From assembly GCF_001623525.1 (NCBI RefSeq), contig NZ_CP015225.1:6212501-6276500 (forward strand): a DNA stretch of 64,000 nucleotides, written 5' to 3'. The stretch comes from Pseudomonas fluorescens (GTDB taxonomy: Bacteria > Pseudomonadota > Gammaproteobacteria > Pseudomonadales > Pseudomonadaceae). Below are positions 1-64,000 of the stretch, piece after piece. Under the pieces are notes generated by a model. The model made no database searches. It was not told where the DNA came from and saw nothing but the letters and a program-made list of their open reading frames with translations. A program made the translations under genes and the position numbers. Positions within the stretch are counted from its first letter, which is position 1. Each line of letters begins with the position of its first letter.

Positions 1-37
1 GTGTGTTCTTTTCCATGGAACGGCGTGCCTTGTCCTT

Positions 38-62
38 AAAATTACCCTCAAAGGGTAATTTT
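38..62. promoter_or_regulatory. Perfect 11-bp inverted repeat upstream of the GntR gene
   Basis: The arms AAAATTACCCT (38-48) and AGGGTAATTTT (52-62) are perfect complements around a 3-nt loop. It lies about 120 bp before the regulator start. It could be an operator for the regulator or a bidirectional terminator of a gene outside the window; its AT-rich arms and T tail fit either. The role is inference. Confidence 0.4.
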
Positions 63-180
63 GACTAATCGAAAATCTCGTTTCTTTACCTCCCGTTGAC
101 CCTAGGCGGTTGCCGTCCTACGCGAAGCTGACTAACATGTCAGAAAATTCATCCTATGATTGGATGAAAGGGCGAATTCT

Positions 181-840
181 ATGTCAGCTATTTCTCCACT
201 GATGAAACGCTCCCTCGTCGACCAGGCCTTGGAACAATTGCGTCGGCGTATCAGCGATGGTGTGTGGGGCGTCGGCCAGCGCTTGCCCACCGAGCCGGAG
301 TTGGTGGCGGAGCTGGGTATCAGCCGCAACACCGTGCGTGAAGCCATGCGTGTGCTGGCGTTTTCCGGGTTGATCGAGATCCGCCAGGGCGATGGCAGCT
401 ACGTGCGGGCGGTGGTTGATCCGCTGGATACGCTCAAGGTGCTATCCCGTTGTTCGCTGGAACAGGCCCGGGAAACCCGGCATATCCTGGAGGTGGAGGC
501 CATTGGCCTGGCGGCGCTGCGGCGCACCGATGAGGATCTACTTGCCTTGCGCCGGGCGCTGCAAGACAGCGGCGAGCATTATCACGGCGACCTGGAGCAG
601 TACATCGCCTGCGACCTGGTGTTCCACCGCCTCTTGGTAGATGCCGCGCACAACCCTGCGCTCAGTGAACTCTATCGCTACTTCTCCAGCGTCATCGGCG
701 CACAGTTGCGCCAGAGCCTCAACATCGCCCCGCGTCATCAGCATGTCTTCGACCTGCACGTCGAAATCCTGGACGCCGTCGAGCAACAGGACCCGCAACG
801 GGCCAAGTCCCTGTGTCGCCAGTTGATCAATGAACCCTGA
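181..840 (+). CDS. GntR-family transcriptional regulator, FCD (FadR-type) subfamily
   Basis: This is a predicted DNA-binding repressor or activator of 219 residues. Residues about 10-75 form the GntR winged helix-turn-helix, with the family signature LPTEPELVAELGISRNTVREA. Residues about 95-215 are the all-helical FCD effector domain, which in this family binds small carboxylates, often through a metal held by Asp and His residues (compare DLVFHRLL). I chose ATG 181 because GAAAGGG lies 8 nt upstream; a TTG at 160 would add seven residues. The next gene, 43 bp downstream on the same strand, is an exporter-like MFS protein, so it may control that transporter. The ligand cannot be told from sequence. 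Confidence 0.9.
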   Translation: MSAISPLMKRSLVDQALEQLRRRISDGVWGVGQRLPTEPELVAELGISRNTVREAMRVLAFSGLIEIRQGDGSYVRAVVDPLDTLKVLSRCSLEQARETRHILEVEAIGLAALRRTDEDLLALRRALQDSGEHYHGDLEQYIACDLVFHRLLVDAAHNPALSELYRYFSSVIGAQLRQSLNIAPRHQHVFDLHVEILDAVEQQDPQRAKSLCRQLINEP

Positions 841-883
841 GCGCTTGAAACCCTGAGCCCCGAACCCCGAACCCGAGCTTTCC

Positions 884-2188
884 ATGTCCCGCGACCTGCT
901 TGACCCTGCCACTTCGACGACGCCCAAACGCGCCGCCGAACTCGAAGAACTGTTGATTGATGCCGAGGCCGACGATGAGCAGGCCCAGCAGCGCCCTCCG
1001 TTGGTGCGCCGGCCCTGGCTGTTGCTGCTCGGGCTGATCCTGGTGGCGCTGAACCTGCGTCCGGCATTGTCGAGCATGGCGCCGTTGCTCAGCGAAGTGT
1101 CAAGAAGCCTCGACCTGTCGGCTGCCCAGGCCGGTTTGCTGACCACATTGCCTGTGCTTTGCCTGGGCCTGTTCGCGCCGCTGGCGCCGGTGCTGGCGCG
1201 GCGCTTCGGTGCCGAGCGCGTGGTGCTGGGGATCTTGTTGACGCTGGCGGGCGGGATTGTCTTGCGCAGCGCCTTCGGCCAGGTCGGGCTGTTTGTCGGC
1301 AGCATCCTGGCCGGCGCGAGTATCGGGGTGATCGGCGTGCTGTTGCCGGGCATCGTCAAGCGCGACTTCGCCAAGCAGGCCGGCACCATGACCGGCGTCT
1401 ACACCATGGCTTTGTGCCTGGGCGCGGCGATGGCGGCCGGGGCGACCGTGCCGCTGAGCGAGCAGCTTGGCCACAGCTGGGCCTTGGGCCTGGGTTTCTG
1501 GGTGGTCCCGGCGCTGCTGGCCTCGGTGTTCTGGTTACCGCAAGTGGGCGAGAAACACGGTGCCCACCAAGTGGCTTATCGAGTCCGCGGCTTGCTGCGT
1601 GATCCCCTGGCCTGGCAAGTGACGTTGTACATGGGGCTGCAATCGTCCCTGGCCTACATCGTCTTTGGCTGGCTGCCGTCGATCCTGATTGGGCGTGGCC
1701 TGACGCCGACCCAGGCCGGGCTCGTGCTATCCGGTTCGGTCATCGTGCAGTTGATCAGTTCCCTCGCGGCGCCCTGGTTGGCAACACGTGGCAAGGACCA
1801 GCGCCTGGCCATCGTGATCGTCATGCTCATGGTCCTGGGCGGGTTGTTCGGTAGCCTCTACGCTCCGCTCGATGGCTTGTGGGGCTGGGCGATCCTGCTG
1901 GGCTTGGGACAGGGCGGATCATTCAGCCTGGCGCTCACACTGATCGTGCTGCGTTCGCGGGACGCCCACGTGGCCGCCAACCTTTCCGGCATGGCCCAGG
2001 GTTTCGGTTATACGCTGGCGTCGCTGGGGCCGTTCGCGGTGGGTGTGGTCCACGACTTGACCGGCGGCTGGAACGCCCTGGGCTGGATCTTCGGCCTGGT
2101 TGGCCTGGGGGCGATCATCGCCGGCATCGGCGCAGGCCGGGCGTTGTACGTCGGGGTCAGCAGCGAAAGGGTCACTGATCTTCGTTGA
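884..2188 (+). CDS. MFS transporter of the CynX/NimT (cyanate/2-nitroimidazole) family
   Basis: This is a 434-residue inner-membrane transporter. A hydrophilic, acidic N-terminal tail of about 45 residues precedes twelve predicted membrane helices. The first helix carries LNLRPALSSMAPLL, a segment typical of CynX-type MFS proteins, in which an Asn-Leu-Arg-Pro stretch precedes the periplasmic loop. Family members move cyanate, nitroimidazoles or other small anions, so the substrate here is not predictable. It follows the GntR/FCD regulator by 43 bp and is probably co-transcribed with it. ATG 884 is the only well-placed start. No terminator is visible after the stop. Confidence 0.88.
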   Translation: MSRDLLDPATSTTPKRAAELEELLIDAEADDEQAQQRPPLVRRPWLLLLGLILVALNLRPALSSMAPLLSEVSRSLDLSAAQAGLLTTLPVLCLGLFAPLAPVLARRFGAERVVLGILLTLAGGIVLRSAFGQVGLFVGSILAGASIGVIGVLLPGIVKRDFAKQAGTMTGVYTMALCLGAAMAAGATVPLSEQLGHSWALGLGFWVVPALLASVFWLPQVGEKHGAHQVAYRVRGLLRDPLAWQVTLYMGLQSSLAYIVFGWLPSILIGRGLTPTQAGLVLSGSVIVQLISSLAAPWLATRGKDQRLAIVIVMLMVLGGLFGSLYAPLDGLWGWAILLGLGQGGSFSLALTLIVLRSRDAHVAANLSGMAQGFGYTLASLGPFAVGVVHDLTGGWNALGWIFGLVGLGAIIAGIGAGRALYVGVSSERVTDLR

Positions 2189-2275
2189 TATCATTTTCAT
2201 GGCGAATGACGATAGTCTTCCCGGCGGCGGCAGATTATCGTGCTGGCCTACTGAAACGTTTTTCGGAGCCTGTCC

Positions 2276-2746
2276 ATGAGTGATGCCCACAACGCCTTGA
2301 TCAGCCGTTTTTACCAGGCCTTCCAACGCCTGGACGCCGAAGCCATGAGCGCTTGCTACACCGACGACGTGCTGTTCAGCGATCCGGCGTTCGGTGAGCT
2401 GCGCGGGCGCGATGCCGGCGACATGTGGCGCATGCTGACGACCCGGGCCAAGGACTTTTCCCTGACCTTCGATAACGTGCGCAGTGATGAGCGTACCGGT
2501 GGTGCTCATTGGGTGGCGACGTACTTGTTCAGCCAGACCGGCAACGTGGTGATCAATGATATTCAGGCACGCTTCGTTTTTCGCGACGGCAAGATCTGCG
2601 AGCACCACGACAGCTTCGATCTGTGGCGCTGGTCTCGCCAGGCATTGGGTGCCAAGGGCCTGTTGCTGGGCTGGACACCACTGGTACGTAACGCTGTCAG
2701 GGCCCAGGCGCTCAAGGGGCTGCGGGCGTTCCAGGCCAGTCGCTGA
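2276..2746 (+). CDS. NTF2-fold (SnoaL-like) protein
   Basis: This is a small 156-residue cytoplasmic protein of the nuclear transport factor 2 superfamily. The pattern is typical: an N-terminal helix ([22 protein letters not shown]), a short [15 protein letters not shown] segment, and a final sheet with the [10 protein letters not shown] signature seen in many SnoaL-like bacterial proteins. Such proteins can be isomerases, hydrolases or ligand binders, and no catalytic residue can be assigned. The first ATG (2276) gives a full-length fold. The next gene starts 40 bp downstream and may be co-transcribed. Confidence 0.85.
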
Positions 2747-2786
2747 TAAGATCGCGGCTTGTCTTTGCCAACCTGTTGAACATCTA

Positions 2787-3110
2787 GTGACGATCGCCAC
2801 CCCCTCTCCCGATCTGCCAGCACAAGGCCCCGCCGAACCGGACAAACCCTGGTTCGTCTACCTGGTGCGGGCGGCCAACGGTTCGCTGTACTGCGGCATC
2901 AGCGATGACCCGGTGCGGCGTTTCGCCAAGCATCAAAGTGGCAAGGGTGCACGTTTCTTCCTTTCCAGCCCGGCAGTGGCTTTGGTGTACACCGAGGCCT
3001 GTCGCGACAAGGGCGAGGCCCTGCGCCAGGAGCGGCTGATCAAAAAACTCAAGAAAAGCGCCAAGGAATGCCTGGTGGCCAGTGCGCTGTCGCTCGATCA
3101 GCCGGGCTGA
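2787..3110 (+). CDS. GIY-YIG nuclease superfamily protein (YhbQ/UPF0213-like)
   Basis: This is a 107-residue protein carrying the compact GIY-YIG fold. [18 protein letters not shown] matches the two-strand core (Y-V...Y-C-G-I), followed by the conserved Arg of [10 protein letters not shown] and a C-terminal [14 protein letters not shown] helix. The family includes structure-specific nucleases, and single-domain bacterial members such as YhbQ have poorly defined roles. The GTG at 2787 gives the family's usual length. An upstream extension of the frame to 2556 only overlaps the NTF2 gene in a different frame and is not coding. The ribosome-binding site is weak, so the start is approximate. Confidence 0.85.
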
Positions 3111-3189
3111 TAGGCCTTTATCAGGCCGGTAGGCTGTCCCGATCAGGCGCGCTAAGCTGTAGGACTTCATTCCTGCAGTGGCTAATCTC

Positions 3190-4125
3190 ATGTCAGAGCT
3201 GATCCTTCATCATTACCCTACGTCTCCTTTCGCGGAAAAGGCCCGGCTGCTGCTGGGCTTCAAGGGGCTGTCCTGGCGTTCGGTGAGCATCCCGCCGATG
3301 ATGCCCAAGCCTGACCTGACGGCGCTGACGGGTGGCTACCGCAAGACGCCGGTGTTGCAGGTCGGCGCGGATATCTATTGCGATACGTCGCTGATGGCCC
3401 GCCGCCTGGAGCAGGAAAAAGCCTCGCCGGCGCTGTTCCCCGAAGGCCGGGAAATGCTTGCCGCATCCTTTGCTGCGTGGGCCGATTCGGTGGTGTTCCA
3501 GCATGCGGTGAGCCTGGTGTTCCAGCCGGAATCGGTGGCGGTGCGGTTCGCCAAGCTATCGCCCGAAGCGATCAAGGCGTTCATCAGCGACCGCGCCGGG
3601 CTGTTCAGTGGCGGCACGACGACACGCTTGGCCGCCGAGCAGGCCAAGCACCAATGGCCGACGATCATGGCGCGTCTCGAGCAACAGTTGCAGCGCGAGG
3701 AGGGCGATTTCCTGTTGGGTGATCCGTCGATTGCCGACTTCGCCATGGCCCATCCACTGTGGTTCCTCAAGGGTACTCCGGTCACCTCGTCGCTGGTGGA
3801 TGCCTATCCGGCTGTCTCGGCCTGGTTGGCGCGGGTGTTGGGTTTCGGCCATGGTGCCTCGAGCCAGATGAGTGCCGAAGAAGCCTTGGACGTTGCCCGC
3901 AACGCGACGCCGCAAGCGCTGCCGGATGAGTCGTTCGAAGAGCCGAACGGGTTCACCGCAGGGCAGCAGGTAAGCATAGCCGCGACGGACTATGGCGTTG
4001 ATCCGGTGGTTGGGGAGTTACTGTTTGCTGGCCGCGAAGAATTGATCCTGCGTCGCGAAGATGAGCGTGGCGGGGTGGTGCATGTGCACTTTCCGCGGTT
4101 CGGGTTTCGGATCGAGGCGCGCTGA
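3190..4125 (+). CDS. Glutathione S-transferase family protein
   Basis: This 311-residue cytosolic protein has an N-terminal thioredoxin-like domain (about residues 1-80: LILHHYPTSPFAEKARLLLGF, then KTPVLQVGADIYCDTSLMARRLE). Its GST C-terminal helical domain contains the conserved IADFAMAHPLWFL helix. It is longer than classical GSTs by a C-terminal extension of about 80 residues rich in beta-prone segments (FTAGQQVSIAATDYGVDPVVGELL), which some Pseudomonas GST-like proteins share. The N-terminal Tyr-Pro-Thr-Ser-Pro replaces a Cys-Pro motif, so transferase rather than reductase chemistry is likelier. ATG 3190 is preferred over an in-frame GTG at 3178. A REPIN follows 11 bp after the stop. Confidence 0.85.
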   Translation: MSELILHHYPTSPFAEKARLLLGFKGLSWRSVSIPPMMPKPDLTALTGGYRKTPVLQVGADIYCDTSLMARRLEQEKASPALFPEGREMLAASFAAWADSVVFQHAVSLVFQPESVAVRFAKLSPEAIKAFISDRAGLFSGGTTTRLAAEQAKHQWPTIMARLEQQLQREEGDFLLGDPSIADFAMAHPLWFLKGTPVTSSLVDAYPAVSAWLARVLGFGHGASSQMSAEEALDVARNATPQALPDESFEEPNGFTAGQQVSIAATDYGVDPVVGELLFAGREELILRREDERGGVVHVHFPRFGFRIEAR

Positions 4126-4136
4126 GCAACGAATGA

Positions 4137-4231
4137 CCTGTGGGAGCGAGCTTGCTCGCGATGGCGGCGACACATCCAGCATTGATGCAAGCTGACCCAC
4201 CGCTATCGCGAGCAAGCTCGCTCCCACAGGG
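4137..4231. repeat. REPIN, family 1 (head GTGGGAGCGAGC)
   Basis: Two inverted REP units face each other. The left palindrome is GAGCGAGCTTGCTCGC and the right is its complement GCGAGCAAGCTCGCTC, joined by about 45 bp. It lies between two convergent genes. Confidence 0.9.
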
Positions 4232-4246
4232 GATTTGCGGCGATGA

Positions 4247-4606
4247 CTAGATGGCAGATAACGCCTTGAGAATATGCTCCGGCTCATACCCACGCATCAA
4301 CGTGCCATTCACATCGAGGATCGGAATCCCCCGGCCTCCCAACGCCTCGTAGGCCTTGCGCGCTTCGGCATCTTTCTCGATATCGAACTCGCGAAACGGC
4401 ACGCCTTTCTCATCCAGGAACCGCCGGGTGGCCTTGCAGTAGCCGCACCAGTCGGTGGCATACAGCACGACGCGGGCGTTGCTGCGAATCTGCTCGGAAA
4501 CCATCTGTGACGGGTTGAATACCCGCTCGATCTTGCCCCAGTTCTGGTAGGCCACCACCACCAGCAGAATCAGCAGGAATTTCTTCAGCACCCTACCGAG
4601 CATCAA
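4247..4606 (-). CDS. Membrane-anchored glutaredoxin-like protein
   Basis: This is a 119-residue thiol-redox protein. An N-terminal hydrophobic segment ([15 protein letters not shown]) anchors it in the inner membrane, and a glutaredoxin domain follows from about residue 45. The active site reads [14 protein letters not shown], a Cys-x-x-Cys dithiol. The cis-Pro loop [12 protein letters not shown] and the terminal GYEPEHIL helix are family features. The start overlaps the stop of ndpA by 4 nt (ATGA-type coupling), so the two genes are probably translated together. ATG 4603 is an equally good start. The electron donor and targets are unknown. Confidence 0.88.
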
Positions 4607-5607
4607 TTACGCCGCTTGAGCTGGTCGGTCAGCGACGTGGGCAGGCCCTTGATGATCAGCGTGCCAGCCTCTTCGTCGTACTCGATCTTGGAGCCCAGCA
4701 AGTGCGCTTCGAAGCTGATGGACAAGCCCTCGGCGCGACCAGTGAAGCGGCGGAACTGGTTGAGGGTGCGTTTATCCGCCGGGATTTCCGGCGACAACCC
4801 GTAGTCCTTGTTGCGGATGTGATCGTAGAAGGCTTTCGGTCGATCTTCGTCGATCAGCTCGGACAGTTCTTCCAGGCCCATCGGCTCGCCGAGCTTGGCC
4901 TGGCTGCTGGCGTAGTCGACCAGGGTCTTGGTCTTTTCCCGGGCATCGTCTTCCGGCAGGTCTTCACTTTCGACGAAGTCACTGAAGGCCTTGAGCAGGG
5001 TGCGGGTCTCACCGGGGCCGTCGACACCTTCCTGGCAGCCGATGAAATCACGGAAATATTCCGAGACCTTCTTGCCGTTCTTGCCCTTGATGAACGAGAT
5101 GTATTGCTTCGATTGCTTGTTGTTCTGCCATTCCGACACATTGATCCGTGCCGCCAGGTGCAACTGGCCCAGGTCCAGATGGCGGGACGGGGTCACGTCC
5201 AGCTCATCGGTCACCGCCACACCTTCGCTGTGGTGCAGCAGGGCGATGGCCAGGTAGTCGGTCATGCCTTGTTGGTAATGCGCGAACAGCACGTGGCCGC
5301 CTACCGACAGGTTGGACTCTTCCATCAGTTTTTGCAGGTGTTCCACCGCCACGCGACTGAAGGCGGTGAAGTCCTTGCCGCCGTCCAGGTACTCCTTCAG
5401 CCAGCCGCTGAACGGATGCGCCCCGGACTCGGCATGGAAAAACCCCCAGGCCTTGCCTTGCTTGGCGTTATAGCTCTCGTTGAGGTCGGCGAGCATGTTC
5501 TCGATGGCCGTGGACTCTGCCAGTTCGGAGTCGCGGGCATGGAGCACAGCAGGGGTGCCGTCGGGTTTTTTGTCGATCAGGTGGACGATGCAATGACGGA
5601 TCGGCAT
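4603..5607 (-). CDS. ndpA: Nucleoid-associated protein NdpA/YejK
   Basis: This 334-residue protein belongs to the YejK/NdpA family of abundant nucleoid-associated proteins. It begins [17 protein letters not shown], the conserved N-terminus, and keeps the family's usual length. Conserved segments include FLDG-like acidic stretches and [13 protein letters not shown] near the C-terminus. I chose ATG 5607; an open extension to 5730 has no RBS and would add a non-conserved tail. It is followed directly by the glutaredoxin gene with a 4-nt overlap. The divergent HU gene lies on the other side of a 396-bp gap, so this region carries two nucleoid-protein genes back to back. Confidence 0.93.
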
Positions 5608-6003
5608 GGATTTCTCGGCTGTTGAAAGAGAGGAGGGCGCGCTCCCCGAAAAAGGGTCCAGTGTACCGCAATCACTGGTTTTGGAACCCGGCAAAGGCCC
5701 TTTCAGACCCGTCCGACATCCTATATGCATTTTTTTAACGTTTTAGCGCAAGAAAGCTGACCAAATGGGTAGCTAGAGGCGGATATTTCAGAGGCGTTGT
5801 GCTAGTTTTGCCCGGTCTTACGCGAAGTCACTGCGTTAAGCGTGCATTCAGCATCTGTCAGGTCGAACCAATCCCGGTTTTCGGCATCTATTACCCCGAT
5901 CCGTCGTGGTGATTGCCGAGGGTGCCTGATCAAGAGAGATCGGGCTCGATGGCTGACACTGCACTCTGCAATCCATATGAATTTGATAGGGAAGGAACAC
6001 TAC
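5608..6003. other. Intergenic region between divergent ndpA and hupN
   Basis: This 396-bp stretch holds no convincing gene. It must contain the promoters of both divergent nucleoid-protein genes. The strong site AAGGAA, 7 nt before ATG 6004, is the HU ribosome-binding site. I could not assign -35/-10 boxes with confidence. Confidence 0.6.
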
Positions 6004-6285
6004 ATGGCTCTTACTAAAGACCAACTGATCGCTGATTTGGCTGAATCTGTAGACGCACCAAAAGCTACCGTGCGTTCGCTGCTGGACCAACTGGGCCAAG
6101 TCGTTGCCGATCAGCTGGAAAATGGCGGCGAAATCACTCTGCCAGGTGTTGGCAAGCTGAAAGTCACCGAGCGTCCTGCCCGTACCGGCCGCAACCCTTC
6201 GACTGGCGCTGCCATCGAAATCGCTGCCAAGAAAGTGATCAAGCTGGTTGTGGCCAAAGGCCTGACCGACGCGGTCAACAAGTAA
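6004..6285 (+). CDS. hupN: HU-family DNA-binding protein (probably HupN)
   Basis: This 93-residue protein is a canonical HU histone-like protein that bends and compacts DNA as a dimer. It has the helical N-terminal half (MALTKDQLIADLAESVDAPK) and the beta-arm with the RPARTGRNPSTGA signature that inserts into the minor groove. Pseudomonads encode several HU paralogues. Placement near valS resembles that of hupN in P. putida, so hupN is preferred by context, while sequence alone would also fit hupA. ATG 6004 has a strong AAGGAA site. A rho-independent terminator follows 16 bp after the stop, so the gene is monocistronic. Confidence 0.88.
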   Translation: MALTKDQLIADLAESVDAPKATVRSLLDQLGQVVADQLENGGEITLPGVGKLKVTERPARTGRNPSTGAAIEIAAKKVIKLVVAKGLTDAVNK

Positions 6286-6295
6286 GACCGCAGTA

Positions 6296-6337
6296 AAAAA
6301 AACCGTGCCTCGGAGCGATCCGGGCACGGTTTTTTGT
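6296..6337 (+). terminator. Rho-independent terminator of hupN
   Basis: The stem ACCGTGCC (6302-6309) pairs with GGCACGGT (6323-6330) and is followed by TTTTTTG. Confidence 0.92.
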
Positions 6338-6357
6338 TGCCTCGAAGAAAGTGGCCT

Positions 6358-6488
6358 GTGGCGAGGGAGCTTGCTCCCGCTGGGCTGCGCAGCAGCCCCC
6401 TCTCAAACTCACTCAATCAACCTGATCCACTGCGTCGCCGGGTTTTAGGGCCGCTTCGCGCCCCAGCGGGAGCAAGCTCCCTCGCCAC
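6358..6488. repeat. REPIN, family 2 (head GTGGCGAGGGAGCTTG)
   Basis: Left head GTGGCGAGGGAGCTTGC and right tail GCTCCCTCGCCAC enclose a spacer with the subtype string CAATCAACCTGATCCACTGC. It is nearly identical to the REPINs at 6601 and 38800. Confidence 0.93.
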
Positions 6489-6570
6489 GGGGGATTGGGC
6501 GCGGCGTGGGTTAAGGGAGTGTCTCGAATCAGTGTCAGTTTCACGAGCAAATCGGTTGGTCGACCGGGAT

Positions 6571-6600
6571 GCTTTTGAGCTTTTGAGCTTTTGAGCTTTT
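6571..6600. repeat. Octamer tandem repeat (GCTTTTGA)n abutting a REPIN
   Basis: Three complete and one partial copy of GCTTTTGA end exactly where the next REPIN head begins. The same arrangement is found before the REPIN at 38800. Confidence 0.85.
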
Positions 6601-6733
6601 GTGGCGAGGGAGCTTGCTCCCGCTGGGCTGCGCAGCAGCCCCCCCTCTCAAGCTCACTCAATCAACCTGATCCACCGCGTCGCCGGGTTTTAGGGCCGCT
6701 TCGCGGCCCAGCGGGAGCAAGCTCCCTCGCCAC
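6601..6733. repeat. REPIN, family 2, same subtype as 6358
   Basis: This is a full REPIN with the same spacer subtype as its neighbour. The two copies lie about 110 bp apart in direct orientation between the convergent hupN and rlmF genes. Confidence 0.93.
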
Positions 6734-6753
6734 AGGCGTGGCGCTATCGCGAT

Positions 6754-7779
6754 TCAGTCCTTACGGACCCAGCGCGCCTGGCGCCAGGCCTGTTGCTGGG
6801 CCTCGGTCTGGAAGGTCCAGGCGACGAAGCGACTCTGCTTCTGGCCCTGGGACATCTCCACCACCTGGCTGTGCAGCGCCCCGGCCTTTTTCAGAGCGGT
6901 TTGAATCGCCGGCAGGTTCGATGCTTTTGAGACCAGGGTGCTGAACCACAGCACTTGCCCGGCCAACTGCGCGCTTTCGCCGATCAGTTGCGTCACGAAC
7001 CGGGCTTCCCCACCCTCGCACCACAGCTCCGCAGCCTGCCCGCCGAAATTCAGCACCGGCAGCTTGCGCTTCGGATCGGCCTTGCCCAGTGCCCGCCACT
7101 TGCGCTGGCTGCCCTTGGTGGCTTCCTCCAGGGACGCATGGAACGGCGGGTTGCACATCGTCAGGTCGAACCGTTCGGTGTCTTCCAGCAGGCCCAGGAG
7201 AATCTGCTTGCGGTTGGCTTGCTGGCGCAACTGGATGGCTTTGTTCAAGCCATTGGACTGGACGATGGCCTTGGCCGAGGCGATGGCCGTCGGGTCGATC
7301 TCCGAACCGAGGAAGTGCCAGCGGTAGTCGCTGTAGCCGATCAACGGATAGACGCAGTTGGCGCCGGTGCCAATGTCCAGCACCTTGACTGCTGCCCCGC
7401 GGGGGATTTCACCGGCGTTGTGGCTGGCGAGCAAATCGGCGAGGAAGTGCACATAGTCCGCCCGACCTGGCACCGGCGGGCACAGGTAATCGGCCGGGAT
7501 ATCCCAGTGGGCGATGCCATAGAAAGCTTTGAGCAGCGCCCGGTTGAACACCCGTACGGCTTCGGGGCTGGCAAAGTCGATGCTTTCCTTGCCGTAGGGG
7601 TTGATGATCACGAACTTCGCCAGTTCCGGCGTGCTCTTGATCAACGCTGGGAAGTCATAGCGGCCCTGGTGGCGGTTGCGCGGATGCAGGCTGGCCTTCT
7701 CACGCGGCGCTACGGTTTTAGCCTCTGGGGTGGACTTGGGCTTCTGACGGGCTGGTTTGGGTGTGCGGGGGGCGGTCAT
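6754..7779 (-). CDS. rlmF: 23S rRNA (adenine-1618-N6)-methyltransferase RlmF
   Basis: This 341-residue SAM-dependent enzyme methylates N6 of A1618 in 23S rRNA. The SAM-binding loop [16 protein letters not shown] and the catalytic NPPF tetrapeptide ([14 protein letters not shown]), typical of amino-N6 methylases, are both present. The basic N-terminal tail ([15 protein letters not shown], then [14 protein letters not shown]) matches the family start. ATG 7779 is preferred; the frame stays open to 7911 but the extra residues are not family-like. It converges with hupN across a pair of REPINs. Confidence 0.93.
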
Positions 7780-7860
7780 GGGCGGGTCGATTCGGGATGG
7801 CTCAAAAGTGGCGGGCATTGTCCCACATCCGGCCTGGTCTTGATGACTGCACAGTTCAAA

Positions 7861-7875
7861 TGTGGGAGCGAGCAG
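7861..7875. repeat. REP remnant, family 1
   Basis: The head TGTGGGAGCGAGC is present but the palindrome breaks off after it, leaving a decayed half-unit beside the valS terminator. Confidence 0.6.
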
Positions 7876-7894
7876 GAGTGAGAAAGTGCCAGGC

Positions 7895-7925
7895 AAAAAG
7901 AAGGAGGCCACCAGGGCCTCCTCCT
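7895..7925 (-). terminator. Rho-independent terminator of valS
   Basis: Read on the minus strand, GGAGGCC-CTGGT-GGCCTCC forms the hairpin and is followed by TTCTTTTT. It lies just past the valS stop. Confidence 0.88.
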
Positions 7926-7942
7926 TCAGCGACGAACCACCG

Positions 7943-10789
7943 TTACAGGCTGGAGATCCGCGCGTGCTGCTCGGCCAGTTTGCCCAAGGCCTGTTCCGCC
8001 TCGGCCAGTTTGGCCCGTTCTTTCTCGATGACTTCGGCCGGCGCCTTGTCGACGAAGCCGGCGTTGGACAGCTTGCCGCCGACCCGCTGCACTTCGCCTT
8101 TGAGGCGCAGGATTTCTTTGTCCAGGCGCGCCAGTTCCGCGGCCTTGTCGATCAGGCCCGCCATTGGCACCAGCACTTCCATCTCGCCGACCAGGGCGGT
8201 GGCCGACAGTGGCGCTTCTTCGCCGGCAGCCAGGACGGTCACCGATTCCAGCTTCGCCAGTTTCTTGAGCAGCGCCTCGTTCTCGTTGAGGCGGCGCAGG
8301 TCTTCGGCGCTGGCATTCTTCAGGAACAGGGTTAGCGGCTTGCCCGGGCCGATGTTCATTTCGGCGCGGATGTTACGCAGGCCGAGCATGAAGGTCTTGA
8401 GCCATTCGATGTCGTCTTCGGCCGCCGGATCGATGCGGCTTTCGTTGGCCACAGGCCAAGGTTGCAGCATGATCGTCTTGCCTTGGGCGCCGGCCAGCGG
8501 TGCGATGCGCTGCCAGATTTCCTCGGTGATGAACGGCATGAACGGATGCGCCAGGCGCAGGGCCACTTCCAATACGCGCACCAGGGTGCGACGGGTGCCG
8601 CGCTGGCGCTCGACCGGGGCGTTTTCGTCCCACAGCACTGGCTTGGACAGCTCCAGGTACCAGTCGCAGTACTGGTTCCAGATGAACTCGTACAAGGCTT
8701 GTGCGGCCAGGTCGAAACGGAACTGATCCAACTGGCGGGTCACTTCGGCCTCGGTGCGTTGCAGCTGGGAGATGATCCAGCGATCAGCCAGGGTCAGCTC
8801 GAAGGCTTCGCCGTTCTGGCCGCAGTCTTCACCTTTATCCAGTACGTAGCGCGCGGCGTTCCAGATCTTGTTGCAGAAGTTGCGGTAGCCTTCGACGCGA
8901 CCCATGTCGAACTTGATGTCGCGACCGGTGGACGCCAGCGAACAGAAGGTGAAGCGCAGGGCGTCGGTGCCGTAGCTGGCGATGCCCTCGGCGAACTCTT
9001 CGCGGGTGGCCTTCTCGATCTTCTTCGCCAGTTTTGGCTGCATCAGGCCGGAGGTGCGTTTCTGCACCAGGGTTTCCAGGTCGATGCCGTCGATGATGTC
9101 CAGCGGGTCGAGGACGTTGCCCTTGGACTTGGACATCTTCTGGCCCTGGCCATCGCGTACCAGGCCGTGGACATAGACCGTCTTGAACGGCACTTGCGGT
9201 GTGCCGTCTTCGTTCTTCACCAGGTGCATGGTCAGCATGATCATCCGGGCGACCCAGAAGAAAATGATGTCGAAACCGGTGACCAGCACGTCGGTGGAGT
9301 GGAATTTCTTCAGGAACTCGGTCTGTTGCGGCCAGCCCAGGGTGGAGAAGGTCCACAGGCCCGAACTGAACCAGGTGTCGAGGACGTCGTTGTCCTGCGC
9401 CAGGGCGACGTCCGGACCGAGGTTGTGCTTGGCGCGGACTTCGGCTTCATCGCGGCCGACATAGACCTTGCCCGACTCGTCGTACCAGGCCGGGATGCGA
9501 TGGCCCCACCACAGCTGGCGGCTGATGCACCAATCCTGGATGTCGCGCATCCACGAGAAGTACATGTTTTCGTATTGCTTGGGCACGAACTGGATGCGGC
9601 CATCTTCCACGGCGGCAATCGCAGGTTCAGCCAGCGGCTTGGTGGACACGTACCACTGGTCGGTCAACCACGGCTCGATGATGGTGCCGGAGCGGTCGCC
9701 TTTCGGAACTTTCAGGGCATGATCGTCGACGCTGACCAGCAGGCCGGCGGCGTCGAACGCCGCGACGATCTGCTTGCGTGCTTCGAAACGGTCGAGGCCG
9801 GCGTATTCAGCCGGGATCTGGCCGTCGATGCTCTCGTTCAGCGTGCCGTCCAGGTTGAACACCTGGGCTGCCGGTAGGACGTTGGCGTTCTTGTCGAAGA
9901 TGTTCAGCAGCGGCAGGTTGTGGCGCTTGCCGACTTCGTAGTCGTTGAAGTCGTGGGCCGGGGTGATTTTCACGCAGCCGGTGCCGAATTCCGGGTCGCA
10001 GTAGTCGTCGCCGATGATCGGGATACGACGGCCAACCAGGGGCAGTTCGACGAACTTGCCGATCAGCGCCTGGTAGCGCTCATCGTTCGGGTTCACCGCC
10101 ACGGCAGAGTCGCCCAACATGGTTTCCGGACGCGTGGTGGCGACGATCAGGTAATCCTTGCCTTCGGCGGTCTTGGCGCCGTCGGCCAGTGGGTACTTCA
10201 GGTTCCACAGGAAACCTTTCTCGTCGTGGTTTTCCACTTCGAGGTCGGAAATGGCCGTGTGCAACTTGGTGTCCCAGTTGACCAGGCGCTTGCCGCGATA
10301 GATCAGCCCGTCTTCGTGCAGGCGTACAAAGGCTTCTTTCACCGCTTCGGAGAGGCCATCGTCCATGGTGAAGCGCTCGCGGCTCCAGTCTACCGACGAG
10401 CCGAGGCGACGGATCTGGCGGCTGATGTTGCCGCCGGACTCGTCTTTCCATTCCCAGACTTTCTCCAGGAATTTTTCGCGACCCAGGTCATGGCGATTCT
10501 GGCCCTGGGCTTCGAGGCGACGCTCCACCAGCATCTGCGTGGCGATACCGGCGTGGTCGGTACCCGGCTGCCACAAGGTGTTGCGACCTTGCATGCGGCG
10601 GAAACGGATCAGGGCGTCCATGATCGCGTTGTTGAAACCGTGGCCCATGTGCAGGCTGCCAGTGACGTTAGGCGGCGGGATCATGATGGTGTAGGAATCG
10701 CCCGCGCCTTGCGGAGCGAAATAATTCTCGGACTCCCAGGTGTTGTACCAGGAAGTTTCAATGGCGTGCGGCTGGTAGGTCTTATCCAT
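7943..10789 (-). CDS. valS: Valyl-tRNA synthetase
   Basis: This 948-residue class I aminoacyl-tRNA synthetase charges tRNA-Val. The ATP-binding HIGH motif is HMGHG at residues 47-51, after PPPNVTGSL. The KMSKSKGN loop lies near residue 551. The editing CP1 domain lies between them, and the C-terminus is a coiled-coil arm ([18 protein letters not shown]) that contacts the tRNA. The length equals the bacterial norm. It is the last gene of a minus-strand cluster (pepA, holC, small gene, valS) interrupted only by a REPIN at 10905-11031, and ends in a strong terminator. Confidence 0.98.
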
Positions 10790-10904
10790 GCGCGGCGGGA
10801 CCCTATTGGCATTTATTCAGGAAAAGCCGGGAAGTATAGCGGGGCGAAGGACGCAGGGCGAGCCAGTACGCAGTGAGCGCGTATTAACAGGCGCAACAAA
10901 TCCT

Positions 10905-11031
10905 GTGGCGAGGGAGCTTGCTCCCGCTGGGGCGCGAAGCGGCCCCCAAAAGTGTCAAGGTGAGTGAGAGGGGGCTGTTCGCCAGTGTTACGGCTGCTTT
11001 GCAGCCGAGCGGGAGCAAGCTCCCTCGTCAC
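10905..11031. repeat. REPIN, family 2
   Basis: Head GTGGCGAGGGAGCTTGC and tail GCTCCCTCGTCAC (one substitution from the usual tail) enclose a spacer. The right inner stem reads GGCTGCTTTGCAGCC. It separates valS from the upstream small gene. Confidence 0.9.
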
Positions 11032-11050
11032 AAAAAGCGGGGGAGTGCTT

Positions 11051-11416
11051 TTATTCGTACTGACTGAGCAAGCGCTCCATCCGTGCATCCAGCCGCCGCT
11101 TGATCTCGGTCTCGATGTGCGGGGCGAAGTCGTCGATGACGTCTTGCATGATCAACTGCGCAGCAGCACGCAGTTCGCGGTCCAGGTGCAACAGGGCGTC
11201 GGGCCCTTTGGCTTCTGTCTTGGCAGCAGGCTTGGGTTCCGGCTGGCCGTTGATCGGGTCGAACAGCAGGGGGATCTGTTCGTCATGCACCGGCTCGTGC
11301 ACGACCGTGTCGGTCAGCAGTGGCGGTTGCAGGTTGTCGTCGCCGAGCAGTTGGCGGATCGACTCGAGGTCATCCAGCAGGTGCGCGGGTTTTTGTGGCG
11401 GTTTTGGAGTGTCCAT
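11051..11416 (-). CDS. Conserved small protein between holC and valS
   Basis: This 121-residue hydrophilic protein has no recognised enzymatic motif. It starts MDTPKPPQKPAHLLDDLESI, has an acidic, proline-rich N-terminal half and ends with a predicted amphipathic helix (DDFAPHIETEIKRRLDARME). A gene of this kind sits between holC and valS in other pseudomonads. It follows holC by only 8 bp and is surely co-transcribed with it. Whether it functions with the polymerase chi subunit is unknown. ATG 11416 is chosen over a longer frame to 11740, which only overlaps holC out of frame. Confidence 0.8.
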   Translation of the reverse strand: MDTPKPPQKPAHLLDDLESIRQLLGDDNLQPPLLTDTVVHEPVHDEQIPLLFDPINGQPEPKPAAKTEAKGPDALLHLDRELRAAAQLIMQDVIDDFAPHIETEIKRRLDARMERLLSQYE

Positions 11417-11424
11417 CGTAGGGC

Positions 11425-11853
11425 TCAGAGTCGCTGTAAACGGTGGTCTTGCAGAGGATAGCCCTGTTCGCGGTAGAAACGGAAACTCTCCCGCGCGGCT
11501 TGTCGGATGGCCGGGTCTTCGACCACCACTTCCGCCACACGGGCGAAGCGCTGGGCAAAGGCCGGAACTTTCAGGTCGAGGTTGACCAGCAGGTCCTGGT
11601 GCTGGCCGCAGTCGTCCCCCAGTCCCAGCACGATCACCCCCTCGGGTTCGCTTTCGGCCGGGCCGTGGGGCACGAAGCTCTCGCCCTTGAAAGCCCACAG
11701 GCGTGCGTCCAGGTCCTCGCGCTGGGCGGCATCGCTGCAATGCAGGTAGATGCGGTGCCCCATGCGCCAGGCTTTTTCAACGAGCTTGCAGGCGAAATCC
11801 AGCCGCGCCGACGGGGCGGCGCTGGGCAGGATATAGAAATCGACTTTGGTCAT
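11425..11853 (-). CDS. holC: DNA polymerase III chi subunit
   Basis: This 142-residue protein is the chi subunit of the polymerase III clamp-loader complex, which links the loader to SSB. The N-terminal TKVDFYILPSA, the central GHRIYLHCSDAAQREDLDARLW and the FVPHG segment are family landmarks. It lies 60 bp downstream of pepA and 8 bp upstream of the next small gene, an arrangement common to gammaproteobacteria (pepA-holC-valS). The length is normal for the family. Confidence 0.95.
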   Translation of the reverse strand: MTKVDFYILPSAAPSARLDFACKLVEKAWRMGHRIYLHCSDAAQREDLDARLWAFKGESFVPHGPAESEPEGVIVLGLGDDCGQHQDLLVNLDLKVPAFAQRFARVAEVVVEDPAIRQAARESFRFYREQGYPLQDHRLQRL

Positions 11854-11913
11854 TACGGTTCCTGAGCCGCCGATGACCCCACCCGAGGGTGAGGCCAGCG
11901 ACGGTCATTGGTG

Positions 11914-13419
<1,506 letters not shown>

Positions 13420-13448
13420 TCAATGGTCAAGATGCCAGGCGCTGACTT

Positions 13449-13541
13449 GTGGCGAGGGAGCTTGCTCCCGCTCGGTTGCGCAGCAACCGCAAAGAAGCGG
13501 GGTCTGCTGCGCAGCCCAGCGGGAGCAAGCTCCCTCGCCAC
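13449..13541. repeat. REPIN, family 2 (short spacer)
   Basis: Head GTGGCGAGGGAGCTTGC and tail GCTCCCTCGCCAC are present with an unusually short spacer, giving about 93 bp. It lies in the pepA upstream region. Confidence 0.92.
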
Positions 13542-13934
13542 AAGTCCTGAGTGAAACGGTCACGGTCGCGCCGGCGACAAAGGCCGCAGTTTGAACCTCG
13601 GCGCCCGAGCCTGACAACCCTCGACGGCGCTAACTTTTGGCTTTAAGCACCGGCTTAAAGCGTGCGAAGTGACAGGCGCCTCCAATCACAGGATAATGCG
13701 GCTCTTTTTTCGGCGGCTCGCGTTGGCGGGCCGACTCGATACGTTTGCTTGTTTGGCCGCCTTAAGGGTTTTTATGCAAAGTCGCCGAACGGCGATCAGG
13801 CAAGGCGAAAACAGGCGAGGAAGCGGAGTTGACTGGCTGTCAATGAGCATTCCGAGCCTGTTTTCAACGCAGCATGATCGTCGCGCAGGCACTTTTCATA
13901 CAAAACCCAGCCTGACAACCCTGGAGTGTCTGGT
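13542..13934. other. pepA-lptF divergent intergenic region
   Basis: This 393-bp stretch holds no convincing gene. It contains an inverted repeat GCTTTAAG (13640-13647) / CTTAAAGC (13654-13661) and the predicted lptF promoter. The open frame at 13669-13938 lacks an RBS and similarity to anything I recognise. Confidence 0.6.
13669..13697 (+). promoter_or_regulatory. Predicted sigma-70 promoter for lptFG
   Basis: GTGACA (13669-13674) and GATAAT (13692-13697) each match the consensus hexamers at five of six positions, with a 17-bp spacer. It would give a leader of about 230 nt before lptF. Confidence 0.5.
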
Positions 13935-15056
13935 GTGATCGTCTTTCGTTATCTATCCCGTGAAGTCCTGCTGACCCTGAGCGCCGTCAGCGCCGTGCTG
14001 CTGGTCATCATCATGAGCGGGCGCTTCATCAAATACCTCGCCCAGGCGGCCTCCGGCGCCCTGGACCCGGGCTCGCTGTTCCTGATCATGGGGTTCCGCC
14101 TGCCGGGCTTCTTGCAATTGATCCTGCCGCTGGGGTTGTTCCTCGGCATCCTGCTGGCCTACGGGCGCTTGTACCTGGACAGCGAAATGACCGTGCTGTC
14201 GGCCACCGGTATGAGCCAACAGCGCCTGTTTCGCATGACGCTGTTCCCGGCCACGTTGGTGGCGTTGGTGGTGGCCTGGCTGAGCCTGAGCCTGGCCCCC
14301 CAAGGCGCCAACCAGTTCCAGTTGCTGATCAACCAGCAGGACGCCATGACCGAGTTCGACACCCTGGTGCCAGGGCGTTTCCAGGCCCTGCGCGACGGTA
14401 CGCGGGTGACCTACACCGAACAGCTCTCGGACGACCGGATCGACCTGGCCGGCGTCTTCATTACCCAAAAGAACCTGTCTTCGGATACCAAGAAGGACCG
14501 TGGCATTTCCGTGCTGGTGGCCGAGAAGGGCCGGCAGGAAATCAACCCCGACGGCAACCGCTACCTGATCCTGGAAAACGGCTATCGCTATGACGGCAAG
14601 CCGGGACAGGCCGATTACCGGGCCATCAAGTACGACACCTATGGCGTGCTGTTGCCCAAGCCCGAGGTCAGCGATGAAGTCACTGATCGCGACGCGATGC
14701 CGACCGCCAGCCTGCTGGGCAACAAGGACATTCGTGCCCGTACCGAGCTGCAATGGCGCCTGTCCTTGCCGCTGCTGGTGTTCATCGTGACCCTCATGGC
14801 GGTCCCGCTGTCGCGGGTCAACCCGCGCCAGGGGCGTTTCCTCAAGCTGCTGCCGGCGATTCTTCTGTATATGGCTTACCTGACCATCCTGATTTCCGCT
14901 CGCAGTGCGTTGGAGAAAGGCAAGATCCCGCCCGCCTTGGGCCTGTGGTGGGTGCACTCGATCTTCCTGGCCATCGGCCTGGGGCTGCTCTATTGGGAGC
15001 CGCTACGCCTGAAGCTGGCCAGTCGTCGCAGCGCGCTGGAGGTGGCCCGTGGTTAA
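13935..15056 (+). CDS. lptF: LPS export ABC transporter permease LptF
   Basis: This 373-residue inner-membrane protein pairs with LptG and the LptB ATPase to drive lipopolysaccharide from the inner membrane to the Lpt bridge. It has the YjgP/YjgQ architecture: three N-terminal membrane helices, a periplasmic beta-jellyroll domain (about residues 120-260), then three C-terminal helices. It begins VIVFRYLSREVLLTL. The GTG at 13935 has GGAG eight nt upstream and matches the family N-terminus. The stop overlaps the lptG start by 8 nt, so the two are translationally coupled. Confidence 0.96.
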   Translation: MIVFRYLSREVLLTLSAVSAVLLVIIMSGRFIKYLAQAASGALDPGSLFLIMGFRLPGFLQLILPLGLFLGILLAYGRLYLDSEMTVLSATGMSQQRLFRMTLFPATLVALVVAWLSLSLAPQGANQFQLLINQQDAMTEFDTLVPGRFQALRDGTRVTYTEQLSDDRIDLAGVFITQKNLSSDTKKDRGISVLVAEKGRQEINPDGNRYLILENGYRYDGKPGQADYRAIKYDTYGVLLPKPEVSDEVTDRDAMPTASLLGNKDIRARTELQWRLSLPLLVFIVTLMAVPLSRVNPRQGRFLKLLPAILLYMAYLTILISARSALEKGKIPPALGLWWVHSIFLAIGLGLLYWEPLRLKLASRRSALEVARG

Positions 15057-16110
15057 ACTCGATCGCTACATCGGCAGCAGCGTGTTCATGGCGATCCTTG
15101 CGGTGCTGGGGATCATCCTCGGCCTGGCGACCCTGTTTGCCTTCATTGATGAAATGAGCGATGTCAGCGACACCTATACGCTGACGGACGTGGCGAGCTA
15201 CGTGCTGCTGACGGCGCCACGGCGTTTGTACGACATGCTGCCGATGGCCGCGCTGATCGGTTGCCTGATCGGCCTGGGCAGCCTGGCCAGCAACAGCGAA
15301 CTGACCATCATGCGCGCCGCCGGCGTGTCCATTGGTCGGATCGTCTGGGCGGTGATGAAGCCCATGCTGGTGTTGATGCTGGTGGGTGTGCTGATCGGCG
15401 AATACATCGCCCCGGCCACCGAAAATACTGCCCAGGCCAACCGTTCCCTGGCCCAGGGCGGCGGCGATGCGCAAAGCGCCAAGCACGGCCTGTGGCACCG
15501 CCAGGGCGACGAGTTCATCCATATCAACTCGGTCCAGCCCAACGGCATTCTGTACGGGGTGACCCGTTATCGCTTCGACGACCAGCGGCACATGCTGTCC
15601 TCGAGCTTCGCCAAGCGCGCCAAATTCGCCGAGGACCACTGGCAGTTGATCGATGTCACTACCACCTTGTTCCATGACAAGCGCACCGAGGTGGTCGCCG
15701 CCCCGCGGGAGCGTTGGGACGTGTCGATCAGCCCGCAACTGCTCAGCACCGTGGTGATGGCGCCCGAATCCCTGTCGATTACCGGCTTGTGGGGGTATAT
15801 CCACTATCTGGCGGACCAGGGCTTGAATAACGGCCGCTATTGGCTGGCTTTTTGGGTCAAGGTGTTGCAGCCGTTGGTCACCGCCGCCCTGGTATTGATG
15901 GCGATTTCCTTCATTTTCGGTCCGCTGCGTTCGGTGACCCTTGGCCAGCGGGTGTTTACCGGTGTACTGGTGGGCTTCACTTTCCGCATTGCCCAGGATC
16001 TGCTGGGGCCGTCGAGCCTGGTGTTCGGCTTCTCACCGCTGTTTGCGGTGCTGGTGCCGGCCGGTGTCTGCGCGTTGGCCGGGCTTTGGCTGTTGCGTCG
16101 GGCGGGTTGA
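15049..16110 (+). CDS. lptG: LPS export ABC transporter permease LptG
   Basis: This 353-residue partner of LptF has the same six-helix plus periplasmic jellyroll architecture. It begins MVKLDRYIGSSVFMAIL, and the conserved LYDMLPMAALIGCLIGLGSLA segment in helix 2 marks the family. The start codon is GTG at 15049, overlapping lptF by 8 nt. Instead of a terminator, a mosaic REPIN follows, and then lepA on the same strand. Confidence 0.96.
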   Translation: MVKLDRYIGSSVFMAILAVLGIILGLATLFAFIDEMSDVSDTYTLTDVASYVLLTAPRRLYDMLPMAALIGCLIGLGSLASNSELTIMRAAGVSIGRIVWAVMKPMLVLMLVGVLIGEYIAPATENTAQANRSLAQGGGDAQSAKHGLWHRQGDEFIHINSVQPNGILYGVTRYRFDDQRHMLSSSFAKRAKFAEDHWQLIDVTTTLFHDKRTEVVAAPRERWDVSISPQLLSTVVMAPESLSITGLWGYIHYLADQGLNNGRYWLAFWVKVLQPLVTAALVLMAISFIFGPLRSVTLGQRVFTGVLVGFTFRIAQDLLGPSSLVFGFSPLFAVLVPAGVCALAGLWLLRRAG

Positions 16111-16121
16111 CCCCAATTCTT

Positions 16122-16280
16122 GTGGCGAGCAGGTTTCTGTGGCGAGGGAGCTTGCTGTGGCGAGGGGATTTATCCCCGCTGGGCTGCGAAGCAGCCCCCT
16201 GCGCCCTGCCTGGCACATCGCGATGGCTGATGGATCGCGGGGTTGCTTCGCAACCCAGCGGGGATAAATCCCCTCGCCAC
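16122..16280. repeat. Mosaic REPIN with three successive heads
   Basis: GTGGCGAG occurs three times in the same orientation at 16122, 16139 and 16157. Only the third, of the GGGGATTTATCCCC variant, is part of a complete REPIN ending at 16280. The first two are truncated heads, the second of the GGGAGCTTGC variant. The sequence GGGCTGCGAAGCAG at 16181-16194 is an unoccupied match to the IS110 target described at 33238. Confidence 0.9.
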
Positions 16281-16356
16281 AATGGCGTCTGTATCAGGTA
16301 CAATTCCCGGCTATTTTTCGGCGGGCTATGCCTGCAGCCTTTTTGAGTGTTGATCC

Positions 16357-18156
16357 GTGAGTGATTTGAGTCATATCCGCAATTTCTCCATCATCGCCCA
16401 CATTGACCATGGCAAGTCGACGCTGGCCGATCGCTTCATCCAGATGTGCGGCGGCCTGGCCGAGCGTGAAATGGAAGCCCAGGTCCTGGACTCCATGGAC
16501 CTCGAGCGTGAACGCGGGATCACCATCAAGGCCCACAGCGTTACCCTCTACTACAAGGCCCGCGACGGCATCACCTATCAGCTGAACTTCATCGATACCC
16601 CAGGCCACGTCGACTTCACTTATGAAGTCAGCCGGTCGCTGGCGGCCTGTGAAGGTGCGCTGCTGGTGGTCGATGCCGGCCAGGGCGTCGAAGCCCAGTC
16701 GGTTGCCAACTGCTACACGGCCATCGAGCAGGGCCTGGAAGTCATGCCGGTGCTGAACAAGATCGACCTGCCCCAGGCCGATCCGGACCGCGTGAAGGAA
16801 GAAATCGAGAAAATCATCGGCATCGACGCCACCGACGCGGTCACCTGCAGCGCCAAGACCGGCCTGGGCGTGGACGAAGTGCTCGAGCGCCTGGTGCACA
16901 CCATTCCCGCGCCGACCGGCAACATCGAAGATCCGCTGCAAGCGTTGATCATCGACTCCTGGTTCGACAACTACCTGGGCGTGGTGTCCCTGGTTCGCGT
17001 GCGCCATGGCCGCGTGAAGAAGGGCGACAAGATCCTGGTCAAGTCCACCGGCAAGATCCATCTGGTGGACAGCGTCGGTGTATTCAACCCGAAACACACC
17101 GCTACCGTAGACCTGAAGGCCGGTGAAGTGGGCTTCATCATCGCCGGTATCAAGGACATCCACGGGGCGCCGGTCGGCGACACCCTGACCTTGAGTTCCA
17201 CCCCCGATGTCGATGTGTTGCCAGGTTTCAAACGCATCCAGCCGCAGGTTTATGCCGGCCTGTTCCCGGTTAGCTCCGACGACTTCGAGGATTTCCGCGA
17301 AGCCCTGCAGAAGCTGACCCTGAACGACTCGTCCCTGCAATACACCCCGGAAAGCTCCGATGCCCTGGGCTTCGGTTTCCGTTGCGGATTCCTGGGCATG
17401 TTGCACATGGAAATCATCCAGGAGCGCCTGGAGCGCGAATACGACCTGGACCTGATCACCACGGCACCGACGGTTATTTTCGAGCTGTTGCTCAAGAACG
17501 GCGAGACCCTCTACGTCGATAACCCGTCCAAGCTGCCGGACCTGTCGGCCATCGAAGACATGCGCGAACCGATCGTGCGGGCCAACATCCTTGTGCCTCA
17601 GGAGCACCTGGGCAACGTCATTACGTTGTGCATCGAGAAGCGTGGCGTACAACACGACATGCTGTTCCTCGGCACGCAGGTCCAGGTGACCTACGACCTG
17701 CCGATGAACGAGGTGGTACTGGACTTCTTCGACCGCCTCAAATCCACCAGTCGCGGCTATGCTTCGCTGGACTATCATTTCGATCGTTACCAATCGGCTA
17801 ATCTGGTGAAGCTGGATGTGCTGATCAACGGTGAGAAAGTCGATGCCCTGGCATTGATCGTGCACCGTGACAACGCGCACTACAAAGGTCGTGCATTGAC
17901 CGAGAAGATGAAGGAACTGATTCCGCGGCAGATGTTCGACGTGGCAATCCAGGCCGCCATTGGCGGGCAGATTGTGGCGCGTACAACCGTCAAGGCGCTC
18001 AGAAAGAACGTATTGGCCAAATGCTACGGTGGCGACGTCAGCCGTAAGCGCAAGCTGTTGGAAAAGCAGAAGGCCGGTAAAAAACGCATGAAGCAGGTCG
18101 GTAACGTGGAAATTCCACAGGAAGCCTTCCTTGCGGTGCTCAGGTTGGATAGTTAG
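16357..18156 (+). CDS. lepA: Elongation factor 4 (LepA)
   Basis: This 599-residue translational GTPase can back-translocate ribosomes and assists 30S biogenesis and stress translation. G-motifs are [17 protein letters not shown] and NKIDLP. The EF-G-like domains II, III and V and the LepA-specific C-terminal domain (ending [12 protein letters not shown]) are complete. GTG 16357 gives the family N-terminus [15 protein letters not shown] possible -10 box TACAAT lies at 16299-16304 but has no good -35. lepB follows 5 bp after the stop. Confidence 0.97.
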
Positions 18157-18161
18157 GTCCT

Positions 18162-19016
18162 ATGTCGCTAAATTTCCCGCTGTTGCTGGTTATCGCCGTG
18201 TTTGTCTGCGGCCTGTTGGCGTTGCTTGATCTGTTGTTCCTGGCGCCTCGGCGCCGGGCGGCCATCGCCTCTTATCAGGGCAGCGTCAGCCAGCCTGATG
18301 GTGTGGTGATCGAAAAGCTCAACAAGGAACCGCTGCTGGTCGAATACGGCAAGTCGTTCTTCCCGGTGTTGTTCATCGTGTTGGTGCTGCGCTCGTTCCT
18401 GGTGGAACCCTTCCAGATTCCCTCCGGCTCGATGAAGCCGACCCTGGACGTGGGCGATTTCATCCTGGTGAACAAGTTTTCCTACGGGATCCGCCTGCCG
18501 GTGATCGACAAGAAAGTCATCGAAGTCGGTGATCCGCAACGCGGCGATGTCATGGTGTTCCGCTTCCCGAGCGACCCGAACGTCAACTACATCAAGCGTG
18601 TCGTCGGCCTGCCGGGCGACACGGTTCGCTACACCGCCGACAAACGCCTGTTCGTCAATGGCGAGTCTGTAGCCGAACAGTTGCTCGGCTCCGAGCCGGG
18701 TACGCTGGGCAGTGCCGAGCTCTACCGGGAAAAACTCGGCGAGGCCGAGCACCTGATTCGCAAGGAAATGAGCCGCTACCGCGCGACACCGGACCATTCG
18801 TGGACCGTGCCGGCGGGGCACTACTTCATGATGGGAGACAACCGCGACAACTCCAACGACAGCCGGTACTGGGATGATCCGAACATTCCCAAGGACCTGC
18901 TGGGCATGGTCCCGGACCGGAACATCGTCGGCAAGGCCTTTGCGGTCTGGATGAGCTGGCCGGAACCCAAACTCAGTCACCTGCCGAATTTCTCGCGGGT
19001 TGGCCTGATCAAGTAA
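18162..19016 (+). CDS. lepB: Signal peptidase I
   Basis: This 284-residue inner-membrane serine protease removes signal peptides from Sec and Tat substrates. Two N-terminal membrane segments are followed by the catalytic domain. The nucleophile is Ser90 in IPSGSMKPTL and the general base is Lys145 in YIKRVVGLPGD. The late box GDNRDNSNDSRYW is also present. It is co-transcribed with lepA (5-bp gap) and is followed by a hairpin that looks like a terminator. Confidence 0.97.
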   Translation: MSLNFPLLLVIAVFVCGLLALLDLLFLAPRRRAAIASYQGSVSQPDGVVIEKLNKEPLLVEYGKSFFPVLFIVLVLRSFLVEPFQIPSGSMKPTLDVGDFILVNKFSYGIRLPVIDKKVIEVGDPQRGDVMVFRFPSDPNVNYIKRVVGLPGDTVRYTADKRLFVNGESVAEQLLGSEPGTLGSAELYREKLGEAEHLIRKEMSRYRATPDHSWTVPAGHYFMMGDNRDNSNDSRYWDDPNIPKDLLGMVPDRNIVGKAFAVWMSWPEPKLSHLPNFSRVGLIK

Positions 19017-19023
19017 TCACCCA

Positions 19024-19058
19024 CGGCGCTGTTGAACACAGCGCCGAATGCTTTTCTG
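19024..19058 (+). terminator. Probable terminator after lepB
   Basis: CGGCGCTG (19024-19031) and CAGCGCCG (19039-19046) form a perfect 8-bp stem, followed by AATGCTTTTCT. The T-run is short and offset, so read-through into rnc is possible. Confidence 0.6.
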
Positions 19059-19199
19059 GAGCCTGCGCAAGGTTGCCCGAAGGCATGAAGCCAACGATAG
19101 TCAGGACGTATTTTTGAACACAGCGTTAATTGTCCCAAGCCAACGGCGCCTTGCCGCCGTGGCGGTGGAATCCAGCCACGAACTCAGCGTGGGTAAACC

Positions 19200-19889
19200 G
19201 TGAGCGTTTCTCTAAGCCGTCTCGAGCGTCAGCTCGGCTACACCTTCAAGGACCAGGACCTGATGCTCCTGGCCCTCACTCACCGCAGTTTTGCCGGGCG
19301 CAACAACGAACGCCTGGAATTCCTCGGTGATGCCATCCTCAACTTCGTGGCCGGTGAGGCGCTGTTCGAGCGTTTCCCGCTGGCCCGCGAAGGCCAATTG
19401 TCGCGTTTGCGCGCGCGCTTGGTAAAAGGTGAGACCCTGGCCGTACTGGCCCGTGGTTTCGACCTGGGCGACTACCTGCGCCTGGGCTCCGGCGAGCTGA
19501 AAAGTGGCGGTTTCCGTCGCGAATCTATCCTGGCCGATGCCCTGGAAGCGTTGATTGGCGCGATCTATCTGGACTCAGGCATGGAAATGGCGCGTGAACG
19601 CGTGCTGGCCTGGCTGACGTCCGAGATCGACAGCCTGACGCTGGTGGACACCAACAAGGACCCGAAGACCCGTTTGCAGGAATTCCTGCAATCGCGCAGT
19701 TGCGAGCTACCGCGCTACGAAGTCGTGGATATCCAGGGTGAGCCGCATTGCCGTACCTTCTTCGTCGAATGCGAAGTGGTCCTATTGAATGAAAAAAGCC
19801 GGGGTCAGGGTGTGAGTCGTCGTATTGCCGAACAGGTAGCGGCCGCCGCAGCATTGATTGCCCTGGGTGTGGAGAATGGCAATGACTGA
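19200..19889 (+). CDS. rnc: Ribonuclease III
   Basis: This 229-residue double-strand-specific endoribonuclease processes rRNA and structured mRNAs. The catalytic signature [12 protein letters not shown] and the second acidic patch ([11 protein letters not shown]) lie in the N-terminal RNase III domain. The C-terminal dsRNA-binding domain begins near [11 protein letters not shown]. The start is GTG 19200. Its leader contains two small inverted repeats, recalling the RNase III-cleaved leader of E. coli rnc. The stop overlaps era by 8 nt. Confidence 0.97.
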
Positions 19890-20784
19890 TACAACCGTCA
19901 CCCGCTGCGGCTATGTCGCCATTGTCGGTCGGCCGAACGTGGGTAAATCCACGCTGCTGAACCACATCCTGGGCCAGAAGCTGGCGATCACCTCGCGCAA
20001 GCCCCAGACGACCCGCCACAACATGCTGGGCATCAAGACCGAAGGCGCCGTGCAGGCGATCTACGTCGACACCCCGGGCATGCACAAGGGCGGCGAAAAG
20101 GCCCTGAACCGCTACATGAACAAGACTGCCTCGGCGGCGTTGAAAGACGTCGACGTGGTGATCTTCGTGGTCGACCGCACCAAGTGGACCGACGAAGACC
20201 AGATGGTCCTCGAGCGCGTCCAGTACGTCACCGGCCCGCTGATCGTGGCGCTAAACAAGACCGATCGCATCGAAGACAAGGCGGAACTGATGCCGCACCT
20301 GTCCTGGTTGCAGGAACAGTTGCCGAACGCCCAGATCATCCCGATCTCTGCCCAGCACGGCCATAACCTCGACGCGTTGGAGCGGGTTATTGCCGAACAT
20401 CTGCCGGAAAACGATCACTTCTTCCCCGAAGATCAGATCACCGACCGCAGCAGCCGTTTCCTCGCCGCGGAGCTGGTGCGCGAGAAAATCATGCGCCAGA
20501 TGGGCGCCGAGCTGCCGTACCAGATCACCGTGGAGATTGAGGAGTTCAAGCAACAGGGCAAGACCCTGCACATTCATGCCTTGATCCTCGTCGAACGTGA
20601 CGGCCAGAAGAAAATCATCATTGGCGACAAGGGCGAGCGCATCAAGCGCATCGGCACCGAGGCGCGCAAGGACATGGAACTGCTGTTCGACTCCAAGATC
20701 ATGCTCAACCTGTGGGTCAAGGTGAAGGGTGGCTGGTCCGATGACGAGCGGGCGTTGCGGTCGTTGGGTTACGGCGACCTGTAA
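19882..20784 (+). CDS. era: GTPase Era
   Basis: This 300-residue essential GTPase assists 16S rRNA maturation and 30S assembly. It has G1 [10 protein letters not shown]3 DTPGMHKGG and G4 NKTD, followed by the C-terminal KH domain with the [11 protein letters not shown] loop that binds the 3' end of 16S rRNA. ATG 19882 overlaps rnc by 8 nt and has GGAG just upstream, so the upstream in-frame start at 19858 is rejected. The rnc-era-recO order is conserved in gammaproteobacteria. Confidence 0.97.
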
Positions 20785-20811
20785 TCCCCGGATCATGGTG
20801 GGCGGGCTCTT

Positions 20812-20930
20812 GTGGCGAGGGAGCTTGCTCCCGCTCGGCTGCGAAGCAGTCGTAAAATCAGGCAACTCGGTGTGTCTGGTAGATCCAAGGGGCAGCTTCG
20901 CAGCCCAGCGCGAGCAAGCTCCCTCGCCAC
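20812..20930. repeat. REPIN, family 2
   Basis: Head GTGGCGAGGGAGCTTGC and tail CTCCCTCGCCAC are present. The right palindrome has one change (GCGCGAGCAAGC). It lies inside the era-recO gap of an otherwise tight operon. Confidence 0.9.
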
Positions 20931-20975
20931 AAGGCTCTCTTCCATAGTCGATATCTTCTGATATTCAGGCCCCTG

Positions 20976-21665
20976 ATGTCCCCAAGCCAACCCATCGCCC
21001 AACCCGCCTACGTCCTCCACAGCCGCGCCTACCGCGAAAGCAGCGCCCTGGTGGACTTCCTCACGCCGCAAGGGCGGCTGCGGGCGGTGTTGCGTGGAGC
21101 GCGGGGCAAGGCCGGGACACTGGCGCGACCGTTCGTGCCGCTGGAAGTCGAGTTCCGTGGTCGAGGCGAGTTGAAAAATGTCGGGCGCATGGAAAGCAAT
21201 GGCGTCGCGGCGTGGCTCAACGGTGAGGCGCTGTTCAGCGGCTTATACCTCAATGAACTGTTGATCCGCCTGCTGCCGGCCGAAGATCCCCATCCTGCCG
21301 TCTTCGACCACTACGCCGCCACGCTGCTGGCCCTGGCTGAAGGGCGGCCGCTGGAGCCGCTGCTGCGCTCCTTTGAGTGGCGGCTACTGGATGACCTGGG
21401 CTACGGCTTCGCTCTGAACACTGATCTGCACGGCGAACCCGTCGCGGCGGACGGTCTTTACCGCTTACAGGTGGATGCTGGCCTGGAGCAGGTCTACCTG
21501 TTGCAACCGGGGCTGTTCAATGGGGCTGAGCTGCTGGCGATGGCCGAGGCCGACTGGAGTGCGCCAGGCGCCTTGTCGGCAGCCAAGCGGCTGATGCGCC
21601 AGGCCCTGGCTGTGCACCTGGGCGGGCGGCCACTGGTCAGTCGCGAGTTGTTTCGCAAGCCCTGA
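20976..21665 (+). CDS. recO: DNA repair protein RecO
   Basis: This 229-residue mediator loads RecA on SSB-coated gaps with RecR. The N-terminal OB-fold carries the [20 protein letters not shown] motif, and a helical C-terminal domain follows ([16 protein letters not shown]). As in many gammaproteobacterial RecO proteins, a complete four-Cys zinc site is not seen. ATG 20976 gives the family N-terminus. pdxJ follows after 49 bp. Confidence 0.95.
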
Positions 21666-21714
21666 TCAACCCGTATGCTGTGGGCCGACTATTCGTCCAT
21701 TCAGGAGCCTTTTC

Positions 21715-22458
21715 GTGAGCACCAGCAATCGCATTCTTCTCGGCGTGAACATCGACCATGTCGCCACCCTGCGCCAGGCCCGCGGTACGCGTTACCCGGA
21801 TCCGGTCAAGGCCGCATTGGACGCGGAAGAGGCGGGCGCCGACGGCATCACCGTACACTTGCGTGAAGACCGTCGTCACATCCAGGAGCGAGATGTGCTG
21901 CTGCTCAAGGACGTGCTGCAAACCCGCATGAACTTCGAAATGGGCGTGACCGAAGAGATGATGGCGTTCGCTGAGCTCATCCGCCCGGCGCACATCTGTC
22001 TGGTGCCGGAGACTCGCCAGGAGCTGACCACCGAAGGCGGTCTCGACGTGGCGGGGCAGGAGGCGCGGATCAGCTTGGCAGTGGAGCGCTTGTCGAAGAT
22101 CGGCGCCGAGGTATCGCTGTTCATTGATGCCGACGAACGGCAGATCGAGGCTTCCAAGCGTGTTGGCGCACCGGCCATCGAGCTGCACACGGGCCGTTAC
22201 GCTGATGCCGAGACTCCCACGGATGTGGCCGATGAGCTGCAGCGAGTCGCTGACGGTGTCGCCTTCGGCCTGGCCAAGGGCCTGATCGTCAACGCCGGCC
22301 ATGGCCTGCACTACCACAACGTCGAAGCCGTCGCGGCGATCAAGGGCATCAACGAGCTGAACATCGGCCACGCGTTGGTGGCCCATGCGTTGTTCGTCGG
22401 GTTCAAGTCGGCTGTATCGGAAATGAAAGCGCTGATCCTGGCTGCCGCCAAGTCCTGA
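21715..22458 (+). CDS. pdxJ: Pyridoxine 5'-phosphate synthase
   Basis: This 247-residue TIM-barrel enzyme condenses 1-deoxy-xylulose 5-phosphate with 3-amino-2-oxopropyl phosphate to make pyridoxine 5'-phosphate. Conserved segments include [18 protein letters not shown] at the N-terminus, [10 protein letters not shown] and the [11 protein letters not shown] phosphate-binding loop. The start codon is GTG 21715. It is the last gene of the rnc-era-recO-pdxJ cluster, and a REPIN follows. Confidence 0.97.
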
Positions 22459-22504
22459 CCGCGGCCATAGACGGGCTGCTCACTTAGGGCTTGCCTGATT
22501 CATT

Positions 22505-22627
22505 GTGGCGAGGGAGCTTGCTCCCGCTGGGCTGCGCAGCAGCCCCTTGGATCTGCCAGACACATCGGGTTGCCAGGGAGTTACTAGGGCCGCTTCGCGC
22601 CCCAGCGGGAGCAAGCTCCCTCGCCAC
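22505..22627. repeat. REPIN, family 2
   Basis: Head GTGGCGAGGGAGCTTGC and tail GCTCCCTCGCCAC enclose the spacer subtype GGATCTGCCAGACACA, shared with the copy at 28718. It lies between convergent pdxJ and mltF. Confidence 0.93.
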
Positions 22628-22662
22628 AATGGTTCATCACCGCATCGGGATGGTGTACAGCT

Positions 22663-28308
<5,646 letters not shown>

Positions 28309-28312
28309 GACG

Positions 28313-28624
28313 GTGTACAAGCTCTGCTTCTTCGTCCCGGCCAGCCATGTGGACGTGGTCAAAAACGCCGTATTCGCTGCCGGTGGCGGGCGAATCGGCG
28401 ACTATGACCACTGCGCCTGGCAAGTCCTGGGCTTGGGCCAGTTTCGCCCGTTGGACGGCAGCCAGCCGTTCATTGGCCAGGCGGGACAGGTCGAGCAGGT
28501 CGAGGAATGGAAAGTGGAGCTTGTCGTTGCCGATGAGCTGACTCGTGGCGTGGTGGACGCGCTGAAACAGAGCCATCCCTACGAGACACCGGCGTATGAA
28601 GTGTGGCGGTTAGAGGATTTTTGA
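28313..28624 (+). CDS. YqfO/NIF3-like small protein
   Basis: This 103-residue protein corresponds to the stand-alone YqfO-type domain that is inserted in some NIF3 proteins (MYKLCFFVPASHVDVV, then GGGRIGDYDHCAW and SHPYETPAYEVW). The fold resembles PII/CutA trimers; no biochemical role is established. It starts with GTG 4 bp after purL and is likely co-transcribed. A strong terminator follows 18 bp after the stop. Confidence 0.88.
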   Translation: MYKLCFFVPASHVDVVKNAVFAAGGGRIGDYDHCAWQVLGLGQFRPLDGSQPFIGQAGQVEQVEEWKVELVVADELTRGVVDALKQSHPYETPAYEVWRLEDF

Positions 28625-28642
28625 TCCCGGGCCGTTGAAATG

Positions 28643-28675
28643 AAAAACCCGCTGATGAATCAGCGGGTTTTTTAT
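28643..28675 (+). terminator. Rho-independent terminator of purL operon
   Basis: AAAACCCGCTGA and TCAGCGGGTTTT pair around a short AATG loop, with a T-rich tail. Confidence 0.93.
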
Positions 28676-28717
28676 TGGGCGCTATTTGAAGCCGATTTAT
28701 CGGTGTACACGGAACCT

Positions 28718-28841
28718 GTGGCGAGGGAGCTTGCTCCCGCTGGGCTGCGCAGCAGCCCCCTGGATCTGCCAGACACACCGAGTTGCGAGGGAATTATTTG
28801 GGGCCGCTGCGCGCCCCAGCGGGAGCAAGCTCCCTCGCCAC
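28718..28841. repeat. REPIN, family 2
   Basis: Head GTGGCGAGGGAGCTTGC and tail GCTCCCTCGCCAC enclose the GGATCTGCCAGACACA spacer subtype. It is the first unit of a 430-bp repeat cluster. Confidence 0.93.
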
Positions 28842-28933
28842 AGAGATAGCGGTCTGTCAGACGCACCGAAGTTTCCGACAAGTTTTTAGGGTTGTCCCTC
28901 GGAAGCGGGGGCTCTAGCCTTTGGGTGTCGCTG

Positions 28934-29034
28934 CCCGCGTGGGAATGCATCCCGTGACGCTCTGCGTCACCTTCCAGAAGCGGAACGCAGAGCGTCCCTG
29001 GCGGCATTCCCACGCGGGAGCGTGGGAACGATCG
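28934..29034. repeat. REP pair, family 3 (GCGTGGGAATGC type)
   Basis: The inverted units CGCGTGGGAATGC and GCATTCCCACGCG enclose complementary GACGCTCTGCGTC / GCAGAGCGTC segments. A further half-copy GGGAGCGTGGGAACGAT follows. This is unrelated in sequence to families 1 and 2. Confidence 0.88.
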
Positions 29035-29070
29035 AGCGCGGTGTGTCAGGTCGATTGAGATTGGCTGTTT

Positions 29071-29147
29071 GGGTCTGCTGCGCAGCCCAGCGGGAGCAAG
29101 CTCCCTCGCCACGGGGGATGGTGTTTTGTGGCGAGGGGATTCATTCC
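29071..29147. repeat. Two broken family-2 REP halves
   Basis: A right half (GGTCTGCTGCGCAGCCCAGC to CTCGCCAC, 29071-29112) lacks its left partner. A left head of the GAGGGGATTCATTCC variant (29128-29147) lacks its right partner. Both are remnants. Confidence 0.8.
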
Positions 29148-29154
29148 TTGATAA

Positions 29155-30240
29155 CTATTGGTGGAGGTTCTCAAGCCGGCACGCTTCTTTTTCGATGCCA
29201 ATGCACTCGACCGGTTGGCTCACGCCTTTCTCGAAACGGCGTGCATTCATCAATAGGCCGCCTTTGATACCGCCGATGAATGCGTAGGCGCCTTCACGCG
29301 AGCCAGCGCTAGGTATCGACAAATCAACCGCCACGCTGTTGGGCCTGACCTCATATACCCAGCCGCCATTTTTTGCTTCCTGGGTTGCCCAGAGCTTGGC
29401 TTCGCTATAATCGCGAAACGCTACAACGAGCGATCGGGCCGTGGAGTCCTCCAGCCAGCGCGCCGATCTCAAACTTGGTGGCAAAGAGTTCCAGCCCCGT
29501 AGCCCGTTGCTAAGCGCATCCGCTCCCTGCACGGGGTTGATCGTCGTAGAGCCGACGGCCCAAAGGGATTGCTTGGTCGTTACCCATGCCAGCCCCTCTG
29601 GAGGCGTCAGCCGGCTCCAATTGATGGAAATCGCGGCGACGTCCTGCATCGACTCGCGGCCGGTGGGGGCTCGGTAGTTTGGGTTCGGCCTGCATTTGGC
29701 AAGATCGTCTTTGTGACAGGCCTGTTTGATGAAGTGCCCCTTGACCCCGCCCGGGAAGCTGATTTCCTGGTCTCTTGGAAAGGGCCCCCCCGATGGCACC
29801 TGATCGATTCCGTGGGGGGCAGTGAACTCGTACACCCATTCTTTGGCATAGTTTTGGGCCCAGGCCAGGCTACGCGTTGTACTGCTGAACACCGTTCCCG
29901 CGCTTCCACTCGCGTGGGTGATCCAGTCATATATCCATTCGTTTTCAGGGACGCCCACAGCTTTGGGCAACATCCCCTTCTCGAAGGCATCGAGGCCCTG
30001 TCCCGTCGTATCCCCCCGATAGAGCGTGTCCATGTCGGTACGCCAGCGCAACCAGGGCGTAGTTCTGTGAATATCCACGCTCGAATCCGCCGTAACCTGA
30101 AGCCAGGCTTGATACCACGGCTCCTCTTTACCCTCCGCAGGCGCCCCAGCCCCCCACGCGTCGCCTCCCAACTGCCAAACACTCGCCAACGCCACCACCG
30201 CAACCGCGGTCGTCCGTATAAAACTGTTATGAGTTGTCAT
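29155..30240 (-). CDS. Secreted two-domain ADP-ribosyltransferase-like toxin
   Basis: This 361-residue protein resembles the cholera/pertussis/Scabin-type ADP-ribosyltransferases. Residues 1-30 look like a Sec signal peptide. Domain 1 (about 68-190) has R75 in LYRGDTTGQG, the STS-like FSSTT (118-122), and D157-x-E159 in RDQEISFPGG, aligning with E-Q-E-V-S of cholera toxin. Domain 2 (about 224-360) repeats the layout: LWAVGSTT, VVAFRDYSEA, then GWVYEV and REGAYAFIGGIKG. Its arginine is Val229, the STS is lost, and the catalytic Glu is Ala318. Both domains end with Cys-x7-Cys (175/183, 346/354). The target is unknown, and no immunity or binding-subunit gene is visible nearby. ATG 30240 is preferred for the signal peptide; 30291 is an alternative. 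Confidence 0.8.
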   Translation of the reverse strand: MTTHNSFIRTTAVAVVALASVWQLGGDAWGAGAPAEGKEEPWYQAWLQVTADSSVDIHRTTPWLRWRTDMDTLYRGDTTGQGLDAFEKGMLPKAVGVPENEWIYDWITHASGSAGTVFSSTTRSLAWAQNYAKEWVYEFTAPHGIDQVPSGGPFPRDQEISFPGGVKGHFIKQACHKDDLAKCRPNPNYRAPTGRESMQDVAAISINWSRLTPPEGLAWVTTKQSLWAVGSTTINPVQGADALSNGLRGWNSLPPSLRSARWLEDSTARSLVVAFRDYSEAKLWATQEAKNGGWVYEVRPNSVAVDLSIPSAGSREGAYAFIGGIKGGLLMNARRFEKGVSQPVECIGIEKEACRLENLHQ

Positions 30241-30587
30241 GATTTGATGTCCATCTGGAACGGTGAAGCCCTGTCGAATCACATACGTCATGACTGCCTA
30301 TGCTTCGACGTGACACGTCTCACTATGAATTCTGCGGGGCGTCGCGCCACCGCATCAGTTTTGAGGGTAGATCAAAGCTGATAAGGCGGTTGCGCTCCGC
30401 TTCCGGGACTTGTAGCAAGATGTGAGATCGACACCGTCCCTGTGGTGAGGGGATTTATCCCCGCTGGGCTGCGAAGCGGCCCCAAAACCAGACAACCCGG
30501 TGTGTCAGGCAAATTGAGTTGGCTGCCTTGGGTCTGCTGCGCAGCCCAACGGGGATAAATCCCCTCGCCACAGGAGCTGCTTCGGGG
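30241..30587. other. Intergenic region between toxin gene and L,D-transpeptidase
   Basis: This 347-bp stretch contains the toxin promoter region (30241-30441) and one REPIN (30442-30571). No further gene is seen. Confidence 0.6.
30442..30571. repeat. REPIN, family 2, GGGGATTTATCCCC variant
   Basis: Head GTGGTGAGGGGATTTATCC and tail GGATAAATCCCCTCGCCAC form the pair. This is the same palindrome variant as the complete unit at 16157. Confidence 0.92.
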
Positions 30588-31094
30588 CTATGGACGAATC
30601 TCGATCATGGTGCCATCCGGCACTAGGTTCCAAACCTCGCGCATATCCACATTGCGCATGGCGATGCAGCCATCGGTCCAGTCCAAGGTGTGGAACAACT
30701 GCTCAGGGTTCTCTTCCGAATCCGGCGTGCCGTGGATCATGATCATGCCCCCCGGTTCCACGCCTTCACGGCGGGCGCGGGCGGCGTCGGTGATGTTGGG
30801 GTAGGAAATGTGCATCGACAGGTAGAAGCGGTCGCTGGTCTTGCGCCAGTCGATCCAGTAGAAACCCTCGGGGGTGCGCTTGTCGCCTTCGATCAGCTTG
30901 GGGCCTTTCTTGGCGCCCTTGCCCAGGGAGATGCGATAGGTCTTGAGCGGCTTGCCGTCGTTGATCAATTGCAATTGATGGGCGGACTTGAGCACCAGCA
31001 CTTTTTCGATGGTCTTGCCGTTGTAGGTTCCCGGCGCGGAAGCCTGAGACACAGCGGTGAACGACAAGCAGAACAGGACAAGCAACCAGCGCAT
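30588..31094 (-). CDS. L,D-transpeptidase, YkuD domain
   Basis: This 168-residue periplasmic enzyme is predicted to make or remodel 3-3 peptidoglycan crosslinks or attach proteins to peptidoglycan. A signal peptide (MRWLLVLFCLSFTAVSQASA) precedes the YkuD domain. The catalytic motif is MIMIHGTPDSE followed by DWTDGCIAMRN, with the nucleophilic Cys in DGCIA. ATG 31094 places the signal peptide correctly; the frame stays open to 31259 without a better start. It is a single-domain member without a LysM or peptidoglycan-binding repeat. Confidence 0.92.
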   Translation of the reverse strand: MRWLLVLFCLSFTAVSQASAPGTYNGKTIEKVLVLKSAHQLQLINDGKPLKTYRISLGKGAKKGPKLIEGDKRTPEGFYWIDWRKTSDRFYLSMHISYPNITDAARARREGVEPGGMIMIHGTPDSEENPEQLFHTLDWTDGCIAMRNVDMREVWNLVPDGTMIEIRP

Positions 31095-31137
31095 TGAAAC
31101 GATATCCCTAGAGGTGTCGCGGCTATTAATGGGTTTT

Positions 31138-31689
31138 TTATGTATTGGCAGGCTGGGCCAGTGGCGGGATCGATTCGGATCGCACCGAGTAATCTTCGGC
31201 CCGGCGGTCCGCATAGAAATATTCCAGGGTGCGGCCCACCGTGCGGAACGCCAGTTCATTCCAGGGAATATCCGCTTCTTCGAACAGTTTCACTTCCAGG
31301 CTCTCGGGCCCGGCGGCGAAATCCTCATCCACCAGTTCGGCGCGGAAGAATACATGTACCTGGCTGATATGCGGTACGTCAATCAGCGTATAGATGCTCA
31401 AATTTCGCACACGGGCGCAGGCTTCCTCGGCGGTTTCGCGTACGGCGGCCTGTTCGACCGTCTCGCCGTTCTCCATGAAGCCCGCCGGCAGCGTCCAGTA
31501 ACCACGCCTTGGCTCGATGGCGCGTCGGCACAACAAGACTTTACTGCCCCAGGTCGGTATGCAACCGGCGACGATGTTGGGGTTCTGGTAATGGATGGTG
31601 TGGCAGGTGTCGCAAACAAAACGCAGGCGCGAGTCGCCTTCGGGTATGCGCTGGGTCACCGGGTTACCGCACTGGCTGCAGAATTTCAT
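31138..31689 (-). CDS. Nudix hydrolase with N-terminal zinc ribbon
   Basis: This 183-residue protein starts with a zinc ribbon (CSQCGNP near residue 4, CDTCH near residue 26) and continues with a Nudix domain. The Nudix box reads [22 protein letters not shown], keeping the metal-binding RETAEE core, though the usual Gly after EE-x is replaced by Cys. Zinc-ribbon Nudix enzymes of this kind include NADH pyrophosphatase relatives; the substrate is not certain. It starts at ATG 31689, divergent from a second Nudix gene 145 bp away. Confidence 0.9.
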
Positions 31690-31834
31690 GCTTGGATTCC
31701 TGAATGCTGCGCCTATCTTGGCGTGCGTGGGCCGGTGCGGCAAGTTGTCGTTTCGCGACACGACGCGGTGCGGGGGTTGGGCCGCTTGAACGATTGGTGC
31801 ATGATGCAAGGTAGCGAATAAATCGAGAAGTCTC

Positions 31835-32434
31835 ATGCTGGACGAGCTACTGCATCGAGTAAGTAACCATACCCCGCACGATCTGCAGGCTGACCGACGT
31901 TTCCCTGAAGCCGCGGTGCTGGTGCCGATTACCCGCAGCGATGAACCGGAGCTGGTACTGACCCTGCGCGCCAGCGGGCTCTCGACCCATGGCGGCGAGG
32001 TGGCGTTCCCCGGCGGGCGCCGCGACCCGGAAGACCCGGACCTGATCTTCACCGCCCTGCGCGAAGCCGAGGAAGAGATCGGCCTGCCGCCCGGCCTGGT
32101 GGAAGTGATTGGCCCCCTCAGCCCGCTGATCTCGTTGCACGGCATCAAGGTCACGCCTTATGTCGGAGTGATTCCGGACTACGTCGAATACCTGGCCAAC
32201 GATGCCGAGATCGCTGCGGTATTCAGCGTGCCGCTGGAGTTTTTCCGCAAGGACCCACGCGAACACACGCACCGCATCGATTACCAGGGCCACAGTTGGT
32301 ACGTGCCCAGTTATCGCTTTGGCGAATACAAGATCTGGGGACTGACGGCGATCATGATCGTCGAATTGGTCAACCTGCTGTACGACGCCGAAATCGACCT
32401 GCACAAACCGCCCAAGAGTTTCATCAATACCTGA
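31835..32434 (+). CDS. CoA pyrophosphatase-type Nudix hydrolase
   Basis: This 199-residue protein has the Nudix box [25 protein letters not shown] and an upstream [19 protein letters not shown] segment typical of the NudL/PCD1 subgroup, which cleaves CoA to 3',5'-ADP and phosphopantetheine. It begins a plus-strand run of three genes with the gamma-carbonic anhydrase 16 bp downstream. ATG 31835 gives a full-length domain. The substrate is inferred from subgroup only. Confidence 0.9.
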
Positions 32435-32450
32435 CGCCCCGAGGACTCTC

Positions 32451-32975
32451 ATGAAATATCGCCTGGGCGATGCCCGTGTCGAAACCCACCCACAGAGCTG
32501 GGTTGCGCCCAACGCCACGCTGGTGGGCAAGGTCCGCCTCGAAGAGGGCGCCAACGTCTGGTTCAACGCCGTGCTGCGTGGTGACAACGAACTGATCCTG
32601 ATCGGCAAGAACAGCAACGTACAGGACGGCACGGTGATGCACACCGACATGGGCTATCCGCTGACCATCGGCACCGGCGTGACCATCGGCCACAACGCCA
32701 TGCTCCACGGCTGCACGGTGGGCGACTACAGCCTCATCGGCATCAACGCGGTGATTCTCAACGGCGCGAAGATCGGCAAGAACTGCATCATCGGCGCCAA
32801 CTCGCTGATCGGCGAGGGCAAGGAAATTCCCGACGGTTCGCTGGTGATGGGCTCGCCCGGCAAGGTGGTGCGTGAACTGACCGAGGCCCAGAAGAAAATG
32901 CTCGAGGCCAGTGCGGCGCACTATGTGCACAATTCCCAGCGCTACGCCCGCGACCTGTTCGAGCAGGAACCATGA
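32451..32975 (+). CDS. Gamma-carbonic anhydrase family protein (PaaY/YrdA-like)
   Basis: This 174-residue left-handed beta-helix protein is built of hexapeptide repeats. Zinc-ligand histidines are in [10 protein letters not shown] and [11 protein letters not shown], as in Cam-type gamma-carbonic anhydrases, and the LRGDNE motif carries the conserved Arg/Asp. Many members of this subgroup lack strong carbonic anhydrase activity or act as thioesterases, so the reaction is uncertain. The stop overlaps the next gene (ATGA). Confidence 0.92.
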
Positions 32976-33181
32976 GCGCCCCTGAACGCCCGGTGCCTTC
33001 GCCCTGCGTGAACATCTGTGCGCTGGACGATGACGACATCTGCACCGGTTGCCAGCGCACCGTGGCGGAGATCACCCGTTGGAGCCGGATGGACAACGAA
33101 GAGCGACGCAGCGTCTTGGCCTTGTGTCATGACCGGGCCAAGGCCAGTGGGTTGGTGTGGATGTTGCCGGCCAGGCGGTGA
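32972..33181 (+). CDS. DUF1289 domain protein
   Basis: This 69-residue protein has the four-cysteine DUF1289 layout: [12 protein letters not shown], then [11 protein letters not shown], and a later Cys in LALCHDRA. It looks like a small metal-binding domain of unknown role. It overlaps the preceding gene by 4 nt, showing translational coupling, and a REPIN interrupted by an IS begins 26 bp downstream. Confidence 0.88.
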
Positions 33182-33206
33182 TGTCCACTTGCGAACACAA
33201 AACCCT

Positions 33207-33237
33207 GTGGCGAGGGAGCTTGCTCCCGCTGGGCTGC
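33207..33237. repeat. Left part of a REPIN split by the IS110 element
   Basis: GTGGCGAGGGAGCTTGC to GGGCTGC is a normal family-2 left unit. It stops at the GA core and resumes at 34786. Confidence 0.93.
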
Positions 33238-33251
33238 GATATAGGTAGTCC

Positions 33252-33455
33252 GTTCCTTGCTCCCCCATACTGATACTCGCTGGAGTCCGGTTGTTGCGAG
33301 GAAGGAACATGCACCTGCGAGCTACGAATAGGGCTGCAACGCATCTCGATGATTACTGCTTCACCTTCGAGCCCAGCAGGTGCGCTTGCGCCCTCTAACG
33401 AACACTCAGGGAAAGCCGGGCACGGCTCTCTATATCGCCTTCGCTGGACGCAAGC
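33252..33455 (+). ncRNA. Predicted bridge RNA of the IS110 element
   Basis: Three consecutive stem-loops are predicted. (1) A 5' stem pairs GTTCCTT (33252-33258) with AAGGAAC (33302-33308). (2) A target loop is closed by GCACCTGC (33311-33318) and GCAGGTGC (33376-33383). It carries GGGCTGC (33331-33337), identical to the left REP flank, and CTGCTTC (33356-33362), the reverse complement of core GA plus the right REP flank AGCAG. (3) A donor loop is closed by GCTTGCG (33384-33390) and CGCAAGC (33449-33455). It carries CTCAGGG (33405-33411), identical to the right end of the element 3 nt before the core, and CTATATC (33430-33436), the reverse complement of core GA plus the left end TATAG. The layout follows the IS621 bridge RNA model. 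Expression is not shown. Confidence 0.75.
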
Positions 33456-33498
33456 ATGCATGTTCCTGCATGTACTTTAGCGTCTGTGGAGGTGTGCG

Positions 33499-34767
33499 AT
33501 GCAAACGCTCTTGTCTCAGAAATTCACTGCTTATATCGGAATTGATTGGGCCGATACCAAACATGACGTCTGTTTGCAGGTTGCTGGGCAAGCCCAGCGG
33601 TGCTTCTCGGTCATCCGACACAACCCCGAAGCTATTGATCAATGGGCTCATGCGCTGTATCAGCGTTATGGCGGTCCTATCGCCATTGCCGTGGAGTTAG
33701 ACAAAGGACCGTTGATAGCGGCCCTGCAAAAATATGATTTTTTTTGTTTGTTCCCGATCAACCCCGCCACCTTAGCCAAGCAGCGTAAGGCCTTCGTTCC
33801 CAGCGGTGCGAAGGACGATCCGAGCGATGCCCAGTGGGCACTTGAGCTATTGCTCAAGCATCCCGACAGATTTCCCCAGCAGGAGAAACAAAGTCCTGCC
33901 ATACGTTCTCTGGCTAGCTTGACTGAACATCGGAGAACCTTGGTTGATGAGCGGGTAAGAATCAGTAATCGGTTGGTTTGCATGCTCAAGCAGTACTATC
34001 CGTTGGCGCTGGAGTTGTTCCACGATCATGACACACAGGTGTTCTGTGATTTCCTGGAGCGCTGGTCGACGTTGGAAACACTTAAACGTGCTCGGCCTAC
34101 AAGCGTTTTGAAGTTTCTTAACGCGCATAATGTTCGCCATGCAGAACTCAATCAGCAGCGTCTGGCCTTGATCCTCAAGGCCACGCCGCTGACAGAGGAT
34201 CCGGGGATTGTTAACCCTTCAGCGCTGTATGTGCGGACCCTGGCATCGCAACTGAGTGGGATGCTGGTGGCGATCAAGCAGTTTGATGCGGCGATCGAAG
34301 AAACGGCCAATACCCTGGCCGATTACAGCCTCTTCAAATCCTTGCCTGGAGCCGGGCAACAGCTTGCACCACGGCTAATGGTAGCTTTTGGTGAGCAACG
34401 TGATCGCTTCAAGGATGCTGGTGCTATGCAGCGATATGCCGGGATCGCTCCGGTTACCGAGCGCAGTGGCAAGAAGAAAATCGTTCGCTGGCGCTATCAA
34501 TGTTCAACCTTTTTGCGCCAGACATTTGTCGAGTGGGCTGCCCACAGCATCAATCAATCGGTATGGGCAGGGGCGTACTATCGCCAACAGAAGGCCAAAG
34601 GCTGCTCTCATCAAGCAGCCCTGAGGGCACTGGCTTTTAAATGGATCAGGATCGTTTATCGGTGCTGGAATGCTGGATCCCAGTATGACGAGAGCGTCTA
34701 TTTACAAGCCTTGGCCCGCCACGACTCGCCTTTGATAAGAGCACCGGAGGCAACGAAAGCATGTTGA
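33499..34767 (+). CDS. IS110-family transposase (recombinase)
   Basis: This 422-residue recombinase has the IS110 plan. The N-terminal RuvC-like DEDD domain has D16 (YIGIDWAD), E66 (AVELDKG), D107 and D110 (KDDPSDAQ). A coiled-coil follows. The C-terminal Tnp domain has SLPGAGQQLAPRL and the presumed catalytic Ser323 in TERSGKKKIVRW. IS110 enzymes recombine a circular donor with a target using a bridge RNA; here that RNA can be read just upstream. GGAGGTG upstream of ATG 33499 is a strong ribosome-binding site. The frame is intact, so the element may be active. Confidence 0.93.
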   Translation: MQTLLSQKFTAYIGIDWADTKHDVCLQVAGQAQRCFSVIRHNPEAIDQWAHALYQRYGGPIAIAVELDKGPLIAALQKYDFFCLFPINPATLAKQRKAFVPSGAKDDPSDAQWALELLLKHPDRFPQQEKQSPAIRSLASLTEHRRTLVDERVRISNRLVCMLKQYYPLALELFHDHDTQVFCDFLERWSTLETLKRARPTSVLKFLNAHNVRHAELNQQRLALILKATPLTEDPGIVNPSALYVRTLASQLSGMLVAIKQFDAAIEETANTLADYSLFKSLPGAGQQLAPRLMVAFGEQRDRFKDAGAMQRYAGIAPVTERSGKKKIVRWRYQCSTFLRQTFVEWAAHSINQSVWAGAYYRQQKAKGCSHQAALRALAFKWIRIVYRCWNAGSQYDESVYLQALARHDSPLIRAPEATKAC

Positions 34768-34785
34768 CGGAAGAGCTCAGGGCGT

Positions 34786-34878
34786 GAAGCAGCCCCAATA
34801 ACGCACTGACAACTCGGTGCGTCTGGCTGATCCAAGGGGGCTGCTGCGCAGCCCAGCGGGAGCAAGCTCCCTCGCCAC
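34786..34878. repeat. Right part of the REPIN split by the IS110 element
   Basis: It resumes with GAAGCAGCCCC and ends with GCTCCCTCGCCAC, completing the unit begun at 33207. The rejoined REPIN would be about 124 bp, a normal size. Confidence 0.93.
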
Positions 34879-34887
34879 AAGGGCATC

Positions 34888-35555
34888 TCACAAGGCTTTA
34901 GTCGATCGTCGTCCAACCCACCGATCCAACCCCACCACCCCCAGCGCAATCCCGACAAACCCCAGCAATATCCCCCAGCATTGATGAAAACCTGCGGATA
35001 ACCCAGGTTCGTCACATCGATGAAAGGGTAGGGGTAAGCTGCCAATAGATCCCCGCGCAGCAGGACATAGGCGAAATACATCAAGGGGTAGATCACCCAC
35101 AGCTTGATGTGACCCAGGCGCAAGGTACCTTTGGGCACCCACAGCCACCAATAGGCGATGTACAGCAAGGGCACCACGTCGTGCAGTAATTCGTCGGCCA
35201 CGAACTGCCAGCCTTCGGGTTGCCAGAGGTGGCGCAGCAGCAGGTTGTAGGCCAGGCCGACCAGGGCGATGCTCACGGCGATGCCGCTGCGCACGCTGGG
35301 CAGCAGGAACCAGCGTCGGGCCGCCGATTCGCCAGGGGTCAGTTCCCAGGTCAACACCACGGCTACCAGGGTGTTGGTCAGGACCGTGAAAAAACTGAAG
35401 AAACTCACCAGCCCGCCCAGCAGGCTCGCGTCCAGTTTCCAGCGACCCAGCAGGATCAGATACAACTGGATGCTCAATCCCACCCAGCCCAGCAGTGCCG
35501 TCACCGAGACAAAACGCTGTCGCAGCGTGAGGTGACGACCCTGATCACTGCCCAC
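34888..35555 (-). pseudogene. Pr6Pr-like membrane protein gene with a frameshift
   Basis: This is a multi-pass membrane protein of the Pr6Pr type: about six hydrophobic helices, with YIAYWWLWVPKG, IKLWVIYPLMYF and YPFIDVTNLGYPQVFINAGG. After INAGG the reading frame turns into an unlikely WGLSGLRWGWWGW stretch and runs on through the REPIN and IS tail to 34698. A normal C-terminus (ILLGFVGIALGVVGLD, ending RRSTKAL) is encoded in another frame ending at 34888. Adding one G to the five-G run (minus strand; CCCCC at 34972-34976) restores a 222-residue protein. It is either a real frameshift, a slippery variable tract or a sequencing error. No function is established. Confidence 0.78.
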
Positions 35556-35558
35556 GGC

Positions 35559-35789
35559 TCAGACCGGCCGCTTGGTGCGCATCAACTTGATGTACAGGCG
35601 CTCGACTTTCTCCCGCGCCCACGGCGTCTTGCGCAGGAAGGTCAGGCTCGACTTGATGCTCGGGTCGCTTTTGAAGCAACGGATATCGATGCGCTCGGCC
35701 AGCCCCGACCATTCATAGTGCTGCACCAGGGCATTGAGAATCTGCTCCAGCGTCACGCCGTGCAGCGGGTTGTTGTTGGGTTCGGTCAT
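35559..35789 (-). CDS. VF530 (DUF2132) family DNA-binding protein
   Basis: This 76-residue basic protein has the VF530 signature: [12 protein letters not shown], then [21 protein letters not shown] and a terminal VERLYIKL helix. A member from Vibrio fischeri has been described as a DNA-binding fold; the cellular role is unknown. It lies 3 bp upstream of the Pr6Pr-like gene on the same strand. ATG 35789 gives the standard length. Confidence 0.9.
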
Positions 35790-36284
35790 GGGAGGTCTTC
35801 GCGCTAAAGGTGTAAAGCCGCGCACCTTAGCCGAGGTGCCCCTTTGGTGGAAGCATAGCCTTCATCATGGCCGCCAGCGCCAGGCGCACTGTTACCGAAT
35901 CCGAGATGATTCATGTCAGCAAAAGCCCTTTCTCTATTGAGAACAGGACATTATCCTTGCCCGCTTGCTGAAACGCTTCTTCTGGCGTGCCTAAGTCTCT
36001 GCGTCCAGCTCAATCCTGCTGAAAGATCAAAGAACGCCCAGTGTTCAGATTTTGAAAGACAGCGCTGTCTTTCAGGATTTCTGTGGGAGCGAGCTTGCTC
36101 GCGATAACGATTGCACATTCAACATTGAAGCCGGCTGACACACCGCATCGCGAGCAAGCTCGCTCCCACAAGGGATCGCGGCAACCGAATTTGCCTTTTT
36201 TCAACTGAACCATGCCCCTGCAAGATCGTCATCTACAGTGACTACTTGCGCGGAACTCCTTAAAACGTCACGGAGAAACACACT
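35790..36284. other. Intergenic region before gcd
   Basis: This 495-bp gap contains a family-1 REPIN (36081-36173) and about 110 bp of presumed gcd promoter region. A short inverted pair AAAGACAGCGCTGTCTTT lies at 36055-36072. I see no gene. Confidence 0.6.
36081..36173. repeat. REPIN, family 1
   Basis: Left CTGTGGGAGCGAGCTTGCTC and its inverted right partner GAGCAAGCTCGCTCCCACA are intact. Confidence 0.92.
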
Positions 36285-38699
36285 ATGAGCACTGAGGGTG
36301 CTTTGAGTCGAAGCCGTCTGCTACCGAGTTTGCTCGGCATTCTGCTTCTATTGATGGGCCTGGCCCTGTTGGCCGGGGGAGTCAAGCTGAGCACGCTTGG
36401 CGGCTCGTGGTATTACCTGCTGGCCGGTATCGGCCTGGCGTTGACTGGCGTGCTGCTGATCATGGCCCGCCGCGCGGCCCTGGGCCTGTACGCGCTGGTG
36501 CTGTTCGCCAGCACCGTGTGGGCGTTGTGGGAAGTGGGCCTGGATTGGTGGCAACTGGTGCCGCGCCTGGCGCTGTTGTTTGCCCTGGGCATCGTCATGT
36601 TGCTGCCGTGGTTCCGCCGCCCGCTGTTGACCGCCGATGCCTCGGCCACCGGAACCCGCGCATTGGGCGCCGCCGTGGTCATCGCCGGTGTCGCCGCCCT
36701 CGCCAGCCAGTTCACCAACCCGGGTGAGATCAAGGGCCAACTGGATCGTGACAGCGTGCCGGGTATGGCCAACACCGCACCGGCCATGCCGGAAGGCGAC
36801 TGGAACTCCTACGGGCGCAGTGCCCATGGCGATCGCTATTCGCCGCTGGCACAGATCACCCCCGAGAACGTCAGCAAACTGGTGCCGGCCTGGACCTATC
36901 GTACCGGCGACCTGCCAGGGCCGAACGATCCGGGTGAAACCACTGCCGAAAACACCCCGCTGAAGGCCAACGGCATGCTTTATGTGTGCACGCCCCACAG
37001 CCAGGTGATTGCCCTGGAACCGGAAACCGGCAAGGAAATCTGGCGTTTCGATCCGAAGCTTTCCACGCAAAAAGCGGAGAACTTCAAGGGTTGGGCGCAC
37101 ATGACCTGCCGTGGCGTGACTTATCACGATGATGCGGTGTACGCCTCTGCCGAGCAGAGCCCGACGGGTGTCGCCAGCACCTCGCCGGCCAGCACCACTT
37201 GCCCGCGGCGGATCTTCTTGCCGACCGCCGACACCCGCCTGATCGCCCTCAACGCCGACACCGGCAAGATGTGCGAAGACTTCGGCGACAAGGGCCAGGT
37301 CGACCTGACTGCCAACATCGGCGGTTTCACGGCCGGCGGTTACTACTCCACGTCGCCACCGGCGGTCACCCAGAACCTGGTGGTGATCGGCGGCCACGTC
37401 ACCGATAACGTCTCCACCGACGAGCCCAGCGGCGTCATCCGTGCCTACGACGTGCACACCGGCAAGCTGGTGTGGAACTGGGACAGCGGCAACCCGGACG
37501 ACACCGCGCCGATTGCCGAGGGCAAGACCTACACCCGCAATTCGCCGAACATGTGGTCCATGTTCAGCGTCGATGAAAAACTCGGCATGCTCTACCTGCC
37601 GATGGGCAACCAGACCCCCGACCAGTTTGGTGGTTTCCGTACGCCGGAATCGGAAAAATACGCCGCTGGCCTGACGGCGCTGGACATCGCCACCGGCAAG
37701 GTGCGCTGGTACTTCCAGTTCACTCACCACGACCTGTGGGACATGGACGTCGGCGGTCAACCGACCCTGATGGACATGAAGACCGCCGATGGTGTGAAAC
37801 CCGCTGTATTGGCGTCGACCAAGCAGGGCAGCATCTACGTGCTGGACCGCAGCAATGGCCAGCCGATCATCCCGATCAAGGAAATCCCGGTGCCCCAAGG
37901 CGCGGTGGAAGGTGACCACACCTCGCCGACCCAACCGATGTCCGACCTGAACTTCGTGCCGCCGGTCCTCAAGGAACGCGACATGTGGGGCGTGACCCCG
38001 TTCGACCAGATGCTCTGCCGGATCGACTTCAAGTCGCTGCGTTATGAGGGCATGTTCACGCCGCCGTCGCTGCAAGGCTCAATCGTTTACCCGGGTAACT
38101 TCGGTGTGTTCGACTGGGGCGGTATTTCGGTGGACCCGGTGCGCCAGATCGCCTTCGTCAACCCGAGCTACATGGCGTTCAAGTCCAAATTGGTGCCGGC
38201 AGCCGAAGTGGCTGGCGGTCCGGGGCGCAAGAGCGAAACCGAAGGCGTACAGCCGAACAAAGGCGCGCCGTATGGGGTGATCCTCGAAGCGCTGCTCTCG
38301 CCGATGGGCCTGCCTTGCCAGGCGCCGGCCTGGGGTTATGTGGCGGCGGTGGACCTGACCAACAACAAGACCCTGTGGAAACACAAGAACGGCACCGTGC
38401 GTGACAGCTCGCCGGTACCGATCCCGCTGAGCATGGGCGTACCGAGCCTGGGCGGCACCTTCACCACCGCCAGCGGCCTGGCGTTCCTCAGCGGCACCCT
38501 CGACCAGTACCTGCGTGCCTATGACGTGAAAAACGGCAAGCAACTGTGGGAGGGTCGCCTGCCAGCGGGGGCCCAGACCACGCCGATGACCTACACCGGC
38601 AAGGACGGCAAGCAATATGTGCTGGTCGTCGCCGGCGGCCACGGTTCCTTGGGCACCAAGCAGGGTGACTATGTGATCGCGTACAAACTGCCGGATTAA
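36285..38699 (+). CDS. gcd: Membrane-bound PQQ-dependent glucose dehydrogenase
   Basis: This 804-residue quinoprotein oxidises glucose to gluconolactone in the periplasm and passes electrons to ubiquinone. About five N-terminal membrane helices (residues 10-140) precede an eight-bladed PQQ propeller. W-motif segments include WNSYGRSAHGDRYSPL at the start, TCRGVTYH, HHDLWDMDVGGQPTL, and GGTFTTASGLAFLSG near the end. Quinate/shikimate dehydrogenase has the same architecture, but the N-terminus MSTEGALSRSRLLP resembles pseudomonad Gcd. It is a single gene with its own terminator; no pqq genes are in the window. Confidence 0.9.
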   Translation: MSTEGALSRSRLLPSLLGILLLLMGLALLAGGVKLSTLGGSWYYLLAGIGLALTGVLLIMARRAALGLYALVLFASTVWALWEVGLDWWQLVPRLALLFALGIVMLLPWFRRPLLTADASATGTRALGAAVVIAGVAALASQFTNPGEIKGQLDRDSVPGMANTAPAMPEGDWNSYGRSAHGDRYSPLAQITPENVSKLVPAWTYRTGDLPGPNDPGETTAENTPLKANGMLYVCTPHSQVIALEPETGKEIWRFDPKLSTQKAENFKGWAHMTCRGVTYHDDAVYASAEQSPTGVASTSPASTTCPRRIFLPTADTRLIALNADTGKMCEDFGDKGQVDLTANIGGFTAGGYYSTSPPAVTQNLVVIGGHVTDNVSTDEPSGVIRAYDVHTGKLVWNWDSGNPDDTAPIAEGKTYTRNSPNMWSMFSVDEKLGMLYLPMGNQTPDQFGGFRTPESEKYAAGLTALDIATGKVRWYFQFTHHDLWDMDVGGQPTLMDMKTADGVKPAVLASTKQGSIYVLDRSNGQPIIPIKEIPVPQGAVEGDHTSPTQPMSDLNFVPPVLKERDMWGVTPFDQMLCRIDFKSLRYEGMFTPPSLQGSIVYPGNFGVFDWGGISVDPVRQIAFVNPSYMAFKSKLVPAAEVAGGPGRKSETEGVQPNKGAPYGVILEALLSPMGLPCQAPAWGYVAAVDLTNNKTLWKHKNGTVRDSSPVPIPLSMGVPSLGGTFTTASGLAFLSGTLDQYLRAYDVKNGKQLWEGRLPAGAQTTPMTYTGKDGKQYVLVVAGGHGSLGTKQGDYVIAYKLPD

Positions 38700-38716
38700 G
38701 CCAGACCGGCGGCAAT

Positions 38717-38753
38717 GAAAAAGGCGACACCTTTGCGGGTGTCGCCTTTTTTG
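38717..38753 (+). terminator. Rho-independent terminator of gcd
   Basis: AAAAAGGCGACACC and GGTGTCGCCTTTTTT pair around a short loop. Confidence 0.93.
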
Positions 38754-38775
38754 TAGCTTGAACACAGGCCTTTTT

Positions 38776-38799
38776 GGGCTTTTGGGCTTTTGAGCTTTT
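38776..38799. repeat. Octamer tandem repeat abutting a REPIN
   Basis: Copies of GCTTTTGG/GCTTTTGA run directly into the REPIN head, as at 6571-6600. Confidence 0.8.
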
Positions 38800-38929
38800 G
38801 TGGCGAGGGAGCTTGCTCCCGCTGGGCTGCGCAGCAGCCCCTCTCAAACTCACTCAATCAACCTGATCCACCGCGTCGCCGGGTTTTAGGGCCGCTTCGC
38901 GCCCCAGCGGGAGCAAGCTCCCTCGCCAC
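38800..38929. repeat. REPIN, family 2, same subtype as 6358/6601
   Basis: The spacer contains CAATCAACCTGATCCACCGC and GGGTTTTAGGGCCGCTTCGC, as in the two copies 32 kb away, pointing to recent common origin. Confidence 0.93.
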
Positions 38930-38945
38930 GGGGGGGGTGCCAGCC

Positions 38946-40127
38946 TTACAGCTCGATCTTGACGGCCTGCGAAGCCCGGGTCGCCTTGGCGCGGGCCGCT
39001 TCGATGGATTCGTCGCGGGCCAGGGCCACGCCCAGGCGGCGCTGGCCGTTGACTTCCGGCTTGCCGAACAGGCGCAGGGCGGTGTCCGGCTCGCTCAGGG
39101 CGGCGCCGAGGTTGGCGAAAGCGGTCTGGGTCGACTGGCCTTCCACCAGGATCACCGCCGAAGCCGATGGGCCGAACTGGCGGATCAACGGAATCGGCAG
39201 GCCGAGAATGGCGCGGGCGTGCAGGGCGAATTGCGACAAGTCCTGGGAAATCAGCGTCACCAAACCAGTGTCGTGCGGACGTGGCGAGACTTCGCTGAAC
39301 CACACCTGATCACCCTTGATGAACAGCTCGACGCCAAACAGGCCGCGACCACCCAGGGCCTCGGTCACTGCCTTGGCGACGCGCTCGGATTCAGCCAGGG
39401 CCACCGGGCTCATGGCTTGCGGCTGCCAGGATTCCTGGTAGTCGCCTTTCTCCTGACGATGACCGACCGGTGCACAGAACGTGGTACCGCCGACATGGCG
39501 CACGGTCAGCAAGGTGATTTCGTAGTCGAAGTCGATGAAGCCTTCGATGATTACCCGGCCTTTGCCGGCACGGCCGCCTTCCTGGGCATAGTCCCAGGCT
39601 TTCTGCACGTCGTCGGCACTGCGCAGCAGACTCTGCCCCTTGCCCGAGGAACTCATCACCGGCTTGACCACACATGGGAAGCCCAGGGTTTCGACGGCCT
39701 TGCGATAGTCTTCCACGGTGTCGGCGAAGAAATACGGCGAGGTCGGCAGGCCCAGTTCTTCGGCGGCCAGGCGACGGATGCCTTCGCGGTTCATGGTCAA
39801 CTGCGCGGCGCGGGCGGTAGGGATCACGGTGAAGCCTTCGGCTTCCAGTTCCACCAGGGTGGCGGTGGCGATGGCTTCGATTTCCGGCACGATGAAATGC
39901 GGCTTCTCGGCTTCGATCACCGCACGCAGGGCGGCGCCGTCGAGCATGTTGATCACATGGCTGCGGTGGGCCACTTGCATGGCCGGCGCGTTGGCGTAGC
40001 GATCCACGGCGATCACTTCAACGCCCAGGCGCTGCAGCTCGATTACCACTTCCTTGCCCAGCTCGCCGCTGCCACACAACAAAACGCGGGTCGCGGTGGG
40101 CGACAAGGGAGTTCCGATACGGGTCAT
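38946..40127 (-). CDS. purT: Formate-dependent phosphoribosylglycinamide formyltransferase
   Basis: This 393-residue ATP-grasp enzyme makes formyl-GAR from GAR, formate and ATP, the folate-independent alternative to PurN at step 3 of purine synthesis. The N-terminal [13 protein letters not shown] loop, the PEIEAIAT segment, the ATP-grasp strand [14 protein letters not shown] and the metal site [12 protein letters not shown] are all present. ATG 40127 gives the family start MTRIGTPLS; longer open frames upstream are not conserved. Together with purL this window holds two of the early purine steps, in separate loci. Confidence 0.97.
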
Positions 40128-40228
40128 CTGAAGGTCCTCAAACAGGAGCGGTCGTCGAGGGTTGCACGCCGGGCGAGCTTCCCGTGGGGAGAAAACGCGG
40201 CATTTTACATGAACTGCGGGTTTTGGCT

Positions 40229-40696
40229 TCAGGTGGCGACGGTTTGCTTGCGCAAACGCCAGGCCATGATCAGCCAGACAGCCGTGACCCCGGCGAATTT
40301 CGAGGCCAGGGCGGTGATCACCACGGCAGGCGTCAGAGCGTCGATCAGGCCGAAGAAAATGAACGTGTCCAATGGAATACTCAGGGCCGAACTGATCCAC
40401 AGCCGATCATGCAATGGGCGTTTGGTGATCGTGAACACCAGCCAGTCGATGCACTCGGACACGGCAAACGCCGTGGCACTGGCCAGGGCGATGGTCGGAT
40501 CCGAGGTGACATAGGACAACACCAGAGCCACCAGCATCGCCGCGATAGCACCATGGCCGAAACGGGTCTGCACCATGTCCCGCAGGATAAACACCAGCCC
40601 GCCCCAGGCCGACCAGATGATGTCCAGGTGCGGCGCGGCGGAAAACGCGAAGTTGATCAGCACGACGCTGGCGATGTAGGCGATCAGGAAGAGCAT
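40229..40696 (-). CDS. VUT-family (queuosine precursor/vitamin) transporter-like protein
   Basis: This 155-residue hydrophobic protein has about five or six membrane segments and belongs to the VUT family, which includes preQ0/preQ1 transporters such as YhhQ. Segments [12 protein letters not shown] and [17 protein letters not shown], with conserved charged residues inside helices, are characteristic. It is shorter than YhhQ. I looked for a preQ1 riboswitch upstream and did not find one, so the substrate is open. Confidence 0.82.
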
Positions 40697-40749
40697 GGGG
40701 GTACCTGGTGAAATGTCGTGCCAAATATTGAAGGATAGCGATATTCCCT

Positions 40750-40881
40750 GTGGCGAGGGAGCTTGCTCCCGCTGGGGCGCGAAGCGGCCCCAAACCAGGC
40801 AACCCGGTGGATCAGGTTAATTGAGTGGTCTTTGAGAGGGGGGCTGCTGCGCAGCCCAGCGGGAGCAAGCTCCCTCGCCAC
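40750..40881. repeat. REPIN, family 2 (spacer in reverse orientation)
   Basis: Head and tail are normal. The spacer string GGTGGATCAGGTTAATTGAG is the reverse complement of that in the 6358/38800 subtype. Confidence 0.92.
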
Positions 40882-40929
40882 GGAGTTCTGTGTCGCTCAA
40901 TGGGTAGTAGTTTAGCCGCCGCCAATAGC

Positions 40930-41715
40930 TCATTCCTCCTCACTCCCCTCCGCCTTCCAATACCCTACAGCCTTCACGAAATCCTGATCCAACCCTTTCT
41001 CGTCCAGCAACACCTTGCGAATCTGCCGCGACACCTTGCTCTCGGTGGCGACCCAGGCGTAGAGCTTGCCACCGGGCATATCCAACTGCTGCACGGTGGT
41101 CAACAGGTTGTCCTGGCGACCTTCGCGCAGCACCCAGATCACATGCACCTGCGCCGAGCTCTGGAGGACCTGCTGCTCGGCGCCGTTTTCCACTTCCACC
41201 ACCACCAGGGCACGCCGGTTCGGCGCCAGGCCTTCGAGGCGGCGGGCGATGGCGGGGAGGGCGGTTTCGTCGCCGATCAGCAGGTAGCTGTCGAAGATGT
41301 CCGGCACGATCATCGAACCCCGTGGCCCACCGATGTCGAGGTACTGCCCCGGCGTTGCCTGGGCCGCCCAGGTCGAGGCAGGGCCGTCGCCGTGGAGCAC
41401 GAAATCGATATCCATCTCCAGGGTGTCCAGGTCATAGCGGCGCGGGGTGTAGTCGCGCATTTCCGGCAGCGCGCCCGGGGCCTTGCCGGCGCTGAGGTTG
41501 AGGCTTTCCAGCGCCGCCCGTTCCTCAGCGTTCTGCGGGAAAAACAGCTTGACGTGATCATCCGTGCCCAGGCTGACGAACCCGGCCAGTTCCGGCCCAC
41601 CGACGGTGATGCGGCGCATCCGCGGGGTCAGGTCCTGCACCCGCAAGACTTCCAGGCGCCGGCGTTTGACCTCGTGATTGACACGGTGAATGGTGTTTGG
41701 ATCGACTTCAGTCAT
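40930..41715 (-). CDS. Siderophore-interacting protein (ferric-chelate reductase, SIP/ViuB family)
   Basis: This 261-residue flavoprotein is predicted to release iron from imported ferric siderophores by reduction. The N-terminal FAD-binding beta-barrel contains TPRMRRITVGGPELAGF and the flavin motif PRRYDLDTLEMDIDFVLHG. The C-terminal NAD(P)H domain includes YLLIGDETALPAI and the WVATESKVSRQIRK segment typical of SIP proteins. It overlaps the PadR gene by 4 nt and is its obvious regulatory partner. Confidence 0.93.
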   Translation of the reverse strand: MTEVDPNTIHRVNHEVKRRRLEVLRVQDLTPRMRRITVGGPELAGFVSLGTDDHVKLFFPQNAEERAALESLNLSAGKAPGALPEMRDYTPRRYDLDTLEMDIDFVLHGDGPASTWAAQATPGQYLDIGGPRGSMIVPDIFDSYLLIGDETALPAIARRLEGLAPNRRALVVVEVENGAEQQVLQSSAQVHVIWVLREGRQDNLLTTVQQLDMPGGKLYAWVATESKVSRQIRKVLLDEKGLDQDFVKAVGYWKAEGSEEE

Positions 41716-42275
41716 GGCGTTGACTCCGAAACGGGTGGACGGTCGGGGCCGTCGATGATGGCTTTGGCGGTGTCGTTGAGCAAGTCGCTTACCCGCGTGA
41801 TTTCTTCCGGGCTCCAGTTCCCAGGGTGCTTTTGCAGCGCATGCCGCAGGTTATACACCGCTTCGTGGATCTCCGCGGGGCGGTCATGGCCGCGCAGCGT
41901 GCGCTTGCGTGTTTCCACGCGCTCCCGCACCTCATCCAGCGCCGCGGCCTGTTCTTCAAGGGATAGACGTCCGGCATCGGTCACGCTGTAGCATTTTTTT
42001 CCGTCGTCGACGCCGCAGGTGACCAGTGAGCTCATTTCGAGGAAGGTCAGGGTCGGGTAGATCACCCCGGGGCTGGGGCTGTAGGCGCCGTCGAACATAT
42101 TTTCGATCCGACGGATCAGGTCATAGCCATGGCAAGGCTGTTCGGCAATCAGCGCCAGCAACAGCAGCTTCAGATCGCCGGAGGCGAAGACCCGTGGACC
42201 CCGGCTGCCACGCTCACGGACTGCCGTGGGTTGTTCAAGTCCATCGTTCTTGGGAAGGGAATAAGTGACTGTCAT
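41712..42275 (-). CDS. PadR-family transcriptional regulator
   Basis: This 187-residue winged-helix regulator has the PadR signature: LLLALIAEQPCHGYDLIRRIE, SPGVIYPTLTFLE, then the wing GKKCYSVTDAGRLSLEEQAA. A C-terminal helical dimerisation region follows. PadR-SIP pairs of this kind occur in other proteobacteria and are presumed to respond to iron or siderophores. ATG 42275 is chosen because GGAG lies about 9 nt upstream; an ATG at 42290 would add five residues. Twin palindromes immediately upstream (42310-42337) are its likely autoregulatory operator. Confidence 0.92.
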   Translation of the reverse strand: MTVTYSLPKNDGLEQPTAVRERGSRGPRVFASGDLKLLLLALIAEQPCHGYDLIRRIENMFDGAYSPSPGVIYPTLTFLEMSSLVTCGVDDGKKCYSVTDAGRLSLEEQAAALDEVRERVETRKRTLRGHDRPAEIHEAVYNLRHALQKHPGNWSPEEITRVSDLLNDTAKAIIDGPDRPPVSESTP

Positions 42276-42302
42276 ATGCGCGCTCTCCATTCTGCATAAG
42301 AT

Positions 42303-42347
42303 AAAACTTAGATATATCTTTATTTAAAGATATATCTTTGATAAGTT
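42303..42347. promoter_or_regulatory. Twin-palindrome operator upstream of padR
   Basis: The 10-bp palindrome AGATATATCT occurs at 42310-42319 and 42328-42337, 18 bp apart centre to centre. An outer inverted repeat AAACTTA/TAAGTTT encloses them. Spacing near two helical turns suits two regulator dimers on one DNA face. Binding by PadR is inference. Confidence 0.6.
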
Positions 42348-42703
42348 TCTGGAACTAAGATGTATTTTTATTCTCAAGGTCTTACTTGGGTTTGGAAAAA
42401 ACCTTACATGAAAGCTCTAGACCCGGGGTGACAAGCATACGGGCTGCATACATTTGTAATGATTGAGTAGCGTGTAGGCTGGCAATGTGGGGTGTTTCTG
42501 ACAGCCAAACTTCAACTTTATAAGAAATGGCTTCTTTTTCTTCGTGCTATATGCACGAAGTACTACATGCTTATGGGAAAGTGCCTGCTTATTTTTGATT
42601 AAAGAGAGCCGATCATGCCCCGGCGTTGAAGGGGGCAGGCCAAGTGGTTATTGGCCTGCAACTTTCAACCCTTCTCTTTATGTCAAGAACAGGTGTTAAC
42701 AAC
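42348..42703 (+). promoter_or_regulatory. Upstream region of the fimbrial operon
   Basis: This 356-bp AT-richer region precedes the major pilin. It contains the 21-bp palindrome CTTCGTGC-TATAT-GCACGAAG (42540-42560). I could not assign -35/-10 boxes reliably. It is the only place for the operon promoter. Confidence 0.55.
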
Positions 42704-43198
42704 ATGCTCAAACAATTCGTATCCGGTACTGCTCTGGTCGCTGCTGCCCTGGGTTCTTCGGCGGCGTTCGCCGCTGATGATGCGCGCTCCTCGATCCATA
42801 TCACCGCGACCATTCCTACCAAGCAGTTCCATGTACTGCCGCGTAATCCGGACTTCGGTAAGGATGAGGTCATGAACTACAACCCGGTGACCAATACCCT
42901 GAGCTCTTTGCGCCAGACCTATGACGTGAAGAACACCGACGGTTCGGTTCACGCTTACATCTTGGGCGGCCAGCCTTCGCTGACCAACGGTTCGGATGCC
43001 ATTCCGCTGCTGACTCAGTTCAACAATGTCACCCTTACCGAGTTCCCTCAGGAAGTGGTGACCGATGCTGCCTCCACTCCGGGCACCCAGGCCGACATGC
43101 TCATCAGGGCCTCGACCAACCCTACCGATACCCAAGTGGGCCAATACGCGGCTGACTTCACCGTGATCTTCGACGCGGTGCCACGCGTTACTCCGTGA
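42704..43198 (+). CDS. CS1/CFA-I type major fimbrial subunit
   Basis: This 164-residue pilin belongs to the CS1 (alpha-fimbriae) family, like CfaB, CooA and CblA. A signal peptide (MLKQFVSGTALVAAALGSS, cleaved after AFA) precedes the mature chain with the family motif TATIPTKQFHVLPRNPDFGKD and the ending YAADFTVIFDAVPRV. No cysteines are present in the mature chain, as in the class, which assembles by donor-strand exchange through its N-terminus. ATG 42704 matches the signal peptide; an open frame from 42626 is not used. A 12-bp interrupted hairpin follows the stop. Confidence 0.93.
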   Translation: MLKQFVSGTALVAAALGSSAAFAADDARSSIHITATIPTKQFHVLPRNPDFGKDEVMNYNPVTNTLSSLRQTYDVKNTDGSVHAYILGGQPSLTNGSDAIPLLTQFNNVTLTEFPQEVVTDAASTPGTQADMLIRASTNPTDTQVGQYAADFTVIFDAVPRVTP

Positions 43199-43207
43199 TG
43201 CCGTTCG

Positions 43208-43241
43208 ATGCCCGATGAGTTTCACCTCATTGCACGGGCAT
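43208..43241 (+). promoter_or_regulatory. Hairpin between major pilin and usher genes
   Basis: ATGCCCG-ATGAG and CTCAT-TGCA-CGGGCAT form a stem with a 4-nt bulge and no T-run. Its place after the major pilin suits partial termination or mRNA stabilisation that would raise pilin over usher. Confidence 0.6.
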
Positions 43242-43325
43242 TGCTGCAGGCCGTCCAGCGCTCCCTAGCCGGGCGGCCCGCACCTGAAAACGCCCTGATC
43301 GTTCGTTGATTATGAGAATCCGTTG

Positions 43326-45848
43326 ATGTTTCCGATGACACCCATCGCGGGTGCCCTCGCGCTATTGCTGTGCGCGAGCGCATTGGCTGCGCCGACTGCC
43401 CCCGGTACAACGCCCAGAAGTCTGTTGTCTCAGGCCAAGGGGTTGCCGGAAGAGTTTGAAGCCCACTTTTTCGATGTGCCTCTGGCGGTTCGTGTAGAAC
43501 TCGATCAACAGTACCTCGGCGAAGCCATGGTGGTGTTGACGCGGGATGATCGCATTACCTTGCTTGAATTCACCGACACCCAGGACAGCCCGGTCTCGGC
43601 TGTCGATCGCGGGCAATGGGAACAACTGCTCAAAGAAGGGCGCCCCTTGGGGGCTTGCGAAACCCGATGCACGTCGGGACTCCTGGCGGTGCATTACAGC
43701 CTCGAACATTCGCTGGTGTCGATCCTCACTCAGAATGTGGAACGTGGCGGCGCAGAGAAGCGTTTTTACGACCAGCCAGAAGAGGGCAGCCTTGGCCTGA
43801 TCTTCAATAACCAACTCAATCTCAACGGTGGCCAGGAGCAGGACACCGGCGGGCGTTATGGCCTTAACGCCAGTTCCAGCCTGGGCAACTGGACCCAGTC
43901 GTTCGACTTGCAGCTTTCGCGCCTGGGTGGCCCGGACGATAAGCTCTATCACGCGGTCCATGAACTGTTCACCCAGCGAGAAATGGAGGACAGCTTTTTT
44001 CGCCTGGGTTATTTCATGCCGGGTTCCGATGGCCTGAACCGGCAGATCCGTTCGTTCGGCGCCAACCCGGACACCGCAGTGGGTGTGATGTACGGCAGTT
44101 CCGACAGCCTGGTCATCAACAATCCCAAGCCCAGTGTCTATCCGATTTATGTCACCGCCAGCCGTCAGGCTGCGGTGGAGATATACCGCAACGGCCTGCT
44201 GATCAACACCCAGGCCGTCAGCGCCGGTTTGCAGAGCCTGGACACCCGGCCATTGCCTGGCGGTATCTATGAAGTGGAGGTGCGGCTGATCGAGGACGGA
44301 CAGACCACCGCCACCACTCAGGAACTGGTCTACAAACCCAACAACTGGCGCAGCGCCGACGATCGCTGGCGCTACAACCTGTTCGCCGGGCGGGAAAGCA
44401 AGTTGCTGAGCAACTGGGACGATCAGCCGTCGGGCTTCATGACCGCCGGGGTTGGCCTTAATTACCTGCTGCATCCACGGGTGGTACTGGGACTTTCCAC
44501 GCGCCAGGTGCAGGACAAACTGCAATACGGCACCTCGGTGGACTGGACCCTGGCCAACAACACCAGCTTCTTTGCCAACGTCTACCAGACCGAGCAATAC
44601 GGCACCGGCATGGACTTGCAAGCGCTGTACAGTTATGGGCTGGGCAGTGTGGTAGCCAGCCATAACCGCAGTTGGCTGGACACTCGCAACACCTACGAAG
44701 TCCTGCCGGACGGCACCCGAGTCCGCCAGCGCAACGTGTTCGTCGGCCAGACCAGTAACTCGTCGCTGGCGGTCAACCACCGGTTGAGCAACAAATCGTC
44801 GGTCAATGGGCGGCTGTTCTACAGCGAAGGCAACGTCGAGGGCGCCGGCCTGGACCTGGGTTGGACCCAGCGCGGCAAGCTGGGCAGCAGCGATGCCAAC
44901 TGGCGGCTGTCGGTATTCGATCGCCCGGGCACCTCGAGCACCGCCGATCGGCGTAATCGCGGCTTGGACCTGAGCGTCAGCGTCGCCCTGGGCGGGCCGG
45001 GGGAGTATTGGTCGGGCAGCATCGGCACCCGCACCTCGCGGGACGGTGACCGAGACAACAATGCTTCGCTGACCTATCGCCGGGACCTGCAGGACCACGT
45101 GCTGCAAAGCGTGTCCGCCACGGCCCTGACCGACACCTACGGCATGGGGTTGTCGGGCCTGGCCAGTTTCGAAACCGATTCGTTGTATGGCGACGGTTTC
45201 GTCCAGCGTTCTTCCTACAACGGCAACCTCACCGGGGGCTTGAACCTGAGCAGTACGGTGGCCGTGGGCGGCCGGAAAGTCGCCTTCACCGGCCTGCCGC
45301 AGAATGGCGGCGCGGGGATGATCGTCGACGTGGAAACCGACCTGGACGACATCGTCCTGCTCGCCGACGACCTCACAGGCGGTACCACCACGTTGCGCCC
45401 GGGTCGCAACTTCGTGCCCATCACGGCCTACCAGAATAGTCTGGTCACCTTCGACTTCGACGGTCTTCATCCGCCAGCGGCCAACATCCAACCGGCGCGT
45501 ACCCGCTATCACCTGAACAAGGGCGGCGTGGACTACCGCAAGGTCAGCGTCATGCGCAGCGTGACCGTGCTCGGCCGCCTGCTGGACGGGCAGGGCCAGC
45601 CGCTCAAGGGCCATCACGTGATCAACCACGCCAGCCGTGGGGTCAGCGAGGTGGACGGGTTCTTCTCCATGGAAATGAACGCCAGCTCGCCGACGCTGGA
45701 GGTGCGCTACGGCAACGACTTGCTCTGCCAGTTCCGCCTTGACCCGGACAACGCCAGCAGCGAGGGCGATGTGTTGATGATCGGTGATTTGCGCTGCACG
45801 CCGGACACCCTGGCCGGCAACGGCAATCAGCTCGAGGCGGCGGGTTGA
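43326..45848 (+). CDS. Alpha-fimbrial outer-membrane usher (CfaC/CooC/TcfC-like)
   Basis: This 840-residue protein is the outer-membrane channel that secretes and polymerises CS1-class pilins. A signal peptide (ALALLLCASALAAP) is followed by an N-terminal domain, a long beta-barrel with a plug, then C-terminal Ig-like domains (VTVLGRLLDGQGQPLKGHHV, then VSEVDGFFSMEMN). The barrel segment YPIYVTASRQAAVEIYRNG and the SLDTRPLPGGIYEVEVRLIEDG plug region are typical of the class. ATG 43326 directly follows an in-frame TTG and is the natural start. The usher precedes the chaperone, unlike the order in the enterotoxigenic E. coli CS1 locus. Confidence 0.93.
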   Translation: MFPMTPIAGALALLLCASALAAPTAPGTTPRSLLSQAKGLPEEFEAHFFDVPLAVRVELDQQYLGEAMVVLTRDDRITLLEFTDTQDSPVSAVDRGQWEQLLKEGRPLGACETRCTSGLLAVHYSLEHSLVSILTQNVERGGAEKRFYDQPEEGSLGLIFNNQLNLNGGQEQDTGGRYGLNASSSLGNWTQSFDLQLSRLGGPDDKLYHAVHELFTQREMEDSFFRLGYFMPGSDGLNRQIRSFGANPDTAVGVMYGSSDSLVINNPKPSVYPIYVTASRQAAVEIYRNGLLINTQAVSAGLQSLDTRPLPGGIYEVEVRLIEDGQTTATTQELVYKPNNWRSADDRWRYNLFAGRESKLLSNWDDQPSGFMTAGVGLNYLLHPRVVLGLSTRQVQDKLQYGTSVDWTLANNTSFFANVYQTEQYGTGMDLQALYSYGLGSVVASHNRSWLDTRNTYEVLPDGTRVRQRNVFVGQTSNSSLAVNHRLSNKSSVNGRLFYSEGNVEGAGLDLGWTQRGKLGSSDANWRLSVFDRPGTSSTADRRNRGLDLSVSVALGGPGEYWSGSIGTRTSRDGDRDNNASLTYRRDLQDHVLQSVSATALTDTYGMGLSGLASFETDSLYGDGFVQRSSYNGNLTGGLNLSSTVAVGGRKVAFTGLPQNGGAGMIVDVETDLDDIVLLADDLTGGTTTLRPGRNFVPITAYQNSLVTFDFDGLHPPAANIQPARTRYHLNKGGVDYRKVSVMRSVTVLGRLLDGQGQPLKGHHVINHASRGVSEVDGFFSMEMNASSPTLEVRYGNDLLCQFRLDPDNASSEGDVLMIGDLRCTPDTLAGNGNQLEAAG

Positions 45849-45921
45849 GCCTGACGGTTTTAACAACAGTGTTGCGTGAAGCGGTCGCCATCGGCCGCCT
45901 TCGATAGATGAGGTTTTGGTT

Positions 45922-46665
45922 ATGAAGCGTTTTTTGGCTCTGTGTGGTTTGGCGTTGGTTTCCACGGTGGCCCAGGCCGGGCCGCAGATTAATGTCGGGG
46001 TGGTCTACGACTACCTCGACGGCGACAAGAGCACCTACATGAAGCGGGTGTTCAACGGCGGGACGTCCACCGCGTTCGTCAAGGTCGACATCCTGGAGAT
46101 CCTCTACAACGAGGATGGCAGCTATCAGGAGGTGGCGCTGCAAGATCAGGAAGGCGCGCTCGCCAAGAACGGCCTGATGGCGAGCCCGGCGCGGATGATC
46201 GTTCCGGCCAACGGTATGCAGGGGACGCGTCTGCTGTTCATGGGTGAGCGCAGCAAGGAACGCTACTTCCGGGTTCGCTTCGTACCGGTAGTACCGGAGG
46301 CCGAGGACGAATTCGCGATCAGCGCCGAGGAGCGCGAGGAGTACAAGAAAGAGCGCATCGCGGCTGGGGTCAAGGTGCTGGCTGGCTTTGGCACGGTGTT
46401 TTTCGTGCGGCCCAAGGAAACCCGCTTCGACACGGTCATCGATAACAGCGCCAACCGTTATGTGCTGCGCAATAACGGCAACAGCGTGGTGGTGATCGAC
46501 GAATTCAAGGACTGTGCGGCGAAGAAAGACAACGATTGCCGGCCGACCATGAAGCATCACGTCATGGTTGGACGCTCCTTTTCGTTCGACAAGGAGCCCG
46601 GCCGTGAGTATCGCTTCAACCTGGTCGAAGGCCGCGACGAGAAAGCCATCGAGATCAAAGGCTGA
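45922..46665 (+). CDS. Alpha-fimbrial periplasmic chaperone (CfaA/CooB-like)
   Basis: This 247-residue periplasmic chaperone would cap and fold the CS1-type subunits. The signal peptide MKRFLALCGLALVSTVAQAG precedes two Ig-like domains. PARMIVPANGMQGTRLLF resembles the edge strand used for donor-strand complementation, and YFRVRFVPVVPE follows. DCAAKKDNDC near the C-terminus could form a disulphide. ATG 45922 has GAGG about 9 nt upstream. It lies between usher and minor pilin. Confidence 0.9.
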   Translation: MKRFLALCGLALVSTVAQAGPQINVGVVYDYLDGDKSTYMKRVFNGGTSTAFVKVDILEILYNEDGSYQEVALQDQEGALAKNGLMASPARMIVPANGMQGTRLLFMGERSKERYFRVRFVPVVPEAEDEFAISAEEREEYKKERIAAGVKVLAGFGTVFFVRPKETRFDTVIDNSANRYVLRNNGNSVVVIDEFKDCAAKKDNDCRPTMKHHVMVGRSFSFDKEPGREYRFNLVEGRDEKAIEIKG

Positions 46666-46710
46666 CGGCGCGCCGTCGCTGAATCGCCGTTGACGCCACA
46701 GGTAATCATC

Positions 46711-47193
46711 ATGTTCAAGACATCGCTGCACACCCTGATCTTCACCACCCTGGCGCTGCCGAGTCTTGCGGCGTGGGGGGCGGTGGAGCGGGAAACGTTC
46801 GAACTCTTCGTCACCATCCCGACCACCGAATTCCATGTGTTACCGGTTGACCCGCAACTGGTCGAACGCGAACAGCCGATGCTGTTCAGCACCTTGACCT
46901 CGGGACTGCTTCCGCTGCGGGCGAATTACGAAGTGAAGAACATCAACGGGGCCATTGGTGCCCGCCTGGGCGAAGAGGCATACCTGTCCAATGGCCGGGA
47001 GCGCATTGACCTGCAGGTGCGGTTCAACAACGTCCAACTGACGTTGGATTCGGCCCAGGTAGTCTCGGCCGCCGAGGCTCGGCCGGGTCGGCGCGTGGGG
47101 TTGGAAATCATCGCCGTCAAGACGGCTGAGGAATATGCGCCAGGGGATTACTTCGGCACCGTGCACATGGTGTTTGATGCCATTGCGCCGTAG
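46711..47193 (+). CDS. Second CS1-type fimbrial subunit (minor pilin)
   Basis: This 160-residue protein has a signal peptide (SLHTLIFTTLALPSLAAWGA) and the class motif VTIPTTEFHVLPVDPQLVERE. The ending YFGTVHMVFDAIAP parallels the major pilin. It is clearly a divergent paralogue of the 42704 gene, with a different middle. Such a second subunit could be an initiator or a minor shaft component; CS1 loci of E. coli usually have only one pilin besides the adhesin. The start is ATG 46711. Confidence 0.9.
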   Translation: MFKTSLHTLIFTTLALPSLAAWGAVERETFELFVTIPTTEFHVLPVDPQLVEREQPMLFSTLTSGLLPLRANYEVKNINGAIGARLGEEAYLSNGRERIDLQVRFNNVQLTLDSAQVVSAAEARPGRRVGLEIIAVKTAEEYAPGDYFGTVHMVFDAIAP

Positions 47194-47212
47194 TTCATTG
47201 GAGCGGGTTTAT

Positions 47213-48493
47213 ATGAGTCATCCAGCGATCTTGAAACGGGGTGTTTCGATGTACCGCGCAATCATGGTGCTTGCCTGGTTGTTTGCAGGTTTGGCGACGG
47301 CCGATGCTGCTACCAGGGAAATCAGCGCGGTTTTTCGGCCTGATCCCGCGAAGCCCATGGACAACAAATTCGTCAATACCACGCCGGTTACGGGATTTTG
47401 TAATCACTGGCCAGCACACTGTGCGGCTGCGGATATATTCAGTCTTACCATTCCCCTTACTTTTGCCTCGTCCAGTGCCATTCAGGCCAATCACCCAGAT
47501 AACCGGCAAGGCGCCATGTTCATAATTCCCGGCAATTGGCGGACGATGCAGGTCATTAATTCGTCCACGGGTGAAAGTGAAGAGGTTTCAGTACGAATTG
47601 CCGGCTTGGGCGGGATGTATCGACTCAGTGAGAGTGCCATGGACTTGGTTGGGGGAGGAGTGAGCCTCTTTGAGGCCCACCGAAAGCTATGGGCGGGTGG
47701 TAATTGGAGTAGGCCTCCCCAGCCGTGTAGAGCTACTCCTGTTGAAGCCCACTCTGGCTTTAACGGTTTCTATTTTTTCTGGCTGGCGCCGCATCAAGAT
47801 GTTGCGTGCGCGAAGCAGGCAAAATACCTGATTCCGGGGCTCCAAGTTGTATACATGGACCTTGCCTACGAATTGCGTACTCCTAACCCTTTGAAAATGT
47901 CGACCGGTCACTACACGGGGTCGTTGAACTATACCGTCGGGCCGGGGCAGGACATTGACATGGGCGATGTCATGTTGCCGAACGATTCATTGCTGACGCT
48001 CAATTTCAATCTCGAAGTCCAACACACGCTCAAAGTCGAAGTGCCTCCTGGCGGCAACAAAGTCGTACTCGAACCCCAAGGCGGCTGGCAGGCCTGGTTG
48101 AACCAAGGACAAAAGCCGACGCGCTTGTTCCGTGACCAGACCTTCCATCTCTGGGCTTCGTCGCGTTTCAAGATGCGCCTGGAGTGCCAGTTCGCTGATG
48201 CCGACGACAACACCTGCCTGCTGTGGGCACCCAGCACCGGTTATTTGATACCGGTGGACATCAGCGTGACCCTCCCCAACGGCCTGACGGACGCTGCCGG
48301 CCAACCCGTCAATCGCCGCCGGCTCTATCTCGATGGCAGTGGTACCGAACTGTTCCAGCCGGGGCACTACGTCGACCGCAAGCCGGGCACGCTGCATTTC
48401 GAAGTGGGCCGTAGCCAGGTGGAGGAAATGCTGGCGGGAGACGCTAAGCACTACAGCGGCAATGTCACGGTGATCTGGGATTCGGAGGTCTAG
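47213..48493 (+). CDS. Alpha-fimbrial tip adhesin, copy 1 (CfaE/CooD/CblD-like)
   Basis: This 426-residue protein is the tip-located adhesin of a CS1-class fimbria. A signal peptide (to about residue 32, ADA) is followed by REISAVFRPDPAKP and an N-terminal receptor-binding domain up to about residue 240, with cysteines in GFCNHWPAHCAAA, QPCRATP and VACAKQ. The C-terminal pilin domain starts near YTVGPGQDIDMGDVMLPNDS. It is the first of three tandem paralogues and the most divergent in the binding half. GGAG lies about 9 nt before ATG 47213. It follows the minor pilin by 19 bp, without a REP. Confidence 0.92.
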   Translation: MSHPAILKRGVSMYRAIMVLAWLFAGLATADAATREISAVFRPDPAKPMDNKFVNTTPVTGFCNHWPAHCAAADIFSLTIPLTFASSSAIQANHPDNRQGAMFIIPGNWRTMQVINSSTGESEEVSVRIAGLGGMYRLSESAMDLVGGGVSLFEAHRKLWAGGNWSRPPQPCRATPVEAHSGFNGFYFFWLAPHQDVACAKQAKYLIPGLQVVYMDLAYELRTPNPLKMSTGHYTGSLNYTVGPGQDIDMGDVMLPNDSLLTLNFNLEVQHTLKVEVPPGGNKVVLEPQGGWQAWLNQGQKPTRLFRDQTFHLWASSRFKMRLECQFADADDNTCLLWAPSTGYLIPVDISVTLPNGLTDAAGQPVNRRRLYLDGSGTELFQPGHYVDRKPGTLHFEVGRSQVEEMLAGDAKHYSGNVTVIWDSEV

Positions 48494-48511
48494 CGGCTTA
48501 CCACCCATACC

Positions 48512-48603
48512 CTATGGGAGCGAGCTCGCTCGCGATTACGGTGGGCCAGTCAACACTTTATCAACTGACCCTCCGCTATCGCGAGCAAGCTCGCTCCCAC
48601 AGG
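48512..48603. repeat. REPIN, family 1, between adhesin copies 1 and 2
   Basis: Left TGGGAGCGAGCTCGCTCGCG and right CGCGAGCAAGCTCGCTCCCA form the inverted pair. The spacer GTGGGCCAGTCAACACTTTA recurs in the copy at 49971. Confidence 0.92.
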
Positions 48604-48682
48604 GGAATGTGGTGATTTGCTGGATCACCACCCACGGCCGGCCTTCGATACCACCGCGCCGTCGCAGTTATTTGGAGTAATT

Positions 48683-49954
48683 ATGAGTCATTCAAACACC
48701 CTCGGACGTGGACTTTCGTTATGCAGGGCAGCCACGGTTTTTGCCTTGTTGCTTGCGGGCATGCCGACGGCCAATGCCCTGACCCAGGAAATCAGCGCGC
48801 GCTTTCGGCCTGATCCTGCAAAACCCACAGAAAATACGTTTACCAATACCACGCCCGTGAGCGGTTACTGCACCAGCTTTCCGGTGCAATGTGCCGCCGT
48901 ACGCATGTTCAGTATCCGCATGCCCATCAGCTTTAATTCGTCCCGGGCTATTCAAGCTAATCACAGCGACTATCGGCAGGGCGCTACGTTTAAAGTGCCT
49001 TCTAATTGGCGTACGGCAAACGTTGTCAATTCAAACACTGGCGAAAGTGAAGTGGTTGAAGTGCGGGTGTCCGGTATAGGTTCTCAATATCGACTCACTA
49101 CTAGCCCCATTGATCTTGTGGGCGGCGGCGTCGGTCTCCAAGCGGCTCATAACATGCTTTGGGGCAGCAGTTGGGTCACTGCCCCTTCGCCCTGCCGTAC
49201 CGGTGGTGTAGGTGCTTACACGACTCTCACGTATGCTTTTTTCTGGACCACTCCGCAGGGAAGCACCTGTAATAAACGGGCCAGATATTTAGTCCCGGAA
49301 ATGAGGTACCACTATCTGGATTTTGCCTATGAGTTACGAACGCCCAACCCCTTAAGGATGTCGGTTGGTCACTACACGGGTTCATTGACCTATACCGTCG
49401 GGCCAGGCCAAGACTTCGACCTTGGTGATGTCATGCTCCCGAACGATTCGTTAATCACGCTCAACTTCAATCTCGAAGTCCAACACACCCTCAAAGTCGA
49501 AGTGCCTCCTGGCGGCAACAAGGTCGTGCTTGAACCCCAAGGCGGCTGGCAAGCCTGGCTGAACCAGGGGCAAAAACCGATGCGGTTGTTCCGTGACCAG
49601 ACCTTCCACATCTCGGCTTCATCACGTTTCAAGATGCGCATGGAATGCCAGTTCGCCGATGCGGCCAACAACACCTGCCTGCTCTGGGCGCCCAGTACCG
49701 GGCACATGGTGCCGGTGAACGTCAGCGTGAGCCTGCCCGACGGCCTGACGGACGCCGCCGGCCAACCGGTCAACCGCCGACGGCTGTATCGGGACGGCAG
49801 CGGGACGGAGTTGTTCCAGCCTGGGCACTACGTCGACCGCAAGCCCGGCACCCTGCATTTCGAAGTGGGCCGTAGCCAGGTGGAGGAAATGCTGGCGGGA
49901 GACGCTAAGCACTACAGCGGCAACGTCACGGTGATCTGGGATTCGGAGGTCTAG
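48683..49954 (+). CDS. Alpha-fimbrial tip adhesin, copy 2
   Basis: This 423-residue paralogue of the 47213 gene has the same plan: signal peptide ending MPTANA, TQEISARFRPDPAKP, variable binding half, conserved pilin half. Its final segment, from about GQPVNRRRLY on, is the same as copy 1 except one residue (Arg for Leu), while the middle of the binding half differs at most positions. Cysteines in GYCTSFPVQCAAV, SPCRTGG and STCNKRA keep the four-cysteine layout. TTTGGAGTAATT upstream of ATG 48683 is a strong ribosome-binding site. It is separated from copy 1 by a family-1 REPIN, so transcript coupling to the operon is not assured. Confidence 0.92.
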   Translation: MSHSNTLGRGLSLCRAATVFALLLAGMPTANALTQEISARFRPDPAKPTENTFTNTTPVSGYCTSFPVQCAAVRMFSIRMPISFNSSRAIQANHSDYRQGATFKVPSNWRTANVVNSNTGESEVVEVRVSGIGSQYRLTTSPIDLVGGGVGLQAAHNMLWGSSWVTAPSPCRTGGVGAYTTLTYAFFWTTPQGSTCNKRARYLVPEMRYHYLDFAYELRTPNPLRMSVGHYTGSLTYTVGPGQDFDLGDVMLPNDSLITLNFNLEVQHTLKVEVPPGGNKVVLEPQGGWQAWLNQGQKPMRLFRDQTFHISASSRFKMRMECQFADAANNTCLLWAPSTGHMVPVNVSVSLPDGLTDAAGQPVNRRRLYRDGSGTELFQPGHYVDRKPGTLHFEVGRSQVEEMLAGDAKHYSGNVTVIWDSEV

Positions 49955-49970
49955 CGGTTTACCACCCATA

Positions 49971-50063
49971 CCCTGTGGAAGCGAGCTCGCTCGCGATTAC
50001 GGTGGGCCAGTCAACGCTTTATCAACTGACCCTCCGCTATCGCGAGCCCGCTCGTTCCCTCTG
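49971..50063. repeat. Decayed REPIN, family 1, between adhesin copies 2 and 3
   Basis: It matches the REPIN at 48512 through the spacer and beyond into GGGGAATGTGGTGATTTGC. The right arm is degenerate (GAGCCCGCTCGTTCCCTCT). It was duplicated together with the gene and has since lost symmetry. Confidence 0.88.
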
Positions 50064-50145
50064 GGGAATGTGGTGATTTGCTGGATCACCACCAACGGCC
50101 AGTTTTCGATACCACCGCACCGCCCGCAGTTTATTTGGAGTCACT

Positions 50146-51417
50146 ATGAGTCGTTCAAACACCTTCGGACGCGGCGCTTCGTTGTGCCGCGCAGCCACGG
50201 TTCTTGCCTTGTTGTTTGCAGGCATGCCGACGGCGAGTGCCCTGACCCAGGAGATCAGCGCGCGTTTTCGGCCTGATCCTGCGAAGCCTACAGAGAACAA
50301 GTTCACCAATACCACGCCGGTGAGTGGGTATTGCGCCTCACACCCAAGGGAATGCGAAATCGCGGGTATGTTCAGTATCCGCATGCCCATCGTCTTCAAT
50401 TCGTCCGGTCCAATCCAGGCCAATCACACCGATAGCCGACAAGGCGCCATGTTCAAGGTGCCCGCGAATTGGCGTCCGGTCACCGTGGTCAATTTGGACA
50501 CTGGCGAAAGTGAGATGGTTGAAGTCCGCGTGTCCGGTATCGGTTCGAAGTATCGACTCAGCGTTAATCCCATCGAGTTGGTGGGGGGCGGCGTGGATCT
50601 TGTCACGGCACATTTCCGATTATGGGGGGGCAGTTGGGTGTATGCGCCTTCACCCTGCCTTTACAGCGGGGTTGGCACTTACAGCTGGAACGAGTACGCC
50701 TTTTTCTGGAAAACGCCGCAAGAACGTGCCTGTACTAAACAAGCCAAATACCAAGTGCCGGACTTTAGATACAACTATCTGGATTTTGCCTACGAATTGC
50801 GCACCCCCAACCCATTGAATATGTCGGCCGGACACTACACGGGAACGTTGAACTATACCGTCGGGCCAGGCCAAGACTTCGACCTGGGCGATGTCATGCT
50901 CCCGAACGATTCGTTAATCACGCTCAACTTCAATCTCGACGTCCAACACACCCTCAAAGTCGAAGTGCCTCCTGGTGGCAATAAGGTCGTGCTCGAGCCC
51001 CAGGGCGGTTGGCAGGCCTGGCTGAACCAGGGGCAAAAACCGACGCGGTTGTTCCGTGACCAGACCTTCCACATCTCGGCTTCATCACGTTTCAAGATGC
51101 GTATGGAATGCCAGTTCGCCGATACGGCCAACAACACCTGCCTGCTCTGGGCGCCCAGTTCCGGCCAGATGGTCCCGGTGAACGTCAGCGTGAGCCTGCC
51201 TGACGGCCTGATGGACGCCGCCGGCCAACCGGTCAACCGCCGACGGCTGTATCGGGATGGCAGTGGGACGGAGTTGTTCCAGCCGGAGCACTACGTCGAC
51301 CGCAAGCCCGGCACCCTGCATTTCGAAGTGGGCCGTAGCCAGGTGGAGGAAATGCTGGCCGGTGAGGCCAAGCATTACAGTGGCGATGTGACGGTGATCT
51401 GGGATTCGGAGGTCTAG
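50146..51417 (+). CDS. Alpha-fimbrial tip adhesin, copy 3
   Basis: This 423-residue third paralogue is closest to copy 2. Their pilin halves differ at nine positions by eye, and the signal peptides and the TQEISARFRPDPAKPTEN segment are almost the same. The binding half again differs (GYCASHPRECEIA, SPCLYSGVGTYS, RACTKQAKY). The gene period from copy 2 is exactly 1,463 bp including the intergenic REPIN. TTTGGAGTCACT provides the ribosome-binding site. The frame is intact, so all three adhesins could be made. Confidence 0.92.
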   Translation: MSRSNTFGRGASLCRAATVLALLFAGMPTASALTQEISARFRPDPAKPTENKFTNTTPVSGYCASHPRECEIAGMFSIRMPIVFNSSGPIQANHTDSRQGAMFKVPANWRPVTVVNLDTGESEMVEVRVSGIGSKYRLSVNPIELVGGGVDLVTAHFRLWGGSWVYAPSPCLYSGVGTYSWNEYAFFWKTPQERACTKQAKYQVPDFRYNYLDFAYELRTPNPLNMSAGHYTGTLNYTVGPGQDFDLGDVMLPNDSLITLNFNLDVQHTLKVEVPPGGNKVVLEPQGGWQAWLNQGQKPTRLFRDQTFHISASSRFKMRMECQFADTANNTCLLWAPSSGQMVPVNVSVSLPDGLMDAAGQPVNRRRLYRDGSGTELFQPEHYVDRKPGTLHFEVGRSQVEEMLAGEAKHYSGDVTVIWDSEV

Positions 51418-51464
51418 GCTATTTCGTATCGCAGCCCAGACGCATCAGGCGGATCACTACCCCT

Positions 51465-51592
51465 GTGGCGAGGGAGCTTGCTCCCGCTGGGCTGCGAAGC
51501 GGCCCCAATGCAGGCAACTCGATTATCCAGGCATACCGGGGTTGCAGTTGGGGGCTGCTACGCAGCCCAGCGGGAGCAAGCGCCCTCGCCAC
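51465..51592. repeat. REPIN, family 2
   Basis: Head GTGGCGAGGGAGCTTGC is normal and the tail reads GCGCCCTCGCCAC, one substitution from consensus. It lies between convergent adhesin copy 3 and the PBP-like gene. Confidence 0.92.
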
Positions 51593-51619
51593 ATGTGTCT
51601 GCCCCCACACTGCTGTAAC

Positions 51620-54600
51620 TCATTGCCGTGCCACCAGCGGCTTGCACTGGGTATGACTGCCCGGCTGCAAGTAGGGCGATAGAAACGGCGCCATGCCCTT
51701 GAGCACTTGCACCGGCAGGGCCGAGGTGAATTTGAAGTTCTGTGCCGAGGCCCCCGGGACAAAGGCGGTGAGTGTGCCGAAATGGCTGTCGCCGATGTAG
51801 AACACAAAAGTGGCGGTGCGGTTGATCGATTTGGAGCTGATCACCCGCCCACCCGAGCCGATGGCTTCGATGCGGTTGTCGCCGGTGCCGGTCTTGCCGC
51901 CCATGGCCAGCGGTGTGCCGTCGGCCAGTTTGAAACTGCCGGCCACGCGTTTCGCGGTGCCGGCATCCACCACCTGGGACAGCGCGCCGCGCAGGGCCCG
52001 GGCCACTTCCACCGGCATCACGCGCTTGCCGTTATCCGGGTTGCTCACCAGCCGCGTCTCGTAAGGCGTATCGACGGCGAAATCCAGGCTGTCGACGCGC
52101 AACGCCGGTTGGCGGATGCCGTCGTTGAGAATGGTGCCCACCAGCTCGGCAAGGGCGGCAGGGCGGTCGCCGGAGCTGCCGATGGCGGTGGCCAGCGACG
52201 GCACCAGGTGATCGAACGGGTAGCCGACTTTCTGCCAGCGCTGGTGAATATCCAGGAAGGCTTCGATCTCCAGCATGGTGCGGATGCGGCTGTCGCGGGC
52301 GCTCTTGTGCCGGCTCTTGAACAGCCAGCTGTAGACTTCCTGGCGCTCGAACTCGCTGGCCTTGACGATCTGGCTGAACTTGGCGTCGGGGTTATTCAGC
52401 AGGTAGCCCATCAACCATAAATCCAGTGGATGGACCTTGGCGATGAAACCCTGGTCCGGCAGGTCATAGGCACCGGGGCCGTAGCTCTGGTAGAGCCGTT
52501 CCAGGCGTTCGTCGGTGAGCTTCTCGGGGTTCTTGACCGACTTGAGGTGCGAGCGCACGAACAGGTTGAAGCTTTCCTGGCTGTCGCCAGGAAAGAAGTA
52601 GCGGTGCACCGCCGCCAGGCGGATCGCCGTGGGACGCATGCCGTCGAGGAAGGTTTCCAGGCGTTGGCTGGTGTCCTTTTTCTGATACTTCTTCCAGAAC
52701 CTGAGCAGGAACGAAGTGCCTTCGCGGTCGGCGAACTGGGCCAGGTATTCCTGGCGGCGCGGGTCCTTATCGTCCTTGAGCAGCTCGGAACTGTTATTGG
52801 GGCCGGCATAGGTGGCGTAGCGCACCAGGTCGCGCATCAGGCGAATGAACGGCAGGTTGATCGACTCGCGCAGGGCGTCGCGCAGGGTCGGGTTGCGGCC
52901 GTTGTCCTCGTTGCGGAAGTTGTGGAAGGTGTGCAGGCCGCCACCGGTGAAAAACGCCTCGCCGGGGCTGGCGGAATAGGTGCGGTCCAGGGCCGCCTCC
53001 AACATCTTCGGCAGGCTGCGGTCGGTGTTCTGGATCAAATAGTCGACGGCCCAGCGCGAGAGGCGATCCTGTTCGGCGATATCGGCCTTCTTCAACGCCG
53101 CCGGGGTCTGCTCGGCATACCGCTCGTGCAGCTCGGCGATGATCTGCAGGTACGTGGTGAGGACTCGCAACTTGGCGGTGGAGCCCAGTTCCAGTTTGCT
53201 GCCTTCATTGATGTCGAAGGGTTGGTCGGTACTGTCGGTTTGCACCCGTACCCGCGAGCCGTCGGGGGTCAGTTCCAGCAGGGTGAAGCTGTAGCGCACC
53301 TGGGTGGTGCTGGTGGGGGTCAGCAAGCGTTCGCCCATCAGGCCGATCTCGGCAGCGAACGCCGGGTCGGCCAAGCGCTTGAGGTACTCGGTGGCCTGGG
53401 CCTGCAAGTCGCTTTGCAAGGTGCTGGTGGCGGAGAGGTCCAGGCGATCGAGGTCGTACAGCGGGCGATTGAGCAGCGTGGCAAGGCGACTGCGGGCGGC
53501 GCTGATGCCTTTGTTGGTTTCGTTGGGTTGCACGGTCGGGTCCTGGACCCAGTCGCGATAGCTGACCTGGCTCGCCAGGGCCGCCTCCGACAGTGCCGCA
53601 TCGATCACGCCGTTCTGCGCCAACAGCCGGATATGGCTGTCGGTCAGGCGCGCCAGCTCTTCGTGCCCCTTGGATAGGTAATGGGACGGGCGGCGCTGGG
53701 CGATCATCAACGACAGCATTTCCCGCAGGGCCAGGCCTTTTTCCGCCAGACTCTTGGGGTCGTTGGCGGCACTGGACAGGCGTTCATTGGCCCGCTTGAA
53801 ATCGGCGCCGTACCAAACCCGCAAGCCCTCCGCCATGCCGTGGACTTCACCGTGCCCCGGCACGGCCGAGAGCGGTACGCTGTTGAGGTAGTCGCGGATG
53901 ATCCGCTGCCGCGCCTCGAGGGTTTGCGGGCCGGCCTGATAGGCCCGTACGCTGGCGGAAATCATCTGGCGGATTTTCTCCCCGCCCGACACGGTTAGGC
54001 CCTCGGGGGAGTGACGGTATTTTTCCAGCTGCGTCGCCAACGTGCTGCCGCCGGCGGATTGCCCCGGCAGGCTCAACAGCTTGGCGACTTGCGACCAGGC
54101 CGCCATGGCGAAACGCGGCCAGTCCACCGCCGGGTTGGCCAAGGGCTGCTTGGGGTCGAGCAGGAAACGGTTCTCGATGAACAACAGGCTTTGCACCACT
54201 ACCGGTGGGATCGCATCGAAATTGGCGTACAACTGCTGCGGATACTTGAACTGATACACCGGCGCGGCGCGGCAGTCAGTGATGGTCAGCCCGGCCTGGA
54301 TTTTTTCGGCGTAGGGCACGAACAGGCCTTTTTCGACGTAATCCATCAAGGCCGGTGAGAAACGGGCCTGGGCCTGGATAACGTAGTCGCGCTTGAGCAA
54401 CCGCGGTAAAAACTCCCCCAGCGAGCTGTAGCCCAACCGCCGATCGAACGGGCCTGCACCCGGGTAGATGATGGCATCGCTGGGCCCTGGTTGCACCGAA
54501 TAGCTCAGCGACGCGGCGTACTTGCTGATTTCTTGGGCCTGGAAGCGCGAGGTGCGCATTTCCTTGGCCACCGCCAGGCCGACCACCACGACGATAATCA

Positions 54601-54742
54601 GCAACAACAACCAGAACGCCCGCCAGCCATGACGGGCGCGGCGTTTTTTTTGAGGTAAAGGCGCTTCTTCCATACGTTCAGTCGGGACCACAGGTTCATT
54701 CGAATCGGTTTGCCACAAAGCGCCCATAGTCGACTGATCCAT
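51620..54742 (-). CDS. Divergent bifunctional penicillin-binding protein (GT51 plus transpeptidase)
   Basis: This 1040-residue inner-membrane protein has one N-terminal membrane anchor (HGWRAFWLLLLIIVVVVGL). Its glycosyltransferase-51 domain carries LLFIENRFLLDP, AGGSTLATQLEK and RIIRDYLNSVPLS. The C-terminal penicillin-binding domain has SxxK as ELGSTAKL, SxN as RESINLPF and KTG as GGKTGTGDN. It is about 200-250 residues longer than typical class A PBPs. In GT motif 1 the usual Glu-Asp pair reads Glu-Asn, and motif 3 is poorly conserved, so glycosyltransferase activity may be altered. Transpeptidase residues look intact. ATG 54727 is an alternative start. It stands alone between repeats. Confidence 0.87.
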   Translation of the reverse strand: MDQSTMGALWQTDSNEPVVPTERMEEAPLPQKKRRARHGWRAFWLLLLIIVVVVGLAVAKEMRTSRFQAQEISKYAASLSYSVQPGPSDAIIYPGAGPFDRRLGYSSLGEFLPRLLKRDYVIQAQARFSPALMDYVEKGLFVPYAEKIQAGLTITDCRAAPVYQFKYPQQLYANFDAIPPVVVQSLLFIENRFLLDPKQPLANPAVDWPRFAMAAWSQVAKLLSLPGQSAGGSTLATQLEKYRHSPEGLTVSGGEKIRQMISASVRAYQAGPQTLEARQRIIRDYLNSVPLSAVPGHGEVHGMAEGLRVWYGADFKRANERLSSAANDPKSLAEKGLALREMLSLMIAQRRPSHYLSKGHEELARLTDSHIRLLAQNGVIDAALSEAALASQVSYRDWVQDPTVQPNETNKGISAARSRLATLLNRPLYDLDRLDLSATSTLQSDLQAQATEYLKRLADPAFAAEIGLMGERLLTPTSTTQVRYSFTLLELTPDGSRVRVQTDSTDQPFDINEGSKLELGSTAKLRVLTTYLQIIAELHERYAEQTPAALKKADIAEQDRLSRWAVDYLIQNTDRSLPKMLEAALDRTYSASPGEAFFTGGGLHTFHNFRNEDNGRNPTLRDALRESINLPFIRLMRDLVRYATYAGPNNSSELLKDDKDPRRQEYLAQFADREGTSFLLRFWKKYQKKDTSQRLETFLDGMRPTAIRLAAVHRYFFPGDSQESFNLFVRSHLKSVKNPEKLTDERLERLYQSYGPGAYDLPDQGFIAKVHPLDLWLMGYLLNNPDAKFSQIVKASEFERQEVYSWLFKSRHKSARDSRIRTMLEIEAFLDIHQRWQKVGYPFDHLVPSLATAIGSSGDRPAALAELVGTILNDGIRQPALRVDSLDFAVDTPYETRLVSNPDNGKRVMPVEVARALRGALSQVVDAGTAKRVAGSFKLADGTPLAMGGKTGTGDNRIEAIGSGGRVISSKSINRTATFVFYIGDSHFGTLTAFVPGASAQNFKFTSALPVQVLKGMAPFLSPYLQPGSHTQCKPLVARQ

Positions 54743-55039
54743 TCACGCAGATTGATCGGACTTGCTTGAAGCTTAGACGGTGGTTGGCGTGGGGGGAGGG
54801 GAAATTGTGGGCTGACGTCATTGCCGAGCTGACTGACTGATCAACTGGCTGACGGCTCTTGTGGCGAGGGAGCTTGCTCCCGCTCGGCTGCGCAGCAGAC
54901 GCCACTGTCGCCGGGCTGGAACATCTTCAGTGGTTGGGAAAAACGGGGGCGGCTGCGCCACCCAGCGGGAGCAAGCTCCCTCGCCACAGGTGCTCGGTGG
55001 CTTCAAGAGTGGGGGCGTCAGCCTTGGCTCAACAAACGA
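54743..55039. other. Gap between PBP-like gene and RAYT
   Basis: This holds the PBP-like gene's upstream region and the left RAYT-flanking REPIN (54861-54987). No gene is seen. Confidence 0.6.
54861..54987. repeat. REPIN, family 2, RAYT-flanking subtype
   Basis: Head GTGGCGAGGGAGCTTGC and tail GCTCCCTCGCCAC are normal. The inner arms read CTCGGCTGCGCAGCAGACGC and GGGGGCGGCTGCGCCACCC, a form otherwise seen only on the other side of the RAYT gene. Confidence 0.93.
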
Positions 55040-55501
55040 TCAGATCCATGCAGTATCCCAATGCGGGTAGTCGCCAATATGCTCCACCAGCCCAGCGCGA
55101 ATAGGATTGGCGGTGATGTAGTCGGCAGCGGGGCGAAGGGATTGGTTGTCGCGAATCGCGCAGTCGTGGAAGCCGCTTTGCCAAAAGGCGCCGGTTCTGT
55201 TCATGGCTCGATTGATTGTAAGGGTGCTGCGGGATTTGATCGTCTGCATGACCCGAGAGAGTTGGGCTCGTTCCAGTTGCACCAACCAATGCAGATGGTC
55301 CGGCATCACAACCCAGGCGAGCGAATTGACCTGGCCTTGCTCATGAGCCAGACGCATTTCTGCAATCAATAAGCGACCCAGTCGCAAGTCCTTGAAGATA
55401 GGCATGCGTTGATGAACGACCGCAGTGACGAGATAACCTCGTCCACGTTCCGAAAAGCGTCCATGACGCAGGCGATGAGAGTTTGGACGTTGAGGACGCA
55501 T
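55040..55501 (-). CDS. REP-associated tyrosine transposase (RAYT)
   Basis: This 153-residue protein belongs to the IS200/IS605-like Y1 HUH family, in the RAYT clade that mobilises REP/REPIN sequences. It has the HUH motif H69-L-H71 in VVMPDHLHWLVQLE and the catalytic Tyr128 in ADYITANPIRAGLV. The SRVMQTIKSRSTLTINR helix and AFWQSGFHD segment are family features. Two REPINs of one private subtype flank it within 55-105 bp. It is a single-copy domesticated gene in related genomes rather than a free IS, and has no terminal IS ends. ATG 55501 is preferred; 55531 is possible. Confidence 0.93.
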   Translation of the reverse strand: MRPQRPNSHRLRHGRFSERGRGYLVTAVVHQRMPIFKDLRLGRLLIAEMRLAHEQGQVNSLAWVVMPDHLHWLVQLERAQLSRVMQTIKSRSTLTINRAMNRTGAFWQSGFHDCAIRDNQSLRPAADYITANPIRAGLVEHIGDYPHWDTAWI

Positions 55502-56086
55502 TCCTTGGCTTCCTGTGGTTGGGGTGTCCACTTATCGTAGTTTCGCCCACGATAATCCGACGCGCTGATGACCGAACGACTTTTCTGAAAACGATGTAGT
55601 ACCCCGTGGCGAGGGAGCTTGCTCCCGCTCGGCTGCGCAGCAGACGCAACGGTGGCACGGCTGAGGCGTCTGCTTTGAGATGAAAAAGCGGGGGCGGCTG
55701 CGCCACCCAGCGGGAGCAAGCTCCCTCGCCACGGTGGGGCGGTGGTGTCTGTAAGACCTGTGCTAGAGCCATCCAGCCATGCCCAGGCATGACGCTGCAC
55801 CCTCCCTGTGCAATACTCGGCGGCGCTTTCGGAAAGGTCTGTCGTCCAGATAATGCATCTCCGAAAACAGGGTCTCTACTGAGGTTTCTCCCTGAATTTC
55901 CCCGGTTTTACAGTGAATCTCTCTATCCCTGGCTTTTTATACTGCACGGCCCGCTGATCCTGAGGGCGCTGTTCACAGGACGGTCTGTCCACGAAACAGA
56001 CCGGTTTCGGCAAAGTGGCAGGTTCATCGACCTGCGGCTTTGGAGACTCGGTGGTCAATCCAATAACAAGACGAGGTTGTATCCCT
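55502..56086 (+). other. RAYT upstream region and permease leader
   Basis: This 585-bp gap contains the right RAYT-flanking REPIN (55606-55732) and a leader for the permease with two hairpins, CGGTCTGT/ACAGACCG (55981-56003) and GCAGGT/ACCTGC (56018-56035). No gene is convincing. Confidence 0.55.
55606..55732. repeat. REPIN, family 2, RAYT-flanking subtype
   Basis: It shares with the 54861 copy the CTCGGCTGCGCAGCAGACGC left arm and the GGGGGCGGCTGCGCCACCC right arm. Confidence 0.93.
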
Positions 56087-57508
56087 ATGGCTGTCGGCAA
56101 TCATCTGCCCCATGGCGAGACCGCTCAGGGTGGTCCGCTCAAACGTGAGCTCGGTGAGCGGCACATCCGCCTGATGGCGCTTGGCGCCTGCATCGGCGTC
56201 GGGCTGTTTCTCGGCTCGGCCAAGGCCATTGAAATGGCCGGCCCGGCGATCATGCTGTCCTACATCATTGGCGGCCTGGCGATCCTGGTGATCATGCGCG
56301 CCCTCGGCGAGATGGCCGTGCACAACCCGGTGGCCGGCTCGTTCAGCCGTTATGCCCAGGACTACCTCGGCCCGCTGGCCGGTTTCCTGACCGGTTGGAA
56401 CTACTGGTTCCTGTGGCTGGTGACCTGCGTGGCGGAGATCACCGCGGTGGCGGTGTACATGGGCATCTGGTTTCCCGATGTGCCCCGCTGGATCTGGGCC
56501 CTGGCCGCCTTGGTCAGCATGGGCTCGATCAACCTGATCGCGGTCAAGGCCTTCGGTGAGTTCGAATTCTGGTTCGCCCTGATCAAGATCGTCACCATCA
56601 TCGCCATGGTCATCGGCGGCGTCGGCATCATCGCCTTCGGGTTCGGCAACGATGGCGTGGCCTTGGGCATTTCCAACCTCTGGACCCACGGCGGTTTCAT
56701 GCCCAACGGCGTGCAGGGTGTGTTGATGTCCCTGCAAATGGTGATGTTCGCCTACTTGGGCGTGGAGATGATTGGCCTGACCGCCGGCGAAGCGAAGAAC
56801 CCACAGAAAACCATCCCCAACGCCATCGGCTCGGTGTTCTGGCGGATCCTGCTGTTCTACGTCGGCGCGTTGTTCGTGATCCTGTCGATCTACCCGTGGA
56901 ACGAGATCGGCACCCAGGGCAGCCCGTTCGTGATGACCTTCGAGCGCCTGGGCATCAAGACCGCCGCCGGCATCATCAACTTCGTGGTGATCACCGCCGC
57001 GCTGTCGTCCTGTAACGGCGGCATCTTCAGCACCGGGCGGATGCTCTACAGCCTGGCGCAGAATGGCCAGGCCCCGGCCGGTTTTGCCACCACTTCGGCC
57101 AACGGCGTGCCGCGCCGTGCCTTGCTGTTGTCCATCGCCGCGTTGCTGCTGGGCGTGCTGCTCAATTACCTGGTGCCGGAAAAGGTCTTCGTCTGGGTGA
57201 CCTCCATCGCCACCTTCGGCGCGATCTGGACCTGGGTGATGATCCTGCTGGCCCAGCTCAAATTCCGCAAAAGCTTGAGTGCTTCGGAGCGTGCGGCCTT
57301 GAAGTACCGGATGTGGCTGTACCCGGTCAGCTCGTACCTGGCGTTGGCATTTTTGGTGCTGGTGGTGGGGCTGATGGCGTACTTCCCTGATACACGGGTG
57401 GCGTTGTATGTCGGTCCGGCGTTCCTGGTGTTGTTGACGGTGTTGTTTTATGTATTCAAGTTGCAGCCGACGGGCGAAACCCACGGCTCGGTGCGGTCAG
57501 TGTCGTAA
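56087..57508 (+). CDS. APC-family amino-acid permease, ProY-like
   Basis: This 473-residue inner-membrane transporter has twelve predicted helices and the amino-acid permease signature starting RHIRLMALGACIGVGLFLGS. Helix 3/4 and loop segments (RALGEMAVHNPVAGSFSRYA, GEFEFWFALIKIVTII, MFAYLGVEMIGLTAGEAKNP) resemble E. coli ProY most. The real substrate could be another neutral or aromatic amino acid. GAGG lies 10 nt before ATG 56087. A leader with two hairpins precedes it and a strong terminator follows, so it is a single-gene unit. Confidence 0.9.
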   Translation: MAVGNHLPHGETAQGGPLKRELGERHIRLMALGACIGVGLFLGSAKAIEMAGPAIMLSYIIGGLAILVIMRALGEMAVHNPVAGSFSRYAQDYLGPLAGFLTGWNYWFLWLVTCVAEITAVAVYMGIWFPDVPRWIWALAALVSMGSINLIAVKAFGEFEFWFALIKIVTIIAMVIGGVGIIAFGFGNDGVALGISNLWTHGGFMPNGVQGVLMSLQMVMFAYLGVEMIGLTAGEAKNPQKTIPNAIGSVFWRILLFYVGALFVILSIYPWNEIGTQGSPFVMTFERLGIKTAAGIINFVVITAALSSCNGGIFSTGRMLYSLAQNGQAPAGFATTSANGVPRRALLLSIAALLLGVLLNYLVPEKVFVWVTSIATFGAIWTWVMILLAQLKFRKSLSASERAALKYRMWLYPVSSYLALAFLVLVVGLMAYFPDTRVALYVGPAFLVLLTVLFYVFKLQPTGETHGSVRSVS

Positions 57509-57526
57509 ATTAACCGCGATATAAAA

Positions 57527-57557
57527 GAAAGCCCCGGTCAGTGACTGGGGCTTTTTC
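57527..57557 (+). terminator. Rho-independent terminator of the permease
   Basis: AAAGCCCCGGTC and GACTGGGGCTTTTT pair around a short loop, followed by CATT. Confidence 0.92.
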
Positions 57558-57721
57558 ATTGAGCTGTGATTGACCGTCCGTCGAAGACTGTAGCTGACCT
57601 GTAAGTTCTGACAGTAGACCCGCATCGGACCGCAGTCTAGCTTGGAAGCTTGCCAACAGGGAATGGCAAGGCACCAAGATGAAAGATCTATCTGCACTGT
57701 TGGCGATTGCACGAGTAACCT

Positions 57722-59233
57722 ATGCGAATAACGAAGGTACTTAGCAAAAAAGAGGTGCTATTGTTTTTTACGGTAGCTTCTTTTGTGTACGTATACCCTA
57801 TTGTTCATGCCGATTACGCCTATGTAGACGATAGTTGGCGGGAAATATTGGCGATCGATGACTGGTGGAGAATTCACGGCAGAGTGCTGGCTGAAGTGGT
57901 TACGAAGCTTATGGCGTTTAACAATGCAACCATTAATATTTTCCCGCTTCCATTGTTAATTGCTACTTTTGCATTTGCATGTGCGATGACTAGGCTGACG
58001 TTATGGTATTTTCCTCGCCCCGAGTGGACAGCGTGTCTCGTGGTGCTCCCACTGCTCTGTAATCCTTTTTTTTTAGGTAACATTAGTTTTCAATATGATG
58101 GGCCGGGTATGATGTTAGCAGTTGTGGCTGCTGTTTTTTCTATAACCTGTCATGTTCGCAATAGTTACCTGCGCGGGTGCGTGTCGGCTATTTTAATAGC
58201 GGTGCTGCTAAGTATTTATCAATTGGTGATTACAGTTTTTATTGGGTTGTGCTGTATGGAGTGTTTGTGGAATGTTAGAAATGGAAAGCCGGCGCAGGAA
58301 GTGTTGAGAGAAATTGGGTTGCGTGGTTTACAGCTTTTTTTTGGGGGGGGTTTTTATTATTTTACCGCTTTCAAACTGACGAGCGATAGGCGCGGTTCGC
58401 TGGCAGAGTTCGATTCGCACTGGCTTGGAGAGGTCGTTAGAAAGTTTAAGTTCTCTATGGAAAAAGTGTTCGAGTTGATCAACGCCGGAAATGGATTTTT
58501 TTCTATTTTAATGGTGATCGTAGCCGGCGTGGGATATGTCCTAGTCATTAAGAATGTTTTAGCACTGGCCGGTGGTAGGGGCGAAAAAATTTTAGTTTTA
58601 GGGGCCTGTCTATGCGTACCGCCTGTGCTGATAGTTTGTGTCCCCGGTCCGATGTTATTCGTGCTGGATCCTAATTTGGAAGCGCGGAACTATCTGGGGT
58701 TTTCTGTAGTATTGTTTTTTTTGCTGCTGATGAGTCGTGAAGTTTTGGGGCGTGCTGGGTTGCGAATGCTTTTGGTGATACCAGTTTTGGCGATGTATTC
58801 GTTTAGTTACGGCTATGGGCAAGTTCTTATCGCAAAAAAAGAGCTTGAGACGGCCATGGCAATGTTTATAGCTTATGACATTATTGCAACAAAAGAATTT
58901 CTCAATTCCCCTGTGCTTTATTATATTGAGCCCCCTATTAATGGGAAGTGGTTGCCCAAAGCGCAGGGTGCCATAAATTATATGCCGGCGTTGCGCTACC
59001 TTTTGAGCAGCTCCAGTATGGTGCTCCGCCCAAATACTTTACCTCAGTACGGTATTAATAATGTGGTTTCAGAGGGGCGCGCCGCTTTTGATGCGGCGAC
59101 GGCTGAGGGCAAGACTTATAGGCGGGTGGTAGACAGGAAGTTCTATTCATTTTATGTCACTGAGTCAGGTGATTTTATTGTCATGAAAGATTTAACAGGT
59201 TCCGAAGGGTACATTAGGGGATGGTGGCGATAG
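57722..59233 (+). CDS. GtrII-like O-antigen glucosyltransferase family membrane protein
   Basis: This 503-residue, strongly hydrophobic protein has about ten predicted membrane segments. Near the N-terminus ADYAYVDDSWREIL and IHGRVLAEVV match the acidic first-loop pattern of the GtrII/GtrV type-specific glucosyltransferases that decorate O-antigen from a lipid-linked glucose. The usual partners, a GtrA flippase and a GtrB bactoprenol glucosyltransferase, are missing here. Codon use is AT-rich with long T and G runs, unlike every neighbour, pointing to recent acquisition. Its TAG stop directly touches the stop of the convergent flavoprotein gene (0 bp apart). The sugar and acceptor are unknown. 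Confidence 0.75.
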   Translation: MRITKVLSKKEVLLFFTVASFVYVYPIVHADYAYVDDSWREILAIDDWWRIHGRVLAEVVTKLMAFNNATINIFPLPLLIATFAFACAMTRLTLWYFPRPEWTACLVVLPLLCNPFFLGNISFQYDGPGMMLAVVAAVFSITCHVRNSYLRGCVSAILIAVLLSIYQLVITVFIGLCCMECLWNVRNGKPAQEVLREIGLRGLQLFFGGGFYYFTAFKLTSDRRGSLAEFDSHWLGEVVRKFKFSMEKVFELINAGNGFFSILMVIVAGVGYVLVIKNVLALAGGRGEKILVLGACLCVPPVLIVCVPGPMLFVLDPNLEARNYLGFSVVLFFLLLMSREVLGRAGLRMLLVIPVLAMYSFSYGYGQVLIAKKELETAMAMFIAYDIIATKEFLNSPVLYYIEPPINGKWLPKAQGAINYMPALRYLLSSSSMVLRPNTLPQYGINNVVSEGRAAFDAATAEGKTYRRVVDRKFYSFYVTESGDFIVMKDLTGSEGYIRGWWR

Positions 59234-60853
59234 TTACGCCGCCACTATTTTCTCCGGCTCAAAACTATCCGCCCGAGCCATCTGCCACATCCGCGAATAA
59301 AACGCCCCATTCACCTCACCCGTCAGCAATTCCCCCGGCTTCAAAAACACATGCAACTGCGAAAACAGCTTGATCTCAGTCGCTGACATCCGCCGAACCA
59401 AATGCTTGGGCTGCAACTGCGAAGGATGCTCAAGCCCGGCAGCGGCGAGCATTTCGGCCAGGGCCTTGAGGGTGTTGCGGTGGAAGTTGTAGACCCGCTG
59501 GGCCTTGTCCGGGACGACCAGGGCGCGCTGGCGCAGGGTGTCTTGGGTGGCGACGCCGGTGGGGCATTTGTTGGTGTGGCAGCTTTGGGATTGGATGCAG
59601 CCGATGGCGAACATGAAGCCGCGCGCGGCGTTGGCCCAGTCGGCGCCGATGGCCAGGACGCTGGCGATGTCGAAGGCGCTGACGATCTTGCCGCTGGCGC
59701 CGAGCTTGATCTTGTCCCGCAGGTTCAGGCCCACCAGGGTGTTGTGCACGAACAGCAGGCCCTCGCGCAGCGGCACGCCGATGTGGTCGGTGAATTCCAC
59801 TGGCGCCGCGCCCGTGCCGCCTTCCTTGCCGTCGACCACGATGAAATCGGGGAGGATTCCGGTTTCCAGCATGGCCTTGGCGATGCCCATGAATTCCCAG
59901 GGATGGCCCAGGCAGAATTTGAAGCCCACCGGTTTGCCACCGGACAGTTCGCGCAGTTGCTGGACGAACTGCATCAGTTCGATCGGCGTGGAAAACGCGC
60001 TGTGGCGTGACGGCGAAACACAATCCTCGCCCATGAGGATGCCCCGGGTCTCGGCGATTTCCCGGGTGACCTTGTGCTTGGGCAGGATCCCGCCATGGCC
60101 GGGTTTGGCGCCCTGGCTCATCTTGATTTCAATCATCCGCACTTGCGGGTTCTGCGCCTGGGCGGCGAAGCGCTCCGGGTCGAAGCGCCCGTCGCTGGTG
60201 CGGCAGCCGAAATAACCGCTGCCCAGTTCCCAGGTCAGGTCGCCGCCGTGTTCGCGGTGGTAGGGGCTGATGCTGCCTTCACCGGTGTCGTGGGCGAAGT
60301 TGCCCAACTTGGCGCCTTGGTTCAACGCCCGGATCGCATTGGCGCTCAGGGAGCCGAAACTCATCGCCGAGATGTTGAACACTGATGCTGAGTACGGCTG
60401 GGTGCACTGCGGGCCACCGACCGTCACGCGAAAACCGCTGGGATCGCTCAACGGTGCCGGACGCATGGAATGGCCGATGAATTCGAAGCCGGTCTGGTAG
60501 ACGTCGATCAGGGTGCCGAAGGGTTTGTCGGCGCTTTCGTTCTTGGCCCGGGAGTACACCAGCGAACGTTGGGCCCGGGAGAAGGGCAGGGCCTCGCTGT
60601 CGGATTCGAGCAGGTACTGGCGGATTTCCGGTCGGATGCCTTCGACCAGGTAGCGGATGTTGCCCAGGATCGGATAGTTGCGCCGCACCGCATGGCGGCT
60701 TTGCAGCAGGTCGAACAGCCCCAGCAGGCTTAACAGCCCCGTCACCAATGCCATCGGCCAGAGCCAGTCGTGTTGCAGGAACGGCAGGCTGACGAGGGTG
60801 AAGATGACACAGCCGGCGAAGAAGGCGTAACGGCTCAGCAGCGACAGGCTCAT
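59234..60853 (-). CDS. FMN-binding glutamate synthase family protein
   Basis: This 539-residue protein has two N-terminal membrane segments (YAFFAGCVIFTLVSL and WLWPMALVTGLLSLLGLF) followed by the FMN/Fe-S domain of the glutamate-synthase large subunit. SAMSFGSLSANAIRALN, KMSQGAKPGHGGILP, VDGKEGGTGAAP and the cysteine cluster CIQSQSCHTNKCPTG, which holds a 3Fe-4S centre in GltB, are all present. The glutaminase domain is absent, so it is not a complete glutamate synthase; its substrate is unknown. ATG 60853 is preferred over an open frame to 61033 that reads through a REPIN. Confidence 0.92.
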   Translation of the reverse strand: MSLSLLSRYAFFAGCVIFTLVSLPFLQHDWLWPMALVTGLLSLLGLFDLLQSRHAVRRNYPILGNIRYLVEGIRPEIRQYLLESDSEALPFSRAQRSLVYSRAKNESADKPFGTLIDVYQTGFEFIGHSMRPAPLSDPSGFRVTVGGPQCTQPYSASVFNISAMSFGSLSANAIRALNQGAKLGNFAHDTGEGSISPYHREHGGDLTWELGSGYFGCRTSDGRFDPERFAAQAQNPQVRMIEIKMSQGAKPGHGGILPKHKVTREIAETRGILMGEDCVSPSRHSAFSTPIELMQFVQQLRELSGGKPVGFKFCLGHPWEFMGIAKAMLETGILPDFIVVDGKEGGTGAAPVEFTDHIGVPLREGLLFVHNTLVGLNLRDKIKLGASGKIVSAFDIASVLAIGADWANAARGFMFAIGCIQSQSCHTNKCPTGVATQDTLRQRALVVPDKAQRVYNFHRNTLKALAEMLAAAGLEHPSQLQPKHLVRRMSATEIKLFSQLHVFLKPGELLTGEVNGAFYSRMWQMARADSFEPEKIVAA

Positions 60854-60904
60854 GCGGTTTCCTTGGGGGGCGATTTGGCGAGACATTAGCTTGGAATACA
60901 GGCC

Positions 60905-61033
60905 GTGGCGAGGGAGCTTGCTCCCGCTGGGCTGCGAAGCGGCCCCAATTGGATCACTGCGATCATTCAGGTAGACCGCGTCAGGCGTTTTGCGACGGCT
61001 GCGCCGCCGAGCGGGAGCAAGCTCCCTCGCCAC
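60905..61033. repeat. REPIN, family 2
   Basis: Head GTGGCGAGGGAGCTTGC and tail GCTCCCTCGCCAC are normal. The right inner arm reads CGGCTGCGCCGCCGAGCGGG. Confidence 0.92.
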
Positions 61034-61069
61034 AAGAGCCTGCTCGCTGCTGTTAGGCGATACAGTTGC

Positions 61070-62476
61070 TCAGCCCGCCTGCTTCATCTGCCGCAACGGT
61101 AATTCCACGCGGAAGGTGGTGCCGACGCCGACTTCGCTGCGTACCGTGATTTCGCCGTGGTGTTTTTTCACGATGCCGTAGGACAACGACAGCCCGAGCC
61201 CTGTGCCCTGGCCGATGGGTTTGGTGGTGAAGAACGGGTCGAAGATTTTCTGCAGGGTATCGGGGGGGATGCCCGAGCCGTTGTCGGCGACTTCGATCCA
61301 TACGGTTTCTTCACCAACGCCGTTGCGCAGGGTGATGGTGCCGCGCTCGGGGCCGATGGCCTGGGCGGCGTTGACGATCAGGTTCATGATCACCTGGTTG
61401 ATCTGCGACGGCAGGCATTCCACTTCCGGCAACGGCGTGTACTCCTTGACCACGTCGGCCTTGTATTTGATTTCATTGGCGACGATGTTCAACGTCGAAT
61501 CCATGCCGTGCTGCAAATTGGCCATCTGCCATTCCTGGCTGGAATCGACGCGAGAGAAATCCTTCAGGTCCTTGACGATCTGCCCGACCCGGCCAATGCC
61601 ATCCTTGGACTCCTTGATCAGCAGGGGAATGTCCTCGACGAGAAAGTCCAGCTCCACCTGTTCGCGCAGCTTGCGCAATTGCACCACCAGCTCCGGCGAG
61701 GCGATGGCCCCCTCGGCGCTGCCGTAGGCGCTGAGCATTTCCTGGAGTTTGCCGAAGTAGCCGTCCAATGCACCCAGGTTGGAAGAAATGAAACCGATCG
61801 GGTTGTTGATTTCGTGGGCCACCCCAGCCGCCAACTGTCCCAGCGAGGCGAGCTTTTCCGATTGCACCAGTTGGGTTTCCAGCATCTTGCGTTCGTCGAT
61901 TTCCATTTGCAGCAGCTCGCTGGCCTGTTTGAACGCCTGGGTGCGTTGTTCCACCAGGTCTTCGAGCTTGTTCATTTTCAGTTGCGCGCGGGAGGTCATT
62001 TCCCATTTGGTGGTCAGGGTGTTGGCCATCTGCTGGACTTCGATGTTGTCGAACGGCTTTTTCAGGATCAGCAAACGGTCGTGGCCGTTCAGACGGTCGA
62101 GCAGTTCATCCCAGGAATAATCCGAATAGGCGGTGCAGACCACCACTTGCAACTGCGGGTCGCGCTTCCAGAGTTCTTCGATGGTCTTGGCGCCATCCCA
62201 GCCTTCGGGCATGCGCATGTCGACAAAGGCCAGGGCATAAGGACGCCCTTTTGCCGCTGCCTCCAGCAACTTGTTCAGGCCTTCCATCCCGCCATAGGCC
62301 GAGTCGAGTTCGAACACGGTGGCAGCAGGTTTGGGTGCTTCGCCGAACAGCGCGCTTTCCATGTCCAGCAAGTCAGCGTTGCTGTCATCCTCCGGGGTGA
62401 GGATCTTGCGGAAATCTTCATGAATGGCGGGTGTATCGTCGATCAACAGGATGCGGCGGTTACTCATGCTATTCAT
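61070..62476 (-). CDS. Hybrid sensor kinase with N-terminal receiver domain
   Basis: This 468-residue cytoplasmic protein starts with a response-regulator receiver (residues about 7-150): [11 protein letters not shown] has the acidic pair, [12 protein letters not shown] the phospho-acceptor Asp, and ILKKPFD the conserved Lys. A coiled coil (about 165-205) leads to the kinase: H-box [14 protein letters not shown]-box [12 protein letters not shown]-boxes [10 protein letters not shown] and [14 protein letters not shown]. There are no membrane segments. It overlaps the next kinase gene by 4 nt and is probably its phosphorelay partner. AAGGTGAG precedes ATG 62476. No DNA-binding output domain is visible in the window. 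Confidence 0.93.
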
Positions 62477-64000
62477 GGCTCACCTTCTGCAAGTTTCAGG
62501 GGCAGTTGCAGTTGGAACGTCGCCCCCCTGCCTGGCCCCTCACTGTGGGCGGTGAGGCGGCCTTCCATTTCAATGGCCGCCAATGCGCAACTGTGCAGGC
62601 CAAAGCCGTGGCCTTCCTTACGCGTGGTAAAACCGTGGGCGAAGATGCGCGTCATGTTTTCCTCCGGAATACCTTCGCCTTCGTCCTTGACGCTGATTTG
62701 CAGGGTCTGGCCATCGACGACGGCAGCCTTCAGGGTCATGTTTCGCGCATGATTGGAAACCCCCGCCATGGCGTATTTGGCATTGCTGATCAGGTTGATC
62801 AGGATCAACAGCAAGCGGTGTTTGTCACCCATGATCCGCGGCACATCGCCGTATTCCTTGATCACCGTAACATGGTGACGGGTCAGGGCGCCCGAATTCA
62901 TGCGCAAGGCATCTTCGAGCAGTTCGCTGACCACCAAGGGTTCCAGCAGGCTGTTGGCGCCGGCATAGGATTGCTGGGTGGAAACGATGTCCTTGATGTG
63001 GTCCACGCTCTTGCTCAACTGGGCCAGTTCGTCGGTCAGGCCCTGTTGCTCGAGCGCGATGGCCTCGACCAGTTGGTTGAGGTAACCGGGCAGCAGCTTG
63101 CCTTTGGCGTCTTCGGTGAGAAAGTGGCCGAGGTCATCGGCGTGTTCGTTGATCAGTTGCATCGCCTTGCCCAGCCCCTGGGCCTTGCTACTGCGCAGTT
63201 TGCGGCTGACCAGGTCGGCGGAGATGTTCACGCTGTTGAGGACGTTGCCGACGTTGTGCAACACGTTGGTGGCGATTTCCGCCATGCCGGCCTGGCGGGC
63301 GGTGTCCATCAATTCGCTCTGGGTGTCCTTGAGCTGGCGCGTCCGCTCTTCAACCCGCTGTTCCAGTTCATCGTTGGCGCTTTGCAGCGCGTTGTTGACC
63401 CTTTTGATCTCGGCGAAGCTGCGTACCAGCCGGATCGCCAGCCAGATCAGTATCAAGACCAGGAGCGTGGCGAACACCAGCAGGTAGACGTGGTTACGTT
63501 CGTACTTGGCCGCGGCTTTGCTCTGGTCTTTCTCCAACAGGTGAGTAATGGTGTCCAGGTGTCCGGACACGGGGATCGCTTCGATGGCCGCTAACAGCTC
63601 ATTGACCCGCGGTTGTTCGCGCAGGATCAGCGCGATGTGCCTGCTCAGGATGTCAACGGGGCCTTGGAGCCCCTGGGGCATGCGCTCCTTGTTGATGTCC
63701 AGCCGGTTCAGGCCCAGCAGCACCTCGGCGGCTACCTCGCTGGTGCTCAACTGGGCGAACTCCATGCTGCTGAGCAACAGGTCGTAGGTGTCGATGGCGA
63801 CGTTTTGCAGTTGCAGCCGCTCCGTGTCGGGCAGCCGGGCGAACTGGGCCTGGATGTCGTCCTCGGCGGCGGGCAGGAAGGCCATGGAGTTGCGCAGCAC
63901 TGCGTTGTGGGATTTGAACTGTTCCACCAACCGGGTCTTTTCCTTGACCGCCTTGAGGTACTCGTCGCGCTGGGCTTCCCAGAGTGACGGCTTGTGGCGT
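62473..64000 (-). CDS. Membrane sensor histidine kinase (5' end outside window)
   Basis: The visible part is about 508 residues; the frame is open to the window edge, so the N-terminus is missing. A helical periplasmic or sensor region (LQNVAIDTYDLLLSSMEFAQ) ends in a membrane helix (VYLLVFATLLVLILIWLAIRL). A coiled coil (VNNALQSANDELEQRVEERT) leads to an unusual H-box, NVLHNVGNVLNSVNIS, then ATPase boxes NLISNAKYAM, VKDEGEGIPEENM and GHGFGLHSCALA. The HNVGN type of H-box marks a distinct kinase subfamily. It is coupled to the receiver-kinase gene by a 4-nt overlap. Confidence 0.9.
   Translation of the reverse strand, partial: RHKPSLWEAQRDEYLKAVKEKTRLVEQFKSHNAVLRNSMAFLPAAEDDIQAQFARLPDTERLQLQNVAIDTYDLLLSSMEFAQLSTSEVAAEVLLGLNRLDINKERMPQGLQGPVDILSRHIALILREQPRVNELLAAIEAIPVSGHLDTITHLLEKDQSKAAAKYERNHVYLLVFATLLVLILIWLAIRLVRSFAEIKRVNNALQSANDELEQRVEERTRQLKDTQSELMDTARQAGMAEIATNVLHNVGNVLNSVNISADLVSRKLRSSKAQGLGKAMQLINEHADDLGHFLTEDAKGKLLPGYLNQLVEAIALEQQGLTDELAQLSKSVDHIKDIVSTQQSYAGANSLLEPLVVSELLEDALRMNSGALTRHHVTVIKEYGDVPRIMGDKHRLLLILINLISNAKYAMAGVSNHARNMTLKAAVVDGQTLQISVKDEGEGIPEENMTRIFAHGFTTRKEGHGFGLHSCALAAIEMEGRLTAHSEGPGRGATFQLQLPLKLAEGEP

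Follow-up and report, generated by a model that had tools for sequence, protein, structure and literature searches.

Insertion of IS110 elements into the REPs of Pseudomonas was described in 2006 for ISPpu9 and ISPpu10, with ISPa11 also among the REP-inserting elements (PMC1525189). IS621 inserts into REPs in E. coli (PMC11208160; also the subject of a paper title cited in PMC11187229). A bridge RNA was predicted for 85.7% of IS110s by Durrant in 2024, and the legend of Extended Data Fig. 10c of the same paper gives predicted target and donor guides for ISPpu10 (PMC11208160). Natural redirection to new targets is reported for IS110 elements that use a seekRNA (PMC11187229), and the tnp mRNA of ISPpu9 is reported to have a structured 244-nt 5'-UTR along with two small RNAs (PMC8450116).

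We analyzed an IS110-group element in a 64,000-nucleotide stretch of the Pseudomonas fluorescens genome (the whole stretch is referred to here as the window). Judging from its sequence, we consider it highly probable that this is an intact insertion sequence whose left end encodes a bridge RNA used in transposition and which targets REPs. A preliminary description had called it a new, REP-targeting bridge RNA system. The bridge RNA and the REP targeting stand, but the element is not of a new kind: REP-targeting IS110 elements (ISPpu9 and ISPpu10) were already known, guides had been predicted for ISPpu10, and the locus adds a new case of a system whose first description dates from 2024. The value of the finding lies in the comparison across the subfamily, not in REP targeting.

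The element and its upstream guides

A sequence check within the window places the intact element at 33238-34785, where it interrupts a REP. The long non-coding region upstream of tnp places it in the IS110 group (in the IS1111 group this region is downstream). The 6.92-Mb genome, a single contig, contains nine full-length copies with differing outer flanks, and the element boundaries are those common to all nine. Five copies, including the one in the window, are identical across 1548 bp, and the remaining four differ by 15 or 16 bases. All nine interrupt a REP at the same base (...CTGCGA/GAAGCAG), and none lies in an unrelated sequence. The guides are unchanged in 9/9 copies; the target loop varies at one base (33345), outside the guides. 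Locus L006 is a copy on the other strand with the same REP position, and copy L003 has GGACTGC as its left target, with one left-flank mismatch.

Joined, the outer flanks give GGGCTGC-GA-AGCAG, the two halves of the REP. The genome contains 79 exact occurrences of the joined 14-mer GGGCTGCGAAGCAG, 42 of them forward and 37 reverse (0 for a control read backwards), and 504 occurrences with at most one mismatch (control 3), so many REP sites are still free. REP targeting provides many near-identical landing sites, the 79 exact 14-mers remaining among them. An orientation bias of the exact sites, based on a plus-strand excess among the matches listed, was dropped given the full count. The features of the locus, in window coordinates, are as follows.

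33207..33237, plus strand: left half of the interrupted REP, from the sequence; the left target ends it with GGGCTGC (33231-33237)
33238..33239, no strand: core dinucleotide GA at the left junction, from the sequence and copy comparison
33240..34785, plus strand: IS110-group insertion sequence, left end TATAGGTAG..., right end ...CTCAGGGCGT
33240..33245, plus strand: TATAGG, possible -10 box at the circle junction, by analogy with IS621
33252..33308, plus strand: 5' stem-loop of the bridge RNA, GTTCCTT (33252-33258) with AAGGAAC (33302-33308)
33303..33313, plus strand: 5' strand of an outer helix closing both loops, overlapping the 3' arm of the 5' stem
33311..33383, plus strand: target-binding loop with its stem, GCACCTGC (33311-33318) with GCAGGTGC (33376-33383)
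33331..33337, plus strand: left target guide GGGCTGC, equal to the 7 nt before the left core
33356..33362, plus strand: right target guide CTGCTTC, complement of core GA plus right flank AGCAG; the last two nt are the core guide UC
33363..33364, plus strand: handshake guide AC of the target loop, which complements donor GT (34784-34785); support for it across the family is weak
33384..33455, plus strand: donor-binding loop with its stem, GCTTGCG (33384-33390) with CGCAAGC (33449-33455)
33405..33411, plus strand: left donor guide CTCAGGG, equal to 34776-34782 in the right end and followed by AAA facing DNA CGT
33430..33436, plus strand: right donor guide CTATATC, complement of GA plus left end TATAG; the last two nt are the core guide UC
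33437..33438, plus strand: donor-loop handshake guide GC, complementary to the target GC preceding the core
33457..33467, plus strand: 3' strand of the outer helix (TGCATGTTCCT); covariance model R1 matches 33305-33467
33488..33492, plus strand: GGAGG, likely ribosome-binding site, from the sequence
33499..34767, plus strand: recombinase, 422 aa, with DEDD_Tnp_IS110 and Transposase_20 domains
34764..34769, plus strand: TTGACG, possible -35 box in the circular form, overlapping the stop codon
34776..34782, plus strand: left donor CTCAGGG, from the sequence
34786..34796, plus strand: core GA plus the right half of the REP (AGCAGCCCC), from the sequence and copy comparison

The non-coding region before the recombinase frame (33240-33498) is 259 nt long. 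Base-by-base comparison confirmed the four exact 7-nt guide matches reported there by the preliminary description, each of which occurs once in the 259 nt. They come in the order left target, right target, left donor, right donor, which agrees with IS621 as had been claimed, and their strand sense also agrees with the published account of IS621. The matches had also been judged very unlikely to arise by chance, and 20,000 dinucleotide shuffles of the 195-nt interior bear this out: 16,745 held none of the four, 3,056 held one, 196 two, 3 three, and 0 all four.

The recombinase scores 82.5 bits for DEDD_Tnp_IS110 and 58.5 bits for Transposase_20 in Pfam (cut-offs 29 and 21.3), and 159 against a cut-off of 140 for NCBIfam NF033542, "IS110 family RNA-guided transposase." Its profile matches the solved IS621 chain at E 3.5e-11. 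D16, E66, D107, D110, and S323-G324 align with D11, E60, D102, D105, and S241-G242 of IS621 (residues from PMC11208158, with numbering that rests on an inferred two-residue offset). These catalytic residues are invariant in 56/56 sequences: the window, 45 among the 120 matches listed, and 10 fetched loci. The recombinase is intact by sequence, as first described, with an open frame, the catalytic residues, and both ends of the element present; the stop codon lies 18 nt from the right end. Very probably, this is a working bridge-RNA recombinase.

Even with correct guides, the window copy could be a dead passenger that is mobilized in trans or immobile, and copies at most 16 bases away from it would also fit recent spread by other means. 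We regard this as unlikely, given the five copies identical over 1548 bp, the other four only 15 or 16 bases off, and the intact frame, catalytic residues, ends, and guides.

For an active element, we propose the following route. In an excised circle the right end would give the -35 box and the left end the -10 box (TTGACG-18 nt-TATAGG across the joined ends), so the bridge RNA would be made in the circle. Its first loop would pair with both sides of the REP, with GGGCTGC on one and GA plus AGCAG on the other, while the second would pair with the joined element ends, at CTCAGGG and at GA plus TATAG. The DEDD/serine recombinase, bound to this RNA, would exchange strands at GA, so each copy would come to lie within a REP hairpin loop (GGGCTGC-GAA-GCAGCCC).

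Structure of the predicted RNA

The upstream region had been described as a 5' stem followed by two loops, and all of these stems were confirmed base by base. With the last target-loop base at 33383 and the first donor-loop base at 33384, the two loops have no linker between them. The RNA had been placed at 33252-33455; conserved structure continues to about 33467, past that 3' end. RNA fold z-scores were -3.42 for 33250-33455 and -2.93 for 33250-33470.

We aligned 25 distinct RNAs, from few lineages (alignment A2). For the stems of both loops, 97.3% of cells are paired, falling to 27-40% when one partner is slid by 1-3 columns. Compensatory changes among the homologues, which the preliminary description had named as a check on these stems, are present as two-sided changes in 13 of the 27 pairs. 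In the 5' stem 80.9% of cells are paired (38-55% in slid controls), and the count of two-sided pairs is not above that of shuffles (118/500), making its support weaker than that of the loop stems. The closing pair is the same in both loops, CGAA/TTCG, with an extra A beside it that recalls the flipped-out A's reported for IS621 (PMC11208158).

An outer helix, in which the 3' tail pairs with the segment between the 5' stem and the target loop, was predicted, unprompted, by RNAalifold. Its 8 pairs are 91% paired (at most 53.5% in slid controls), and 5 of them have two-sided changes, a count reached in 0/500 shuffles; given that the 25 RNAs fall in few lineages, this and the other shuffles and permutations overstate significance. 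The number of pair types is not higher than in shuffles (442/500), and the outermost two pairs fail in 10/25 and 7/25 sequences. One position has A-U, G-C, and U-A pairs and another C-G and U-A, with the changes seen in the enterobacterial group, in L105, and between the Paraburkholderia loci L040 and L042. For the window RNA, predicted energies are near equal for the lowest-energy fold with the outer helix (-83.2 kcal/mol) and the centroid with the 5' stem (-81.8 kcal/mol).

The region was also checked with a covariance model (R1) built from 18 relatives, leaving out the window group and its 75% relatives (effective sequence number 1.57). R1 matches the window at 33305-33467 with 128.8 bits (E 4.7e-34), its sole match in the 64 kb, a score that is not purely structural because the sequences share conserved letters too. 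The model matches all nine genome copies. A search of 29 loci gave 7 matches. No match lay in the 20 distantly related IS110 loci (L019-L025 and L027-L039, some cut by contig ends), which suggests that the bridge RNA of this subfamily is one of several types. Rfam gave no match at the gathering threshold in the window, nor at E up to 1 in 33200-33520, and we do not count this against a bridge RNA.

The leader could instead be solely a regulatory 5'-UTR, sequestering or antisense, for which the ISPpu9 tnp mRNA is a precedent (PMC8450116), rather than a guide RNA. This is highly improbable: neither the four guide matches nor their covariation with flanks and ends would be expected from such a leader. 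A second, regulatory role would be compatible with guiding, and the competition between the outer helix and the 5' stem leaves room for one.

Guides, targets, and cores in the subfamily

Relatives of the recombinase were identified in other Pseudomonas (73-75% identity), in Paraburkholderia, P. izuensis, P. putida, a Moraxellaceae, and a gammaproteobacterial MAG (51-60%), in Cupriavidus (60%), and in ISEsa2-like elements of Enterobacterales plasmids (about 50%). Two further genomes of the same class also yield relatives. Close members are sparse: the donor-loop pattern is present in 4 of 398 Pseudomonas genomes, and a recombinase at E 1e-60 or better in 3 of 398 genomes of the phylum, where few candidates were scored per genome (both counts include the genome of the window). 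Related bridge RNAs occur in 14 of the 15 viral contigs that match the pattern, and the fifteenth, L098, shows no target loop. A protein search of viral contigs found no recombinase, and those examined for empty sites contained only 10 palindrome-like sites, which gave no information.

For comparison, rows were selected by a pattern requiring CTCAGGG and C[TC]ATAT in the RNA, which passes over elements whose donor guides differ; the pattern for right ends required CTCAGGGC[AG]T. The invariance of these letters in the rows is therefore partly by construction. Donor letters of L011, L042, L043, L049, L051, and L063 were read directly, not by pattern. Repeat fetches were omitted (L010, L052-L060, L074, L076-L078, L080, and L082-L088), and some similar loci were kept: L042/L043, with identical flanks, L012/L049, probably from one genome, and L091/L093, which look alike. 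Outside the rows are L069, in which the letters differ, and L047, L065, and L098, with unreadable target loops. L067 is without a left end, and L046, as its frame is broken, is in the RNA alignment and absent from the protein alignment.

The resulting 51 element places fall into 16 classes by target-loop sequence, with 15 distinct left and 16 distinct right guide zones. Across the 16 classes, the longest exact match of the left guide to its own flank averages 7.44 nt versus 3.39 for other guides. For the right guide, with G-U allowed, the values are 6.78 and 4.30 in the 13 classes with a right flank. None of 20,000 permutations reached the observed value for either guide. In the window, guide and flank both read GGGCTGC; both read GCCTCCC in L012, and CCCGACCC/CCCGACCC in L061. 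Two enterobacterial types, GAGCGA and GTGCCA, are further examples. Shared descent of the classes keeps the permutation count from being a strict probability, but the guide/target changes occur in opposite places of RNA and DNA.

Covariation between guides and targets was thus found, in that changed guides sit in matching changed sites, but with a few misfits. L066 has a GTGCCA-type guide and a GAGCGA flank. The left guide of L044 has a mismatch (own flank 4.0, other guides 4.1) and its right core is GG. In L105 the right guide matches only 5, and L003, L091, and L093 have one left-flank mismatch each. The right flank differs from the right guide in L062, L063, L064, L067, L104, and L105, and one extra nt precedes the core in L045, L050, and L051.

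Target choice appears to reside in the RNA, since relatives whose loops differ occupy sites that differ to match. We rejected as scarcely credible the idea that the protein alone recognizes the REP hairpin, with leader matches due to ancestry or chance: although the nine copies share one target and the targets of several relatives are imperfect palindromes, recombinases 73-75% identical occupy quite different sites that follow their own loops, 0/20,000 shuffles and 0/20,000 permutations reproduce the matches, and the guide/target covariation contradicts it.

On the donor side, the RNA at 50 places reads CTCAGGG, three nt, then G, and the right-end DNA, where read, is CTCAGGG, C[AG]T, then the core G (GG in place of GA in L044). 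The three core-proximal RNA letters vary (AAA, TTT, TTC, CTT, CTC, and CAT). Two of the three would pair with CGT in the enterobacterial type; all three are unpaired in the window, where the left donor pairing is not continuous up to and including the core, as it is in the IS621 type. Among protein-fetched loci the left donor guide and left donor are nearly invariant, the RNA differing only in L069 (CTCAGAG) and the right-end DNA only in the fragment L014 (CTTAGGG). The preliminary description had noted, as a deviation, that the left donor match ends 3 nt short of the core. The gap is real, but it is a trait of the whole subfamily and not an oddity of one copy. Nor is it a shift: the mismatch is colinear and covers 3 core-proximal nt (RNA AAA then G; DNA CGT then core G). 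The predicted left donor pairing in this subfamily therefore generally consists of 7 bp and a gap next to the core. The right donor guide covaries once, in L105 (left end TATGG, RNA CCATA). At the junction -35 position, the 13 classes with both ends have TTGAC in 9, TTGT in 3, and neither in L045.

In 15 of 16 classes, the base that follows the right donor guide pairs with the target base just ahead of the core. The pair is Watson-Crick in 13 of them, with G-C, T-A, and A-T all represented; 32 of 20,000 permutations were as good. The second base pairs in some classes only. The first is consistent with the handshake pairing reported for IS621 (PMC11208158). In the target loop, A faces donor T in 10 of the 13 classes with the donor read, the exceptions being G (wobble) in L066 and T (no pair) in L045 and L062. 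This is not covariation, as the donor T is invariant, and the AT/AT pair in L013 may be a coincidence.

The core guide is identical in both loops in 16/16 classes, 9 with UC and 7 with UU (for the three classes lacking a right flank, position was used to locate the right-target core guide). Among the 22 places with a UC guide, the left dinucleotide is GA in 21; of the 28 with UU, 7 have GA and 24 have two purines there. Both sides were read in 39 places, and in 38 of these the right junction has GA. In 18 places a left dinucleotide other than GA is combined with GA on the right, and the reverse occurs in one (L044). Three empty or related enterobacterial-type sites, from empty relatives of two sites, have cores TG, GG, and AA; these relatives are partial homologues, since none covered 80% of the query. 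It seems that elements of this type leave the dinucleotide of the target on their left side and have their own GA on the right. The same behavior would not be visible in the window because the REP core is itself GA. ISEc21 is reported to insert without duplication (PMC11187229), which may be the same behavior.

These features could together represent a distinct architecture, with a three-way junction formed by the outer helix, a core guide that sets stringency, and three donor positions that are deliberately unpaired. We offer this tentatively, and are inclined to doubt it. The 3' tail (33457-33467) would close both loops into a linker-free three-way junction in competition with the 5' stem, and given that competition the RNA may switch between two forms. 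The 2-nt core guide, the same in both loops, would specify a GA core when UC and a relaxed, mostly purine core when UU.

Comparison with described systems

A literature search of titles and abstracts, with subscription journals and preprints thinly covered, found no work dedicated to this subfamily among the entries listed. The comparison provides a natural series in which one recombinase subfamily is spread across Pseudomonas, Paraburkholderia, Cupriavidus, Moraxellaceae, and Enterobacterales, with guides and sites changed together in 16 classes. The series gives evolutionary support for the handshake-guide model and yields testable core-recognition rules. The compact, linker-free bridge RNA could be tried as a tool.

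In the IS1111 group the guide RNA lies downstream of tnp and there are sub-terminal inverted repeats of 7-17 bp; here the guide is upstream, outside that class. ISEc21 and ISMch6, IS110 elements with a seekRNA, share the upstream guide RNA, the circle-junction promoter, and natural redirection (PMC11187229). Compared by description, they differ in their target and in that no duplication is reported. ISPpu10 and ISPpu9 of Pseudomonas putida, also compared by description, share insertion into Pseudomonas REPs. The ISEsa2-like IS110 elements have a recombinase about 50% identical and the same bridge-RNA framework, but their target is TGAGCGA/TGTGCCA ... AGCGGAC, not a Pseudomonas REP, and they have a UU core guide and a variable core.

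IS621 (structures 8wt6-8wt9) resembles this element in having the bridge RNA in the left end, the target loop ahead of the donor loop, the same four-guide strand logic, a REP target, a DEDD plus serine recombinase, and a circle-junction promoter (PMC11208160 and PMC11208158). The recombinases are only distantly similar (a 328-residue solved chain in IS621, 422 aa here), and the core is GA here versus CT. The two loops abut here, whereas in IS621 the target loop spans nt 34-98 and the donor loop nt 110-177 (PMC11208158). Also unlike IS621 as described, three core-proximal donor positions are unpaired, a covarying helix closes both loops, and the core guide is UC or UU, going with a strict or a relaxed core.

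Repeats at the insertion sites of the Pseudomonas elements

The REP interrupted by the element is followed downstream by a second one, the two forming a REP doublet:
34836-34880, second REP, in the orientation opposite to the interrupted REP

Elements of other Pseudomonas with recombinases 73-75% identical to that of the window (loci L011, L012, L013, L044, and L049) have flanks of the form C(A/G)GCCTC(C/T)C-GA-(A/G)GGGGCGG, with variants, unlike the REP of the window. This flank sequence was found repeatedly across genomes, and is apparently a second repeat family used as a target.

Degraded and plasmid-borne relatives

A copy in P. putida ASAD (L046) has a broken recombinase frame, with eight stops when the match is translated straight through; its bridge RNA and guides are still readable. 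Bridge RNAs of the same type are also carried by plasmids of Cupriavidus and Thiodictyon (L061 and L069). In L069 the donor guide reads CTCAGAG in the RNA versus CTCAGGG in the DNA, and the left end of the element was not found at this locus.

Targets of the enterobacterial type

Rearrangement after insertion is suggested for two enterobacterial copies (L062 and L064): their right flanks are identical but their left flanks differ, and the dinucleotides at the left junction, TA and TC, are unusual. The targets of the enterobacterial type are imperfect palindromes of the form TCCGCTT...TGAGCGA/TGTGCCA..AGCGGAC, as seen at six insertion sites (L090, L092, L096, L097, L100, and L102) and in empty relatives (L337-L339). 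Palindromic repeats seem to be preferred by the subfamily to which the element belongs.
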